Shown: positions 1-64,000 of the stretch, piece by piece
Layout: every line of letters starts with the position of its first letter
Numbering within the stretch: position 1 is the stretch's first letter
Assembly: GCA_902520335.1 (NCBI GenBank)
Contig: CABYNS010000002.1
Span: 124,001-188,000 of the forward strand
Origin: an uncultured Pelagibacteraceae bacterium
Lineage (GTDB): Bacteria > Pseudomonadota > Alphaproteobacteria > Pelagibacterales > Pelagibacteraceae
DNA length: 64,000 nucleotides
Direction: 5' to 3'
The notes under the pieces: generated by a model
What the model was told of the DNA's origin: nothing
Databases searched by the model: none
What the model saw: only the letters and a program-made list of their open reading frames with translations
Translations under genes and position numbers: made by a program

Positions 1-271
1 AATACCCGCCATCTTTTTTTGTTTGTGGTTTTGGGCAATTTATTTTTGATTTATTTAATTTATCCATCAAATTCATAAAAAAAGGCAATTCTTTTTTTGA
101 TACTCTTTTTTCGAAAATTGTAAGTATAAATTTTTTATTCTTTGATTTTAGTAAATAGTTTGTATTTTCAATTCCTTGCTTTATACCTTTAAATTCTAAA
201 ATTTTTTCTATATCAAATTTTTTGTTAATATAAGAAATATCCTTTTTACTTATTTTCGTATAAACAGCCAT
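1..271 (-). CDS. thrB: Homoserine kinase (ThrB type, APH fold), N-terminal part, truncated by window edge
   Basis: Own translation of the minus strand from ATG at 271: MAVYTKISKKDISYINKKFDIEKILEFKGIKQGIENTNYLLKSKNKKFILTIFEKRVSKKELPFFMNLMDKLNK..., the ThrB N-terminal pattern (GIEN(S/T)NYLL, FILTxxEKRV). Not in the ORF track. Confidence 0.85.
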   Translation of the reverse strand, partial: MAVYTKISKKDISYINKKFDIEKILEFKGIKQGIENTNYLLKSKNKKFILTIFEKRVSKKELPFFMNLMDKLNKSKINCPKPQTKKDGGY

Positions 272-272
272 T

Positions 273-1226
273 TTAGTTTAATTTTTTCGGTGCTTTAAAA
301 ACAACATTTTCTTTAATTATTTCTACTTCATCTATACTGACTGTAAATTTATTTTTTAGCTCATCTATAAAATTATTGACCAAAATTTCTGGTGCGGAAG
401 CCCCAGAGGAAATACCAATTGTATTTGAATTTTCAATTAAATCGAATGGTATTTCACTTTGCGAATGAATTAATAGTGAATTTGAACAACCGGATTTTCT
501 TGCAACTTCAACTAATCTAACTGAATTAGATGAATTTCTACTGCCAATTACAAAAAATAAATCACATTTTTTTGCAATATTTTTGACAGCCATTTGTCTA
601 TTCGTTGTAGCGTAACAAATATCTTCTTTCATTGGTTCTTTAATATCAGGAAATCTATCTTTTAAGATCTGAATTATATCTTTTGTATCGTCTACCGATA
701 ACGTCGTTTGAGTAACATATGAAATTTTTTTGTTATTTTGAGGTTTGTATTTTTTTGCCTCATCCTCATTTTGAACAAGATCAATTGAGCCTTTAGGTAA
801 CTGGCCCATAGTGCCAATTACTTCAGGGTGATTTTCATGTCCTATCAAAATTAAATGATAGCCAGCTTTATGTAAATTTTCAGCTTCTCTATGTACTTTG
901 GATACTAATGGACATGTAGCATCTATATAAGTCATATTATAGTTTTTAGCATCCTCAGGTATTTTTTTGGGGACACCATGTGCTGAAAAAATAACTGGTC
1001 TTGTTCTATCTGTTATTTCTTCGAGTTCCTCAACAAAGATTGCACCTTTGTTTTTTAAATCATCAACTACATATTTATTATGAACAATTTCATGACGAAC
1101 ATAAACTGGAGCGCCATATTTTTTAATTGATTTTTCTACAATTTCTATAGCTCTTTCAACACCTGCACAAAAGCCTCTGGGCGCAGAAAGCAATATCTTT
1201 AACGGTTTATTTTTCATTTTTTTCAA
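273..1226 (-). CDS. ispH: 4-hydroxy-3-methylbut-2-enyl diphosphate reductase
   Basis: LLSAPRGFCAGVERAI, HGVP, DATCPLVSKVH, GHENHPEV, TQTTLSVDDT, SSNSVRLVEVA, SSGASAPE: IspH signature blocks. Confidence 0.97.
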   Translation of the reverse strand: MKKMKNKPLKILLSAPRGFCAGVERAIEIVEKSIKKYGAPVYVRHEIVHNKYVVDDLKNKGAIFVEELEEITDRTRPVIFSAHGVPKKIPEDAKNYNMTYIDATCPLVSKVHREAENLHKAGYHLILIGHENHPEVIGTMGQLPKGSIDLVQNEDEAKKYKPQNNKKISYVTQTTLSVDDTKDIIQILKDRFPDIKEPMKEDICYATTNRQMAVKNIAKKCDLFFVIGSRNSSNSVRLVEVARKSGCSNSLLIHSQSEIPFDLIENSNTIGISSGASAPEILVNNFIDELKNKFTVSIDEVEIIKENVVFKAPKKLN

Positions 1227-2130
1227 TCAGATACTCAAGCAATATATGTGGAAAGGTCAAAGACGCCAAACCTATAAATATGATTTTAAGAATTGAACTA
1301 TCAAAATTGTAAGTATTATTTAGCAAATAAAGTCCAATTACACAAAAAATAGCAGTAATAAATGTCAGAGGTAAAGCTTTTTTTATAAATATTTTAAATC
1401 CATTACCAAGATTATTCTCATCTAATTCAGACATTAATGAGATGCTGTGTCTTATGGAATGCAAAAAACAAAAATAAATTGTGAAAGCTACTAACGGTGA
1501 AAAATAATAGTTTATTATTAGAATCGAAAAATAATCCAAAAATATTGTAAATTTCTTAAGCTCAAAATTTTTTGTAAATAGTAGAATGTTTGCTAAAGTT
1601 GAGAGAATTACAAAATATAGCGATACTCTGTTAGATTCTATTAAATCTAAAAATTTATAGAAAGTTTCATTTTCAATTAAAAGCAATCTGAATATTGATA
1701 TGGTTTCATCAAAATGGAAATACATTGGTGCAAAAACTATTAAAGAACCTTTTAAGAAAAATAAAAATTGATTGTAATAAGAGTTTTCAATTGTTAAAAA
1801 TTGAGTGTCTTCTTTTCCAAAATGATATGAAGCTACCATTAAAAATATGATCAAAGAAACATATGGTATCAATATCCATAAAAATATTACTATTAGAGCT
1901 ATTAAAATGTATCCAAAGTAAAAAATAGAAAAATTATCAATTTTTAAAATTTGAAAAAGTTTTCTTCCTTTAAAATTGTCAAGTGATCCATGAGATATAC
2001 CGATACTTAAAATTAATAACAAACAAATAAATGGTGAAATGGTGAAAGTATTAATCTTAAAAGCTATCAATGAAAAAATATTACAAAGTAAAAAAAAAAT
2101 GAAAGAATGATTGAAATTTATTTTTTTCAT
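1207..2130 (-). CDS. blh: Brp/Blh-family beta-carotene 15,15'-dioxygenase (retinal formation)
   Basis: Polytopic membrane protein with GISHGSLDN, SYHFGKEDT, CFLHSIRHS histidine motifs; adjacent to crtY/crtB/crtI. Confidence 0.9.
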   Translation of the reverse strand: MKKINFNHSFIFFLLCNIFSLIAFKINTFTISPFICLLLILSIGISHGSLDNFKGRKLFQILKIDNFSIFYFGYILIALIVIFLWILIPYVSLIIFLMVASYHFGKEDTQFLTIENSYYNQFLFFLKGSLIVFAPMYFHFDETISIFRLLLIENETFYKFLDLIESNRVSLYFVILSTLANILLFTKNFELKKFTIFLDYFSILIINYYFSPLVAFTIYFCFLHSIRHSISLMSELDENNLGNGFKIFIKKALPLTFITAIFCVIGLYLLNNTYNFDSSILKIIFIGLASLTFPHILLEYLIEKNEK

Positions 2131-2152
2131 TTATTATTTATTTTTTAATTTA

Positions 2153-3220
2153 CTAATAAAACAATGCTTTGATAAATGTCAATTTAGGCATTCTTAAAAT
2201 AATAGACAAATCCTCGAAAAAATTGCTTTTATTAGATAAAAATTTTATAACAGTCTTTGGTGAAGCCTTAAACATTTTAAAGAATATATCAGACATTTTT
2301 TCTGGATGTTTTTCAAGAACTCTCAAAAATATTTCATCTAAAAATTGATACTTAGTACTTATTTTATATTTTTTAACATTAGAAATATTTTCAATATTTT
2401 CTCTAATATATCTGCTGTGATCTTGAATATTTAAAAAAGTATAACCCGTACTTAATCTAGTCATACCACCAGCAGTTCCAATATTTATTTTATTTTTTTC
2501 ATGCTTATCGATTGGATAAAATAATGGTATTGCGCCCTCTTCTCTATAAATTATTTTATAATCTTTCAAATTTAAATGATTTTCAATATAATCTTTTATT
2601 TGCTTGTCATAATCCTTCTGAGAATTGTCATTCATTTTAGATAACCAAGTTGTTTCTACTAAAGCAGTATTTTTTGAGTAGGGTAATGTATAAAAAAAAT
2701 GTACACTTTCTCTCTGGTCACAATCAAAATCCATCAGATTAAAAATTTCATCATCAAAAAAATTACTTTTAGTTTCAATTTCTACCCCACAGAAATGTTG
2801 CCAAAGGTTTCGATGATCTTTTTTAATGGATGGCACGCTATTAAAAACAAAAGCGTCTTTTAAATCAATTTGACTAATATCTTTGAAGAAAGAAATATTT
2901 TTGTTTTCATTTAGTATGTTATTAATTTTTTCATAGAACAAACCACTGTCAATACTTTGATACGGAGAATTTTTACATTGTAAATAGTTGGTTTTATCTG
3001 GGATATTAATTGAAAAATTTTCCCACTTTTTTTTTACACAATCATCAAAGTTATGAGATGTTACTCCCCAAAAAGACCAAGTTTTATCTTTTTTGTATTC
3101 ATCTCTTGGTTCTATGATTGCTAAAGTTTTATCTTTAAGCTTTTCATGAATTTCTAATTCATATGCCAAAGATAAACCAGCACAACCTCCACCGATAATG
3201 ACATAGTCAAATTCTTTCAT
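2153..3220 (-). CDS. crtY: Lycopene beta-cyclase
   Basis: N-terminal FAD motif YVIIGGGCAGLSLAYEL, TWSFWG, GAIPLFYP, GTAGGMTRLSTGYTF; gene context. Confidence 0.93.
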   Translation of the reverse strand: MKEFDYVIIGGGCAGLSLAYELEIHEKLKDKTLAIIEPRDEYKKDKTWSFWGVTSHNFDDCVKKKWENFSINIPDKTNYLQCKNSPYQSIDSGLFYEKINNILNENKNISFFKDISQIDLKDAFVFNSVPSIKKDHRNLWQHFCGVEIETKSNFFDDEIFNLMDFDCDQRESVHFFYTLPYSKNTALVETTWLSKMNDNSQKDYDKQIKDYIENHLNLKDYKIIYREEGAIPLFYPIDKHEKNKINIGTAGGMTRLSTGYTFLNIQDHSRYIRENIENISNVKKYKISTKYQFLDEIFLRVLEKHPEKMSDIFFKMFKASPKTVIKFLSNKSNFFEDLSIILRMPKLTFIKALFY

Positions 3221-4058
3221 CTAAATTTATTTCCTCATTAATTAAAAAATGATCATGTTTAATCTGATTTTCCTTAATACTGGTTAAAGATAACTTTATA
3301 AGGTCAAAAATTGCAAAAATTGTCTCAATACATTTTTCAATATTGGATACGTAAATTTTTCCAGAATCTTTATAGTTTTCAAATGTTTTTTTATTGAGAA
3401 TATTATAGCCTATTTTTCGGTAGATCCTTCTAGCGACTAAAATTGAAAATCTAAAACTTATTGGAATGTCTTTTATAGAATAAAAGGAATTCTCATAAAA
3501 AGTATCCGCAAGATTTATAGTTGATGAAATTTCTTCGAAATTTTTATCTATATAAAATCTATTTATTTTTGAGTCTTCAATTACATCTCTTGATATATTT
3601 GTAAGTTGCATTGCAATACCGAGATCAATAGCTGACTTAAGTGAGCTTATTTTATTAACTTTTAAAATTTTTGCCATCATTAAGCCAACAGTCCCAGCGA
3701 CTCTGTAAGAATAAATTAAAAGGTCTTTTTTTGAATTTAATATCACCTTATCTTTGATATCTGAACTTATACCATCTAATAGATCTTCGATAATTTTTAC
3801 CGAAATTTTAAATTCATCAATAAGGTCCCACATATTTTTAATAATTGGATTATCAAAATTTTTCTGAACGAAATCTGCTTTGAATTGTTTGAATTTAATT
3901 TCTTTAACTTCTAATTTTTCTTCATCATCTGCAATATTGTCAGCAACTCTACAAAAATCATACAATGCAGAGCATTTTTTATATGTTTTTTTGGGTAAAA
4001 AAAAACCTGCCCAATTAAAAGATTTAGCATAAACTGATAAGTAATTTTTATCAGACAT
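3207..4058 (-). CDS. crtB: Phytoene synthase
   Basis: SFNWAGFFLP, YDFCRVADNIADD, AGTVGLMMAKIL, AMQLTNISRDVIED; squalene/phytoene synthase motifs. Confidence 0.95.
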   Translation of the reverse strand: MSDKNYLSVYAKSFNWAGFFLPKKTYKKCSALYDFCRVADNIADDEEKLEVKEIKFKQFKADFVQKNFDNPIIKNMWDLIDEFKISVKIIEDLLDGISSDIKDKVILNSKKDLLIYSYRVAGTVGLMMAKILKVNKISSLKSAIDLGIAMQLTNISRDVIEDSKINRFYIDKNFEEISSTINLADTFYENSFYSIKDIPISFRFSILVARRIYRKIGYNILNKKTFENYKDSGKIYVSNIEKCIETIFAIFDLIKLSLTSIKENQIKHDHFLINEEINLDERI

Positions 4059-5518
4059 TATAAAATTTTTTCTAACACTTTAGCTGATGAAAGCACTCCA
4101 GGCACACCTGCTCCAGGATGGGTTCCTGCACCAACAAAATAAAGTCCTTTATATATCTCAGATTTATTATGGAATCTAAAATATGCAGACTGTGAAAATT
4201 TTGGTTGGATCGAAAAGCCTGAACCATATTTTGTATTTAATTCTTTTTCAAAATAATTAGGGGTTAAGTAAAAATCTTCTACAATATTATCCTTAAGATT
4301 TGGCATTAAATCTTTTTGCATTTTATCGATAACTAAATTTTTCATTTTTTCTCCCTCAACAGACCAGTCAATTTTTGATTGATTATTTGGCACTGGGACC
4401 AAAACATAAAAGCAATCATTACCCTCAGGTGCCATAGTTTTATCAGTTGCAGATGGTCTATGAAGATAATAGCTAATATCGTCATTCAATTTTTTATTAT
4501 TGAAAATATCATCTAGATGGTCTTTATATTTATTTCCAAATTTAATTGTATGATGCTCAACATTTTCGTATTTTTTTTTTGTACCAAAGTAATAAACAAA
4601 TAAACCCATTGAATACTCCATTCTGCTTTTTTTCCATTTAAAAAGAAATGAATTACTCGTATTCCCATTTAACATTTTCTCGTAAACAGCAGGAGGATCA
4701 GCATTACAAATTACGTTGTTAGATTGTATTATTGTTTGATCATCTAATTGGATACCAGTGATTTTATTTTTGTTTGAAATGATCTTGGTAACTTCGTGAC
4801 CTTTAATTATTTCAACCCCAACTTCATTCATCAATTTTTCAAAACCTTTGATAATATTTCCTGTTCCACCCATTGAGTAATGAATACCCCATTTTTTTTC
4901 TAAATATAAAATTAATCCATATATTGAGGTCGTAGTAAAAGGATTCCCTCCAACTAATAATGGATGCATACTTAACATTCTTCTCAATTTCTCATTTTCT
5001 ATATAGGATGAGACTAAAGCATAAACAGATTTGTAACTTTTTAGTTTAAGTAATGCTGGCAATTGTTGAATCATTACAAAAGGTTTATCAAAGGGTACAT
5101 CAGCAAGCTCCGTAAAACCTTTGTCAAAAATTTTTTTTGTAAAATTTACTAATTTTTCATAACCCTCAACATCTTTTTCATTTATCTTTTTTATCTGTTT
5201 TTTCATCTCCAACTCATCCCCAGAGTAATTAAATTTTGACTTATCCTCGAAAATAAATTGATACCAAACTTTTAGGTTAGTGAGTTTTATATAATTTTTG
5301 GGGTCTTTTTGAAATAATTCGAATAATTCATTTATCAAATACGGAGCAGTTATTACTGTGGGGCCACCATCATAAATGAAGCCATTTTTTTTAAATACTC
5401 TTGCTCTTCCTCCAAGATCCTTATGTTTTTCTATTAAAGTTACTTTATGACCTTTAGCTTTAAGACGTAAAGCTGCAGCTATTCCTCCAAATCCTGAACC
5501 TATTACAACCGAATTCAT
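4058..5518 (-). CDS. crtI: Phytoene desaturase
   Basis: VIGSGFGGIAAALRLKAKGHKVTLIEKHKDLGGRARVF ... DGGPTVITAP ... YFVGAGTHPGAGVPGVLSSAKV. Confidence 0.96.
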   Translation of the reverse strand: MNSVVIGSGFGGIAAALRLKAKGHKVTLIEKHKDLGGRARVFKKNGFIYDGGPTVITAPYLINELFELFQKDPKNYIKLTNLKVWYQFIFEDKSKFNYSGDELEMKKQIKKINEKDVEGYEKLVNFTKKIFDKGFTELADVPFDKPFVMIQQLPALLKLKSYKSVYALVSSYIENEKLRRMLSMHPLLVGGNPFTTTSIYGLILYLEKKWGIHYSMGGTGNIIKGFEKLMNEVGVEIIKGHEVTKIISNKNKITGIQLDDQTIIQSNNVICNADPPAVYEKMLNGNTSNSFLFKWKKSRMEYSMGLFVYYFGTKKKYENVEHHTIKFGNKYKDHLDDIFNNKKLNDDISYYLHRPSATDKTMAPEGNDCFYVLVPVPNNQSKIDWSVEGEKMKNLVIDKMQKDLMPNLKDNIVEDFYLTPNYFEKELNTKYGSGFSIQPKFSQSAYFRFHNKSEIYKGLYFVGAGTHPGAGVPGVLSSAKVLEKIL

Positions 5519-5558
5519 ATTTATAATTTATAGTCTTTTTTGAAAAATTGTAAGAGTA

Positions 5559-6056
5559 TTATGAGTTGATTTTTTTTAACTCTTCTTTTGCTTCATCTAA
5601 ATCTTTTTGAAACAGGTTATCAAGCTTGGACTTATCAACTGATGTTGTTATTATCTTTTTTACTGAGTCTACCGCAACTTTAATTGAAGCATCTTTTATT
5701 TCTTTTATTGCCGCATCTTTCATTTGATTAATCTTATTTTCTGTTGAATTTTTTTTAATTTCTGAAGATTTATGAAATTTTTCATTTAACTCAATAATAA
5801 GATTATCACTATCTTTTTTTGCTTGTGTTAATATTTCTTTACTTACCGATTGTGCAGTATCAAGTTTTTTTTGTGCATTATCTAATAAAGTTTTAGCCTC
5901 GGTTCTAAGTTTTTCACTTTCATCAATCTCATTTTTTATATCAGAGATCAATTTGTTTAATATTTCATTTATTTTTTGTGGAACCTTAAGATAAATTAAA
6001 CCTCCAAAGAAAATGATAAACGATACAGCTACCCAAAATGTTGCATCAATTGCCAT
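5559..6056 (-). CDS. atpF: ATP synthase F0 subunit b
   Basis: MAIDATFWVAVSFIIFFGGLIYLKVPQKI plus long charged helix; follows b' gene. ORF-track start at 6131 is over-extended; likely starts are 6056 or 6071. Confidence 0.9.
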   Translation of the reverse strand: MAIDATFWVAVSFIIFFGGLIYLKVPQKINEILNKLISDIKNEIDESEKLRTEAKTLLDNAQKKLDTAQSVSKEILTQAKKDSDNLIIELNEKFHKSSEIKKNSTENKINQMKDAAIKEIKDASIKVAVDSVKKIITTSVDKSKLDNLFQKDLDEAKEELKKINS

Positions 6057-6636
6057 AATATTTATTCCCATTTCTTTTTGATAAATCATCAACGATTGCA
6101 GAAATACTACTGCTATTAACTTCAGTACCAATTAATTTCACTAGTAACTCAGACGTAGTTTCAATTGCAATTTTATTAATTTTTTCTGATGCACCTTTTT
6201 TCAGTAAATTAATCTCTTGCTCTACTTTTTTGACTTCCTCATCAATCTGTTTATCCAATGTTTCTTTTTTGGCATTTATTTCTTTCAGCACATTTTCCCT
6301 AGCTTCTTTAAAAATATTATTTGCCTCTAATTTGCTTTTCGAAATAATATCGTCGTACTCTTTAAGCTTAGCCTCGCTACTTTCTCTCTGCTTTTCTGCC
6401 GCCTCAATATTTTCTTGTATCTGTGATTTTCTTAATTCAAGATTGGCACTTATCTTTGGCAGTATTAGTTTAGATAATACAACATACAAAATACCAAAAG
6501 TAAGTGTTAGCCAAAAAATTTGTGAAATCCAAAATTCTGGATTTAATTGAGGCATACCTCCGCTTTCAGCTGCAAAAACCTCTTTTAAAAAAAAGAGATT
6601 AAAAAATACTAGCTGAAAAAATATTTTTTTAATCAT
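6046..6636 (-). CDS. atpG: ATP synthase F0 subunit b'
   Basis: GGMPQLNPEFWISQIFWLTLTFGILYVVLSKLILPKI; located between atpE and atpF. Confidence 0.92.
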   Translation of the reverse strand: MIKKIFFQLVFFNLFFLKEVFAAESGGMPQLNPEFWISQIFWLTLTFGILYVVLSKLILPKISANLELRKSQIQENIEAAEKQRESSEAKLKEYDDIISKSKLEANNIFKEARENVLKEINAKKETLDKQIDEEVKKVEQEINLLKKGASEKINKIAIETTSELLVKLIGTEVNSSSISAIVDDLSKRNGNKYYGN

Positions 6637-6640
6637 TTAT

Positions 6641-6868
6641 TTAAAATGCAAAAAGAATGATTAACGCTACTACCAATCCAAACAATCCAGTTGCTTCTGC
6701 AAGGGCAAACCCTAAAAGCAAATTAGGAAATTGTTTTTGAGCTGCAGATGGATTTCTCATCGCACCCGAAAGGTAATTACCAAAAATAATACCTATACCA
6801 ACACCGGCACCAGCTAGGGCAATTGCCGCCAAACCTGCTCCAATCATTTTTGCTGCTTCTAATTCCAT
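6641..6868 (-). CDS. atpE: ATP synthase F0 subunit c
   Basis: 75 aa; GAGLAAIALAGAGVGIGIIFGNYLSGAMRNPSA...LGFALAEATGLFGLVVALIILF. Confidence 0.97.
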   Translation of the reverse strand: MELEAAKMIGAGLAAIALAGAGVGIGIIFGNYLSGAMRNPSAAQKQFPNLLLGFALAEATGLFGLVVALIILFAF

Positions 6869-6886
6869 TATATCCTCCTCTGTTAA

Positions 6887-7621
6887 TTAATGGTGTAAGT
6901 TTAATGCATCATTTAAATAGATGCAGGTTAAAATTGCAAAAACGTATGCTTGAAGAAAAGCAACTAATATCTCCAAGCCTGTTAAAGCAACCGAAAAACT
7001 CAGTGGAAGCCATCCACCGACTACTCCAAGACTTATTACAAAGCCTCCGAATACTTTCATCATTGTATGACCCGCCATCATGTTTGCAAAAAGCCTGACG
7101 GAAAGACTAATAGGTCTACTTAAATATGAAATAATCTCAATTACTACTATTAACGGTAATAGCACTATAGGAACTCCACTTGGTACAAATAATTTAAGAT
7201 AGCCTAAACCGTGTTTTATAAAACCAATTACTGTTACTCCAATAAAAATAAAAGCTGCTAACACAAAAGTTACAATAATATGACTTGTAACTGTAAAAGT
7301 ATAAGGGATCATACCAAACATGTTACAAAAAAGGACAAACATAAATAAAGAAAATATAAAAGAAAAATAAGGTTTAGCTTTAGAGCCCGCTGTATCACTA
7401 ATCATTTTTGAGACAAATGTATAACTTAATTCAGCTAATAACTGAACTTTGTTTGGTAGCAATGAATTTTTTTTTGATCCAAGGTTAAATATAATTAAAA
7501 TAGCTAATGAACTAACAACCATAAACAAACTAGCATTTGTGAATGAAATATCAAAAGCACCTATTTTAATTTCTGGACCAATTCTATAGACTTCGAATTG
7601 AGTCATTGGATTTGCAGCCAT
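6887..7621 (-). CDS. atpB: ATP synthase F0 subunit a
   Basis: PISLSVRLFANMMAGHTMMKV, LEILVAFLQAYVFAILTCIYLNDAL. Confidence 0.97.
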   Translation of the reverse strand: MAANPMTQFEVYRIGPEIKIGAFDISFTNASLFMVVSSLAILIIFNLGSKKNSLLPNKVQLLAELSYTFVSKMISDTAGSKAKPYFSFIFSLFMFVLFCNMFGMIPYTFTVTSHIIVTFVLAAFIFIGVTVIGFIKHGLGYLKLFVPSGVPIVLLPLIVVIEIISYLSRPISLSVRLFANMMAGHTMMKVFGGFVISLGVVGGWLPLSFSVALTGLEILVAFLQAYVFAILTCIYLNDALNLHH

Positions 7622-7633
7622 ATTTTTTTCGAT

Positions 7634-7906
7634 CTATTTTTGCATTTTTTTAGCAGATTTAATTACATTCATTATTCCAGCAATCACACCTACAAAAAAA
7701 AATATTAAAATTAACCAGGGTTTAGTACCAAAGGTCTTGTCTAAAATAAACCCAATAATTGTCCCTACAGCTACAGCAGAAACAAGCTCAGTGCTAAGTT
7801 TAAAAGCATTTCCAATGGGAGAGGGGTCAGGTTTCTTGTTATTTTCTTTATCAAAGGCCTTTTTTTTTGCAATTTCTAAGCGAGTTTTAAATGGATCTTT
7901 AGACAT
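7634..7906 (-). CDS. atpI: AtpI-type F0F1 assembly protein
   Basis: 90 aa, two TM helices (VGTIIGFILDKTFGTKPWLILIFFFVGVIAGIMNVIK), first in F0 operon. Confidence 0.85.
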   Translation of the reverse strand: MSKDPFKTRLEIAKKKAFDKENNKKPDPSPIGNAFKLSTELVSAVAVGTIIGFILDKTFGTKPWLILIFFFVGVIAGIMNVIKSAKKMQK

Positions 7907-7921
7907 TAGAAATCAGCTCTA

Positions 7922-10318
7922 TTAAGCAACCATACTTTCTGCTTTTTGAAGATCAACAGCTACAAGTTGGCTAATACCTTTTTCTGGCATTGTAACTCCA
8001 TAAAGTCTGTTCATTTTAGACATTGTTAAAGCATGATGTGTAACAATTATAAATTTTGTATCAGTTATTTTTGTAAGTTCCTCAAGCAAACTACAAAATC
8101 TTGTGACATTTGCATCATCAAGAGGAGCATCTACTTCATCAAGTACACAAATTGGAGATGGATTGGTTAAGAAAACCGCAAATATTAATGAAAGTGCTGT
8201 TAACGCTTGTTCCCCACCTGACAACAAAGTAATTGATTGGAGACGTTTACCTGGAGGACTTACTAACATTTCTAATCCTGCCTCTAAAGGATCATCAGCA
8301 TCCACCAATTCGAGTTTAGCGTTTCCACCATTAAATAGTTTTGTGTAAACCTCATTGAATTTTCTATCAACTTTATCAAAAGCCTCAATTAATCTTTCCC
8401 TACCTTTCTGATTAAGTTCATTAATACTCTCTTTTAATTTCACTATCGCTGTTACTAAATCTAAACGATCGCTTTCCATTTTTTTGATTTCAGTTTCATA
8501 CTTATTTGTTTCCTCATCTGCTTTTAAGTTCACTGAACCAAGCTTCTCTCTTTCTTGTTTTTTCTTGTCTAATAAATCTTCCTGATTTACAGCATCTGGC
8601 AATTCTTCAATTCCAAAAAGATTTGAATTTTCTAAAATATTTTCCTCAGATAAATTTAATTCAGAATTTATTCTATCAACTAAATCATTTTTTCTTTTTT
8701 TTAATCCCTCGATCGTTGCACCTGAACTTGCTTTCCTTTCTCTAATTTGAATTGACTGCTCTTGGATCTCATTCAGTTGTGATCTTAAATTTTCTATTTT
8801 TTCATCTGTTGAATTAATAATCTCCTCATTCTCATCTTTTTCTTTTTCAGAAATTCTTAAACCTTCAGTTATTTGACCTTTTTTTTCAGCTTGTAACTTT
8901 GGTTGATTATCTAATTTATTTAGTTGATCATTCAACTTACTTCTTCTTTCAGTAAGCTGAGTAACCATTTTTTCTGAATTCAATAATAGGTTCTTCCAAC
9001 TTTCTATCTCTGTATCTATTATTTTAATTCTTTCATTTCTTTTTACAGACTCTTTTTTAATATTTTCATTTTTACTATAGCTCCCAGCGTACGCTTCAAT
9101 TAAAATTTTGCAATTATCAAGAGCCGATAGAGCCTCTTGGTTTTTCTGAGAATTTATAAGTTCTTTAACTTTATCAATTTCAATTTGTAATTTTTCTTTA
9201 GCAGTGCTTAAGTCATTGTCTGACTGTTTTTCTGTATCATAATATTTAGAGTCAATTTCTATCAGCTCATTTTTTTCCTCCTTAAGTCTTTTTTCATTTG
9301 AGTTTGCATCGATTACTATTCCCTTTTCCCTACCAATGTCTTCTTCAAATGTTTGAAGTGTTTTTTTTATATTTTCAATTTCATCTTGTATCCTTGTGTT
9401 TTCCTCATCAAGACTTTGTAGCTCGAGATTAAGTCGCTGTATTTTTGATAAATTTTCAATATTCTTTTCCCTTAATGGTGTGATTTTTTCAGTTTCAGAC
9501 TTAATGAGATTTTCAAGATCTGTGATTTTTTTGTTAAAGTCTGTAACCTCAGTCTCCGCTTCAACATTAATTTCATTCTCTACTCTTATTTCTTTATCAA
9601 TTTCTAATAGTTTCAAATAATATAAGCCCGCTTCTATCTTTTTTATATCCTCAGACATATTTTTATATCTAGCTGCCTCTTCAGCTTGTTTTTGAAGATT
9701 AACGAGCTGTCTTTCTTGCTGGCGTCTTAATTCATCTGCTCTTTTAAGATTATTTTCTGCAGCACTAAGTCTTAATTCAGCTTCATGTCTTCTTACATGT
9801 AAACCTGAAATTCCAGCAGCCTCTTCTAGGATGGCTCTTCGATCAGTTGGTTTAGCTGTAACAATCGCACCTATACGACCTTGGCTTATCATCGATGGAG
9901 AATGTGCCCCAGTTGATAGATCTGCAAAAAACATTTGAGCATCTCGCGCTCTAACCTCTTTATCATTTATATAAAATTTTGAACCCTTGTCTTTTTCTAT
10001 TTTTCTTCTAACGTTAACTTCATCTAATTCTCTATATTGAATAGGTCCCTCATTTTTTTCATTGGTTACAGTCACTGACACTTCAGCAATATTCTTTGAT
10101 GCTTTGTTTGATGTTCCAGAAAATATTACATCTTCCATTCCTGATCCTCGCATACTTTTTGCTGAGGTTTCTCCCATGACCCACCTTAAAGATTCAACAA
10201 TGTTTGATTTTCCACATCCATTAGGACCAACAATCCCCGTTAAACCATTTTCAATCAAGAAATTAGTTTTATCTGCAAAAGACTTAAATCCATTCAATTG
10301 GATTTTTTTAAACTCCAT
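7922..10318 (-). CDS. smc: SMC-family chromosome segregation ATPase, unusually short (798 aa)
   Basis: Walker A GIVGPNGCGKSNIVESLRWVMGE, SQGRIGAIV, signature LLSGGEQALTALSLIFAVF, Walker B PICVLDEVDAPLDDANVTRF. Confidence 0.93.
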   Translation of the reverse strand: MEFKKIQLNGFKSFADKTNFLIENGLTGIVGPNGCGKSNIVESLRWVMGETSAKSMRGSGMEDVIFSGTSNKASKNIAEVSVTVTNEKNEGPIQYRELDEVNVRRKIEKDKGSKFYINDKEVRARDAQMFFADLSTGAHSPSMISQGRIGAIVTAKPTDRRAILEEAAGISGLHVRRHEAELRLSAAENNLKRADELRRQQERQLVNLQKQAEEAARYKNMSEDIKKIEAGLYYLKLLEIDKEIRVENEINVEAETEVTDFNKKITDLENLIKSETEKITPLREKNIENLSKIQRLNLELQSLDEENTRIQDEIENIKKTLQTFEEDIGREKGIVIDANSNEKRLKEEKNELIEIDSKYYDTEKQSDNDLSTAKEKLQIEIDKVKELINSQKNQEALSALDNCKILIEAYAGSYSKNENIKKESVKRNERIKIIDTEIESWKNLLLNSEKMVTQLTERRSKLNDQLNKLDNQPKLQAEKKGQITEGLRISEKEKDENEEIINSTDEKIENLRSQLNEIQEQSIQIRERKASSGATIEGLKKRKNDLVDRINSELNLSEENILENSNLFGIEELPDAVNQEDLLDKKKQEREKLGSVNLKADEETNKYETEIKKMESDRLDLVTAIVKLKESINELNQKGRERLIEAFDKVDRKFNEVYTKLFNGGNAKLELVDADDPLEAGLEMLVSPPGKRLQSITLLSGGEQALTALSLIFAVFLTNPSPICVLDEVDAPLDDANVTRFCSLLEELTKITDTKFIIVTHHALTMSKMNRLYGVTMPEKGISQLVAVDLQKAESMVA

Positions 10319-10325
10319 AAAGAGT

Positions 10326-10901
10326 TTATATCAGTTTTTCTAGAGATTTTTTTAAATTTTTATAATTGAGGGTTTTATCAAATTTCTCGTCGTTTATAAT
10401 AATCGTAGGAGTAGCATTAACCTTAAATTTTTTAGTACCCTCGATTCGATCATTTAATACATAATCTTCTATTTTCTTATCGTTTATACATTTTTCAAAA
10501 TTTACTTCGAAGCCTTGATTTTTGATAAATTTTTTTAGATTATCGTTAATCTCCTCCACAGTGTTTCCTCTGACCCATTCTTGTTGATTTGAATATAAAC
10601 TATTTAAAATTTTTAAACCTTCATCTCTTTTGCATTGAGCAACTTTTGATGCATTGAAAGCAGCTATATCTAATGGAAAATGTCTAAATTCTATTTTAGC
10701 TAAACCAGTATCGATATAATCTTTTTTAAGTTGAGGATATACCTCTCTATGAAAATCTGCACAGTGACTACAAGTTAATGACTCATAAGCAATTATTGTA
10801 ATCTTCGCATCTTTATTTCCGGCTACAATTCTATTAATCTCAGCATTAAGAATATTTATCGATCCAAAAAATAAGACGAAAATAAGAAATATTTTTTTCA
10901 T
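10326..10901 (-). CDS. DsbA-like thioredoxin-fold protein, secreted
   Basis: Signal peptide; IIAYESLTCSHCADFHREVYPQLKKDY, CxxC active site; VNATPTIIINDEKF. Confidence 0.88.
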   Translation of the reverse strand: MKKIFLIFVLFFGSINILNAEINRIVAGNKDAKITIIAYESLTCSHCADFHREVYPQLKKDYIDTGLAKIEFRHFPLDIAAFNASKVAQCKRDEGLKILNSLYSNQQEWVRGNTVEEINDNLKKFIKNQGFEVNFEKCINDKKIEDYVLNDRIEGTKKFKVNATPTIIINDEKFDKTLNYKNLKKSLEKLI

Positions 10902-11383
10902 TTTTTTTTAAATACTTTTGATAACTGAATTAAAGATTTTTTAATTTTTTCATTTTTAACACTATTTATTTTTTTTTGATAATCATGATTTGTCACATCA
11001 AAAGAATTGTCATCATTTGTAGAGGGTTCAATTTCTTCATCATCAAAACTTGTTAGTTTGATTTTTTCAACCACAGGGTAACCAAATAAATTATTTAATT
11101 TTCCTAAAATATCTTTTCTTGAATATTCTAGTTCAACTTCATGCCCTCTTTTTACATTAATTAACAAAGTGCTAGCACCAAACTTGTTTAATGTTTTGAA
11201 TGATTTTGGGTAACAAACTTTAAATAAATTTTCTCCAACAATATATTTCCAATTGTTGATAGCTTCAGAATACACATGGCCTTTCTTATTGATGACTTTT
11301 TTGATATTTTTTGGCAAAGTGTCTTTAAAGGATCTTAAGCCTTGAATGCTATTTCTCTGCTTAGTATATTTTTTAAATTGCAT
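10898..11383 (-). CDS. DUF721 / DciA-like protein
   Basis: AINNWKYIVGENLFKVCYPKSFK ... STLLINVKRGHEVELEYSRKDILGKLNNLFGY; DUF721 pattern. Confidence 0.75.
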   Translation of the reverse strand: MQFKKYTKQRNSIQGLRSFKDTLPKNIKKVINKKGHVYSEAINNWKYIVGENLFKVCYPKSFKTLNKFGASTLLINVKRGHEVELEYSRKDILGKLNNLFGYPVVEKIKLTSFDDEEIEPSTNDDNSFDVTNHDYQKKINSVKNEKIKKSLIQLSKVFKKK

Positions 11384-12364
11384 ATGAAAGATCAAATAAT
11401 AACAAAAAAAATTCTTAATTGGTATGATTTAAATAAAAGATCATTACCATGGCGAAAAAATGTTTCACAATCTAAAAAACATTATTATACAGTAGTAAGT
11501 GAATTTATGTTGCAACAGACACAGGTTGTGACTGTAATTCCTTATTTTAATAGATTTATAAATAAAATCCCAAATCTTAAAAAACTTTCAACAATACAGG
11601 ATAATGAATTGATAAAACTTTGGGAGGGTCTTGGATATTATTCAAGAGCAAGAAATCTAAAAAAAACTGCTAAAATCATAATTAGTAAGCATCATGGAAA
11701 AATTCCAAACAATTACGAGGATTTGATATCTTTACCTGGTATCGGTAATTACACCGCTAATGCAATTTTAGCTATTGCCTTTAACAAATCTTACATTCCT
11801 TTGGACGGAAACATTGAAAGGGTTTTAAAAAGATATCTTTATTTAAGAAAAGATAACGAAATACAAAAGGATAATCTAATACAAAAAAAATCTATTTTTG
11901 GAATCTCATCAAGAGCAAGTGATTATGCTCAAGCTTTAATGGAATTAGGAGCAATGATATGTAAACCAAAAAATCCTGAATGTAGCGCATGTCCCATCCT
12001 TAAAAGTTGCAAATCTTACAAAAAGAAAGATTTTGATTTAGCTAAAATTACAAAAAAAAATAAAGAAAAATATTTTATTCTTAAAGTTTATAAAAAAAAT
12101 CAAAAATATTTGTTAGTTAAAAATACAAAGTTTAATTTTCTTAAAAATTTAGCAATTTTCCCTATGGAAGAACTGTCTAAACCGAAAAATTTTAATGAAA
12201 ATCTTAATTTTAAAATGTCAAATATGAATATGAATATAAAAATTCAATATCTCAAAAATTTGAAAAAATTTCCCTCATCTTATTGGTTTGATAAAAGACG
12301 ATTATATAGTTATATGCTTCCAACATTCACTAAAAAAGTGATCAAATATTTAGAAAAAAATTAA
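11384..12364 (+). CDS. mutY: A/G-specific adenine glycosylase
   Basis: ILNWYDLNKRSLPWR, SEFMLQQTQVVTVIPYFNRF, LPGIGNYTANAI, PLDGNIERVL, Fe-S cluster CKPKNPECSACPILKSC. Confidence 0.96.
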   Translation: MKDQIITKKILNWYDLNKRSLPWRKNVSQSKKHYYTVVSEFMLQQTQVVTVIPYFNRFINKIPNLKKLSTIQDNELIKLWEGLGYYSRARNLKKTAKIIISKHHGKIPNNYEDLISLPGIGNYTANAILAIAFNKSYIPLDGNIERVLKRYLYLRKDNEIQKDNLIQKKSIFGISSRASDYAQALMELGAMICKPKNPECSACPILKSCKSYKKKDFDLAKITKKNKEKYFILKVYKKNQKYLLVKNTKFNFLKNLAIFPMEELSKPKNFNENLNFKMSNMNMNIKIQYLKNLKKFPSSYWFDKRRLYSYMLPTFTKKVIKYLEKN

Positions 12365-13509
12365 TGAAAAAAATAGCTGTAATTGGTGCTGGTATTTCAG
12401 GGCTATTCATTGCCAATTTATTTAAGAAAAACAAAAAATATCAAGTAAATATCTTTGAGAGGAATAGCTCGATCAATTTGAAAGAAGGTTACGGTATTCA
12501 ATTATCTGTCAACAGCATCAAACTTCTAAATAAAATTCAGTTTGATAAATTAGAAAATAATGAGAAATTTAATCCAGATAAAATTAATTTCTACTCAGTC
12601 AAAAATTCAAATAAGATATGCGAGTTAAATATATCAAATTTTAATACTGAAAAATGTAAATATACTACCCTTAAAAGATCGTCACTTATTAATTTTTTGA
12701 AAAAAGATTTAGAAAAACAAATAAAATTTGACCACACTATTTTAAAGATAGAACAACAAGATCAAATCGTTAAAATCACTTTTGAAAATAATGAAATTCA
12801 TGAATTTGATTGTTTAATTATTTCAGATGGAGTTTTTTCAAAGAGTAAAAATCTGTTATCAAAAAATCAAATTGAACCAAAATTTAATGATACGTTAGCT
12901 ATTAGAGGTATAATACCAAGCTCTTTGAACATAGCTGATAAAAAAAACATCTCATTGTTTTTAGGTTCAAATTTTCACTATGTTATTTATCCAGTATCTC
13001 CTAATGGTGATTTAAACTTTATAGGTTTAATGAAATTTAAACTTTCAGAGGATGAGCAAAAAGATTACTCGTTGTTTAATGACAATATTTTCATTAATAA
13101 GATTTTAGATAAAGTTCCACACTTAAATAATGAATTTTTTGATAATATTAATGATTTAAAGATATACCCAGTATTTATCAGCCATGATTTTTTTAAAGTT
13201 AAACACAATAATATTCATTTGATAGGAGATGCTTTTTTTGCTTTTTCTCCATCATTTGCTCAAGGTGCTTCACAATCAATTGAGGGTGCATATGAATTAT
13301 TTGAGAATATAGAGAATAATACTGAAGATAATTTTTTTAAAAATAGAGTTAATAAAACAAAAATGGTTAATAATCGCTCAAAATTTAATCAATTTGCTTT
13401 TCATTTATCTAATCCTTTAACAACCTTATTGAGAAATATTTTTTTGAAAAGATTGGTAAAAAACAAAAAGTTTTTAGAGAGCTATCTTGGTAAAATATAT
13501 AAGAACTAA
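12364..13509 (+). CDS. FAD-dependent monooxygenase (UbiH/salicylate-hydroxylase-like)
   Basis: MKKIAVIGAGISGLFIANLF, LIISDGVFSKSK, HLIGDAFFAFSPSFAQGASQSIEGA. Confidence 0.85.
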   Translation: MKKIAVIGAGISGLFIANLFKKNKKYQVNIFERNSSINLKEGYGIQLSVNSIKLLNKIQFDKLENNEKFNPDKINFYSVKNSNKICELNISNFNTEKCKYTTLKRSSLINFLKKDLEKQIKFDHTILKIEQQDQIVKITFENNEIHEFDCLIISDGVFSKSKNLLSKNQIEPKFNDTLAIRGIIPSSLNIADKKNISLFLGSNFHYVIYPVSPNGDLNFIGLMKFKLSEDEQKDYSLFNDNIFINKILDKVPHLNNEFFDNINDLKIYPVFISHDFFKVKHNNIHLIGDAFFAFSPSFAQGASQSIEGAYELFENIENNTEDNFFKNRVNKTKMVNNRSKFNQFAFHLSNPLTTLLRNIFLKRLVKNKKFLESYLGKIYKN

Positions 13510-14576
13510 TTATTAGAAATTAATCTTTGTCTTAAATGATCGATAGGAACTGCGTTTCCATTCAAGTTATAATGCCAATAGGTCCATCCATTACAGCTTT
13601 CAGCACCTAAGATTGTAGCTGCTACTTTATGGATTGAGCCTTCAGTTTGAGCATGTTTAATACTGCCATCAGCCCTAATTTTTGCGCTAATTTTCTTTTT
13701 GTTATCGAAAATAGTAGTTCCTGGTTTTATTATTCCTAATTCAACCAAAGAACCAAAAGATATTCTTGGTTTAGATCTACCGTTCTGAAGAGTATCTAAA
13801 TTATCGTCTTCTATAGGTTTTGCTTTCTTTAGTCTTTCTTCAGCAGCTTTAAAATAGGTTTTTTCTTTTTCAATCCCGTAATAATTTCTACCTAATTTTT
13901 TTGCAACTGTTGCTGTTGTTCCTGATCCTAAAAAAGGATCTAAAACAAAATCATTTTTATTTGTCGTTGCTAATAAAATTCTATGAAGTAGTGCCTCAGG
14001 TTTTTGGGTAGAATGCACTTTTTTACCATTCTTTTTTAGTCTTTCTGAACCATTACAAATCGGCAATTCCCAATTAGATCTCATTTGGAGGTCGTCATTT
14101 AAACACTTTAAGGATTGATAATTAAAAGTGTATTTTGATTTTTCAGACTTAGATGCCCAAATTAAAGTTTCGTGGGCATTCGTGAAACGTGTTCCTCTAA
14201 AATTTGGCATGGGGTTTTTTTTATTCCAAATGACGTCATTTAAAATCCAAAAACCCAAATTTTGAATTGCTGTCCCAACTCTAAAGATATTGTGATAACT
14301 ACCAATTACCCAGATAGCCCCATCTTTTTTTAAAATTCTTTTACATTCGCTTAACCATGAGTATGTAAAGTCATCATACTTTTTAAAATTTTCAAATTGA
14401 TCCCATTTATCATTTACTGCACTTACTTTAGATCTATCAGGTCTTGTTAATTCACTTTTTAGTTGCAGGTTGTAAGGAGGGTCGGCAAAGATTAAATCAA
14501 AAGCTTCATCAGGAATTTTTTTAAGTTCCTGAAGGCTATCTCCATTAATTAATTTATTTTTTAATTTCAAATTCAT
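13506..14576 (-). CDS. ccrM: Adenine-specific DNA methyltransferase, CcrM-type (predicted GANTC), with C-terminal RAMA-like domain
   Basis: FADPPYNLQL, VLDPFLGSGTTATVAKKLGRNYYGIE; C-term GSIHKVAATILGAESCNGWTYWHY. Likely start MNLKLKNKL at 14576, not the track's 14618. Confidence 0.9.
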   Translation of the reverse strand: MNLKLKNKLINGDSLQELKKIPDEAFDLIFADPPYNLQLKSELTRPDRSKVSAVNDKWDQFENFKKYDDFTYSWLSECKRILKKDGAIWVIGSYHNIFRVGTAIQNLGFWILNDVIWNKKNPMPNFRGTRFTNAHETLIWASKSEKSKYTFNYQSLKCLNDDLQMRSNWELPICNGSERLKKNGKKVHSTQKPEALLHRILLATTNKNDFVLDPFLGSGTTATVAKKLGRNYYGIEKEKTYFKAAEERLKKAKPIEDDNLDTLQNGRSKPRISFGSLVELGIIKPGTTIFDNKKKISAKIRADGSIKHAQTEGSIHKVAATILGAESCNGWTYWHYNLNGNAVPIDHLRQRLISNN

Positions 14577-14593
14577 TTTATAAAAACAAATTA

Positions 14594-14609
14594 GACTCCA
14601 AAAAGATTC
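14594..14609. promoter_or_regulatory. Paired GANTC sites (GACTC 14594-14598, GATTC 14605-14609) just upstream of ccrM
   Basis: Read directly: ttaGACTCcaaaaaGATTCctggg, 18-33 bp upstream of predicted ccrM start codon. Confidence 0.55.
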
Positions 14610-14695
14610 CTGGGTCAACCTAGGATTGAATTATTTAGAATAGTTTTGTATGACTTTGTATAGCGACAACTACATATGGTGTTTTTACGTGAAAA

Positions 14696-15256
14696 CTATT
14701 TCAATTTGTTTATAGGAGAAAAAGTTTTTCTGTGATGCTTTGTAATTCCTAAGATTTTTATAGCTTTTAAATGCTGACTAGTACCGTATCCAAAATTTTT
14801 TTGCCAATTATAGCCTTTAAACTTTTTACCTAAATCTGAAATCATCTTATCACGTGTAACTTTTGCAATAATTGATGCCGCTGAAATAGATGGAATTTTT
14901 TGGTCACCCTTAATAATAGATTTAAGTTTGTAATTTTTCATATTAGGCAATTTATTTCCATCAATTAAAACGTGTGATGGTTTTTTCTTGAGTTTTTTTA
15001 TTGCTCTTTTCATTGCTAATAAACTGGCGTTTAAAATATTTAATTTTTCAATTTCTTTTAATGATGCTTTTCCAATTGCCCATATGGAATTTTTTTTGAT
15101 ATATTCAAATAAGACTTTGCGTTTAGCACTCGATATGCTTTTCGAATCTTTAAGTAATTTTGTATTTATAGAACTTTTTAAAATAACTGCAGCTGCATAG
15201 ACTGGTCCAACTAAACTTCCTCGACCGACTTCATCAACCCCAGCAGTTATTTTCAT
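14696..15256 (-). CDS. rnhB: Ribonuclease HII
   Basis: AGVDEVGRGSLVGPVYAAAVIL, IDGNKLP, SAASIIAKVTRD, GYGTSQHL. Confidence 0.96.
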   Translation of the reverse strand: MKITAGVDEVGRGSLVGPVYAAAVILKSSINTKLLKDSKSISSAKRKVLFEYIKKNSIWAIGKASLKEIEKLNILNASLLAMKRAIKKLKKKPSHVLIDGNKLPNMKNYKLKSIIKGDQKIPSISAASIIAKVTRDKMISDLGKKFKGYNWQKNFGYGTSQHLKAIKILGITKHHRKTFSPINKLK

Positions 15257-15975
15257 TAAATTTTAATATTCAAATCTTCTACTTTTTTTCTTATTTTTTT
15301 TAGGTCCACCCATGAGAACTTTTTCTTATCTGGATATCTTATTAAATAAGATGGATTGAAAGTGATAATTACTGGAATTGTTTTGTTTCCAATTATGATT
15401 TCTTTCCAATCTCCTCTTTCATTTGTAATTTGATTGCTAAGACCAGTTACAGCCTCCATTGCAGTAGTACCCATTAATATTAAAATTTTTGGATCAATAA
15501 TTGAAATATGTTCTTTAAGGAAAATTGAATATCTTTTTATTTCTTGAGCGGTGGGCTTTCTATCGTTCGGAGGTCTAAAATTTATTGAGTAAGTAGAGTA
15601 CACTTTCTCTCTTTTGATGTTAATTGCTAAAAGCATCTTGGTTAAAAGTACGCCAACATCGCCACAAAATGTTTTAGCTTCCAAGTCCTCTTTCTCATTA
15701 GGAGCTTCTCCAATTAACATTATAGGACTATTTATATCACCATCTCCCATAACTAAATTTTTAGAATTATCTTTTAAATTACAATCTTGAATTGAATTGA
15801 TTTTTTTCTTTAGATTTAAAATCCTCTCTTCTTTTGCTGTTTTATTTTGAATGCTATTTTCCTTAACAACTATAAGTCTATTTATTGGCTTATTACTAAA
15901 TTCAAATTTTGGCTCTACTTTATCTGAAAATCTTTGATCATATTTGGCATTTTGATTTAACATCTTTTTAGTCAT
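15256..15975 (-). CDS. Uracil-DNA glycosylase superfamily protein (family 4-like)
   Basis: GDGDINSPIMLIGEAPNEKEDLEAKTFCGDVGVLLTKML, YSINFRPPNDRKP, ILMGTTAMEAV, FNPSYLIRYPDKK. Confidence 0.88.
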   Translation of the reverse strand: MTKKMLNQNAKYDQRFSDKVEPKFEFSNKPINRLIVVKENSIQNKTAKEERILNLKKKINSIQDCNLKDNSKNLVMGDGDINSPIMLIGEAPNEKEDLEAKTFCGDVGVLLTKMLLAINIKREKVYSTYSINFRPPNDRKPTAQEIKRYSIFLKEHISIIDPKILILMGTTAMEAVTGLSNQITNERGDWKEIIIGNKTIPVIITFNPSYLIRYPDKKKFSWVDLKKIRKKVEDLNIKI

Positions 15976-15986
15976 AAAGTGCAGTT

Positions 15987-17657
15987 ATGTTTTTCAAAAA
16001 TATAAAATTTTTATTGATATTATTTTTACTTTACCAAAATCCTTTGCATTCTAAAAGTGCTAGTTTTGATGATTTTGACTCCAAAAATTTATCAAAATAT
16101 TTTTCTGGAATTGTAGCATTTGAAAATAAAAATAATTCAAAGGCATTAAATTTTTTTAATACCTCTAAGATTTTATTAAATAAGCATGAGCCTTACTTAA
16201 AGAGATATGTTTATTCTTTAGTTTTAGAAAATAAAGTAAATCAAGCTATAAATGTTATTAAACAAAATAAAAATGACTCTGAATTTTTTGAAAAATACTT
16301 ATTATTAACAATAGACAGTTTAAGTAGAGATGATTTTCCAAAAGCGTTGAATTATATATCTGAGACCAAAAAATATATTAATCTCAACCGATTTAACTCA
16401 GCAGTTTTAGACAATTTGAGAGACTACGTTTTTGTATTTAATGAAAAAAAATTGCCTAATGATTTAAAAAATTATGGAAATTTATCAGTAATTTCAAAAA
16501 CCTTTCAAAGGTGTTATTTAGAAGATGCTAAAACAAAAACTTTTTTCTCTAAATTGATAAATAATGATGACGCAGACTTAACTAGATACACTTTTTTTTA
16601 TTTAGCATATCTAATTGAAAATAATCAAATAGAGGAAGCCAAAAAAATAACTGGGGGTATTAAATTTATTAATACATCGTTACTTTTGTCTCAAGGGAAA
16701 AGCTGGATCGAAAATGGCAATGAAAAAAAAATGAACACTGTTTTTTCATGCAAAAACCATAATGATTTAATAAGTGAGTTTTTGTTTTTAATATCTAATT
16801 TATATTCTGCTCAAGACGATTATATAAAATCTAACTTTTATTTATACTTGTCTAATTATTTAAATCCAAAATTTTATTATAATTTATCATTGCTTGCTGA
16901 AAATCAATATTCAAATAAAGAATTTGATCGTGTTAAAAAGGTCTTACGAGAATTTGAAAAAGAAGATGACTTTTATTATTGGTATAGATTAAAAAAAGAA
17001 GCTCAAATAATCTCAAAAGAGATTAATCAAAAAGAGTCATTAAAATTTATTAAGTCTAATTTTGAAAAAATCGAAAAACCAAATGAAAAAATTTTATTTG
17101 ATATTGCTAATTTTTATAAGAACGCAAAAGAATATGAGCAAGCTATAAAATATTACACCAAAGTTTTAGAAATAGTTGGCGATGATTTGCAAATTAAATC
17201 TGATTTATTTTACAGAAGAGGGGCAAGTAATGAACGAATGGGAAATTATGAAGAATCTGATAGGGATATGCTTTTATCTTTAGAAATTGATCCTGATGAT
17301 GCTTATGTTCTTAATTACTTAGCATACTCGTGGTTAGAGAGAGATCATAAAATTAAAGAGGCCATGGAAATGTTAGAGAAAGCATATTCTTTAACGGAAA
17401 ATGATCCTTACATAATAGATTCAATTGGCTGGGCTTATTTTTTAACAGATGACTATGTTAAAGCAGAGACATATTTAAAAAGAGCAGTTGAGTTAATGCC
17501 AGACGATGCAATAGTAAATGATCACTATGGAGATATTCTTTGGAAGTTGGGGAGAAAAATTCAAGCAAGATATTTTTGGAAAAGTGTATCTAAAATGGAA
17601 GATGTGGATGAAGAATTATTACAAAAAATAAATCAAAAAATTATAAAAGGTCTCTGA
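15987..17657 (+). CDS. TPR-repeat protein, likely exported
   Basis: N-terminal signal-like segment; C-terminal TPRs (YVLNYLAYSWLERDHKIKEAMEMLEKAYSL, DSIGWAYFLTDDYVKAETYLKRAVELMPDDAIVNDHYGDILWKLG). Confidence 0.85.
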   Translation: MFFKNIKFLLILFLLYQNPLHSKSASFDDFDSKNLSKYFSGIVAFENKNNSKALNFFNTSKILLNKHEPYLKRYVYSLVLENKVNQAINVIKQNKNDSEFFEKYLLLTIDSLSRDDFPKALNYISETKKYINLNRFNSAVLDNLRDYVFVFNEKKLPNDLKNYGNLSVISKTFQRCYLEDAKTKTFFSKLINNDDADLTRYTFFYLAYLIENNQIEEAKKITGGIKFINTSLLLSQGKSWIENGNEKKMNTVFSCKNHNDLISEFLFLISNLYSAQDDYIKSNFYLYLSNYLNPKFYYNLSLLAENQYSNKEFDRVKKVLREFEKEDDFYYWYRLKKEAQIISKEINQKESLKFIKSNFEKIEKPNEKILFDIANFYKNAKEYEQAIKYYTKVLEIVGDDLQIKSDLFYRRGASNERMGNYEESDRDMLLSLEIDPDDAYVLNYLAYSWLERDHKIKEAMEMLEKAYSLTENDPYIIDSIGWAYFLTDDYVKAETYLKRAVELMPDDAIVNDHYGDILWKLGRKIQARYFWKSVSKMEDVDEELLQKINQKIIKGL

Positions 17658-17658
17658 G

Positions 17659-18504
17659 ATGAGCTATTCCAGAATAAAGTCTTATGCTAAAATTAATTTA
17701 GCTCTTAACGTCACTGGAAAAACTTCTAAGTTACATAAAATTGAAAGCGTTGTTGGTTTTGTTACGCTACATGATGTTATTTTGATTAAAAAAATTCAAT
17801 CAAAAAAACATATAATTTCATTTAAAGGGAAATTTTCAAAAAACATTGACCAAAAAAACACAATTTCAAAATTGTTTAAATTTTTAGAGAAAGAAAAGTT
17901 ACTTACAAGTTCTAAGTTTGAGATAAAAGTTAACAAATATATTCCATCAAAATCTGGATTGGGAGGCGGATCCATGAATGCCGCAAATATATTAAAATAT
18001 TTGATTAAAGAAAACTTTATAAATCCCAGTAAAAGACAATGCATTTCAATTTGTAAATCAATAGGTTCAGATGTAGCTCTAGGTCTTAATTCTACTTTTA
18101 CAATTCTTAAATCCAACAATCAGATTAAAGAGTTTAAAAACTGTAAAAAATTTTATGTGCTAATTGTTAAACCTAGTTTTGGATGTTCAACAAAAGAGAT
18201 ATATTCAGGTGTTAAAAAATTCACAAAACCAAGATTTAACAAACCTTCTAAGAAAATGTTTAGCTTTGATAATTTGAAAAAACTCAATAATTCTCTTGAA
18301 GCAATTTCTTTATCTAAGTTTCCGAAATTAAAAAATATCAAATATTTTCTTGAAAAATCTTCAAATAAGAGTTTTGTAAGAATGACAGGATCAGGTTCAG
18401 CAATTGTCGCATATTTTAAATCTAAAAAATTATGCGATGATGTAAAAAAAAAATTCAGTAGAAAATATAAAAATTGCTGGTGTAAAGTTGCAAAAACTAT
18501 ATAA
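17659..18504 (+). CDS. ispE: 4-diphosphocytidyl-2-C-methyl-D-erythritol kinase
   Basis: AKINLALNVTGK, YIPSKSGLGGGSMNAA, GSDVALGL, RMTGSGSAIVAYF (GHMP kinase). Confidence 0.94.
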   Translation: MSYSRIKSYAKINLALNVTGKTSKLHKIESVVGFVTLHDVILIKKIQSKKHIISFKGKFSKNIDQKNTISKLFKFLEKEKLLTSSKFEIKVNKYIPSKSGLGGGSMNAANILKYLIKENFINPSKRQCISICKSIGSDVALGLNSTFTILKSNNQIKEFKNCKKFYVLIVKPSFGCSTKEIYSGVKKFTKPRFNKPSKKMFSFDNLKKLNNSLEAISLSKFPKLKNIKYFLEKSSNKSFVRMTGSGSAIVAYFKSKKLCDDVKKKFSRKYKNCWCKVAKTI

Positions 18505-18535
18505 ACTCTTTTTTTTGTGTTATACGAAATTAAAT

Positions 18536-18609
18536 TGGGGCGTAGCCAAGCGGTAAGGCACGGGTTTTTGGTACCTGCATCCTAGGTTCGAATCCTAGCG
18601 CCCCAGCCA
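18536..18609 (+). tRNA. tRNA-Gln (TTG)
   Basis: TGGGGCG...CGCCCCA acceptor, anticodon loop TTTTGGT with TTG, GGTTCGAATCC T-arm, encoded CCA. Confidence 0.93.
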
Positions 18610-18612
18610 AAT

Positions 18613-19887
18613 ATGAAAAACTTTTTTAATAAAATTTTCTCGAGCTCAAAAAACCTTTACTCATTTAAGAATAATATCAAAAAACTTTCAATAACAACGC
18701 CTGTGAAAAAAATTTTTGAGGCTATTAATTCTCACACATCTGAAAGTGAGATTAGGTATGTTGGAGGTTGTTTGAGAAAAATATTGAATAATGAGAAAGT
18801 TGATGACATAGATTTAGCAACAAATTTAAATCCGATAGAAGTCTCCGAAATTTTAAAAAAAAATAAAATAAATTTTTATGAGTCGGGAATCGAGCATGGA
18901 ACGATTACAGCAATTCTAGATGATCATAAGTTTGAGATAACATCTCTAAGAGAAGATATTTTTACAGATGGTAGGCACGCGAAGGTAAAATTCTCAAAAG
19001 ATTGGAAAAAAGATGCTGCGAGAAGGGATTTCACTATTAATTCTATTTATGCTGATTTAGATGGAAATATATTCGATCCTCATAATGGAAAAAAAGATAT
19101 TGAAATGGGCCAGGTTAACTTTATTGGAAACCCCGAAAAAAGAATTAAAGAGGATTATTTAAGGATATTAAGATACTTAAGATTTTTTTTAAATTATTCA
19201 AAACAACCTCACAAAGAAGAAATAATTAAAACAATAAAAATTAATATAAGTGGTATTTCTATAATATCTAAAGAAAGATTATTGGACGAGTTAAAAAAAT
19301 TATTAAAATCAAATCATTTAGAAAAATTATCAAAAGATAAATTCAGCATCGAATTAATATTACTGATTTTCCCAGAGCTAAAGAATATCAAAAGTGTTGT
19401 TAATTCAATCAAAGTTAAGAAAGAATTTTTTGTTGACTTGGATTTTATATTTATTTTATTTTTAATGATAATAGATGGAACAGATAATTTAGAATATTTC
19501 TTATACAAATATAATATTTCAAAAAAAGATCAAAAAAGAGCTTATGCTATCAGTAACTTTTATAATGAAAAGGAGGGGATAAAAACTTTAAATGAAGCCA
19601 ACTTAAATAAAGTTTTATATTATCATGGCAAACAAGCAGTGTTGGATATTTTAAATTTTAAAATTATAAAATCAAAGAAATTAGATAAGAAAATGTTAAG
19701 TTTATTAGAACTTTATAAAAATAAGATTACACCAAGTTTGCCTATTGGAGCTGATTTATTAATGACAAGATATAACATACCAGAGGGAAAACAATTAGGA
19801 AGTATGCTTAAATCAATTGAGGAAGAGTGGGTAAGAAATAATTTTGAAATTTCTGAAAAACAAATCGACAATATTGTTAAAGGTTAA
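18613..19887 (+). CDS. CCA tRNA nucleotidyltransferase / poly(A) polymerase family
   Basis: [57 protein letters not shown]. Confidence 0.92.
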
Positions 19888-20360
19888 AGATATTTGACGT
19901 CTTTTATTTCAAAGTTTTTTACTCCAGCGGGAGTATTTATTTCTACAAGATCGTTTTTATTTTTTCCAATAAGACCTTTACCTATTGGTGATTGAAAATA
20001 TAATAATTTTTTTTTTAAGTCTGCCTCATCTCTTCCAACTATTTTGTAATCTATCTTTTCACCAGTATCTAAATTTTCTAGAAATACAGTGGCACCAAAA
20101 ATCACTTTGCCATCATTATTAATTTTAGTAACATCAATAACGTTTGCTCTTGCTATAATATCATTTATTTCTGTTATTCTGCCTTCGTTGTGAGACTGTT
20201 CCTCTTTTGCTGCATGATACTCAGCATTTTCTTTTAAGTCTCCGTGAGATCTTGCTTCAGCAATTGCAGCAACTATTTCAGGTCTTTTTTTTTCTTTTAA
20301 AAAAATTAGTTCTTCTTTCAATTTATTTAATCCATTTAGAGTAATTGGTTCTTTATCCAT
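19884..20360 (-). CDS. greA: Transcription elongation factor GreA
   Basis: [51 protein letters not shown]. Start taken as MDKEP at 20360. Confidence 0.96.
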
Positions 20361-20361
20361 T

Positions 20362-21189
20362 TTATTTCCATTTTGCATGAGGAGGTAATGACATTAATAT
20401 TCCCTCAACATTACCACCTGTTTGTAATCCAAATTTAGTACCTCTGTCATACAGTAAATTAAATTCCGCATATCTTCCTCTTTTAATATATTGATTTTCT
20501 TTATCTTTAGAAGTCCATTTTTTTTTAATTTTTTTACTTATAATTTTTTGAAAAATAGTTTCAAAAGTAACACCAACATCTCTGACAAATTTAAAATTTT
20601 TTTCAAAATTATCTTTTTTATAATCAAAAAAAATACCACCTATTCCACGAGGTTCTTTTCTATGAGGTAGATAAAAATATTCATCACACCACTTTTTATA
20701 TTTTTTATAATAATTTTTGTCATGTCGATTGCACATATCTCTAAGAGTTTTATGAAACACCTCTTTTTCCTTATTATCTTTTTTTGAAGGCGTAACGTCA
20801 ATACCTCCACCGAACCAATCAAAAGTCGTACAAATATATCTAGTGTTAAAATGCATCGCGGGAATTAAAGGGTTTTTCATATGCATTACTACAGATATAC
20901 CAGATGCCCAGAACCTAGGATCTTTTTGAGCACCCGGTATGTTTTGTTGAAATTTTTTTGGAAATTTTCCATAAACTTTCGAAAAATTAACACCTACTTT
21001 ATCAAAAATTTTTCCATTTTTTAAAATTCTATATTCACCACCACCTTCATCTTTCTTTAAATTTCTTTTCCATGTAGTCGACTTGAAACTGATCTTGTTT
21101 TTTTCAAAATCACCAATAGTTTTACAAAACATCTCCTGCAAAGATTTAAACCAATTACTTGTTAATTTTTGTTTTATTTCTAGATCCAT
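20362..21189 (-). CDS. hemF: Oxygen-dependent coproporphyrinogen III oxidase
   Basis: [70 protein letters not shown]. Confidence 0.97.
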
Positions 21190-21663
21190 TTAAATTAATT
21201 CATTTTGTTTTAAGCACTCAGCCAATACTATTGCAACAGAAGAAGAAATATTAAGAGAACGCTTATTATTTCTCATTGGAATTTTTAACCTATTATTTAT
21301 CATTTTATGTACATATTCAGGCACTCCTGCACTTTCTCTTCCAAATAAAATTGTATCATTTTTTTTAAACTTAAATTGTGTATATGAGCTAGAGGCTTTT
21401 GTGGTCATCAGTATAATTCTTTGATTCTGTTTTTCATCAAAAAACTGATTGGAGCTCTTATAATACCTAATCTCTTTTTCATCCATATAATCCATCACAA
21501 CCCTTTTAAATCTTTTATCATTTAATAAAAAACCACAAGGCTCTATTATTTCTAATTTCGCCCCTAAACAGGCACAAGTTCTTATGATCGCAGCAGTATT
21601 TTGAGGAATATCAGGTTCAAATAGTGCAATTTTTGGCCCATCATTAATTGGATTATGTGTCAT
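21190..21663 (-). CDS. trmL: tRNA (cytidine(34)-2'-O)-methyltransferase (SPOUT family)
   Basis: IALFEPDIPQNTAAIIRTCACLGAKLEIIEPCGF, LFGRESAGVPEYVH, IPMRNNKRSLNISSSVAIVLAE. Confidence 0.94.
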   Translation of the reverse strand: MTHNPINDGPKIALFEPDIPQNTAAIIRTCACLGAKLEIIEPCGFLLNDKRFKRVVMDYMDEKEIRYYKSSNQFFDEKQNQRIILMTTKASSSYTQFKFKKNDTILFGRESAGVPEYVHKMINNRLKIPMRNNKRSLNISSSVAIVLAECLKQNELI

Positions 21664-21754
21664 TCTATCAGTAGAAAAATAATACTTTTTTATTATATGT
21701 AATCATATATTAACTACCTAAATCAACATATAGAATTATAAAGACCTTTAGACA

Positions 21755-22261
21755 GTGGAAAAGAAAACTAAAAGAAGAGATTTTTTATTTACAGCTACTT
21801 ATGCAGTCGGAGCCGTAGGAGCAGGTGCAGTGATTTGGCCTATGATAGATCAAATGAACCCTGATGCTTCTGTAAAAGCTCTAGCAAGTACTGAAGTTGA
21901 CATAAGTGCAGTTGATCCTGGAAAAACTATTACTGTGCTGTGGAGGGGAAAACCAGTTTTTATTAGAAGAAGAACACAAGAAGAAATAGCAGAGGCTAGA
22001 TCTGTCAAAATGGAAGACTTAAAGCATCCAGAAAAGGATGAAGATCGTGCAAAAGATCCAGAGTGGCTTGTTATGCTCGGAGTATGTACGCACCTAGGCT
22101 GTGTGCCTTTAGATCAAAAAGGAGATTACAACGGATGGTTCTGCCCATGTCATGGTTCTCATTATGATACTTCAGGAAGAATTAGAAAAGGTCCAGCCCC
22201 AACGAATATGGAAATCCCTGAATATAAATTTGTTGATGCTAACACAATTAAGATTGGATAA
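21755..22261 (+). CDS. petA: Ubiquinol-cytochrome c reductase Rieske iron-sulfur subunit
   Basis: GTG start; twin-arginine [32 protein letters not shown]...CPCHGSHYD. Confidence 0.97.
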
Positions 22262-22267
22262 TTTTTT

Positions 22268-23533
22268 ATGAGTGAACACGAATACACACCAAAATCAAAA
22301 GTTGGAAAATGGTTTAACGACAGGTTACCCCTTTTAACTTTAGCAAATCATTTAACAGATTATCCAACACCAAAAAACTTAAATTATTGGTGGACTTTTG
22401 GGGGAATTCTTACTTTTTGTTTAATTACCCAAATTGTAACCGGATTAGTTTTAGCAATGCATTATATTGCACATGCTGATATGGCGTTTCAAAGTGTCGA
22501 ACACATAATGAGAGATGTAAACTACGGATGGTTAATAAGATATATACATGCAAATGGTGCTTCAATGTTTTTCTTAGCAGTTTACATTCACATATTTAGA
22601 TCTTTGTTTTACGGCTCATATAAATCACCAAGAGAAATTATATGGATTATTGGTATAATCATTTATCTTCTTATGATGGCAGCTGCTTTTTTAGGCTATG
22701 TTTTGCCATGGGGACAAATGAGTTTTTGGGGAGCTACAGTTATTACAAATTTATTTAGTGCAATTCCTTTAGTAGGTGAGGGAATAGTAACATGGTTATG
22801 GGGAGGATATTCAGTAGACAACCCAACACTTACAAGATTTTTCACTCTACACTACTTAATTCCTTTTTTAATTTTAGGTTTAGTCGTTTTACATATTTGG
22901 GCTCTTCACGTGCCTGGAAATAATAATCCAATAGGTATTGATATAAAAAAACCATCAAAAGACACAGTTCCATTTCATCCATACATAGTTATTAAAGATG
23001 GTTTTGCGTTGTTGATGTTTATGATTGTTTTTGCTTTTTTTGTTTTCTATACACCAAATATTTTAGGTCATGCTGATAATTACATTGAAGCTAATCCTCT
23101 TGTAACACCAGCTCACATTGTTCCAGAGTGGTATCTGTTACCTTTTTATGCAATTTTGAGATCAGTCCCAGATAAACTTTTAGGAGTTATAGCGATGTTG
23201 TCTGCTATTCTGATATTAGCTGCATTACCTTGGTTAGACACATCAAAAATTAGATCTGCAGTTTTTAGACCTTTGTATAAACAGTTTTATTGGATCTTGG
23301 TAGCTGATGTTTTGATTTTAGGATATGTCGGAGCTATGCCAGCTGAGGGCCTTTACTTATTAATTGCTAGGATTGCAACAGCATATTACTTCCTTCATTT
23401 TTTAGTTGTACTGCCAGTATTAGGATTCAAAGAGAGGACCACACCTGTTCCTTTGAGTATTACTGAACCAATTTTGGGTGGATCACCTAATCTTGCAGCG
23501 GTGAAAAAAAAGGATAGTTTTAAAGTTCAGTGA
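22268..23533 (+). CDS. petB: Cytochrome b of bc1 complex
   Basis: [69 protein letters not shown]. Confidence 0.98.
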
Positions 23534-24309
23534 AAAATTTTTTTAGAATATCGTTTTTAATAGCATTATTTTTTGGATTTCAATTTAACTCTAATGCAGC
23601 TGAGAAAGTTGAATATTTAAAAACTGATTGGAGTTTTAAGGGTCCCTTCGGAAAGTTTGACAGAACTGCACTTCAAAGGGGATATCAAGTTTATCAAGAA
23701 GTTTGTTCTTCTTGCCATTCTATGAAATATCTAAGTTATAGAAATTTAGTGGAAGAGGGTGGGCCTGAATTTTCAGTGGAACAAGCAAAAGCCATTGCAG
23801 CATCTTTCGAGGTAAAGGATGGACCAAATGCAGATGGTGAAATGTTTATGAGACCAGGAAGGTTGTCGGATAAATTTGTGATGCCTTACGAAAATGAAAA
23901 AGCTGCTCAAGCTGCAAACGGTGGAGCATACCCTCCCGATATGACTGTTTTAGTAAAAGCGAGAGGCGGTGGAGTTGATTATATCTATTCACTCCTTCAA
24001 GGATATGAAGATCCACCAGTTGGAGTGACTCTAGATGATGGTGTTTACTATAATAAATATATGTATGGAAATAAGATTAAAATGTCCAATCAACTTTCTG
24101 ATGGTTTAGTAGAATACTCAGATGGTACTAATGCTTCTGTAGAACAAATGGCAAAAGATGTTACAACTTTTTTAATGTGGACCGCAGAACCTCATTTAGA
24201 AACACGTCATAAAATGGGTTTTAAAGCAATAGTTTATTTAATTATATTAACAGTTTTAGTTTATTTTAGTATGAAGAGAATCTGGTCACGTATTGAAACG
24301 AAAGTTTAA
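23530..24309 (+). CDS. petC: Cytochrome c1
   Basis: GTG start overlapping petB stop; [15 protein letters not shown] haem site; [23 protein letters not shown]-terminal TM anchor. Confidence 0.97.
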
Positions 24310-25359
24310 AACGTCACCGTCTTTAACAATATAGTCTTTACCTTCTAATCTCATTTTTCCGTTTGTTTTAGAATTTACCCATCCATCATTTTCAACAAAA
24401 TCATTATAAGAAATTGTCTCAGCTCTAATAAATCCTTTTTCAAAATCAGTATGTATTTCACCAGCAGCTTTTGGAGCTAAACAATTTTTCTGAATAGTCC
24501 AGGCTCTTGTTTCCTCAGGACCTGAGGTAAAAAAAGTGTCCAATTCTAAAATCTTATAACCTTTTTGAATCAACATATCCAAGCCAGTATTCTTTAAGCC
24601 AATCATTTCCATGTAGTTTTTTCTTTCTTCACTATCTAACTCATTGATTTGATTTTCAATATCAGCAGATACAATCAAAGTGTTTTCTAAACCAAATTTT
24701 TCTAAGAATGATTTGGTGTAACCGTTTCCATTTTGGACACTTTTCTCATCAACATTACAAACAAATATTTTGGGTTTTAAAGATAGTAAACCACTTAAAT
24801 ATAGTTGTTTTTTGGTAAATTCTGATTTTAAACTTGATAAATCTTGATCATTGTTAATTAAGTCTAAACAACTTTGAAGAATTTTAATTTGATCCTCATC
24901 AATATTTTTTTTGTTATTTTTCTCAAGTCTTTTTTGAATGGATTCTAAATCTGCAAGCTTCATTTCTGTTTCAATTATTTCAAGATCTCTAACAGGGTCA
25001 ACTGTAGGATTTACATTTTGAATATCACTAGAGTCAAAACATCTAATCATATGTATTACAGCGTCTACTTCTCTGATATGAGATAGAAATTTATTTCCTA
25101 AACCTTCACCTTTAGATGCTCCCTTTACAAGACCAGCTATGTCAACAAAAGAAATAGTAGTGGGTATAATTTTTTTTGATTTAGAAATTTTAGCTAAATT
25201 TTCTAATCGATAATCAGGCACACTAACTACACCAATATTTGGATCAATTGTACAGAATGGAAAGTTAGCTGCTTGAGCTTTATTTGAATTGGTTAATGCA
25301 TTGAAGAGAGTAGATTTACCTACATTTGGCAAACCTACGATTCCACACTTGAAACTCAT
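24286..25359 (-). CDS. ychF: YchF/OLA1 family ATPase
   Basis: CGIVGLPNVGKSTLFNALTNS, ANFPFCTIDPN, VDIAGLVKGASKGEGLGNKFLSHIREVDA, ETRAWTI, TGS-like C-term. Confidence 0.97.
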   Translation of the reverse strand: MSFKCGIVGLPNVGKSTLFNALTNSNKAQAANFPFCTIDPNIGVVSVPDYRLENLAKISKSKKIIPTTISFVDIAGLVKGASKGEGLGNKFLSHIREVDAVIHMIRCFDSSDIQNVNPTVDPVRDLEIIETEMKLADLESIQKRLEKNNKKNIDEDQIKILQSCLDLINNDQDLSSLKSEFTKKQLYLSGLLSLKPKIFVCNVDEKSVQNGNGYTKSFLEKFGLENTLIVSADIENQINELDSEERKNYMEMIGLKNTGLDMLIQKGYKILELDTFFTSGPEETRAWTIQKNCLAPKAAGEIHTDFEKGFIRAETISYNDFVENDGWVNSKTNGKMRLEGKDYIVKDGDVLNFRFNT

Positions 25360-25919
25360 TATTTATTATTTACTGTACTAGAAAAAAGATCTAATTTTTT
25401 TTCAACAAGAAAAGAAATTGAGTCATTTATATGTTTTGATATTTTTTCAATACCTAATGACTCATCTTCGTCAAAATTTTGTAAAACGTAATCTGCAACC
25501 TCGATGTTTCCTTTGGGTTTACCAATACCTATTCTAACTCTAGAATAATCTTTGCCGATAAACTTATCAATCGAGGCAATGCCATTGTGTCCAGCGCTTG
25601 ATCCTCCAAATTTAGCTTTAATTTTTCCAAATTCCACATCTAGATCATCATGAAAAACTATTACATCTTGAGCATCAATTTTAAAATATTCAATAAGCTC
25701 TCTAATACAAATTCCTGAATTATTCATAAAGGTCAAAGGTTTGATGGCATAAACTTTAACATTTCCTATATTGCCAGTGGTTAATAGGCCTTTAAATTTT
25801 GGTTTTTGTTTTGATAAACTAAATTTTTTGTTTATTGCGTCTATAATTTTAAACCCAACATTATGTCGATTATTTTCACTGTCTGGTGTTGGATTACCCA
25901 ATCCTACAAATAAAAGCAT
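25359..25919 (-). CDS. pth: Peptidyl-tRNA hydrolase
   Basis: LLFVGLGNPTPDSENNRHNVGFKIID, KPLTFMNNSG, VFHDDLDVEFGKIKAKFGGSSAGHNGIASI, RIGIGKP. Confidence 0.96.
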   Translation of the reverse strand: MLLFVGLGNPTPDSENNRHNVGFKIIDAINKKFSLSKQKPKFKGLLTTGNIGNVKVYAIKPLTFMNNSGICIRELIEYFKIDAQDVIVFHDDLDVEFGKIKAKFGGSSAGHNGIASIDKFIGKDYSRVRIGIGKPKGNIEVADYVLQNFDEDESLGIEKISKHINDSISFLVEKKLDLFSSTVNNK

Positions 25920-25949
25920 GATCTATTGATTAATTTTCAATTTAGTTGA

Positions 25950-26687
25950 TTATTTTTTTTCTTCAGGAGGTTTTTTGTCAGCAGGTTTTTTATCATCACC
26001 TTCTTTTTTATCTCCTTTATCACCCTCAGGAGTAGCTTTATCCCCATCGGCCGCTGCTGCAGTTGTACCCTCTGTACCTTCTTCACCCCCTGCACCTTCT
26101 GCTTCAGCAGGTTTTTCAGGTTCTTTCATAACTGTTGGAGCTGCTAATGTTGCTATTACAAAATCTCTTCCTTGAATCGTTGGAACAACTTCTGGATCTA
26201 ATTTAACTGAAGAGATTTTAAAACTCTCACCTATATCAACACCATCTAAGTCTAACGTCAAATTTTCAGGAATCTTTTCACTTGGACATTTCAATTCTAC
26301 TTTTCTTCTAACAATGTTTAGCACCCCACCTTTTTTAAGACCGGGAGATTTTTCGTGATTAATAAAATTTACTGGAATTTCTATTTTTATTTTTACACCT
26401 GGTAGCACTCTTAAAAAATCTACATGAATTGGTTCATCGGTTAAAATATGATATTTTATTTCTCTTGGTAATACATTTTGATTACTACCATCTATCTTCA
26501 GAGTAATTATGTTTGAGAAGAAATTTTCTTTTTCAATAAAAGTTTTAAGTAATTTTTTAGAAATAGATATCTTTTGATTTTTATCTTTACCGCCGTAGAT
26601 AATTGCTGGAACATTTCCACTATTTCTTATAGCGTTTAACTGCCCTTTAGTGGAATTATCTCTAATGTTAGCTACTATTGAATTCAT
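25950..26687 (-). CDS. rplY: 50S ribosomal protein L25 (Ctc type) with acidic/Pro/Lys-rich C-terminal tail
   Basis: RNSGNVPAIIYGGKD, HVDFLRV, KSPGLKKGGVLNIVRRKVELKCPSEKIPENLTLDL; tail EPEKPAEAEGAGGEEGTEG...KKPPEEKK. Confidence 0.92.
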   Translation of the reverse strand: MNSIVANIRDNSTKGQLNAIRNSGNVPAIIYGGKDKNQKISISKKLLKTFIEKENFFSNIITLKIDGSNQNVLPREIKYHILTDEPIHVDFLRVLPGVKIKIEIPVNFINHEKSPGLKKGGVLNIVRRKVELKCPSEKIPENLTLDLDGVDIGESFKISSVKLDPEVVPTIQGRDFVIATLAAPTVMKEPEKPAEAEGAGGEEGTEGTTAAAADGDKATPEGDKGDKKEGDDKKPADKKPPEEKK

Positions 26688-26730
26688 AAAACAGAGCTTT
26701 TTAACTCATGTTTACAAATAATCAAGAAAT

Positions 26731-27663
26731 TTATTTAAATAAATCTGATACGGATGTTGAATTTGAAATTCTCTTTATTGCTTCACCCATAAGACCTGAT
26801 ATGGGTAAAACCTCAATATTTTTCACATTTTTAGTTTTATGAACATTGTCTATTGTATCGGTTATAACTAAATTTTTAATTACTGAACTTTTAATTTTTT
26901 TAATTGCATCTCCACTTAAAACCCCATGAGTAATGTAAACATAAACATCTTTTGCTCCTCGAGATTTCAAAGCTTTCGCCGCATTAACAATTGTGCCACC
27001 TGAATCAATTATATCATCAACTATAATACAAGTTTGTCCTTTTACATCACCAATGATATTCATAACTTCTGATTGCCCTGGCTTTGGTCTTCTTTTATCT
27101 ACAATAGCTAGTCCTACATTTAAAAGTTTTCCAAGTGCTCTAGCTCTTTCTGTTCCTCCCACATCAGGTGCAACACAAATAATTTTTTTACTTTTAATTT
27201 TCTTTCTAGCGTGTCTAGCAAATATTGGAGTAGAAAATAAGTTATCAACAGGAATATCAAAGAAACCTTGAATTTGACCTGCGTGCAAATCTACAGTTAC
27301 CACTCTATCAGCACCAGCTTTAGTAATTAAATTTGAAACAAGTTTTGCAGATATGGAAGTTCTTGGAACAACCTTTCTATCTTGTCTTGCATATCCAAAA
27401 TACGGTATTACCGCTGTTATATTTTTTGCTGACGACCTCTTAAGAGCATCAATACATAATAACAATTCCATTAGATTATCATTTGCTGGAGAGGAGATAG
27501 ACTGAACAATGAAAATACTGTTTCCTCTTATATTTTCATTTATTTCAGTATAAATTTCACCATCAGCAAATTTTCTAATACTTGAATTTACAAGTTTTGT
27601 TTTTAAGTATTTAGCAATGTTTTTACTTAAAACTTTATTGCTGTTTCCAGTTAATAATTTCAT
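26731..27663 (-). CDS. prs: Ribose-phosphate pyrophosphokinase
   Basis: RKFADGEIYTEINENIRG, VIPYFGYARQDRK, VTVDLHAGQIQGFFDIPVDN, IVDDIIDSGGTIVNAAKAL. Confidence 0.97.
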   Translation of the reverse strand: MKLLTGNSNKVLSKNIAKYLKTKLVNSSIRKFADGEIYTEINENIRGNSIFIVQSISSPANDNLMELLLCIDALKRSSAKNITAVIPYFGYARQDRKVVPRTSISAKLVSNLITKAGADRVVTVDLHAGQIQGFFDIPVDNLFSTPIFARHARKKIKSKKIICVAPDVGGTERARALGKLLNVGLAIVDKRRPKPGQSEVMNIIGDVKGQTCIIVDDIIDSGGTIVNAAKALKSRGAKDVYVYITHGVLSGDAIKKIKSSVIKNLVITDTIDNVHKTKNVKNIEVLPISGLMGEAIKRISNSTSVSDLFK

Positions 27664-27672
27664 TGAGAAACT

Positions 27673-28431
27673 CTAATTAATCATAATTAATGAAATATTT
27701 CTACCATAATCATCATGATTTAAATGCAAAGACCTTCTTGCACTAAAAAAATTATTTTTTTTGGGAAAAGTATCAATATTTATCGTCTCTAAATTTGTGA
27801 TTTTCATTAATTTGAGTTGTAATTTAACATATTTTGATAAATCAAAATAAATTAAGTTTTTTCTTTTTTTAAAAAAAACTTTATTTCTTTTATTTTTTTT
27901 TAGGAATTTTCTTTTAAAATCTTCTTTTACGTTATAGCTTTTTTGAGCAATACAAGGACCTATAACAGCAATTATATTCTTTTTTTCACAGCCCTTTTTC
28001 ATCATGAAATTTATTACTTTTGAAATAATTCCTTTATATGCACCTTTCCATCCAGCATGAATAGCAGCTACCATCTTTTTTTGTTTATCAAAAATTAATA
28101 TTGGTGCACAATCAGCTGTAAGAATTCCAATTGGTAATCTTGGAATGTCAGTAATTACTGCATCTGCCCTCTTTTTTTTTAGGTACTTAGAATATTTATT
28201 GATGAAAACAAATTTATTACTATGTATTTGATGGAGTAAAAAAATATTTTTTGAATTTTTATCGATTTTCTTTTTAACAATTCTTAAATTTTTAATAACT
28301 TTAGTTTTGTAGTCGTTAGAGCCTGGTCCACAATTTAAGCTTTTATAAATACCTCTCGAACACCCACCTTTTTTATTAAAAAAACCATGACTGATCTCTT
28401 TAAATTTAGATAATTTTTTTGAAACTATCAA
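27673..28431 (-). CDS. pgeF: Multicopper polyphenol oxidase / purine nucleoside phosphorylase LACC1 (YfiH) family
   Basis: HGFFNKKGGCSRGIYKSLNCG, LHQIHSN, GILTADCAPILI, AAIHAGWKGAYKGI, IGPCIAQKSY. Confidence 0.92.
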   Translation of the reverse strand: MIVSKKLSKFKEISHGFFNKKGGCSRGIYKSLNCGPGSNDYKTKVIKNLRIVKKKIDKNSKNIFLLHQIHSNKFVFINKYSKYLKKKRADAVITDIPRLPIGILTADCAPILIFDKQKKMVAAIHAGWKGAYKGIISKVINFMMKKGCEKKNIIAVIGPCIAQKSYNVKEDFKRKFLKKNKRNKVFFKKRKNLIYFDLSKYVKLQLKLMKITNLETINIDTFPKKNNFFSARRSLHLNHDDYGRNISLIMIN

Positions 28432-29477
28432 TTAAAACCCAACTTATATTTATTGCCTTTGTTTTTGATAAACATTACCTTAAATAAATTTCCCATTTCT
28501 TTCTCATCTATGAGTTTTTTTAATCTAAAATAAATATCTACTTTTTTTGAAAAGCTTTGATTTTGCGATATTATCTCAGCTCTATTTTTTATTCCTAATT
28601 TTACTAAAAAGCTTCCTTGAGTTGTTATTAAGTCTTTTAAACCACCTAATTGATTGATAATTTTCTTAAATAAGAAAAAATTGATATTATGAGTGATATC
28701 CGAAGTACCGACATTTTTTAAAACACTGTTATGTTTATGATTTGAAATCGATTTAAGAGTATTTTTCATCCTCTTTTCCATATACCCGTAATCTATCATT
28801 AGAAGACCGCCATTATTTTTTTTAATTATTCCAGCAACTTTTTTTAAATAATTTGTTCCAACTAAGGAGTATTCAATAAATTTTTGGTCTTTTGAAATAT
28901 TATAATCAATTTCTTTTTCAAATTTTTTCATATTAAACTTTCTTTCACAAAAAAAAGGCTTTTTTTGATTTTTAAAATTTACATATCTTTCAAACCAAAG
29001 ATCTTTTTTTTTAATAAATTGTTTTATTGCTACTGCATCAAAAAACTCATTAGCAATAAAAATAGTTGGAAATTTTTTTATTTGTTTCAGATCAGAAATC
29101 CAAATAACTTTTTCTTTGTCTAATTTGTTTTTTTGAATTTTCTTTAATTTTAGACTTTTTTCATGAATTAAAATATTACATGAACTTAAAAACGCTGGAA
29201 ATTTTTTAAAAGTTTCTAAAAATATTTTCATCATTTCACCGTTTCCTGCACCAAGTTCCACTAAATTAATTTTTTTTGGGGTTCCTAAATTTTTCCAAAA
29301 ACCTAAAATCCATACAGCTATCATTTCAGAAAACATTCTAGAAATATTTGGTGCAGTTATGAAATCACCCTTTGGCCCGAAAGGGTTTTTCTGCATGTAA
29401 TATCCTTTTTTTTTATCATATAGAGCAAAATCGATAAATTTATCTAAAGAGATTTCAAAATTATTTTTGGTAGTCAT
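28428..29477 (-). CDS. SAM-dependent methyltransferase, MidA/NDUFAF7 family
   Basis: ALYDKKKGYYMQKNPFGPKGDFITAPNISRMFSEMIAVW, VELGAGNGEMM, IANEFFDAVAIKQF, LMIDYGY. Confidence 0.88.
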   Translation of the reverse strand: MTTKNNFEISLDKFIDFALYDKKKGYYMQKNPFGPKGDFITAPNISRMFSEMIAVWILGFWKNLGTPKKINLVELGAGNGEMMKIFLETFKKFPAFLSSCNILIHEKSLKLKKIQKNKLDKEKVIWISDLKQIKKFPTIFIANEFFDAVAIKQFIKKKDLWFERYVNFKNQKKPFFCERKFNMKKFEKEIDYNISKDQKFIEYSLVGTNYLKKVAGIIKKNNGGLLMIDYGYMEKRMKNTLKSISNHKHNSVLKNVGTSDITHNINFFLFKKIINQLGGLKDLITTQGSFLVKLGIKNRAEIISQNQSFSKKVDIYFRLKKLIDEKEMGNLFKVMFIKNKGNKYKLGFN

Positions 29478-30237
29478 ATTTTTTTAAAGTTAAATAAGAA
29501 CCAAATAAAAAAAAAACTAAACATAAAATTTGCCCCATACTCAAGTTAAATAGAACGTAACCTAATTGTTCATCTGGCAATCTTAAAAATTCTATAAAAA
29601 ATCTAAAAACAGAGTAAAATATTAAAAATATTCCAGATAAGAAACCAGGATTTTTAGCTGTTGACGCTTTTCGAAAATATATCAATATAAAAAATAATAA
29701 CAGTCCCTCAAAAAAAGCCTCATAAAGTTGAGATGGATGACGATATATTTCATCAATTTTTTCAAATTTAATTCCCCATGGTAAAGTTGTTTCTTTGCCA
29801 TAAAGCTCTGAATTTATAAAATTTGCAATACGTCCAAAAAAAATTCCTATTGGAGCGACTAACGAAACAATATCAAGATAAATATAAGAATTATGATTAT
29901 GTTTTTTTGCAAACCATACGCTCATCACAATTACACCTAATAGTCCACCATGGAATGACATTCCTCCATTCCAAATTTTAAATATTTCAAAAATGTTTTC
30001 TAAATAGTAATCTAAATTATAAAATATTACGTAACCTAATCTTCCACCAATTATAATACCTAAGATTATATAAGTAATGTAGTCGTCAAATTTCTCTTTT
30101 AAATTATCATCTTTTATAAAAATTCTTTTTGCCAAAACCCATCCAGCGAGAATTCCAAATATATATGATAAAGAATACCATCTAAATTCTAATGAAAATA
30201 AACTAAATGCAACTGGGTCAAAATTATTAATGAACAT
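29461..30237 (-). CDS. lgt: Prolipoprotein diacylglyceryl transferase
   Basis: FSLEFRWYSLSYIFGI, IIGGRLGYVIFYNL, WNGGMSFHGGLLGVI, GRIANFINSELYGKET, RHPSQLYEA, RFFIEFLRLPD. Confidence 0.97.
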   Translation of the reverse strand: MFINNFDPVAFSLFSLEFRWYSLSYIFGILAGWVLAKRIFIKDDNLKEKFDDYITYIILGIIIGGRLGYVIFYNLDYYLENIFEIFKIWNGGMSFHGGLLGVIVMSVWFAKKHNHNSYIYLDIVSLVAPIGIFFGRIANFINSELYGKETTLPWGIKFEKIDEIYRHPSQLYEAFFEGLLLFFILIYFRKASTAKNPGFLSGIFLIFYSVFRFFIEFLRLPDEQLGYVLFNLSMGQILCLVFFLFGSYLTLKKYDYQK

Positions 30238-30287
30238 TTTTAATTATAATAATAGATTAAAGATATAATAACTTATTTAATAAATAT

Positions 30288-30536
30288 ATGAAAAATTCAA
30301 AATTTGTTTTTGATAAATTTACTAAACTTCTAGAACAAGGTTTAGTTTCATCTAGAGACTTAAAAAATGAGATAGTAAACATTTTAAAATCAAAAAGAGA
30401 TGAAATCGTATTCAAAATGAAATTAACGAGTAAGGATGAATTTGATATCCTTGCTAAAAGAGTCGAAAATTTAGAGAAAGAACTTGAAAAAAAAAAGGTT
30501 TTAAAAAAAAAGATTAAACGGGTAAAAAAATCTTAA
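30288..30536 (+). CDS. UbiK/BMFP-domain accessory protein
   Basis: 82 aa; DEIVFKMKLTSKDEFDILAKRVENLEKELEKKK, BMFP coiled-coil type. Confidence 0.7.
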   Translation: MKNSKFVFDKFTKLLEQGLVSSRDLKNEIVNILKSKRDEIVFKMKLTSKDEFDILAKRVENLEKELEKKKVLKKKIKRVKKS

Positions 30537-31833
30537 CCTCAAGTCCATTCAAATTGGATTTGTTCAACTTTATATAACCACCGTGAGAACGCACAATGTC
30601 AGATGCTATTGACAGACCAAGTCCTACACTGGATTTGGAGTCAGCTCTTCCTTTGTCTATTTTGTAGAAAGGTTTAAATACATTATCATATTCACTTTCT
30701 GGTATTCCCGGACCATCGTCCTCAATTTTTATTATTAAGTTCGATTTTTTTTTTTGAAGATCAACATTTATTTTATTCCCATATTTGATAGAATTTTCTA
30801 ACAGATTATTAAGACATCTTTTAATTAGATTTTTTCTACCATTTAAATAAATCCTTTGTGATATTTCTTTTGTTATGTTTTCATTATTATATTTACTAAT
30901 AATCTCATCTGTTAAATCGCTGAGATTGAACAACTCATCCTTTTCCATAAATGAGGAACTTGTAAACTGTAAATATTCATTGAGCATTTTTTCCATTTCA
31001 TTTATATCCTCGGTCAACTTCTTAGCTAAGGATTTGTCTTTTATAAACTCAGTTTGTAATTTCATTCTCGTTAATGGTGTCCTCAAATCATGACTAATCC
31101 CAGACAGCATTTCAGATCTTTGATTTAGATGTCTCATTATTCTTTTTCTCATTCTATCAAATTCATAACCCGCCTGGCGTATCTCAGCTGCACCAGAAGG
31201 CTTAAATTCATCTACATTTTCCCCTCTTCCAAATTTTTCAGCAGCTTTGGCTAAAGCTGTGATTGGTCTTGTTTGATTTTTTAAAAATATTAGAGAAATA
31301 ATTACGACTACGAATGCAGGAACAGTTATCCATAATCCAAACAATCTTGCAGAAGTACTTGTCAGTCTATCCTTAGGGACTATGAACTTAAAAAAACCAT
31401 TTTGATATTTTATTCTTAAATCAACTAACTCTTTATAACTTGTAGAATCAAACCAAAATATTTCTAACCCAAATTTAGATTTTAATTCTCTTCTAAGTGT
31501 TCTGTCTATTGGACTAAACCATCTTTCATTATAAGTGAAATCAAAATTTTCATCCTCAACAAATTCAATATTCAAATCTTGATATAATGAAAAAATATTT
31601 TTTATTTCATCTTTTTCATAATTATCATTACTATAAACCTCAATGAAAGTTTGTATTTCGCTGACCAACGCTCTTGTCATTCCTTTATTAGTTTTTATCC
31701 AAAGGCTATCAAAAAAAACTATAGTAATTATTAATTGAATCAAAATTACAGGGATAGCAACTATTAGCAAAGCTCTATAAAATAATCTTTTTGGTAAAAG
31801 GTTTTTTATAAATTTATTCAATCCATAAAACAT
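30514..31833 (-). CDS. Sensor histidine kinase, EnvZ-like
   Basis: TM segments, HAMP-like, SGISHDLRTPLTRMKLQTEF H-box, NNLLENSIKYG N-box, DDGPGIPESE, GLGLSIASDIVRSHGG. Confidence 0.92.
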   Translation of the reverse strand: MFYGLNKFIKNLLPKRLFYRALLIVAIPVILIQLIITIVFFDSLWIKTNKGMTRALVSEIQTFIEVYSNDNYEKDEIKNIFSLYQDLNIEFVEDENFDFTYNERWFSPIDRTLRRELKSKFGLEIFWFDSTSYKELVDLRIKYQNGFFKFIVPKDRLTSTSARLFGLWITVPAFVVVIISLIFLKNQTRPITALAKAAEKFGRGENVDEFKPSGAAEIRQAGYEFDRMRKRIMRHLNQRSEMLSGISHDLRTPLTRMKLQTEFIKDKSLAKKLTEDINEMEKMLNEYLQFTSSSFMEKDELFNLSDLTDEIISKYNNENITKEISQRIYLNGRKNLIKRCLNNLLENSIKYGNKINVDLQKKKSNLIIKIEDDGPGIPESEYDNVFKPFYKIDKGRADSKSSVGLGLSIASDIVRSHGGYIKLNKSNLNGLEVKIFLPV

Positions 31834-32491
31834 AGCCGGCTCCTCTTATAGTCTGAAGAAATTTTGGATTTTTTGGATCAATTTCGATTTTTTTCCTTAA
31901 TCTAGTTATGATAACATCAATAGATCTTTCTTTATCTAAGTTAATTAATTTACCAATTTCTTCTCTATCAAAAACTTTTCCTGGGTTATTAATCATTTTC
32001 TCTAATATTGTTTTTTCAGTGTTATTTATTTTAAATTCTGAATTATCATGAAAAATTATTTGCTTACTTAAATCTATTTTAACATTTTCAAATTTTATTA
32101 TTTTCTTAGAATTATTTTTTTTTGTTTTGTTAATTATGTTTTTAATTCTAAGATCAAGTTCCTTGGGTTCGAAGGGTTTAGGTAAATAATCATCTGCTCC
32201 CATTTCTAATCCCTCTATTCTTTCGTTCGGCTCACCTTTAGCAGTTAATAATATTATTGGAGTATTAATATATTCTTTATGTTCTTTTAAAAAATCAAGC
32301 CCACTTTTTCCAGGCATCATGATATCTAAGATTATTAAATCAAACTTAATAATCTTTATTTTTTCAGATGCATTTTCTGCGTTATCAGCTGTGGTAACTA
32401 AATATTTTTTTTCATTTAAATATTTCTTAACTAAAGATCTTATCCCCTCATCATCATCAACCACCAGGATATGAGCTAGAAAACTATCCAT
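31814..32491 (-). CDS. OmpR-family response regulator (PetR-like)
   Basis: HILVVDDDEGIRSLVKKYL, DLIILDIMMPGKSGLDFL, LLTAKGE, MGADDYLPKPFEPKEL, winged-helix SIDVIITRLRKKIE. Confidence 0.93.
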   Translation of the reverse strand: MDSFLAHILVVDDDEGIRSLVKKYLNEKKYLVTTADNAENASEKIKIIKFDLIILDIMMPGKSGLDFLKEHKEYINTPIILLTAKGEPNERIEGLEMGADDYLPKPFEPKELDLRIKNIINKTKKNNSKKIIKFENVKIDLSKQIIFHDNSEFKINNTEKTILEKMINNPGKVFDREEIGKLINLDKERSIDVIITRLRKKIEIDPKNPKFLQTIRGAGYVLWIE

Positions 32492-32924
32492 TAATTATTT
32501 TTTTTAAAACCTCGTCAAAATTAAGAACCTCTTGGGAGCTTGAATTAAGTAATGCATTATAAATTCTTTTTTTTTGTATTTCAAAAATCTCTTTAAAAAT
32601 TTTTTTTCCTTTTTCATTTAGGAAGATATGTTTAATTCTTGTGTCAGTCTCATCTTTATTAAAAAAAACCATTTCAAGCTTGATCAAATCCTTTAAAACT
32701 CTATTAAGGCTTTGTTTTGATACTTTAAGTTTTTTCATAAGCTCTGAGATTGATATTCCTTCATACATAGATATCAAATGAATAGTTTTTTGATGAGCTA
32801 AGCCAATATGATATTTATTGAGAATTTTTTTTGAGTCTGAAAAAGTTTCTCTATAACTTATAAATAATTTTTCAATTAAATGTTTTAATTGTTCATCTTT
32901 TAAATATAAAAGCTCTTTCATCAC
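32484..32924 (-). CDS. MarR-family transcriptional regulator (PetP-like)
   Basis: GISISELMKKLKVSKQSLNRVLKDLIKLEMVFFNKDETDTRIKHIFLNEKGKKIF. Confidence 0.87.
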   Translation of the reverse strand: MMKELLYLKDEQLKHLIEKLFISYRETFSDSKKILNKYHIGLAHQKTIHLISMYEGISISELMKKLKVSKQSLNRVLKDLIKLEMVFFNKDETDTRIKHIFLNEKGKKIFKEIFEIQKKRIYNALLNSSSQEVLNFDEVLKKIING

Positions 32925-32936
32925 AGGTAAGTTATA

Positions 32937-32965
32937 TTGACATATTATATATACACAGATATTTT
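32937..32965 (+). promoter_or_regulatory. Candidate sigma70 promoter for ilvE (TTGACA, 17-bp spacer, TATTTT)
   Basis: Read directly in the petP-like/ilvE divergent intergenic region, upstream of ATG at 32991. Confidence 0.4.
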
Positions 32966-32990
32966 TCAGTAATAATTTTATATTTCATAC

Positions 32991-33872
32991 ATGATACCTT
33001 ACGATAAAAGATCTGGTAAAATATGGTACAATGGCGAATTAGTGGATTGGTCAGATGTTAAAGTACATGTTTTAAGTCATGGATTACATTATGCTAGCTG
33101 TGTTTTTGAAGGAGAAAGAGTTTATGATGGCTCAATCTTTAAACTAGAGGAACATACTTCAAGATTTTTTCATTCAGCAAGACGAATGGGTTTTGAAATT
33201 CCTTACACTGAAACTGAAATAAACGCTGCCTCAAATTCTATAATAAAAAATCAAAAAGTTAAAAATGGTTACGTGAGACCAGTAGCCTGGAGAGGAAGTG
33301 AAATGATGGCAATCTCTGCTCAACAAACAAAAATTCATGTTGCAATTGCAACCTGGGAATGGGGTTCGTATTTTGACCCAAAATTAAAAGTTGAGGGAAT
33401 AAAATTGAATATTTCAAATTGGAGGAGGCCAGCTCCTAATACAATTCCATGGGATACGAAGGCTTCAGGTCTATATATGATATGTACACTTTCAAAACAT
33501 GAAGCAGAAAAAAATGGTTATACAGACTCTTTAATGTTAGATCATGAGGGTAATATTGCTGAAGCAACTGGTGCAAATATTTTTTTCAAAGACAAGAATG
33601 GTGAGCTTCATACGCCTCTTCCAGATTCTTTTCTGGATGGAATTACAAGAAGGACAGTAATTGAAATTGCGAAATCAAAAAATATTAAAGTTCATGAAAG
33701 AAAAATTAATCCTAAAGAATTAAAACATTTTGTTGGATGTTTTTTAACAGGGACTGCAGCAGAAGTGACCCCAGTATCGTGTATTGCTGAAAATGAATTT
33801 AAAGTTTGTGATTTAATAATTGGTTTAAACGAAAGTTATCAGCAACTAGTTAGAAAAAAGAAAGCAGCCTAA
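32991..33872 (+). CDS. ilvE: Branched-chain amino acid aminotransferase
   Basis: GLHYASCVFEGERVYDG, RPVAWRG, SGLYMICTLSKHEAEKNGYTDSLMLDHEGNIAEATGANIFF, GITRRTVIEIA. Confidence 0.95.
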   Translation: MIPYDKRSGKIWYNGELVDWSDVKVHVLSHGLHYASCVFEGERVYDGSIFKLEEHTSRFFHSARRMGFEIPYTETEINAASNSIIKNQKVKNGYVRPVAWRGSEMMAISAQQTKIHVAIATWEWGSYFDPKLKVEGIKLNISNWRRPAPNTIPWDTKASGLYMICTLSKHEAEKNGYTDSLMLDHEGNIAEATGANIFFKDKNGELHTPLPDSFLDGITRRTVIEIAKSKNIKVHERKINPKELKHFVGCFLTGTAAEVTPVSCIAENEFKVCDLIIGLNESYQQLVRKKKAA

Positions 33873-34453
33873 TCTTTGCTGTCCTCTGAAATTGCGTGAT
33901 CAATTCCCTTTCGCATATATTCATATCCAGTGAAAAGAGTTAAAGCAGCTGAAAGCCATAAGAGAATTATGCCAATAGTTTGGGCATTATAGTCTTGGAA
34001 GTTAATAACTTTATTTCCAGTTTCACCTGATAACAAAAGAGCTATAGAAACCATTTGTAATACAGTTTTCAATTTTGCTAGATTTGAAACAGGTAATTTA
34101 ATTTTTCCTTTAGCTAAAAATTCTCTTAATCCTGAAATCAATATTTCTCGAGTTAGGATAATGATCGCAGCTATTACTTCATAGTTTCTTATAGTTCCAT
34201 CCATTACCAAAAGTATAAGAGCAGTTGCAACAATAATCTTATCTGCTATTGGATCTAGTAATTCTCCGAGTTTTGATTCTTCTCCAAGAAATCTAGCCAA
34301 CATTCCATCTAAAAAATCTGTGAAAGATGCAACTATAAATAAAATTAAAGCTGTTAAATCTCCATAAAATCCAGGCAAGTAAAAAGCCAATACAAAAAAA
34401 GGAACAATTAAAATTCTTCCTATAGTTAAAATATTTGGTATTTTTTTAAGCAT
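33869..34453 (-). CDS. pgsA: CDP-diacylglycerol-glycerol-3-phosphate 3-phosphatidyltransferase
   Basis: IPNILTIGRILIVPFFVLAFYL, SFTDFLDGMLARFLGEESKLGELLDPIADKI. Confidence 0.95.
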   Translation of the reverse strand: MLKKIPNILTIGRILIVPFFVLAFYLPGFYGDLTALILFIVASFTDFLDGMLARFLGEESKLGELLDPIADKIIVATALILLVMDGTIRNYEVIAAIIILTREILISGLREFLAKGKIKLPVSNLAKLKTVLQMVSIALLLSGETGNKVINFQDYNAQTIGIILLWLSAALTLFTGYEYMRKGIDHAISEDSKD

Positions 34454-34461
34454 ATTTTTTT

Positions 34462-36327
34462 TTATTCATGGAAAAAGTTATATATCTTTTTTGCGACTTT
34501 TGCTTCAACACCCTCAACTGATTTTATCTCATCAAGGCTAGCAGACTCAACAGCTCTCGCTGAGCCAAAATGATTTAACAAAGCTCTTTTTCTGATAGAA
34601 CCGATACCTTCAATCTGATCTAATAATGATTTGCTTATCCCTTTTTTTCTTTTAGCTCTATGAGCGCTAATAGCAAATCTATGAGACTCATCTCTAATTC
34701 TTTGTAGAAAGAAAAGAGTGGGGTCATTTTTTTCGAATTTAAACTCTTTACCATTATGGAAAAAAGTTTCATTTCCACTATTTCTAAACTTTCCTTTAGC
34801 TATTGCGACAATTGGCAAATCATGAAGTCCTAGCTCGTTTAAAGTTTCTCTGGCTACTGAGTACTGGCCTTTTCCGCCATCAACAACTACCAAATCAGGA
34901 AAAGTGAGGTAATTATCTTTTTCTTGTATAGCTCTTTTGAATCTTCTATTTAACACTTCTCGCATCATCCCGTAGTCGTCCTGTTCATTTTGTTCAAGTT
35001 TGATATTAAATTTTCTGTATCTCTTTTTAATAAATCCTTCATCGCCATAAGCAATTAAAGCTCCGACACTATTTGTTCCCTGAATATGACTGTTGTCATA
35101 AACCTCTATAAGATTAATGCTTGTTTCTAGATTAAATTTGCTTGCCACTGAGTCAAATAACTCTTTGTTATTTTGACTCTCATATAGCTTTCTATTTAAA
35201 CTATCTTTCGCATTTTTGATTGCTTGGTGAATAACTTTTAACTTTGAGCCTTTTTTGGCAACTGAAATGTTAATTTGTTTTTCCTCTTTTTGAGAAAGAG
35301 TTTTCTCAATTAAATTTTTTTCCTTTATTTCTTCTGATAGTATTATTGATGAGGGTACACTTTTATTTTCATAAAATTGAGAAACAAATGAGTTTAATAC
35401 ATCACTAAGTTTTTCTTCAGGATCGTGTTTTGGAAAGAAAGCTTGATTTCCCCAATTTTGCTTTGATCGATAAAAAAAAACTTGGATACATGTTTTTCCA
35501 GACTCTTTATACCCAGCAATTACGTCTGCCTCAATTAAATTTGCTTCATTAATTCTTTGAGACGATTGAATTATATTTAAAGATTTTATTCGATCCCTTA
35601 AGATTACTGCTTTTTCAAAATCTAAATTTTCACTTGCTTTTTCCATTAGTTCTGAAAGATTTTTTTGTATCTTTCTTGATTTTCCAGAGACAAATTCGAT
35701 TGCGTCATCAACAGTTTTTTTATACTCATCTTTTTCTATGTAACCCACACAGGGACCTGAGCATCTTTTAATTTGATATAAAATACATGGACGTTGTCTA
35801 TTTTTAAAAACAGTATCATCACAAACTCTTAAGTGAAAAATTTTTTGTATCATCTTTATAGTCCAATTAGCTGAACCAGCTGATGCAAATGGTCCAAAAT
35901 AAAATCCTTCTTTTGTTTTCTTCCCTCTGTGTCTTTTAATTTGTGGCCATTGATCTTTATTTCCAATGAAAATGAATGGAAAAGATTTATCGTCTCTTAA
36001 AAGGATATTAAATTTTGGTTTATATTTTTTGATTAAATTAGCTTCAAGTAATAATGCTTCGCTCTCATTTGAAGTAGTTGTTATCTCAAGCCTTCTTGTT
36101 TGAGATAACATTCTTTCAGTCCTTATAATATGATTTTTCTCCGCAACATAGCTTTTAAGTCTGTTAGGTAAATTTTTTGCTTTTCCAACATAAAGGATAT
36201 CACCTTTTTCGTTAAGCATTCTGTAAACACCAGGCAGTTTAGGAATTAAAGGTAGTTCTTTTTTTATTACTTCTTTTCCAGTTTCAGAACTTATCATAAC
36301 TTCTTTTTTTGGTAATTTGAATACCAA
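34462..36327 (-). CDS. uvrC: Excinuclease ABC subunit C
   Basis: [74 protein letters not shown], helix-hairpin-helix C-term. Confidence 0.98.
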
Positions 36328-36709
36328 CTGATGAACATTCTTTTAAAATTTCCATTTTCTCAATTTTAAGCATAATTTTTGCAATTCTTTTATCTTTGAA
36401 TAATTCATCAAAAACAGATTCTGCTAAAGTTTCTAAGAAATTGTAGTGCTTTTTTTTAACCAGTTTTGTAATGAGTTTTACGATTGTACTATAATTTACA
36501 ATAGATTTAATATCCTTATCATTAGAAGGTTTTTTATCTTGATAATCAATTTCAAGACTAAATTTTATTTTTTGAGGTTTTTCTTTTTCAAAATCATAAT
36601 AACCAAGTTTTAAATCTAAAATAAGTTCATTAATAAGTATTTTTTTTTCATAATTAAATAGGTTTTTAGACTTATCAATCTTTACAATTTTAAGATTATT
36701 TTTTTTCAT
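36284..36709 (-). CDS. folB: Dihydroneopterin aldolase family
   Basis: [56 protein letters not shown]. Confidence 0.82.
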
Positions 36710-37442
36710 TCTTTCCCTTTTATTATGTCTGGTGTTTGCCAGTTTAAACTTTGACCACTATCTATGGCCAAAACCTGACCTGTAATAGAGCTGTTTTTTA
36801 AAAAAAAGTCAACTGCATTACAAATCTCAATTACATCAACCTGTTTTTTAAGTGGAGTTGCTAAATACTGACTTTTAAAATGTTTTTCTGATTGTCTTTT
36901 ATTTTTAATTGTTGGCCCAGGGGCTATACCATTAACTCTTATGTTTGGTGATAAGCTCATCGCACTAGTTTTGGTCAAAGTATATAAACCGGTTTTACTT
37001 AAGGTGTATGAAAAAAAATACGGGGTTAGTTTAAATACTCTTTGGTCAACGATATTTATTATATTGTTATTTTTCCCTCGAATATTTTTTGAAAATTCTT
37101 TTGATAAAAGAGCAGGGGCTTTTAAATTTGTTGAAATGTGTTTTTCCCAGCCTTTTGAGGTAAAATTATCCAATTTATCATTTTCAAACAATGAAGCATT
37201 ATTTACCAAACAGTCAAAAAATTTCATTTTTGACTTTGAGAATTTTATAATTTTATAAATGTCTTTCTCTTTACTTAAATCACCACTTACTAAATAAATT
37301 TTTGTTCCAAATTTTTCTAATTTATTTTTTAAGTTTTCAGCTTTTGACTTTGATTTATTGTAATGAATGGTAATTTCTACGTTAGGACCAGATAATTTCT
37401 CAGCTATTGCAGCACCAACTCTAGTAGCACCACCAGTAATGA

Positions 37443-37461
<19 letters not shown>
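36706..37461 (-). CDS. Short-chain dehydrogenase/reductase (pteridine reductase-like)
   Basis: [63 protein letters not shown]; adjacent to folB. Confidence 0.85.
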
Positions 37462-40844
<3,383 letters not shown>

Positions 40845-41792
40845 TTATTTTTGATTTAAAACCTTTTTTGCTGGAATTGTTTTTTTAATCCAATCATTTG
40901 GAATAGAATTTGGACCTTTTAAAGCTGCAAAGTATGCTCCAGTAAAATTTGCTCTAGAACAATTGCACCCACCAGCTTTTATCGTTTTTAAAATAGCATC
41001 TTTATAATTTTTTGAATTAATGATTGTATATATTGAGCTATTAAAAGTTCCTGGATAGCTACAAGCCATACCCAATTTCTTTATGATATTTGGGTCAAAC
41101 TTTGATTTAAATTTTCTTATTTTTTTAATATCGTTAACAATAACCTTAAAAAAAGAATTTCTTTTGAATTTTTTAATAAATTCTTTGACTGGGTCTTTAG
41201 CTCCCTTTAATGCAAAATCTATTAAACAAAATTTTGCCAGAGCATATTTAAAACTTATTTTTGAAACTGTTACAATTTTGAAAATTTTTTCTAAACTTTT
41301 AAAATCAAAGCCATAGAGAAAATATGGAAGAGTAGCGCAAAAACCATCTGACTCATTTACTTTTATACCACCAGAAATCTTTTTTTTTAATTTAATGTTT
41401 TTTACCGTCTCAATAATATTTTGATGTATCCATGGCCCTTTAATCATACCACGCCAGTCTTTGACTTTTTTATATTTAGATCTAAGTTTTAAATTTTTCC
41501 AATATTTACTTCCAGGGCCAAAGTCTTTAATAATATTTTTTTTGAAACGTTTCTCTATATTTTCGTATCCTTCCAACAGTGTATTAAACATCACTTGGCC
41601 AATTTCATTGTAACCAGAGACTTTTCCAGTTTTTATCTCATAGAAAGGACTTCTATTTTTTTTTAAGAAAGAAAAATCCTTTTTTCCTTTAATATAAATA
41701 CTTAATTTTTTTTGATTATATACCCAATGTAATGGCCTAGCTGCTGCATCTGCAACTGTGGCACCCAAAAAAACATGGAGATTATTTTTCAC
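40845..41792 (-). CDS. ADP-ribosylglycohydrolase-fold protein with altered metal-binding motifs
   Basis: LGATVADAAARPLHWVYNQKKL and ILKTIKAGGCNCSRANFTGAYFAALKGPNSIPNDW resemble DraG-like family ends. Confidence 0.72.
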   Translation of the reverse strand: MKNNLHVFLGATVADAAARPLHWVYNQKKLSIYIKGKKDFSFLKKNRSPFYEIKTGKVSGYNEIGQVMFNTLLEGYENIEKRFKKNIIKDFGPGSKYWKNLKLRSKYKKVKDWRGMIKGPWIHQNIIETVKNIKLKKKISGGIKVNESDGFCATLPYFLYGFDFKSLEKIFKIVTVSKISFKYALAKFCLIDFALKGAKDPVKEFIKKFKRNSFFKVIVNDIKKIRKFKSKFDPNIIKKLGMACSYPGTFNSSIYTIINSKNYKDAILKTIKAGGCNCSRANFTGAYFAALKGPNSIPNDWIKKTIPAKKVLNQK

Positions 41793-41793
41793 T

Positions 41794-42738
41794 TCAATGA
41801 GATAAAAACTTTTCAGCCTCTAGTGCTGCCATACATCCCATACCAGCAGCAGTTACCGCTTGCCTAAATGTTTTATCCTTAACATCTCCGGCTGCATAAA
41901 CACCTGGTACATTAGTTTCCGTTGAGTCTGGTTTTGTAATTAAATAACCCTCATTATCCATGCTAAGTTGATCTTTAAATAATTTAGTTGCAGGGTCATG
42001 ACCAATAGCAATGAAGACGCCATCTAACTTTATTTCATTAATCTTATTTGTTTTTACATTTTTGACTTTTATTCCTTTTACATTCTTTGGATCTTTATCT
42101 CCAATTACATCCTCAACAACTGTATCCCAAATGATTTCAATTTTTTTATTTTCCATGAGTTTTTTTTGAAGCATTTTTTCAGCTCTCAAACTATCTCTTC
42201 TGTGAATTAATTTTACTTTTGAAGCAAATTTTGTAAGAAACATTGCTTCTTCAACAGCCGCATTACCTCCACCCACAACAGCAACCTCTTTATCTTTAAA
42301 GAAAAAACCATCACATGTTGCACACGCTGATACACCAAATCCTCTAAACTCTTGTTCAGATTTAATATTTAACCATCTAGCTTGGGCACCTGTGGAAATT
42401 ATTATGCTATCAGCAGTATATTTTTGACCAGTGTCACCCACAGCCTCAAAAGGTGTTGTTTTTAAATTTACTGAACTTATATGATCTTCAACCATTTCTG
42501 TTCCAACTGTTTTTGCTTGCTCTTTCATTTGATCCATAAGCCATGGACCTTGAATTACATCAGCAAATCCAGGAAAGTTTTCAACATCTGTTGTTGTAGT
42601 TAGTTGGCCTCCTGGCTCTGACCCATAAACTAAAATTGGATTTAACATTGCTCTTGCCGCATAAACTGCAGCAGTATATCCAGCAGGACCAGACCCAATT
42701 ATTAACACTTTTGTGTGTTTAGTTGGATTTTGACTCAT
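41794..42738 (-). CDS. trxB: Thioredoxin-disulfide reductase
   Basis: LIIGSGPAGYTAAVYAARA, ENFPGF, CATCDGFFFKDKEVAVVGGGNAAVEEA, GVYAAGDVKDKTFRQAVTAAGMGCMAALEAE. Confidence 0.97.
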   Translation of the reverse strand: MSQNPTKHTKVLIIGSGPAGYTAAVYAARAMLNPILVYGSEPGGQLTTTTDVENFPGFADVIQGPWLMDQMKEQAKTVGTEMVEDHISSVNLKTTPFEAVGDTGQKYTADSIIISTGAQARWLNIKSEQEFRGFGVSACATCDGFFFKDKEVAVVGGGNAAVEEAMFLTKFASKVKLIHRRDSLRAEKMLQKKLMENKKIEIIWDTVVEDVIGDKDPKNVKGIKVKNVKTNKINEIKLDGVFIAIGHDPATKLFKDQLSMDNEGYLITKPDSTETNVPGVYAAGDVKDKTFRQAVTAAGMGCMAALEAEKFLSH

Positions 42739-42759
42739 ATGAAAGCTATATAGTGATAA

Positions 42760-43710
42760 ATGACTAAATTAAAAGGTTTATTATTGACCGAGGGTATGCA
42801 CGGCATGATTAGCCAAGTTGAGGGGCTTGCTAAAGCTCTTAATCTTGAATTTATACACGAAAAAATTGAACTAAATAATTTTTGGAAAATGATACCTCCA
42901 AAATTTACACCTGTTAAAGATTTTGTTTTCAAGAATGATATATCAAAAAAATTTAATTTAGTAATTTCATGTGGAAGAAAAAGCGTAGTTCCGTCTATCT
43001 TTTTAAAAAAAAAATTTGGAAGTAAAATAATGAATATTCATATTCAGGATCCAAAAGTATCATTAAAAAATTTTGATTTTGTTATTGCACCAGAGCATGA
43101 TGGTCTTGAGGGTATAAATGTTCTTAAAACTAAAGGAGCAATTCATTATCTTACTGAAAAAGAGTTAGAGGAAAATATTGATTATCTAAAACCTCAAATT
43201 AAAAAAGAAAAAGTAATAGCGTTTATTGCTGGTGGTCCAAATAAGTATTATGATTTTAACGATGAAATAATTGATAAAATTTTTATTAAAACTAAAAAAA
43301 ATTTTATCAATCAAGGTTATCAGCTAATTTTTATACCCTCAATGAGAACACCACAAAGAATTATTAATAAAGCCCAAAATTTTTTTGATGATAGCCAGGT
43401 TATAATTCAAGATATTGATAAGAAAGCCTATTTGTCATCACTTCAACTAGCTAATCATATTATTGTAACTTGTGACTCTACATCTATGATATCTGAAGCA
43501 GCCATGTCAGGAAAACCAATATATGTCGCTCAAATGCCAGCTATTAAAAAAAATATTCGTTTTAAAAAATTTTTTGAGCTTTTTAAATCCCTAGATATAA
43601 TTAAAAACCTAGAGGACAGAGTGGAAGAATGGAATTATAAAAAACTTAATGAAACTCGTAGAATATCGGGATATATAGAGAAACAATTTAAAGATTATGA
43701 CTTTTCTTAA
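42760..43710 (+). CDS. ELM1-like (mitochondrial fission ELM1 / DUF1022) family protein
   Basis: LLTEGMHGMISQVEGLAKAL, VISCGRKSVVPSIFLKKKFGSKIMNIHIQDPK, VIAPEHDGLEGINVLKTKGAIH, VTCDSTSMISEAAMSGKPIYV. Confidence 0.83.
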   Translation: MTKLKGLLLTEGMHGMISQVEGLAKALNLEFIHEKIELNNFWKMIPPKFTPVKDFVFKNDISKKFNLVISCGRKSVVPSIFLKKKFGSKIMNIHIQDPKVSLKNFDFVIAPEHDGLEGINVLKTKGAIHYLTEKELEENIDYLKPQIKKEKVIAFIAGGPNKYYDFNDEIIDKIFIKTKKNFINQGYQLIFIPSMRTPQRIINKAQNFFDDSQVIIQDIDKKAYLSSLQLANHIIVTCDSTSMISEAAMSGKPIYVAQMPAIKKNIRFKKFFELFKSLDIIKNLEDRVEEWNYKKLNETRRISGYIEKQFKDYDFS

Positions 43711-44359
43711 TTCTCTATTAAAAAACTCAAAAAAGTATGAATTCCCATTTAATCACTGGGAATATAATAATGCTTTAAGTGAAGAGGCTATTAAAGAAAT
43801 AGAAGGTGCGGATATTCCTGATGTAAGTAAACATAATCTCAATTACGATGGCACAAGAGCAATTGATGGTGGTGCCGCTGAATTTAGAGAAGGCATAGCT
43901 TCAGGTGGTAAGGCAATAAAATTTAGATGTTTTGTTACAAAAGAAAATGCTTCCCAATTTCCAAATTTAGTAAAATTTATCAATGAACTTCAATCTAAAG
44001 AGACATGCGAAACGATCTCCAAAATGATTAATAAAGATTTATCCGGTTCTTATGTCAGACTTGAAGTAATATGTGATCGTGAAGGTTTTTGGCTTAAGCC
44101 ACATTGTGACATTAAAGAAAAATTAATGTCAGGACTTATTTTTGTAAATAATGCGAAGGAGTCAGAGGAATTAGGTACTGATTTTTATAATGAAAAATTA
44201 GAAAAAGTTAAAACAGTTCCCTACAAACATAATTATGGTTATTTATTTACAAGTGGTCCAAATACATGGCACGGTATGGAAAAGAAAAAAATTGTTAAAG
44301 AAAGAAGATGTATTCAAGTCAACTATGTTACATTTGAAACTGATTGGAAAGTTGACTAA
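43697..44359 (+). CDS. 2OG-Fe(II) oxygenase-like protein
   Basis: [35 protein letters not shown] (HxD) and later [27 protein letters not shown] (H...R). Confidence 0.75.
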
Positions 44360-47300
44360 ATATTTTGAAGAGACGTGACCTCTAATTTTTTCGTTTTAAG
44401 TGATTTGATTCCCTCAATACATGCAAGGGCTGTTGACATATTTGTGCAGTAGGGCACTTTATTTTTAAGTGTTGCTCTTCTTAAAGCAATGGCATCGTTT
44501 AATCTATGTTCTGTGTTGCCACCACCAGTATTAATTACCAAAGCTATTCTTTTGGAGTTAAGCACATCAACGATATGAGGTGATCCACTACTTACTTTGT
44601 TTATAATTTTGCAACCCATGCCATTTTTTTGAATATATTCAGCAGTTCCTTTTGTGGCACATAGACTGAATTTCAGTTTTATAAGTTCTTTTGCAAGCCC
44701 TATACCTTCATCTTTATGAGAGTCTTTTAATGATAAAAAAGCTAGTCCTCTTGTAGGTAACGAATTAGACGATGCTATCTGGCTTTTTGCATATGCCATT
44801 CCAAAATTTTTGTCAAACCCCATCACTTCTCCAGTTGACTTCATTTCAGGACCTAACAATAAATCACTATTAGGAAATTTGTTAAACGGAAAAACAGCCT
44901 CTTTTACGGCAAACATTCCTTTAGATTTATCTTTTAAATTAAATTTTGAAAGTTTCTCACCAGCCATTACTCTCGAAGCTATCTTTGCCAAAGGTAATCC
45001 CTTTGCTTTCGAGACAAAAGGAACTGTCCGACTTGCTCTTGGATTTACCTCGATTACAAAAATTTCATCTTTTTTAATTGCGTACTGAACATTCATGAAA
45101 CCTTTTACTTTAAGAGCTATAGCCAAATTTTTTGTTTGCTTTTCAATTTCTTTTATTAAAAAAGGTTTTATGGAAACAGGTGGTAAGCTACAAGCAGAGT
45201 CCCCAGAATGAATTCCTGCTTCCTCAATATGTTGCATTATTCCTGCCACATGCACTTCTTTACCATCAGATATAGCATCAACATCAACCTCCATCGCATG
45301 ATCAATAAATTTATCTATAAGAATTGGATTTTTTTCCGCAGCTTTAAAAGCTTCTTCCACAAAATTTTTGAGCTGACTTTTTTCATAAACAATTTCCATC
45401 GCTCTTCCTCCAAGAACATATGAGGGTCTTACCATTAAGGGTAAACCTATTTTTTCAGATATTTTAATTGCTTGTTTAAAATTTTTTGCAATTCCACTTT
45501 CAGCTTGATTTAAATTTAATTTTTCTAAAAGTTTTCTAAATCTATCTCTATCTTCTGCTAGATCTATAGATGAGTATTGAGTTCCTAAAATTGGAAAATT
45601 ATTATCATGTAAAAATTTGGCTAATTTAATTGGAGTTTGACCACCAAATTGCGTAATGATACCGACTAAATTTCCTTTATCTTTCTCTCTCTTTATAATA
45701 TTGAAAACATATTCTTCTTTCAAAGGCTCAAAATATAATCTATCGCTAGTGTCATAATCTGTGGAAACAGTCTCAGGATTACAATTAACCATTACAGTTT
45801 CAAAACCAGCAGTTTTTAAGGCAAAACTTGCTTGACAACAGCAATAATCAAATTCTATTCCTTGTCCTATTCTATTGGGCCCTCCGCCTAATATTATAAT
45901 TTTTTTCTTAACACTCGGGTCAGCTTCACACTCTGAATTTATTGAAAAATTTCTTTGATATGTTGAGTACATGTATGGTGTAAAGGATTTGAATTCTGCA
46001 GCACAAGTATCAACTTTTTTAAATACTGGTAAAATTTTAAGTGCAGTTCTTTTTTTTCTCACAATATCCTCAGATAAATTTGACAGCTCAGAAAGCTTTT
46101 TATCTGAAAAACCTATTGATTTTATTTGGTTAAAATCATCAAAATTTTTAGGCAGTCCGTTAATTTTGATTTTAATTTCATTATCTATTATTTCTTTAAT
46201 TTGGTTTAAAAACCACGGATCGATTTTTGATAAATTATAAATTCTTTTAAGCTTAATTTTTTTCCTCATTGCTTCAGCAACAAGTAAAATTTTATTTGGA
46301 ATATTTTCTTTCAGTTTTTTTTCAATTTGTTTTTTATTTAGATTAAATATTCTGTCTAATCCTGAGAAACCAGTCTCAAGAGAAACCAATGCTTTTTGAA
46401 GAGACTCTTTAAAGTTTCTTCCAATTGCCATTGCTTCTCCTACTGATTTCATTGATGTTCCTAGAATTGCCGGAGAAGTTGAAAATTTTTCAAAAGTAAA
46501 TCTTGGAATTTTGGTTACTACATAATCTATACTTGGTTCAAATGACGCTGGAGTAACTTTGGTAATTTCATTTTTTAATTCATCCAACGTATATCCAACT
46601 GCAAGTTTTGCAGCAACTTTGGCAATAGGAAATCCAGTTGCTTTTGATGCAAGGGCTGATGACCTTGATACTCTAGGGTTCATCTCGATTATCACCATTC
46701 GCCCATTTTTAGGATTTATTGCAAACTGAACATTTGAACCACCTGTCTCAACTCCAATTTTTCTCAAACACGCAATAGAAGCATTTCGCATTACTTGATA
46801 TTCCTTGTCAGTTAATGTCAATGCAGGAGCAACAGTAACTGAGTCTCCCGTATGTATTCCCATTGGATCTACATTCTCTATCGAACAAATAATTATACAA
46901 TTATCTTTTTTATCCCTTACAACCTCCATTTCGAATTCTTTCCAACCTTCTAAACACTCTTCCACAAGCACTTGGCTCACTGGAGACTCATGCAAACCAT
47001 TTTTGATAATTTTTACGTAATCTTTTTTATTTTTAGCTATTCCTCCTCCTAAACCTCCAAGCGTAAAAGCTGGCCTAATTATTGCTGGCAAATCAATTTT
47101 ATTCAAAACTTTTGATGCTTGATTAATATTGCTTACGATCTCAGATTTTGGGAGATCTAAACCAATATCAATCATGTTTTTTCTAAATTTTTTTCTATCT
47201 TCTGCATTGGAAATAGCTTTTGAATTTGCGCCAATTAATTCAATTTTATATTTCTTTAAAATTCCTTTTTTTTCTGCTTCCATTGCAAGGTTAAGAGCAG

Positions 47301-47580
47301 TCTGGCCACCCATGGTTGGGAGAATTGCATCTGGTTTTTCTTTTTTGAGAATCTTTTCTAAAACATCTAAAGTAATAGGCTCAATGTAAGTTTTATCAGC
47401 AACATCTGGATCTGTCATAATTGTTGCTGGATTTGAATTAATTAATATAACTTTATAACCCTCATCTTTTAATGCCTTACAAGCTTGGGTTCCTGAATAA
47501 TCAAATTCACATGCTTGACCAATAATAATTGGTCCAGCACCTACAACTAAAATTTTTTTAATATCTTTTCTTTTTGGCAT
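44356..47580 (-). CDS. carB: Carbamoyl-phosphate synthase large subunit
   Basis: [28 protein letters not shown], two ATP-grasp halves ([27 protein letters not shown]), MGS C-term. Confidence 0.98.
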
Positions 47581-48751
47581 TTTTTTTCATGTTGTTAATA
47601 AATTCTTGGAATAAATAGACACTATCCTGTGGTCCGGGGTTTGACTCTGGGTGATATTGAACTGAGAATACAGGATTATTCTTTAATCTTATTCCCTCGA
47701 TACTATTATCGAACAATGATTTATGAGTAATCTGAATATTTTTTGGTAAGTTTTCTCTTACAACTTCAAAACCATGATTTTGGCTAGTGATTTCGACATT
47801 TTCACTTATTAAATTTTTAACTGGATGATTTGCTCCTCTATGACCTAATTTCATTTTTTTTGTTTTACCACCCAATGCAAGTGCGAGTATCTGATGACCA
47901 AGGCAGATACCAAATAATGGTATTTTCTTTTTAATAAGATTTTGAATTATCTGAATAGCGTATTTTCCTGTTGCAGCTGGATCTCCAGGTCCATTAGATA
48001 AGAATACACCATTAGGTTTAAGAGATAAAATTTTTTCTGCAGATGTTTTACAAGGAACCACAGTAACTTTACATTTAAAATCAGAAAAATATCTCAAAAT
48101 ATTTTTTTTTATTCCATAATCTATAGCCACCACATGAAATGAATTTTGATTATTTTTTCTATAGCCATGTTCTTTTCTCCAAGTTTTAAGTCCTTTCCAA
48201 ATATAATTTTTTTGCGTGGTAACTTTTCCTGCTAGATCTAAATTTTTTAGACCACTCCATTTAATCGTAGAATTAATAAGTTTGTTAATATGAAATTTAC
48301 TTTTATTTGAGTAAGCAATGGTTCCTTTTGGAGCACCTTTATCTCTTATAAAATTCGTTAAACTTCTTGTGTCAAGTCCAGTAATTCCAACTATCTTATT
48401 TTTTTTTAACCAAGCATCTAAATGTTGAAAAGATCTATAATTTGAAGGCGATGTAATCTCAGAATTAAAAATAACTCCTTTAGTCCAAATTTTATCAGAT
48501 TCGAAATCTTCTTTATTTGTTCCTACGTTTCCAATGTGAGGGAAGGTAAAGTTTATTATTTGTCCAGCATAAGATGGATCTGATATTATTTCTTGGTATC
48601 CAGTTAATGAGGTATTAAAGCAAACCTCACCAGTAGCCTCTCCCTGGTATCCAATTCCAATACCTCTAAAAATCTTTTTGTTTTCTAAAACTAAAATACC
48701 TGTATTTTTTTGAGAATTTTTTAAGTGAGTTTTTTTTACTTTTTTGGTCAA
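47558..48751 (-). CDS. carA: Carbamoyl-phosphate synthase small subunit
   Basis: [85 protein letters not shown]. Confidence 0.98.
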
Positions 48752-48877
48752 TTACAACTCATAAGTTAAAGGTTAATACAATAATTGATTTATTATCGCA
48801 ACAGAGATGTATTATAAAATTGTAAAAAAACAATTTTTCTTTTGAAGAATTTTTTCTTTAAAGTAGATTAAAAAATT

Positions 48878-49339
48878 ATGCCGTTAAAAGAAACTATTGA
48901 AACTGAATATAAAAATGCTTTAAAATCTAAAGATAAAATCAAAATCTCAACTTATAGGTTAATTTTATCATCAATTAAGGATCTCGATATCTCAAATAGG
49001 TCTGGCCCTAACAAAAAAGAAACAGATGATGAAGATATAAAAAAATTATTAAAAAAGATGATGAAGCAAAGAGCCGAATCAATCGATATTTATAAAAAAA
49101 ATAATCGCTCCGATCTTTTAGAAATTGAGCAAAACGAATTTAATATTCTATCAAGTTTTCTACCTAAGCAGCTGAATGAGGAAGATACTAAAAAGATATG
49201 TGAGGAAACTATTTCTAAATTAGGTGCAAGCTCTATTAAAGACATGGGAAAAGTAATGGGTGAATTAAAAAAAAAGCATGCTGATGAAATTGATTTTTCA
49301 AAAGCTGGCGCCTTATTAAAACAATTATTAAATAAATGA
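48878..49339 (+). CDS. GatB/YqeY domain protein
   Basis: KEMKQRAESIDIYKKNNRSDL-type region, EQNEFNILSSFLPKQLNEEDTKKI, MGKVMGELKKKHADEIDFSKAGALLKQLL. Confidence 0.9.
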   Translation: MPLKETIETEYKNALKSKDKIKISTYRLILSSIKDLDISNRSGPNKKETDDEDIKKLLKKMMKQRAESIDIYKKNNRSDLLEIEQNEFNILSSFLPKQLNEEDTKKICEETISKLGASSIKDMGKVMGELKKKHADEIDFSKAGALLKQLLNK

Positions 49340-51114
49340 TGAAATATCCAAAAGAATATCTAGATGAAATTAAAACTCGTCTCAAAGTTTCTAGCGTTGT
49401 TTCAAAAGTTGTAGCTTTAAAAAAAAGAGGAAAAGAGTTTGTTGGACTATCACCTTTTAAAAATGAGAAAACTCCTTCCTTTACAGTTAATGATGAAAAA
49501 GAATTTTATCATTGCTTCGCAACTTCAGAGCACGGAAATATTTTTGATTTTGTTATGAAAACTCAAAATTTAAGGTTTGGGGAAGCAGTAAAATATCTTG
49601 CTAATATTGCAGGAATGCAACCATATCTATTTACAAAACAAGATGAAGAGAGAGAAAAAAATTGGAAAGAGTATTTATCAATTTATAGCAAATATGTTGA
49701 TTATTATCATGATCAGTTATTAAAAAATGAAAAACTCTCAAACGCCAGAGATTACTTAAAAAATAGATCATTAGGCAAAGATGAAGTTAAGAAATTTAAA
49801 ATTGGTTTTGTTGAAAAAAATCCAAGTTTTTTTGATGAACTTAAAAAAGAATTTGGTGAAAAAACTTTATTAGAAAGCGGTTTATTTTATTTTGATGAAA
49901 AGAAAAAAAAAAGTATAGAGAGATTCAAAGGAAGATTGATATTTCCGATAAACAATATTTCAGGACAGCCAATCGCTTTGGGCGGTAGAATAATTGAAAA
50001 TTTAGATTATTTAGCAAAATATATTAATTCACCAGAAACTAACTTTTTTAAAAAGGGTTCAAATCTTTATAATTTAGACCTAGCAAGAAAATTATCTAAT
50101 AAGTTAGATCATATTTTTTTAGTGGAGGGTTATATGGATGTAGTTGGTTTAAGTAAAAATGGAATTGAAAACGTTGTTGCAAATCTTGGCACCTCTTTAA
50201 CTGATAAACAAATTTTAACATTAAATCAGTTCTTTGATGACATTATAATCTGTTTCGATGGAGATGAGAGTGGCTACAAAGCTGCTTTAAGAGCAGCAGA
50301 AAATTCTATTAAAGAATTGAAACCGGAAAAACAAATATCTTTTTTATTTTTACCAGATAAAGAGGACCCTGATAGTTTTGTAAATAAAAATGGTAAAAAC
50401 TATTTTTTTGATTTTACGAAACAGAACAAATTACCAATTCACCAATTTATTTTCAGCCATTATAAAAAACAAACTGAAAATAATCCTTCATCAATGGCAA
50501 TATTTGAGAAAAAATTAAGATCTATAGTAAATACAATTAAAGATGATCTTATAAAAAAATACGTATTAGAGTATTTCCTAGAGAAAATCTTGGAGTTAAC
50601 ACCCAATCTTAATCAAAATAAGAAAAAGTTTTTTGTTAAGAAGACAAAATCACTTGAGTCAACAAAAAAGTTTTTAAATGACAGTCAAAATATTACTGGT
50701 GTAGAATTGAAAGAGTTTTCATTATTGTATTTACTCTTAAATAATTTGTCCTTTTTTCAGTCAAATATTCATTTAATTGAAAATATCAAGTTATTCACAG
50801 AAATTAACAAGCAGATATTCAACTCCTTGATTGAAAAATTAAAGTCAAATCACCCAGTTGATATCGAAACTCTTAATCTTGATAAACAACTGATTGATAA
50901 GATAAATAAGTTCGCACCAATTAAATATATTTTAAAAAAGAAAAATAAAAATGAAGATAAAGTTATTGAATTACTCGATGATATTTCAAAAGATTTGTTT
51001 AATTACAATTTAGAGTTAAGAATTCAAGAACTAGAATCGAAATTTTCAAAAGATTTAAGCGAAACAACATTTAATGAGCTAAAAGAGCTTAAAAACGAGA
51101 GAAAAACTAATTAA
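49336..51114 (+). CDS. dnaG: DNA primase
   Basis: LKKRGKEFVGLSPFKNEKTPSFTVNDEKEFYHCFATSEHGNIFDFVM, GRLIFPINNISGQPIALGGRII, FLVEGYMDVVGL, TOPRIM. Confidence 0.97.
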   Translation: MMKYPKEYLDEIKTRLKVSSVVSKVVALKKRGKEFVGLSPFKNEKTPSFTVNDEKEFYHCFATSEHGNIFDFVMKTQNLRFGEAVKYLANIAGMQPYLFTKQDEEREKNWKEYLSIYSKYVDYYHDQLLKNEKLSNARDYLKNRSLGKDEVKKFKIGFVEKNPSFFDELKKEFGEKTLLESGLFYFDEKKKKSIERFKGRLIFPINNISGQPIALGGRIIENLDYLAKYINSPETNFFKKGSNLYNLDLARKLSNKLDHIFLVEGYMDVVGLSKNGIENVVANLGTSLTDKQILTLNQFFDDIIICFDGDESGYKAALRAAENSIKELKPEKQISFLFLPDKEDPDSFVNKNGKNYFFDFTKQNKLPIHQFIFSHYKKQTENNPSSMAIFEKKLRSIVNTIKDDLIKKYVLEYFLEKILELTPNLNQNKKKFFVKKTKSLESTKKFLNDSQNITGVELKEFSLLYLLLNNLSFFQSNIHLIENIKLFTEINKQIFNSLIEKLKSNHPVDIETLNLDKQLIDKINKFAPIKYILKKKNKNEDKVIELLDDISKDLFNYNLELRIQELESKFSKDLSETTFNELKELKNERKTN

Positions 51115-51181
51115 TCTCAATAAATTAGCAATGGATTTTTAATAATTTGGTATTATATAAGTTATTCAAAATTTATTTGCT

Positions 51182-53008
51182 GTGGAAAGAATTATAACTA
51201 AATCATTTGCGAGGTTGATGGGACGAGGAGCCCACCGTGGTTTTATCACATATGAAGAACTAAGCAAATCTCTAGGTAAAAGAAATTTATCAGATGAAAA
51301 TTTATCTCAAGCTTTCATTCATATTTTAGATGAAAAAATAATATTAGTTGAAAAAAAATCTGACTTTAAAGTATTAAGAAAAAAAGAAAATTCCTCTAAA
51401 GATGAAGGTAAAACAATCGAGAAAAGCGACGACCCAATTAGAATGTATCTAAGAGAAATGGGTGGCGTAGAACTATTGTCTAGAGAAGGGGAAATAGCAA
51501 TTGCAAAAAGAATAGAAGCAGGCAAGGATGTAATGTTAATTGCTTTATCTCAAAGCCCAATCACTGCTCAACAATTTTTTGATTGGGATCAAAAATTACA
51601 AAACGATGAAATTTTAGTAAGAGAAATAATCGATATAGACACAAACTATATGGAGGATGAAAATACTGGCCCAAGTGCTAAACAAAAAAATGCAGGGGAA
51701 GATGAAAAAGATGAAACTTCAACTGATGACAGTGATGATGATTTTAATCCAACTCTTGCTGCTATGGAAACTGAAATTAAACCAAAAGTTTTAAAAACAG
51801 TTCATTTACTAACTAAAGAATACCGTAAATTAATAAAATATCAAAAAGAAAAATTAGATTGCATTCTTAACTCAAAAATTTTTTCAACTTCTAAAGAGAA
51901 GGGGTATGAAAAAACTGTTAATGATATTTTAGAAAACATTAAATCACTTCAGTTATCACCGTCAGTATTAGAAGAGCTTGTTCAGAGACATTATGTTGAG
52001 AATAAAAAGATAATTTCTTTAGAAGGAAATCTTTTAAGGTTAGCCATGAATCAAAAAATACCAAGAGGTGAATTTATTAAATTTTATATTGGGAATGAAA
52101 TAAACCCTAATTTGAAAAAATTTTTAGATACAAATACTTTATGGAAACAATTTTTTAGCAAGAATAAGGAAGAGTTTAAGAATATAAGAGAAAGGTTAGT
52201 GGAAATAAGCCACAAACTTGGAATGTCAGTAACTGATTTTAAAAAATTAGTTAGTAGAGTCCAAAAAGGTGAAAAGGAGTCGAGAATAGCAAAAAAAGAA
52301 ATGGTGGAAGCAAATTTACGTCTAGTCATCTCTATTGCCAAAAAATATACTAACAGAGGTCTTCAGTTTTTAGATCTAATTCAAGAAGGAAACATTGGGT
52401 TAATGAAAGCAGTAGATAAATTTGAATATCGGAGAGGCTATAAATTTTCCACATATGCAACTTGGTGGATAAGACAAGCAATAACCAGATCTATTGCTGA
52501 CCAAGCAAGAACGATAAGAATCCCTGTCCACATGATTGAAACAATAAATAAAATTGTGAGAACTCAAAGGCTTATTTTGAGCGAGTTTGGTAGAGAAGCT
52601 ACCCCTGAGGAGTTAGCTAAAAAACTTAGAATGCCATTAGATAAAGTTAGAAAAGTTTTAAAAATTTCAAAAGAACCTGTATCTTTAGAAAAACCTGTTG
52701 GAGATGAAGAAGATAGTAGTTTAGGAGATTTTATAGAAGACACAAAAGCTCTAGCACCTTTAGAGCAAGCAATTAAATCAAATTTAGGAGAGGCTACTAC
52801 AAAAATACTTTCAACTTTAACACCAAGAGAGGAGCGTGTTTTAAGAATGAGATTTGGTGTAGGAATGAACACCGATCATACTTTAGAGGAAGTTGGATTA
52901 CAATTTTCAGTGACCAGAGAAAGAATACGTCAGATAGAAGCGAAGGCTCTAAGGAAACTTAAGCATCCAAGTAGATCAAAACAACTTAAAAGCTTCTTAG
53001 AAAGTTAA
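51182..53008 (+). CDS. rpoD: RNA polymerase primary sigma factor (sigma70)
   Basis: GTG start; [101 protein letters not shown]. Confidence 0.98.
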
Positions 53009-53011
53009 TTT

Positions 53012-53086
53012 GGGCCGTTAGCTCAATAGTAGAGTACTGCATTGACATTGCAGGGGTAGTTGGAGCGTAACCAACACGGCCCACCA
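53012..53086 (+). tRNA. tRNA-Val (GAC) with non-canonical D-loop and T-loop
   Basis: Acceptor GGGCCGT/ACGGCCC, anticodon stem CTGCA/TGCAG with loop TTGACAT, T stem GTTGG/CCAAC; D-loop AATAGTA, T-loop AGCGTAA; encoded CCA. Confidence 0.88.
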
Positions 53087-53096
53087 TAATATCATT

Positions 53097-53954
53097 CTAT
53101 TTATCTAAATCTCTCAATATTTTTTTAATTTTTATGTTGTCTAATAAGTTAAATATAAAGTTCCTATAGAATATTTTTCTAATAATTCTTCTAAAGAAAC
53201 TCCTCTTATTTAAGAGTCCATATTTTTTGTCAAATTTAGTTTTCAATTCTCTAAAATATTCATTATGACGATAATCAATTGCCCACTCATTCTGTGCTCT
53301 ATTAGCAACCTCTTTATTTTCAAAGCATTTTCTTGAGTCAATTGAAAAAACAACTATTGATTCAAAAAATTCTACTAAAAAAATTTTTTTTGAATAAAAG
53401 TTTAATTTTTTTTTTAATAATGGTGATCTTCTATGAATATTATCAACAACATTTTTGGCGTAATTTATAAAAGAATATTTAGATGGATTATTGAATTCTT
53501 TTTTTACATAGCTTGTACCTGTGTCTTCAACAATAATTTTTCCACCATCTTTGATATAGGGTAGAGAGTGGTGAACAGTACTAATTTGTTGCAAATTTTT
53601 GTGCCCACCATCATCTAAAATTATATCAACTTTACCCTCATTTTTATAAAAATAATCCCAAAATTTTTTATCACTTTGATTACCAATATAAATTTTAAAA
53701 CCATTTTTTTCTAATTTTTTTGCGTTTGGATTAAGATCTATACCGATTATTTTTGCTTTATTACCAAAGTATTTTTTCCACATAAATAATGATCCGCCGT
53801 TTGCGACCCCAATTTCAACAAATTTAATTTTTTTATTCTTATAATCGGATAAAATTTTTTCATAAACTTGAAAATAACTACTCCATTTTATTGAATATTT
53901 TTTTGAGTTTGTGAAAGACTTATATATAGAAAGTTTTTTTGAGTCTTTGTTCAT
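53097..53954 (-). CDS. Class I SAM-dependent methyltransferase-like protein
   Basis: VEIGVANGGSLFMWKKYFGNKAKIIGIDLNPNAK, VDIILDDGGHKNLQQISTVHHSLPYIKDGGKIIVEDTGTSY. Confidence 0.75.
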   Translation of the reverse strand: MNKDSKKLSIYKSFTNSKKYSIKWSSYFQVYEKILSDYKNKKIKFVEIGVANGGSLFMWKKYFGNKAKIIGIDLNPNAKKLEKNGFKIYIGNQSDKKFWDYFYKNEGKVDIILDDGGHKNLQQISTVHHSLPYIKDGGKIIVEDTGTSYVKKEFNNPSKYSFINYAKNVVDNIHRRSPLLKKKLNFYSKKIFLVEFFESIVVFSIDSRKCFENKEVANRAQNEWAIDYRHNEYFRELKTKFDKKYGLLNKRSFFRRIIRKIFYRNFIFNLLDNIKIKKILRDLDK

Positions 53955-54047
53955 ATTTAAATATCTGTGAAAACACTATCATAAATTAAAAATTAAATAT
54001 CTCAACTTGCGTGGTCACAAAAAACATTGTAAACATCATCTTATTTT

Positions 54048-54124
54048 GGGCCTGTAGCTCAGTTGGTTAGAGCAGTACACTCATAATGTATTGGTCCCAG
54101 GTTCGAGTCCTGGCGGGCCCACCA
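54048..54124 (+). tRNA. tRNA with CAT anticodon, elongator type; probably tRNA-Ile2 (k2C34) rather than tRNA-Met
   Basis: GGGCCTG/CGGGCCC acceptor (G1-C72, not initiator), loop CTCATAA, GGTTCGAGTCC T-arm, encoded CCA; CTCATAA...TTGGTC resembles bacterial tRNA-Ile2 (from memory). Confidence 0.85.
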
Positions 54125-54142
54125 AATTTAATAAAACAAAAA

Positions 54143-54730
54143 TTAATTATTTGAAAATTTCTCTAAAACTTTAAATAACTCCTCTATGTTATCATTATTA
54201 GAGCTTAACACTGATGAAAATTCCTCTTTTTGCGTTCTAGCCAAACTAAGACCTTCAATGATTAAATCTCTTATTAAAGGATTTTCTGGGTTTTTGGTAT
54301 AAATTCTCCAATCTATATTTATCTCAGGTCTCTCATTTGTAGCTTTTAAGATGCTATTAACAATAGTGTAATTATCATTAAGCTTTTCCTTATTTATTAC
54401 ATCAATTTCAGGATTAGTATATTCAGCTAGTCTACTTGAAAAACTTTTTAAAAAATATTCTTCAAATAATTTAGAATATTTTTTTTTTTCTTTATCATTA
54501 AGGCTTTTTCTTTTCGCACCAAGCGTATAAAAACCAATGCCTTTTATATCTACTGTTTCTCTAGCGATTAACTTTAATTTTTTTATTTTTTCCTCTTTAG
54601 AAATATCTTCACCTAGTAATTTTGATGCTCTATTTACTGTAGATTGCACAAAAATATCTGGCTCAATCGAGAATGAAACAGAACTTATCGAAAAAAAAAT
54701 AACTAATAATACTAATAATTTTCTTATCAT
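54143..54730 (-). CDS. mlaC: MlaC/Ttg2D phospholipid transport periplasmic protein
   Basis: Signal peptide; DIKGIGFYTLGAKRKSLNDKEKKKYSKLFEEYFLKSFSSRLAEY, INIDWRIYTKNPENPLIRDLIIEGLSLARTQKEEFSSVL. Confidence 0.88.
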   Translation of the reverse strand: MIRKLLVLLVIFFSISSVSFSIEPDIFVQSTVNRASKLLGEDISKEEKIKKLKLIARETVDIKGIGFYTLGAKRKSLNDKEKKKYSKLFEEYFLKSFSSRLAEYTNPEIDVINKEKLNDNYTIVNSILKATNERPEINIDWRIYTKNPENPLIRDLIIEGLSLARTQKEEFSSVLSSNNDNIEELFKVLEKFSNN

Positions 54731-54745
54731 ATTTTATGAGTGAAA

Positions 54746-55534
54746 TTATTGTGTTTCTATTTCTTCCCAATCGCTATCATCTTGAGTTTCAATAATTTTC
54801 TTACTATTCAAGATTCTTTGTTGTCTATCTTGTAAATAAAGACTTTTTACTGAAGCATAAAAATCTAGTGAATTTTTTTCTAAATTTTCAATTGAGTCAA
54901 AATTTTTTGCCCTAAAGTCGACCCCAGCAGTTACCCTAGATGTATAATAGTCAATATCTCTAAAATAGTGAGTATCGTTTTTTACAGTCACATTATACCA
55001 AGCATCTCCACCAATAAAATTCGTTAAAGAGGCCATCGTGTCTCTAGCAGTTGTAGGTCCTAAAACAGGCAATACTAAGTAGCAACCAGGGCCAATACCA
55101 TGTGAAGCTAAACTTTGTCCATAATCTTCTTTTACATATTCATCGAAACCAAGATATGTTGCAACATCAATAAGGCCCAAAACCCCAATTGTTGTATTAA
55201 TTAAAAATCTCCCTGTATTTACACCAGCCAAAGCAAATTCACCTTGCAGAATATTGTTTGGTATAGTTACAACGTTTGACAAATTATTTAATGAATTACT
55301 TACTCCTGTTTTAATTGGAGCGGGCAAGACTCTATAAACACTTGAAACTGGTTTAAAAATAACCTTGTCTAAACCTTGATTAAGAGCAAAAGATGCTTTG
55401 TTGAAAGTTTCAGAGCAATCTTTGATTTCAGATGGTTCATTTTTTTTTAAAACAAGATCACCATCAGAACCTGCGTGAACATTTACGATTAACGTAAAAG
55501 TTGTAATTAAAATTGCTATAATTTTCTTAATCAT
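54746..55534 (-). CDS. mlaA: MlaA/VacJ lipoprotein-like outer-membrane lipid asymmetry protein
   Basis: FNQGLD-like (LNQGLDKVIFKPVSSVYRVLPAPIKTGVSNSLNNLSNVVTIPNNILQGEFALAGVNTGRFLINTTIGVLGLIDVATYLG), DYGQSLASHGIGPGCYLVLPVLGPTTARD. Confidence 0.93.
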   Translation of the reverse strand: MIKKIIAILITTFTLIVNVHAGSDGDLVLKKNEPSEIKDCSETFNKASFALNQGLDKVIFKPVSSVYRVLPAPIKTGVSNSLNNLSNVVTIPNNILQGEFALAGVNTGRFLINTTIGVLGLIDVATYLGFDEYVKEDYGQSLASHGIGPGCYLVLPVLGPTTARDTMASLTNFIGGDAWYNVTVKNDTHYFRDIDYYTSRVTAGVDFRAKNFDSIENLEKNSLDFYASVKSLYLQDRQQRILNSKKIIETQDDSDWEEIETQ

Positions 55535-55599
55535 TTTAAATTCTGTATATTACAATGTTTAATAAATTAAAATAAGAATTAATCATAATTATACCTAAA

Positions 55600-56331
55600 A
55601 TGTGGCCAAAAATATCACTTAATTATTCACCTAATTTTAATCCGAGAAAAAGAGCTAAAAAAAATATTAAATTTATTATCATTCACTATACTGGTATGAA
55701 TAATCAATTATCAGCTATTAATAGACTTTGTGATATTAATTCAAAAGTCAGTGCGCATTACTTTATAAAAAAAAATGGTTATGTATTAAATCTAGTTCCT
55801 CCACTTTATGAAGCTTGGCACGCTGGAAAGTCAAGTTGGAAAAATTTAAAATCTCTTAATAGGTACTCTATTGGTATTGAAATACAAAACTCTGGTCATA
55901 ACAATAAATATGAAAATTTTTCTCAAAAACAAATATTTTCGACCAAAAAATTATTGGAGTATTTAATAAAAAAATACAATGTTAATTTAAAAAATGTTTT
56001 AGGTCACTCTGATATTTCACCTGATAGAAAAAAAGATCCTGGAGAAAAGTTTCCTTGGAAAAAACTAGCAAAATCCAAACTATCTCAATGGCACAATTTG
56101 GATGAAAAAAAACTTAAAAAAAAAAGATTAATAAAATTAAACTTATATGAAGAGAGTAATTTTATGAAAAATTTATATAAAATTGGATATCATAAAATTT
56201 CACAAAAAAACTTTCATTCTCAAAAAAGGATATTAACTAAAGCTTTTCAAAGAAGATTCAGACAAGGGCTGATAAATGGAATTTCTGATCAAGAATGCTT
56301 TATAATTAGTAGGGATTTATTGAAATCTTGA
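55600..56331 (+). CDS. N-acetylmuramoyl-L-alanine amidase (AmpD-like, amidase_2)
   Basis: FIIIHYTGMNNQLSAINRLCD, VSAHYFIKKNGYVLNLV, AWHAGKSSW, NRYSIGIEIQNSGH, GHSDISPDRKKDPGEKFPW. Confidence 0.92.
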   Translation: MWPKISLNYSPNFNPRKRAKKNIKFIIIHYTGMNNQLSAINRLCDINSKVSAHYFIKKNGYVLNLVPPLYEAWHAGKSSWKNLKSLNRYSIGIEIQNSGHNNKYENFSQKQIFSTKKLLEYLIKKYNVNLKNVLGHSDISPDRKKDPGEKFPWKKLAKSKLSQWHNLDEKKLKKKRLIKLNLYEESNFMKNLYKIGYHKISQKNFHSQKRILTKAFQRRFRQGLINGISDQECFIISRDLLKS

Positions 56332-56371
56332 TTATTATTGTTGAAAAAAATCAAATTAATTATAAAGTGAT

Positions 56372-56730
56372 ATTGCCAGATAAATGACTTATCGCTTTAA
56401 AAACTTAAAGAGGAAAGTCCGGGCTCCTCAAGGATACAGTGCCAGGTAATACCTGGCGGGGGAAACCCTAGGGACAGTGCCACAGAAAATAAACCGCCAT
56501 AACATGGCAAGGGTGAAAAGGTGTGGTAAGAGCACACCGGTTCTATTGGTAACAATGAACGCTGGAAAACCCCACTGGGAGCAAGACTAAGTAGAGGTGA
56601 CATTGTTGAAAAACTAAAAGCCATCCTTGGCTAGTCATCAGGGTTAGTCGCTTGAGTTTGAGAGAGATTTCAAACCTAGAGAAATGATAAGTTTAAATGA
56701 CAGAACCCGGCTTATAGTTTATCTGGCAGC
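56372..56730 (+). ncRNA. rnpB: RNase P RNA (bacterial type A)
   Basis: Hallmark GAGGAAAGTCCGGGCTCC, GGGGGAAACCCTAGGGACAGTGCCACAGAAA, AAGGGTGAAAAGGTGTGGTAAGAGCACACC; P1 TGCCAGATAAA...TTTATCTGGCA. Confidence 0.95.
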
Positions 56731-56806
56731 TTACTTAAAATAACGTCTTTTTATTACATCATTTATTAAAACTATATAAAGCCTATTAAACTCTAAATTG
56801 TGTCTA

Positions 56807-56849
56807 TTGACAGTTGAAATAAAAACCCATAATATCCCATGTATTCCCA
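56807..56849 (+). promoter_or_regulatory. mraZ promoter with overlapping MraZ box
   Basis: TTGACA (56807), 17-bp spacer, TAATAT (56830); CCCA at 56826, 56836, 56846 (TGGGN repeats on the other strand) at exact 10-bp period. Confidence 0.65.
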
Positions 56850-56877
56850 AATAAGGGAATTTAGGATTTTATGGTTT

Positions 56878-57333
56878 ATGTTTTTATCTACTTACGAAAA
56901 CAAGATAGACAAAAAAGGAAGGGTGTCAGTGCCAGCTAGCTACAGGTCTTATTTGTCTACTCTCGGATATAATGGAGTTGTCTGCTATCCATCATTTAAC
57001 AACCGATCAATAGAAGCATGGCCACAAGATAGGATAGAAAAAATTTCAAGCTCAATAGACTCTTTGAATCCTTTTGAAGAAAAAAGAGATTTTTTTGCTA
57101 CTTCAATATTATCTGAAAGTATAAATTTGCAATTCGACAGTGAGGGAAGAATCTCACTTACTCCAAAATTGTTAGAACATGCAAAAATAAAAAATAGCAT
57201 GGTTTTTGTTGGTCAAGGTAGGACTTTCCAAATATGGGAACCAACAATATTTGAAAAATTTAAGGTTGCTGCAAGGAAAAAATCAAATTTGAATCGTGCA
57301 AGTCTTAAATGGGATAACCAATTAAATAAATAA
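56878..57333 (+). CDS. mraZ: Transcriptional regulator MraZ
   Basis: [24 protein letters not shown] ... EAWP ... [50 protein letters not shown]. Track start 56839 lies in the putative promoter. Confidence 0.95.
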
Positions 57334-57346
57334 TAGAGGGGGAAAA

Positions 57347-58813
57347 ATGACAATTAATTTTAAATCACCTGAGATTAAAGAGTTACAACCAAGACTTTTA
57401 GTAATGGGAGTTGGTGGAGCAGGTGGAAATGCAATAAATGAAATGATTGAAAATGGAATGCAAGGAGTTGAATTCATTGCTGTTAACACTGATGCGCAAG
57501 ATTTAAAACATAGTAAAGCAAAATTAAAAATTCAAATTGGTCTAAATTTAACTAAAGGTTTAGGAGCAGGTGCAAAAATTGACATAGGGCAGGCTGCAGC
57601 TGATGAATCTTTAAATGAAATTGTTAATGTTTTACAAGGTGCGAATATGGTTTTTATAGCTGCTGGAATGGGTGGAGGCACTGGTACTGGTGCAGCACAT
57701 GTAATTGCGCGAGCGGCTAAGGAATTGAATATTTTAACTGTTGGGGTAGTAACATTACCATTTTTATATGAGGGCCCATCTAGAATGAGAAGAGCTCAAA
57801 TCGGTCTTGAGGAGCTTAGAAAACATGTCGATACAATTATAGTAATCCCTAATCAAAATTTGTTTAAGATCGCGAATGAACAAACTACATTTGAAGAGTC
57901 TTTTAATCTTTCTAACAACGTTTTAATGCATGGTGTTCAAAGTGTGACAGATTTAATGGTAAGACCTGGTATTATAAATCTCGATTTTGCTGATGTTGAA
58001 ACGGTTATGGCATCTATGGGTAAAGCTATGATGGGTACAGGAGAAGCTGAAGGCGAAGGTAGAGCTATGAAAGCTACTGAAATGGCGATTAGTAATCCAT
58101 TAATAGATGATTACACTTTAAAAGGTGCAAAAGGATTACTGGTAAATATAACCGGTGGCAAAGATCTTAAATTATTTGAAGTAGATGAAGTAGTTAATAA
58201 AATAAGATCGGAAGTAGAGGCAGATGCAGAGGTCATTATCGGGGCTATAACTGATCCATCTCTCGAAGGTAAAATAAGAGTTTCAATTGTAGCCACTTCT
58301 TTAGATGGCCAACAACCTGAGACGAAATCAGTTATAAATATGGTTCATCGGATACAAAATAGAAATCCAGGTTATTCTGATTTTTCAAATTTGGGATCTA
58401 ATACATCTTTTAATTTTTCGACTAGCACACCTATCTCAAGTGGTGCTAATGCATTAAAATTAGAGAATGAAGTATCAACTGAAAATATTAGTGAAACTGT
58501 TGCGAATAATAATGTTAATCAAATTAATGATCAATATCATGAGGAATTATTAAAAAATCAACAAGTTGAAAGCTTAGTTGAAAACGTTAATGAGAGTGAG
58601 GAAAATTCTTTCACTCAAGAAGCTATTGGTGAATCAATTAATGAAGATGAGATAAAAAATGATCTAAAAGAGTTTGGAGTAGATAGTGATGCACCAGATT
58701 TATTTAGCTCTGAAAACGAAACTTCTTCACCAGAAAATCTGTTGTCTCAAGAAAATGAGAATGAAGAGGACGATTTAGAGATACCAGCTTTTTTAAGAAG
58801 ACAAAAAAATTAA
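57347..58813 (+). CDS. ftsZ: Cell division protein FtsZ
   Basis: [48 protein letters not shown] tubulin signature, C-terminal peptide [12 protein letters not shown]. Confidence 0.99.
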
Positions 58814-58831
58814 TGGTCTTCGTAAAAATAA

Positions 58832-59842
58832 ATGGAAGCCACCATAGTACAGGATAAAATAAAACATCATCCAGTACTGCTAAAAGAAATTATTAGCATT
58901 ATTTCCCCTCAATATGGTGGCACATTTATTGACTGCACTTTTGGTCAAGGTGGTTACACTCAAGAAATTCTTAAAAATAAAGACAACAAAGTTATTGGAA
59001 TTGACAGAGATTCTGAAAGTTTAAAAGTTGCAAAAAAAATTGAAAAAGAATTTCCGGACCAATTTATCTTTAAGAATTTAAATTTTAGTAATTTAGGAAA
59101 TTTAAAACTCAAAAATGAAAATATCAAAGGTGTGTTATTTGATTTGGGTTATTCATTAACACAGATTAAAGATTCAAAAAAAGGATTATCTTTTAATTCA
59201 AGTGGATCATTAGATATGAGAATGGGTTTAAATGAATTTTCAGCTAAAGATGCAATAAATAAATTAGATGGAAAAAGCCTTATTAAAATTTTCAAATCTT
59301 TTGGTGATGAAAGAGATGCAAAATTAATTGTTAAGAATATCCTTAAAGACAGACTGTTAAAGGAAATAGATACCCCTCATTTAGTAAAAATTATTGAAAA
59401 ATCAAAAAAAAGAAATAATAAAAAAATTCATTCTGCAACTAAGGTTTTCCAGGCATTAAGAATTTTTGTTAACAAAGAAATTAGTGAGTTAATTCATGGA
59501 ATGATTCATGCAGCTAAAGTTTTAAAAAAAGATGGTCTTTTGATTATTGTAACTTTTCATTCTTTAGAAGATAAAATTGTAAAATATTTCTTTAGAAGTC
59601 TCTCAGAACATAAAAGTGTATCTAGATACCAACCTGAGGAAATACAAGAAGAAATCTTATTTAAATTGCATCAAAAAAAGCCAATAGTGCCATCAAGTCT
59701 AGAAATAAAAAAAAACCCTCCTTCTAGGTCTGCAAAATTAAGATGCTTAATAAAAAAGGAAAATTTTTACGATTTTAAAACCGATATTTTAGATAAATTT
59801 AAAGATTTAATAGAAATTGAAAATTTTGGACTTAATTTATGA
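58832..59842 (+). CDS. rsmH: 16S rRNA (cytosine(1402)-N4)-methyltransferase
   Basis: [83 protein letters not shown]. Confidence 0.97.
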
Positions 59843-60150
59843 AAAAAATTCTAACTATTAGTTTAATTTTTTCACTTATCGTAATTACCTCTTTTATAAA
59901 AAATTCTACGAAGAAAATTGAAGAGGAATTGTTTAGTTTAAAAGAGAATATATCAGATTTAAATTTCGAATTAGATAATGTGAAACTTGAATTCGATTAT
60001 TTAAGTTCTCCAGAAAAACTGATTAGTTATCAAAATCTTTATTTTGAAAATAAGTTGACCCAAAAGAGTATAAATGAAATTGAAATTATTGACCTCACAA
60101 GAGAAAAAATTCTTACAAACGATTTCAAAATTATAGATAGCAAAAAATAA
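59839..60150 (+). CDS. ftsL: FtsL-like small division protein
   Basis: 103 aa, single N-terminal TM then coiled coil; between rsmH and ftsI. Confidence 0.65.
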
Positions 60151-60154
60151 CAAT

Positions 60155-61825
60155 ATGAAGTTTATTCTCCAAGAAAACAAGGAAGAATTTGAATTTAAAA
60201 GCGACAAAAAAAACTTTGATATTAGATTTAATAGAGTTGCATTTATTTTTTTTATTTTTTTTCTTATTTTTGTAATTTATTGTATTCATCTTACTCATCT
60301 CGGATCTAGAGATTTAAATTCCAATATCTCAAAGAATTATGGCTCTTTTAATAAAATTCAGAGAGCAAATATCTTAGACCGAAATAATCATTTTTTAGCA
60401 AAAACTGTTAATTCTATCGATATTGGAATAAATCCAGTTGAGGCGATAGATAAAAAAAAATTGTTACTTAATCTAAAATACATTTTTCCTGATAAAGATT
60501 TTGAATTAATCAATTCTAAACTTTCAAAAGATAAATTTTTTTGGTTTGAAAAAAAAATTTCAGACGAGAATTTTGAGAAAATTATGATGTTGGGTGATAA
60601 ATCAATAAAACCACATGAAAATCTTATAAGAATTTATCCCCAAAAAAATTTATTTAGTCATATTATTGGACAAATTGATGATGATAACCTGGGAATTTCT
60701 GGGCTAGAAAAATCATTAGATTTAGATTTAAAAAAAAATGATAAATCTATTCAACTTACTGTCGATAAGGATATTCAGTATTTAATTAGAGAGGAGTTAC
60801 TAAGGTTTAATAAAATATTTAAAACTAAGGGCAGTGCCTCAATTTTAATGGATATTAATAACGGTGAGATATTATCAATAATCTCACTGCCTGATTTTGA
60901 TCCTAATCAAAGACAAAATATCACTGATGTGAATTTTATCAATAGAGCAACTAAAGGTGTTTATGAATTAGGTTCTGTTTTTAAAACTTTTACCTTGGCA
61001 GCAGCCTTAAATGAAAAGATAATTGAGCCAAATACTGAATTTAAAAATTTAGAAAAAAGTATTACTTGTGGAAAAAATAAAATAAGTGAATACGACAAAA
61101 AAATTCCCTCCAACTTAACTGCTGAAGAAATACTAATCCGCTCAGGCAACATAGGTTCGGTAAGAATCGGCCAAGCAATTGGGATTGAAAAATATAAAAA
61201 ATTTTTAAATGATCTCGACTTAATTAACTCAATACAATTTGACATAGAGGAAATGGGTAAACCAATATCCTTTAATTGGGGAAAATGTAAGCTTGCAACA
61301 ACTTCATATGGACATGGAATAACTACTACAATTTTACAATTAACTAGCGCTTACTCTACTATTGCTAACGGTGGTTTTAGAATCAATCCAACTCTTATAA
61401 AAAAAGAAAAATATGTTAAAGGAGAAAGAATTTTAGAGGAAAATGTTTCATCAAATCTTGTTTCAATATTAAGAAAAATTGTAACTACAAAAGAAGGTAC
61501 AGCAACTCTAGCTAATGTAGAAGGTTATGAGGTTGCAGGGAAAACTGGTACCGCAGAAAAAATTTTAGAGGGTGGATATTCCCGAAAAAAAATTAATACT
61601 TTTGCTTCAGTATTTCCAGCCTCAAATCCTAAGTATAGCTTAGTTGTGATGTTGGATGAGCCTAAAACAAATAGTGAGTACGTTTATAATTATAGAGATG
61701 GATCAGGAATAAAATACAAAGGAACTCCCTTTAATACTGCGGGTTGGACTTCAGTTGAAGTTGTTGGTCAAATTATAGAAAAGATTGGGCCTATTTTAGC
61801 CACAAAATACGCGGAAGTTAATTAA
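60155..61825 (+). CDS. ftsI: Peptidoglycan transpeptidase FtsI (PBP3)
   Basis: TM, RANILDRNNHFLAKTV, YELGSVFKTFTLAAAL (SxxK), RSGNIG (SxN), AGKTGTAEK (KTG). Confidence 0.96.
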   Translation: MKFILQENKEEFEFKSDKKNFDIRFNRVAFIFFIFFLIFVIYCIHLTHLGSRDLNSNISKNYGSFNKIQRANILDRNNHFLAKTVNSIDIGINPVEAIDKKKLLLNLKYIFPDKDFELINSKLSKDKFFWFEKKISDENFEKIMMLGDKSIKPHENLIRIYPQKNLFSHIIGQIDDDNLGISGLEKSLDLDLKKNDKSIQLTVDKDIQYLIREELLRFNKIFKTKGSASILMDINNGEILSIISLPDFDPNQRQNITDVNFINRATKGVYELGSVFKTFTLAAALNEKIIEPNTEFKNLEKSITCGKNKISEYDKKIPSNLTAEEILIRSGNIGSVRIGQAIGIEKYKKFLNDLDLINSIQFDIEEMGKPISFNWGKCKLATTSYGHGITTTILQLTSAYSTIANGGFRINPTLIKKEKYVKGERILEENVSSNLVSILRKIVTTKEGTATLANVEGYEVAGKTGTAEKILEGGYSRKKINTFASVFPASNPKYSLVVMLDEPKTNSEYVYNYRDGSGIKYKGTPFNTAGWTSVEVVGQIIEKIGPILATKYAEVN

Positions 61826-61827
61826 CA

Positions 61828-64000
61828 ATGTTATTAGGCAATTATTTTACCAACATAGATAATAGTAAAAAAAAAATTTTTTTCTCAGGGATTTCATTCA
61901 ATTCAAAAGATATTAAAAAAGATAATATTTTTTTTGCTATAAAAGGGAATAATTTTGATGGAAATAAATTCATTTCTATTGCAATAAAAAAAGGCTCTAA
62001 AATTATTATAAGCGAGAAAAGAATTACAAATCCTCAAAAGGATATTTTATTTATTCGTACTAAAAATATAAGAAAACTTTTAGCAGAAATCGCTTTTAAA
62101 ATTTATAAGAATAAACCAAATAATTTAATTGCTGTAACTGGAACAAATGGAAAATCATCTGTTTCAGATTTTTATTTTCAATTGTTAAAACTTAATAAAA
62201 TAAAAGTTGCCTCAATCGGAACATTAGGTGTAAAATCGAAAAATATAAGACTAAATTTACAAAATACTACGATAGACCCAATTCGAATGGGACAAATATT
62301 ATCTAAATTAAAATCTCAAAAAATTAATAACGTAATTATGGAAGCATCCAGCCATGGTCTAACTCAACATAGGTTAGATGGTCTAAAGTTTTCATCTGGT
62401 ATTTTCACAAATTTATCTCAAGATCACCTAGATTATCATAAAAATTTTAAAGAATATTTAAAAGCAAAACTGTACCTCTTTGAAAATTTGATAGGAAAGA
62501 AAGGAAATGTAATAACAGACGAAACATTACCAGAATTTAAAAGAATAAAAAAAATCGCAATTTCTAGAAAATTGAAATTGCAGGTTTTAAATAATAGCAA
62601 AAATCAATTTCAAATTTTATCTCATAGTTATAGAGGTGAGAAACAAATATTAAAAATTAAATACTATAATCTAACAAGAGAAATAAATTTAAATCTTATT
62701 GGAAAAATACAATTAAAAAATATTTTGATGGCAATTATCGCAGCAAAAAATAGCAATATAAGTTTAATCAAGATTTTAAATGTTTTATCACAACTTAAGC
62801 CAATAGATGGAAGACTTGAAAAAATAGGTAAAATCAAAAATAGGTCTAAAGTAATACTTGATTATGCACATACACCAGATGCACTTAGAATATGTCTTTC
62901 AAACCTTAAAGAGCAATTTCCAAATAAAAAAATAATTTTACTCTTTGGCTGTGGTGGAAATAGAGATCAAAATAAAAGATTTAAAATGGGAAAGATTGCA
63001 TGTGATTATTCTAACGAAATTTATTTAACAGATGATAATCCTAGATTTGAAGATCCAAGAAAAATAAGAGATGATATTAAAAAGGGTATTGAAGACACTT
63101 CGATAAAAGAAATTCCTGATAGAAAAAAAGCTATTTCTGAGGCCATCAAAAATTTAAATACAGGTGATATTTTGTTGGTTGCTGGAAAAGGTCATGAGAA
63201 AACTCAAGATTTTGGTAAAAAGAAAATTTATTTTTCAGACAAAAAAATTATTTTAGATTGTATTAAACTTAAGAATACAAACTTATCAAAAAACTTTAAG
63301 GTAAATATTATTAAAGAATTATCGAAAATCAAAAATAAAATTCCTTTAGTAAAAGCAGATAAAGCAAGAATTAACTCCAAAGAGGTAAATAAGAATGATA
63401 TCTTTTTTGCTATTAAAGGAAAAAAAAATGATGGAAATGAATATATTGGAGAGGCATTTAAAAATAAAGCATCATTAGTTGTAGTAAATAAAGTTCAAAA
63501 TAAATTTAATCGCAAACGTCAGATAAAAGTAAGAAATACATTAAAATTTATGACTGAAATTTCAAAAATATTTAGACAAAATATCGATACAAATATTATA
63601 GCTATTACAGGAAGTTGTGGAAAAACTACTCTCAAAGAATTATTGGGCAATGTGTTAGGAAAGATTTCTAGTGTTAGTATTTCTCCAAAATCATATAACA
63701 ATAAATTTGGAGTTCCATTAAGTATACTTAATTTAAAACATAGTGATGAATTTGGAGTTTTAGAGGTTGGTATGGATAAAAAAGGGGAAATAGATAATTT
63801 AACAAATATTATAAAACCGAATGTTGGCTTGATAACTAACATAAATTATGCACATGCAAAAAATTTCAAAAATATCAAACAAATTGCTTTAGCTAAAGCA
63901 GAGATAATTAAAAATATATTACCCAATGGTTTTGTTGTATTGAATGCTGATGATAGTTTTTTCAAATTACATAAAAAAATTGCTGAAAATAATAATATTA
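61828..64000 (+). CDS. MurE-MurF fusion: UDP-MurNAc-Ala-Glu-DAP ligase joined to UDP-MurNAc-tripeptide D-Ala-D-Ala ligase (truncated by window end)
   Basis: Own translation from ATG 61828, continuous to window end: IAVTGTNGKSSVSDFYFQLL, EASSHGLTQHRLDGL, DYAHTPDAL, LFGCGGNRDQNKR, TDDNPRFEDP, VAGKGHE, then KNDIFFAIKGKKNDGNEYIGEAF, IAITGSCGKTTLKELLG, SYNNKFGVPLSIL, EVGMDKKGEI. Not in ORF track. Confidence 0.9.
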   Translation, partial: MLLGNYFTNIDNSKKKIFFSGISFNSKDIKKDNIFFAIKGNNFDGNKFISIAIKKGSKIIISEKRITNPQKDILFIRTKNIRKLLAEIAFKIYKNKPNNLIAVTGTNGKSSVSDFYFQLLKLNKIKVASIGTLGVKSKNIRLNLQNTTIDPIRMGQILSKLKSQKINNVIMEASSHGLTQHRLDGLKFSSGIFTNLSQDHLDYHKNFKEYLKAKLYLFENLIGKKGNVITDETLPEFKRIKKIAISRKLKLQVLNNSKNQFQILSHSYRGEKQILKIKYYNLTREINLNLIGKIQLKNILMAIIAAKNSNISLIKILNVLSQLKPIDGRLEKIGKIKNRSKVILDYAHTPDALRICLSNLKEQFPNKKIILLFGCGGNRDQNKRFKMGKIACDYSNEIYLTDDNPRFEDPRKIRDDIKKGIEDTSIKEIPDRKKAISEAIKNLNTGDILLVAGKGHEKTQDFGKKKIYFSDKKIILDCIKLKNTNLSKNFKVNIIKELSKIKNKIPLVKADKARINSKEVNKNDIFFAIKGKKNDGNEYIGEAFKNKASLVVVNKVQNKFNRKRQIKVRNTLKFMTEISKIFRQNIDTNIIAITGSCGKTTLKELLGNVLGKISSVSISPKSYNNKFGVPLSILNLKHSDEFGVLEVGMDKKGEIDNLTNIIKPNVGLITNINYAHAKNFKNIKQIALAKAEIIKNILPNGFVVLNADDSFFKLHKKIAENNNI

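Follow-up and report, generated by a model that had tools for sequence, protein, structure and literature searches.

Between rpoD and a tRNA-Met gene of an uncultured Pelagibacteraceae bacterium lies a tRNA-Val(GAC) gene with intact stems and altered D- and T-loops. Two tertiary pairs, G18:Psi55 and U54:A58, count as near-universal constants of tRNA, and Psi55 counts as its most universal modification; the gene has neither pair. Is it a decayed or misread copy, a tRNA withdrawn from protein synthesis, or an elongator tRNA folding through other tertiary contacts? The organism belongs to SAR11, a group that ranks among the most abundant bacteria of the ocean. Comparative sequence analysis leads us to regard it as likely that the gene encodes a tRNA-Val(GAC) that functions in elongation and in which a second, compensated set of tertiary nucleotides has taken over the contact between D-loop and T-loop.

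A tRNA-Val(GAC) gene with an altered elbow

In the window, the whole stretch of 64,000 nucleotides that was analysed, ARAGORN predicts the gene at the same coordinates as an earlier note made from the sequence, and Rfam family RF00005 scores 53.6 bits over 53012-53083, above its gathering score of 29, which places it among the tRNAs. The locus comprises the following features:

51182-53008, + strand: open reading frame for a sigma-70-like RpoD, ending 3 nt before tRNA-Val(GAC) (ORF, RpoD search)
53012-53086, + strand: tRNA-Val(GAC) gene with encoded CCA (ARAGORN, Rfam, identical copies in most genomes of the genus)
53025-53031, + strand: D-loop AATAGTA, read as A14 A15 T16 A18 G19 T20 A21 (sequence, orthologue alignment)
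53044-53046, + strand: anticodon GAC, reading GUC and GUU (ARAGORN)
53054-53058, + strand: variable loop GGGTA, with A48 (53058) opposite A15 and no Levitt pair
53064-53070, + strand: T-loop AGCGTAA, read as A54 G55 C56 G57 T58 A59 A60 (sequence, alignment, pair counts)

The 5' half reads GGGCCGT TA GCTC AATAGTA GAGT A CTGCA TTGACAT TGCAG and the 3' half GGGTA GTTGG AGCGTAA CCAAC ACGGCCC A CCA. All helices are paired, with a single wobble in the D stem (G10.U25), as had been noted. The bacterial valine identity elements A73, G3:C70, A35 and C36 accompany the GAC anticodon (identity set of PMC9976931), which assigns the gene to tRNA-Val; pair 4:69 is C4:G69 in the window gene versus U4:A69 in E. 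coli.

The canonical elbow of bacterial elongator tRNAs is held by G18:Psi55, G19:C56 and m5U54:A58 (Roovers 2021, PMC7912444; 2016 review, PMC4810234). Here A18 (53028) stands in place of G18 and faces G55 (53065), A54 (53064) faces T58 (53068), and G19 (53029) with C56 (53066) is retained. These are the replacements that the earlier note had read, and its loop sequences and its numbering of positions 15, 18, 19, 48, 54, 55, 56 and 58 agree with ours. Its Levitt pair, A15 (53026) with A48, holds as far as the bases go and fails as a conserved compensated pair, standard pairs at 15:48 occurring in only 45.8% of the orthologue family; A15:A48 is uncompensated and counts against the reading of a compensated elbow.

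The RpoD frame adjoins tRNA-Val in most, not all, of the congeneric loci that we parsed. The spacer that separates tRNA-Val from tRNA-Met behind rpoD (window 53087-54047) ranges from about 60 to 1200 bases among congeners, with differing gene content. In G186 a glycosyltransferase-like ORF directly follows rpoD and no tRNA-Val is there (L220, after 819). In G077 an orphan 3' half of tRNA-Val(GAC) (L146, 3001-3045; G077:C1:397221-397265) lies beside a glycosyltransferase-like ORF; it is distant from the complete gene, has the opposite orientation and looks like an attachment-site remnant.

Conservation and covariation among orthologues

The odd gene is no chance finding. Of 61 genomes sampled from its genus (g1), 51 contain some match to it, and 41 contain it with 100% identity over 75 nt. 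An order-wide search of 198 genomes found the odd T-loop to be dominant in g1, and a scan of GTDB contigs with a D-loop/T-loop pattern returned only SAR11 records among the matches listed (Pelagibacteraceae, Pelagibacterales, Candidatus Pelagibacter), which assigns the window to SAR11.

All four stems (acceptor, D, anticodon and T) are paired at 100% in a set of 24 distinct orthologues, and the whole tested structure contains 135 two-sided compensatory cells versus a shuffled mean of 44. Positions 54:58 are UA in 14 orthologues and AU in all the others, 10 in number (100% paired); G19 with C56 is invariant in all 24. Diverged copies (G001, G009, G071, G222 and G214) carry compensated changes in the acceptor, anticodon and T stems and have kept A18/G55 and A54/U58: nearly every stem pair is replaced and the odd loops are unchanged.

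A canonical GG D-loop with a TTCRA T-loop is found in G037, G103, G105 and G215 of g1, in genera g2, g3, g5 and g6, and in family f2. The few canonical relatives show the odd elbow to be an evolved state; most relatives have the odd loops, so the canonical ones do not mark this copy as an error or pseudogene, the outcome that the earlier note had named as fatal to its proposal. G037 shares identical acceptor and anticodon stems with the window gene and has a canonical elbow (T-loop TTCGATT), the differences being the elbow plus T-stem pair 52:62. The elbow positions have thus shifted jointly within a tRNA body that is otherwise alike. An intermediate state is observed in the tRNA-Val of G242, whose D-loop ATTAGTA and T-loop TGCAATC combine A18/G55 with T54/A58.

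The same elbow in other SAR11 tRNAs

The odd elbow is not unique to tRNA-Val(GAC), for which the earlier note had described it: it is also present in tRNA-Phe, tRNA-Thr and many phage tRNAs. All 32 tRNAs of the complete genome G012 were read. There is one tRNA-Val(GAC) gene and one tRNA-Phe(GAA), the latter with D-loop AGGAGTA and T-loop TGCGAAT (A18/G55); tRNA-Thr(GGT), with D-loop AGGTAGTA and T-loop TGCAAGT, is likewise A18/G55. Since G012 has no other tRNA-Phe, the A18/G55 elbow would have to support translation, decoding UUU and UUC. SAR11 also has a canonical tRNA-Val(TAC). Canonical tRNA-Phe is found in some congeners (G004, G037), so that the states are mosaic.

In SAR11 tRNA-Val(GAC), tRNA-Phe(GAA) and tRNA-Thr(GGT), the bases at 18 and 55 are strictly coupled, being either G18/U55 or A18/G55. 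Among distinct SAR11 tRNAs we counted 20 with A18/G55, 78 with G18/U55 and none mixed; related sequences are included and inflate these counts, and the 78 include six unparsed Ser/Tyr D-loops, which were read by eye as GG. We take this joint switch (20 versus 0 mixed) as defining the A18:G55 class proposed here. With a pattern open to either purine at 18, every G55 tRNA among the matches listed for the 198 genomes of the order had A18. Genomes with an A18/G55 tRNA number 111 of 117 in g1, 16 of 17 in g5, 2 of 2 in g6 and 2 of 4 in g4, and none in g2, g3 and f2. A search of 290 alphaproteobacterial genomes with the A18/G55 pattern matched real tRNAs only in g1, the lone match outside it not being a tRNA by its own sequence. 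These patterns demand a GCTC...GAG D stem.

The tRNA-Thr(GGT) of the window genome itself (L066, G000:C1:186841-187111) has T-loop GTCAGTA and a GG D-loop, that is, G18/U55 with G54/G58. This is another 54:58 replacement, with five viral parallels.

Viral tRNAs

Scans of IMG/VR gave at least 120 matches for A18 with GTGCRANNC and 96 for A18 with GAGCGTNAC. Among 1459 distinct neighbouring viral tRNAs, a set that leaves out the pattern-selected tRNAs and comes from loci selected for the presence of one such tRNA, so that its frequencies are not population estimates, 125 are A18/G55, none G18/G55, 14 A18/U55 and 1280 G18/U55; positions 54/58 are UA in 1391, AU in 37, AA in 16 and GG in 5. The viral A18/G55 tRNAs span 42 anticodon classes and may make up most or all of the tRNAs of a contig: 27 of 27 in L448 (located at 1-5189 of the IMG/VR contig), 14 of 15 in L353, 12 of 13 in L449 and 13 of 16 in L408. 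Two viral tRNA-Val(TAC) genes (L547, L464) have AATAGTA, GGGTA and AGCGTAA all in common with SAR11 tRNA-Val, at up to 83% identity. The joint substitution with intact stems that the earlier note had pointed out is thus borne out by covariation of 18/55 and 54/58 in the orthologues, in three SAR11 tRNAs and in viral tRNAs.

No A18/G55 tRNA was found in the stretches read of the named phages T5, RcXuper, DSS3_MAL1, TinyTim, CcrBL9 and Paxi, and the 75-mer had no BLAST match in named phages. RcXuper, DSS3_MAL1 and TinyTim (L561, L562, L563) have tRNAs with A54/U58 and U55 (T-loops ATCGTTA, ATCGTGA and ATCGTAA), so that the exchange at 54/58 does not depend on the one at 18/55. In the tRNA-Ile(GAU) of phage T5 (L560, 28210-28286), T56 stands with an apparent A19, a compensated outer 19:56 change that recurs in several viral tRNAs.

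TruB and modification of the T-loop

TruB, a Psi55 synthase that is otherwise near-universal, requires GUUYRANYC at positions 53-61 (PMC7912444), where the gene reads GAGCGUAAC. As bases 54 and 55 are not U and the motif is absent, neither Psi55 nor m5U54 can form in tRNA-Val(GAC), and the earlier note was right that the TPsiC modification sites are missing. The TruB domain was not found in any of 117 g1, 17 g5 and 2 g6 genomes; it was found in 2 of 2 g2, 2 of 2 g3, 4 of 4 g4, 43 of 54 f2 and 14 of 14 control genomes. An RpoD tree groups g1, g5 and g6 (support 92/89) apart from g2, g3 and g4, which are grouped together, so that one loss of TruB is enough. Searches for TrmFO gave sub-cut-off matches only, in open frames of about 620 aa that apparently encode the paralogue MnmG.

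The odd tRNA-Phe tracks the loss of TruB by genus. The loss is not necessary for the odd tRNA-Val, because two TruB-positive g4 genomes (G156, G214) carry it, which rules out TruB loss as sole cause; nor is it sufficient, because TruB-less g1 genomes (G037, G103, G105, G215), g5 and g6 keep a canonical tRNA-Val. Contamination does not explain G156: G214, a complete g4 genome, has its own odd tRNA-Val beside the same initiator tRNA. A plausible role for TruB loss is that of a facilitator, the constraint on U55 being probably relaxed where the synthase was lost, a relation that is one of correlation only.

A probable second elbow and its rivals

At the level of gene sequence, covariation shows two joint exchanges, from G18/U55 to A18/G55 and from U54/A58 to A54/U58, with the outer G19:C56 pair kept. 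The result is a covarying alternative elbow which looks like another workable way to reach a nearly universal fold, and the comparisons above support the earlier note's interpretation of a re-engineered elbow. In such a fold, G55-C56-G57 would form a GNR turn instead of the UNR turn U55-C56-R57, A18 would still insert between bases 57 and 58 and bond to G55, and A54:U58 would take over the loop-closing role of U54:A58; this would preserve the L shape and leave the G19:C56 face exposed. A18/G55 may have come first and the 54/58 swap later, as the former is seen alone in the tRNA-Val of G242, in tRNA-Phe and in tRNA-Thr.

Nothing beyond the deviation itself speaks for a pseudogene or a sequencing or assembly error, which we reject as wholly improbable: the same sequence recurs in dozens of independent assemblies, some of them single-contig genomes, its stems are under compensatory constraint and its CCA is retained, so the earlier note's view that it is not decayed stands. 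We may also consider that tRNA-Val(GAC) has left translation to donate valine to a non-ribosomal pathway, as Staphylococcus tRNA-Gly does for the cell wall. Loss of conserved elbow nucleotides is the expected mark of such a tRNA, and the canonical tRNA-Val(TAC) might cover all four valine codons. This is nevertheless very unlikely: the single tRNA-Val(GAC) gene of the complete genome G012 is not an extra isoacceptor, GTT and GTC make up 58% of valine codons in 35 long ORFs of the window, the changes are compensated rather than lost, and A18/G55 is also found in the sole, indispensable tRNA-Phe. Neutral drift alone, by which elbow pairs in the absence of TruB would settle in any foldable combination without advantage, agrees with the lack of TruB in the clade with the odd tRNA-Phe; however, the exact loops are fixed while the stems turn over, and in TruB-positive g4 as well, so that something holds the odd state. 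We consider drift alone a possible but rather doubtful account.

Import from phages, with A18/G55 (and A54/U58) tRNAs recombining into SAR11 chromosomes, is a question of origin and compatible with a rebuilt elbow. It would explain the patchy, mosaic distribution, and several observations fit it: the many A18/G55 tRNAs on viral contigs, the two viral tRNA-Val(TAC) genes with the whole loop set, the four or more changes of elbow state needed on the RpoD tree, the orphan 3' half in a glycosyltransferase-bearing region of G077, and the tRNA-Val of g4 genome G156, which equals that of g1 genome G071 over 75 nt although their RpoD sequences differ strongly. Yet the canonical tRNA-Val of G037 (86%, with shared acceptor and anticodon stems) is no more distant from odd SAR11 tRNA-Val than any viral copy is, G242 offers a stepwise intermediate, named phages have no match, and 75 nt cannot give the direction of transfer. 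We hold import to be a tentative proposal; the rebuilt elbow may have arisen either stepwise in place or by exchange with phage tRNA genes. More speculatively, nature may possess a second self-consistent elbow (A18:G55, with optional A54:U58), independent of T-loop uridine modification, fixed in several SAR11 tRNAs, used by whole viral tRNA sets and passing between viruses and SAR11, an idea we put forward with less than even confidence. Such an elbow may let tRNAs evade nucleases or other enzymes that recognise the TPsiC loop.

Compensated swaps in a cellular lineage and in many viruses show which features of the elbow are required, namely an 18/55 contact, a closing 54/58 pair and G19:C56, and which are replaceable. 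This bears on tRNA gene finders, on modification mapping and on the exchange of tRNAs between phages and hosts.

Comparison with known systems

No description of a natural A18:G55 elbow was found in the literature searched, the experimental papers of the Steinberg group lying outside that search. With the canonical elbow, SAR11 tRNA-Val shares the cloverleaf, the 7-nt T-loop, G53:C61, G19:C56, purine 57, A14, A21 and U8; it differs in A18:G55, in A54:U58, in having no U at 54 or 55 and in the absence of a Levitt 15:48 pair. Eukaryotic initiator tRNA-Met has A54:A58 (PMC7912444). A54 is thus common to both, but the initiator keeps A58 and the U55/G18 contact, whereas in SAR11 tRNA-Val 54/58 is exchanged and 18/55 is changed in addition.

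For the specialised Staphylococcus tRNA-Gly that is active outside translation, PMC4810233 cites Giannouli 2009. Its D- and T-loops are said to contain atypical nucleotides. Both bacterial tRNAs have atypical loops; the tRNA-Gly is an extra isoacceptor outside translation, while SAR11 tRNA-Val is the sole GAC isoacceptor and its changes are compensated. Zagryadskaya, in two studies of 2003 and 2004 cited in PMC7912444, reportedly obtained suppressor tRNAs from randomised D- and T-loops, with mimics of the 54:58 pair said to include G54:G58. Replacement of 54:58 is common to these suppressors and SAR11, the tRNA-Thr(GGT) of the window genome also having G54:G58; theirs are laboratory selections, whereas the SAR11 elbow is natural and lineage-wide. 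The closest likeness is with the IMG/VR viral tRNAs, which have the same coupled A18/G55, often with A54:U58; these differ in being viral genes, often in arrays, one contig having its entire set converted.
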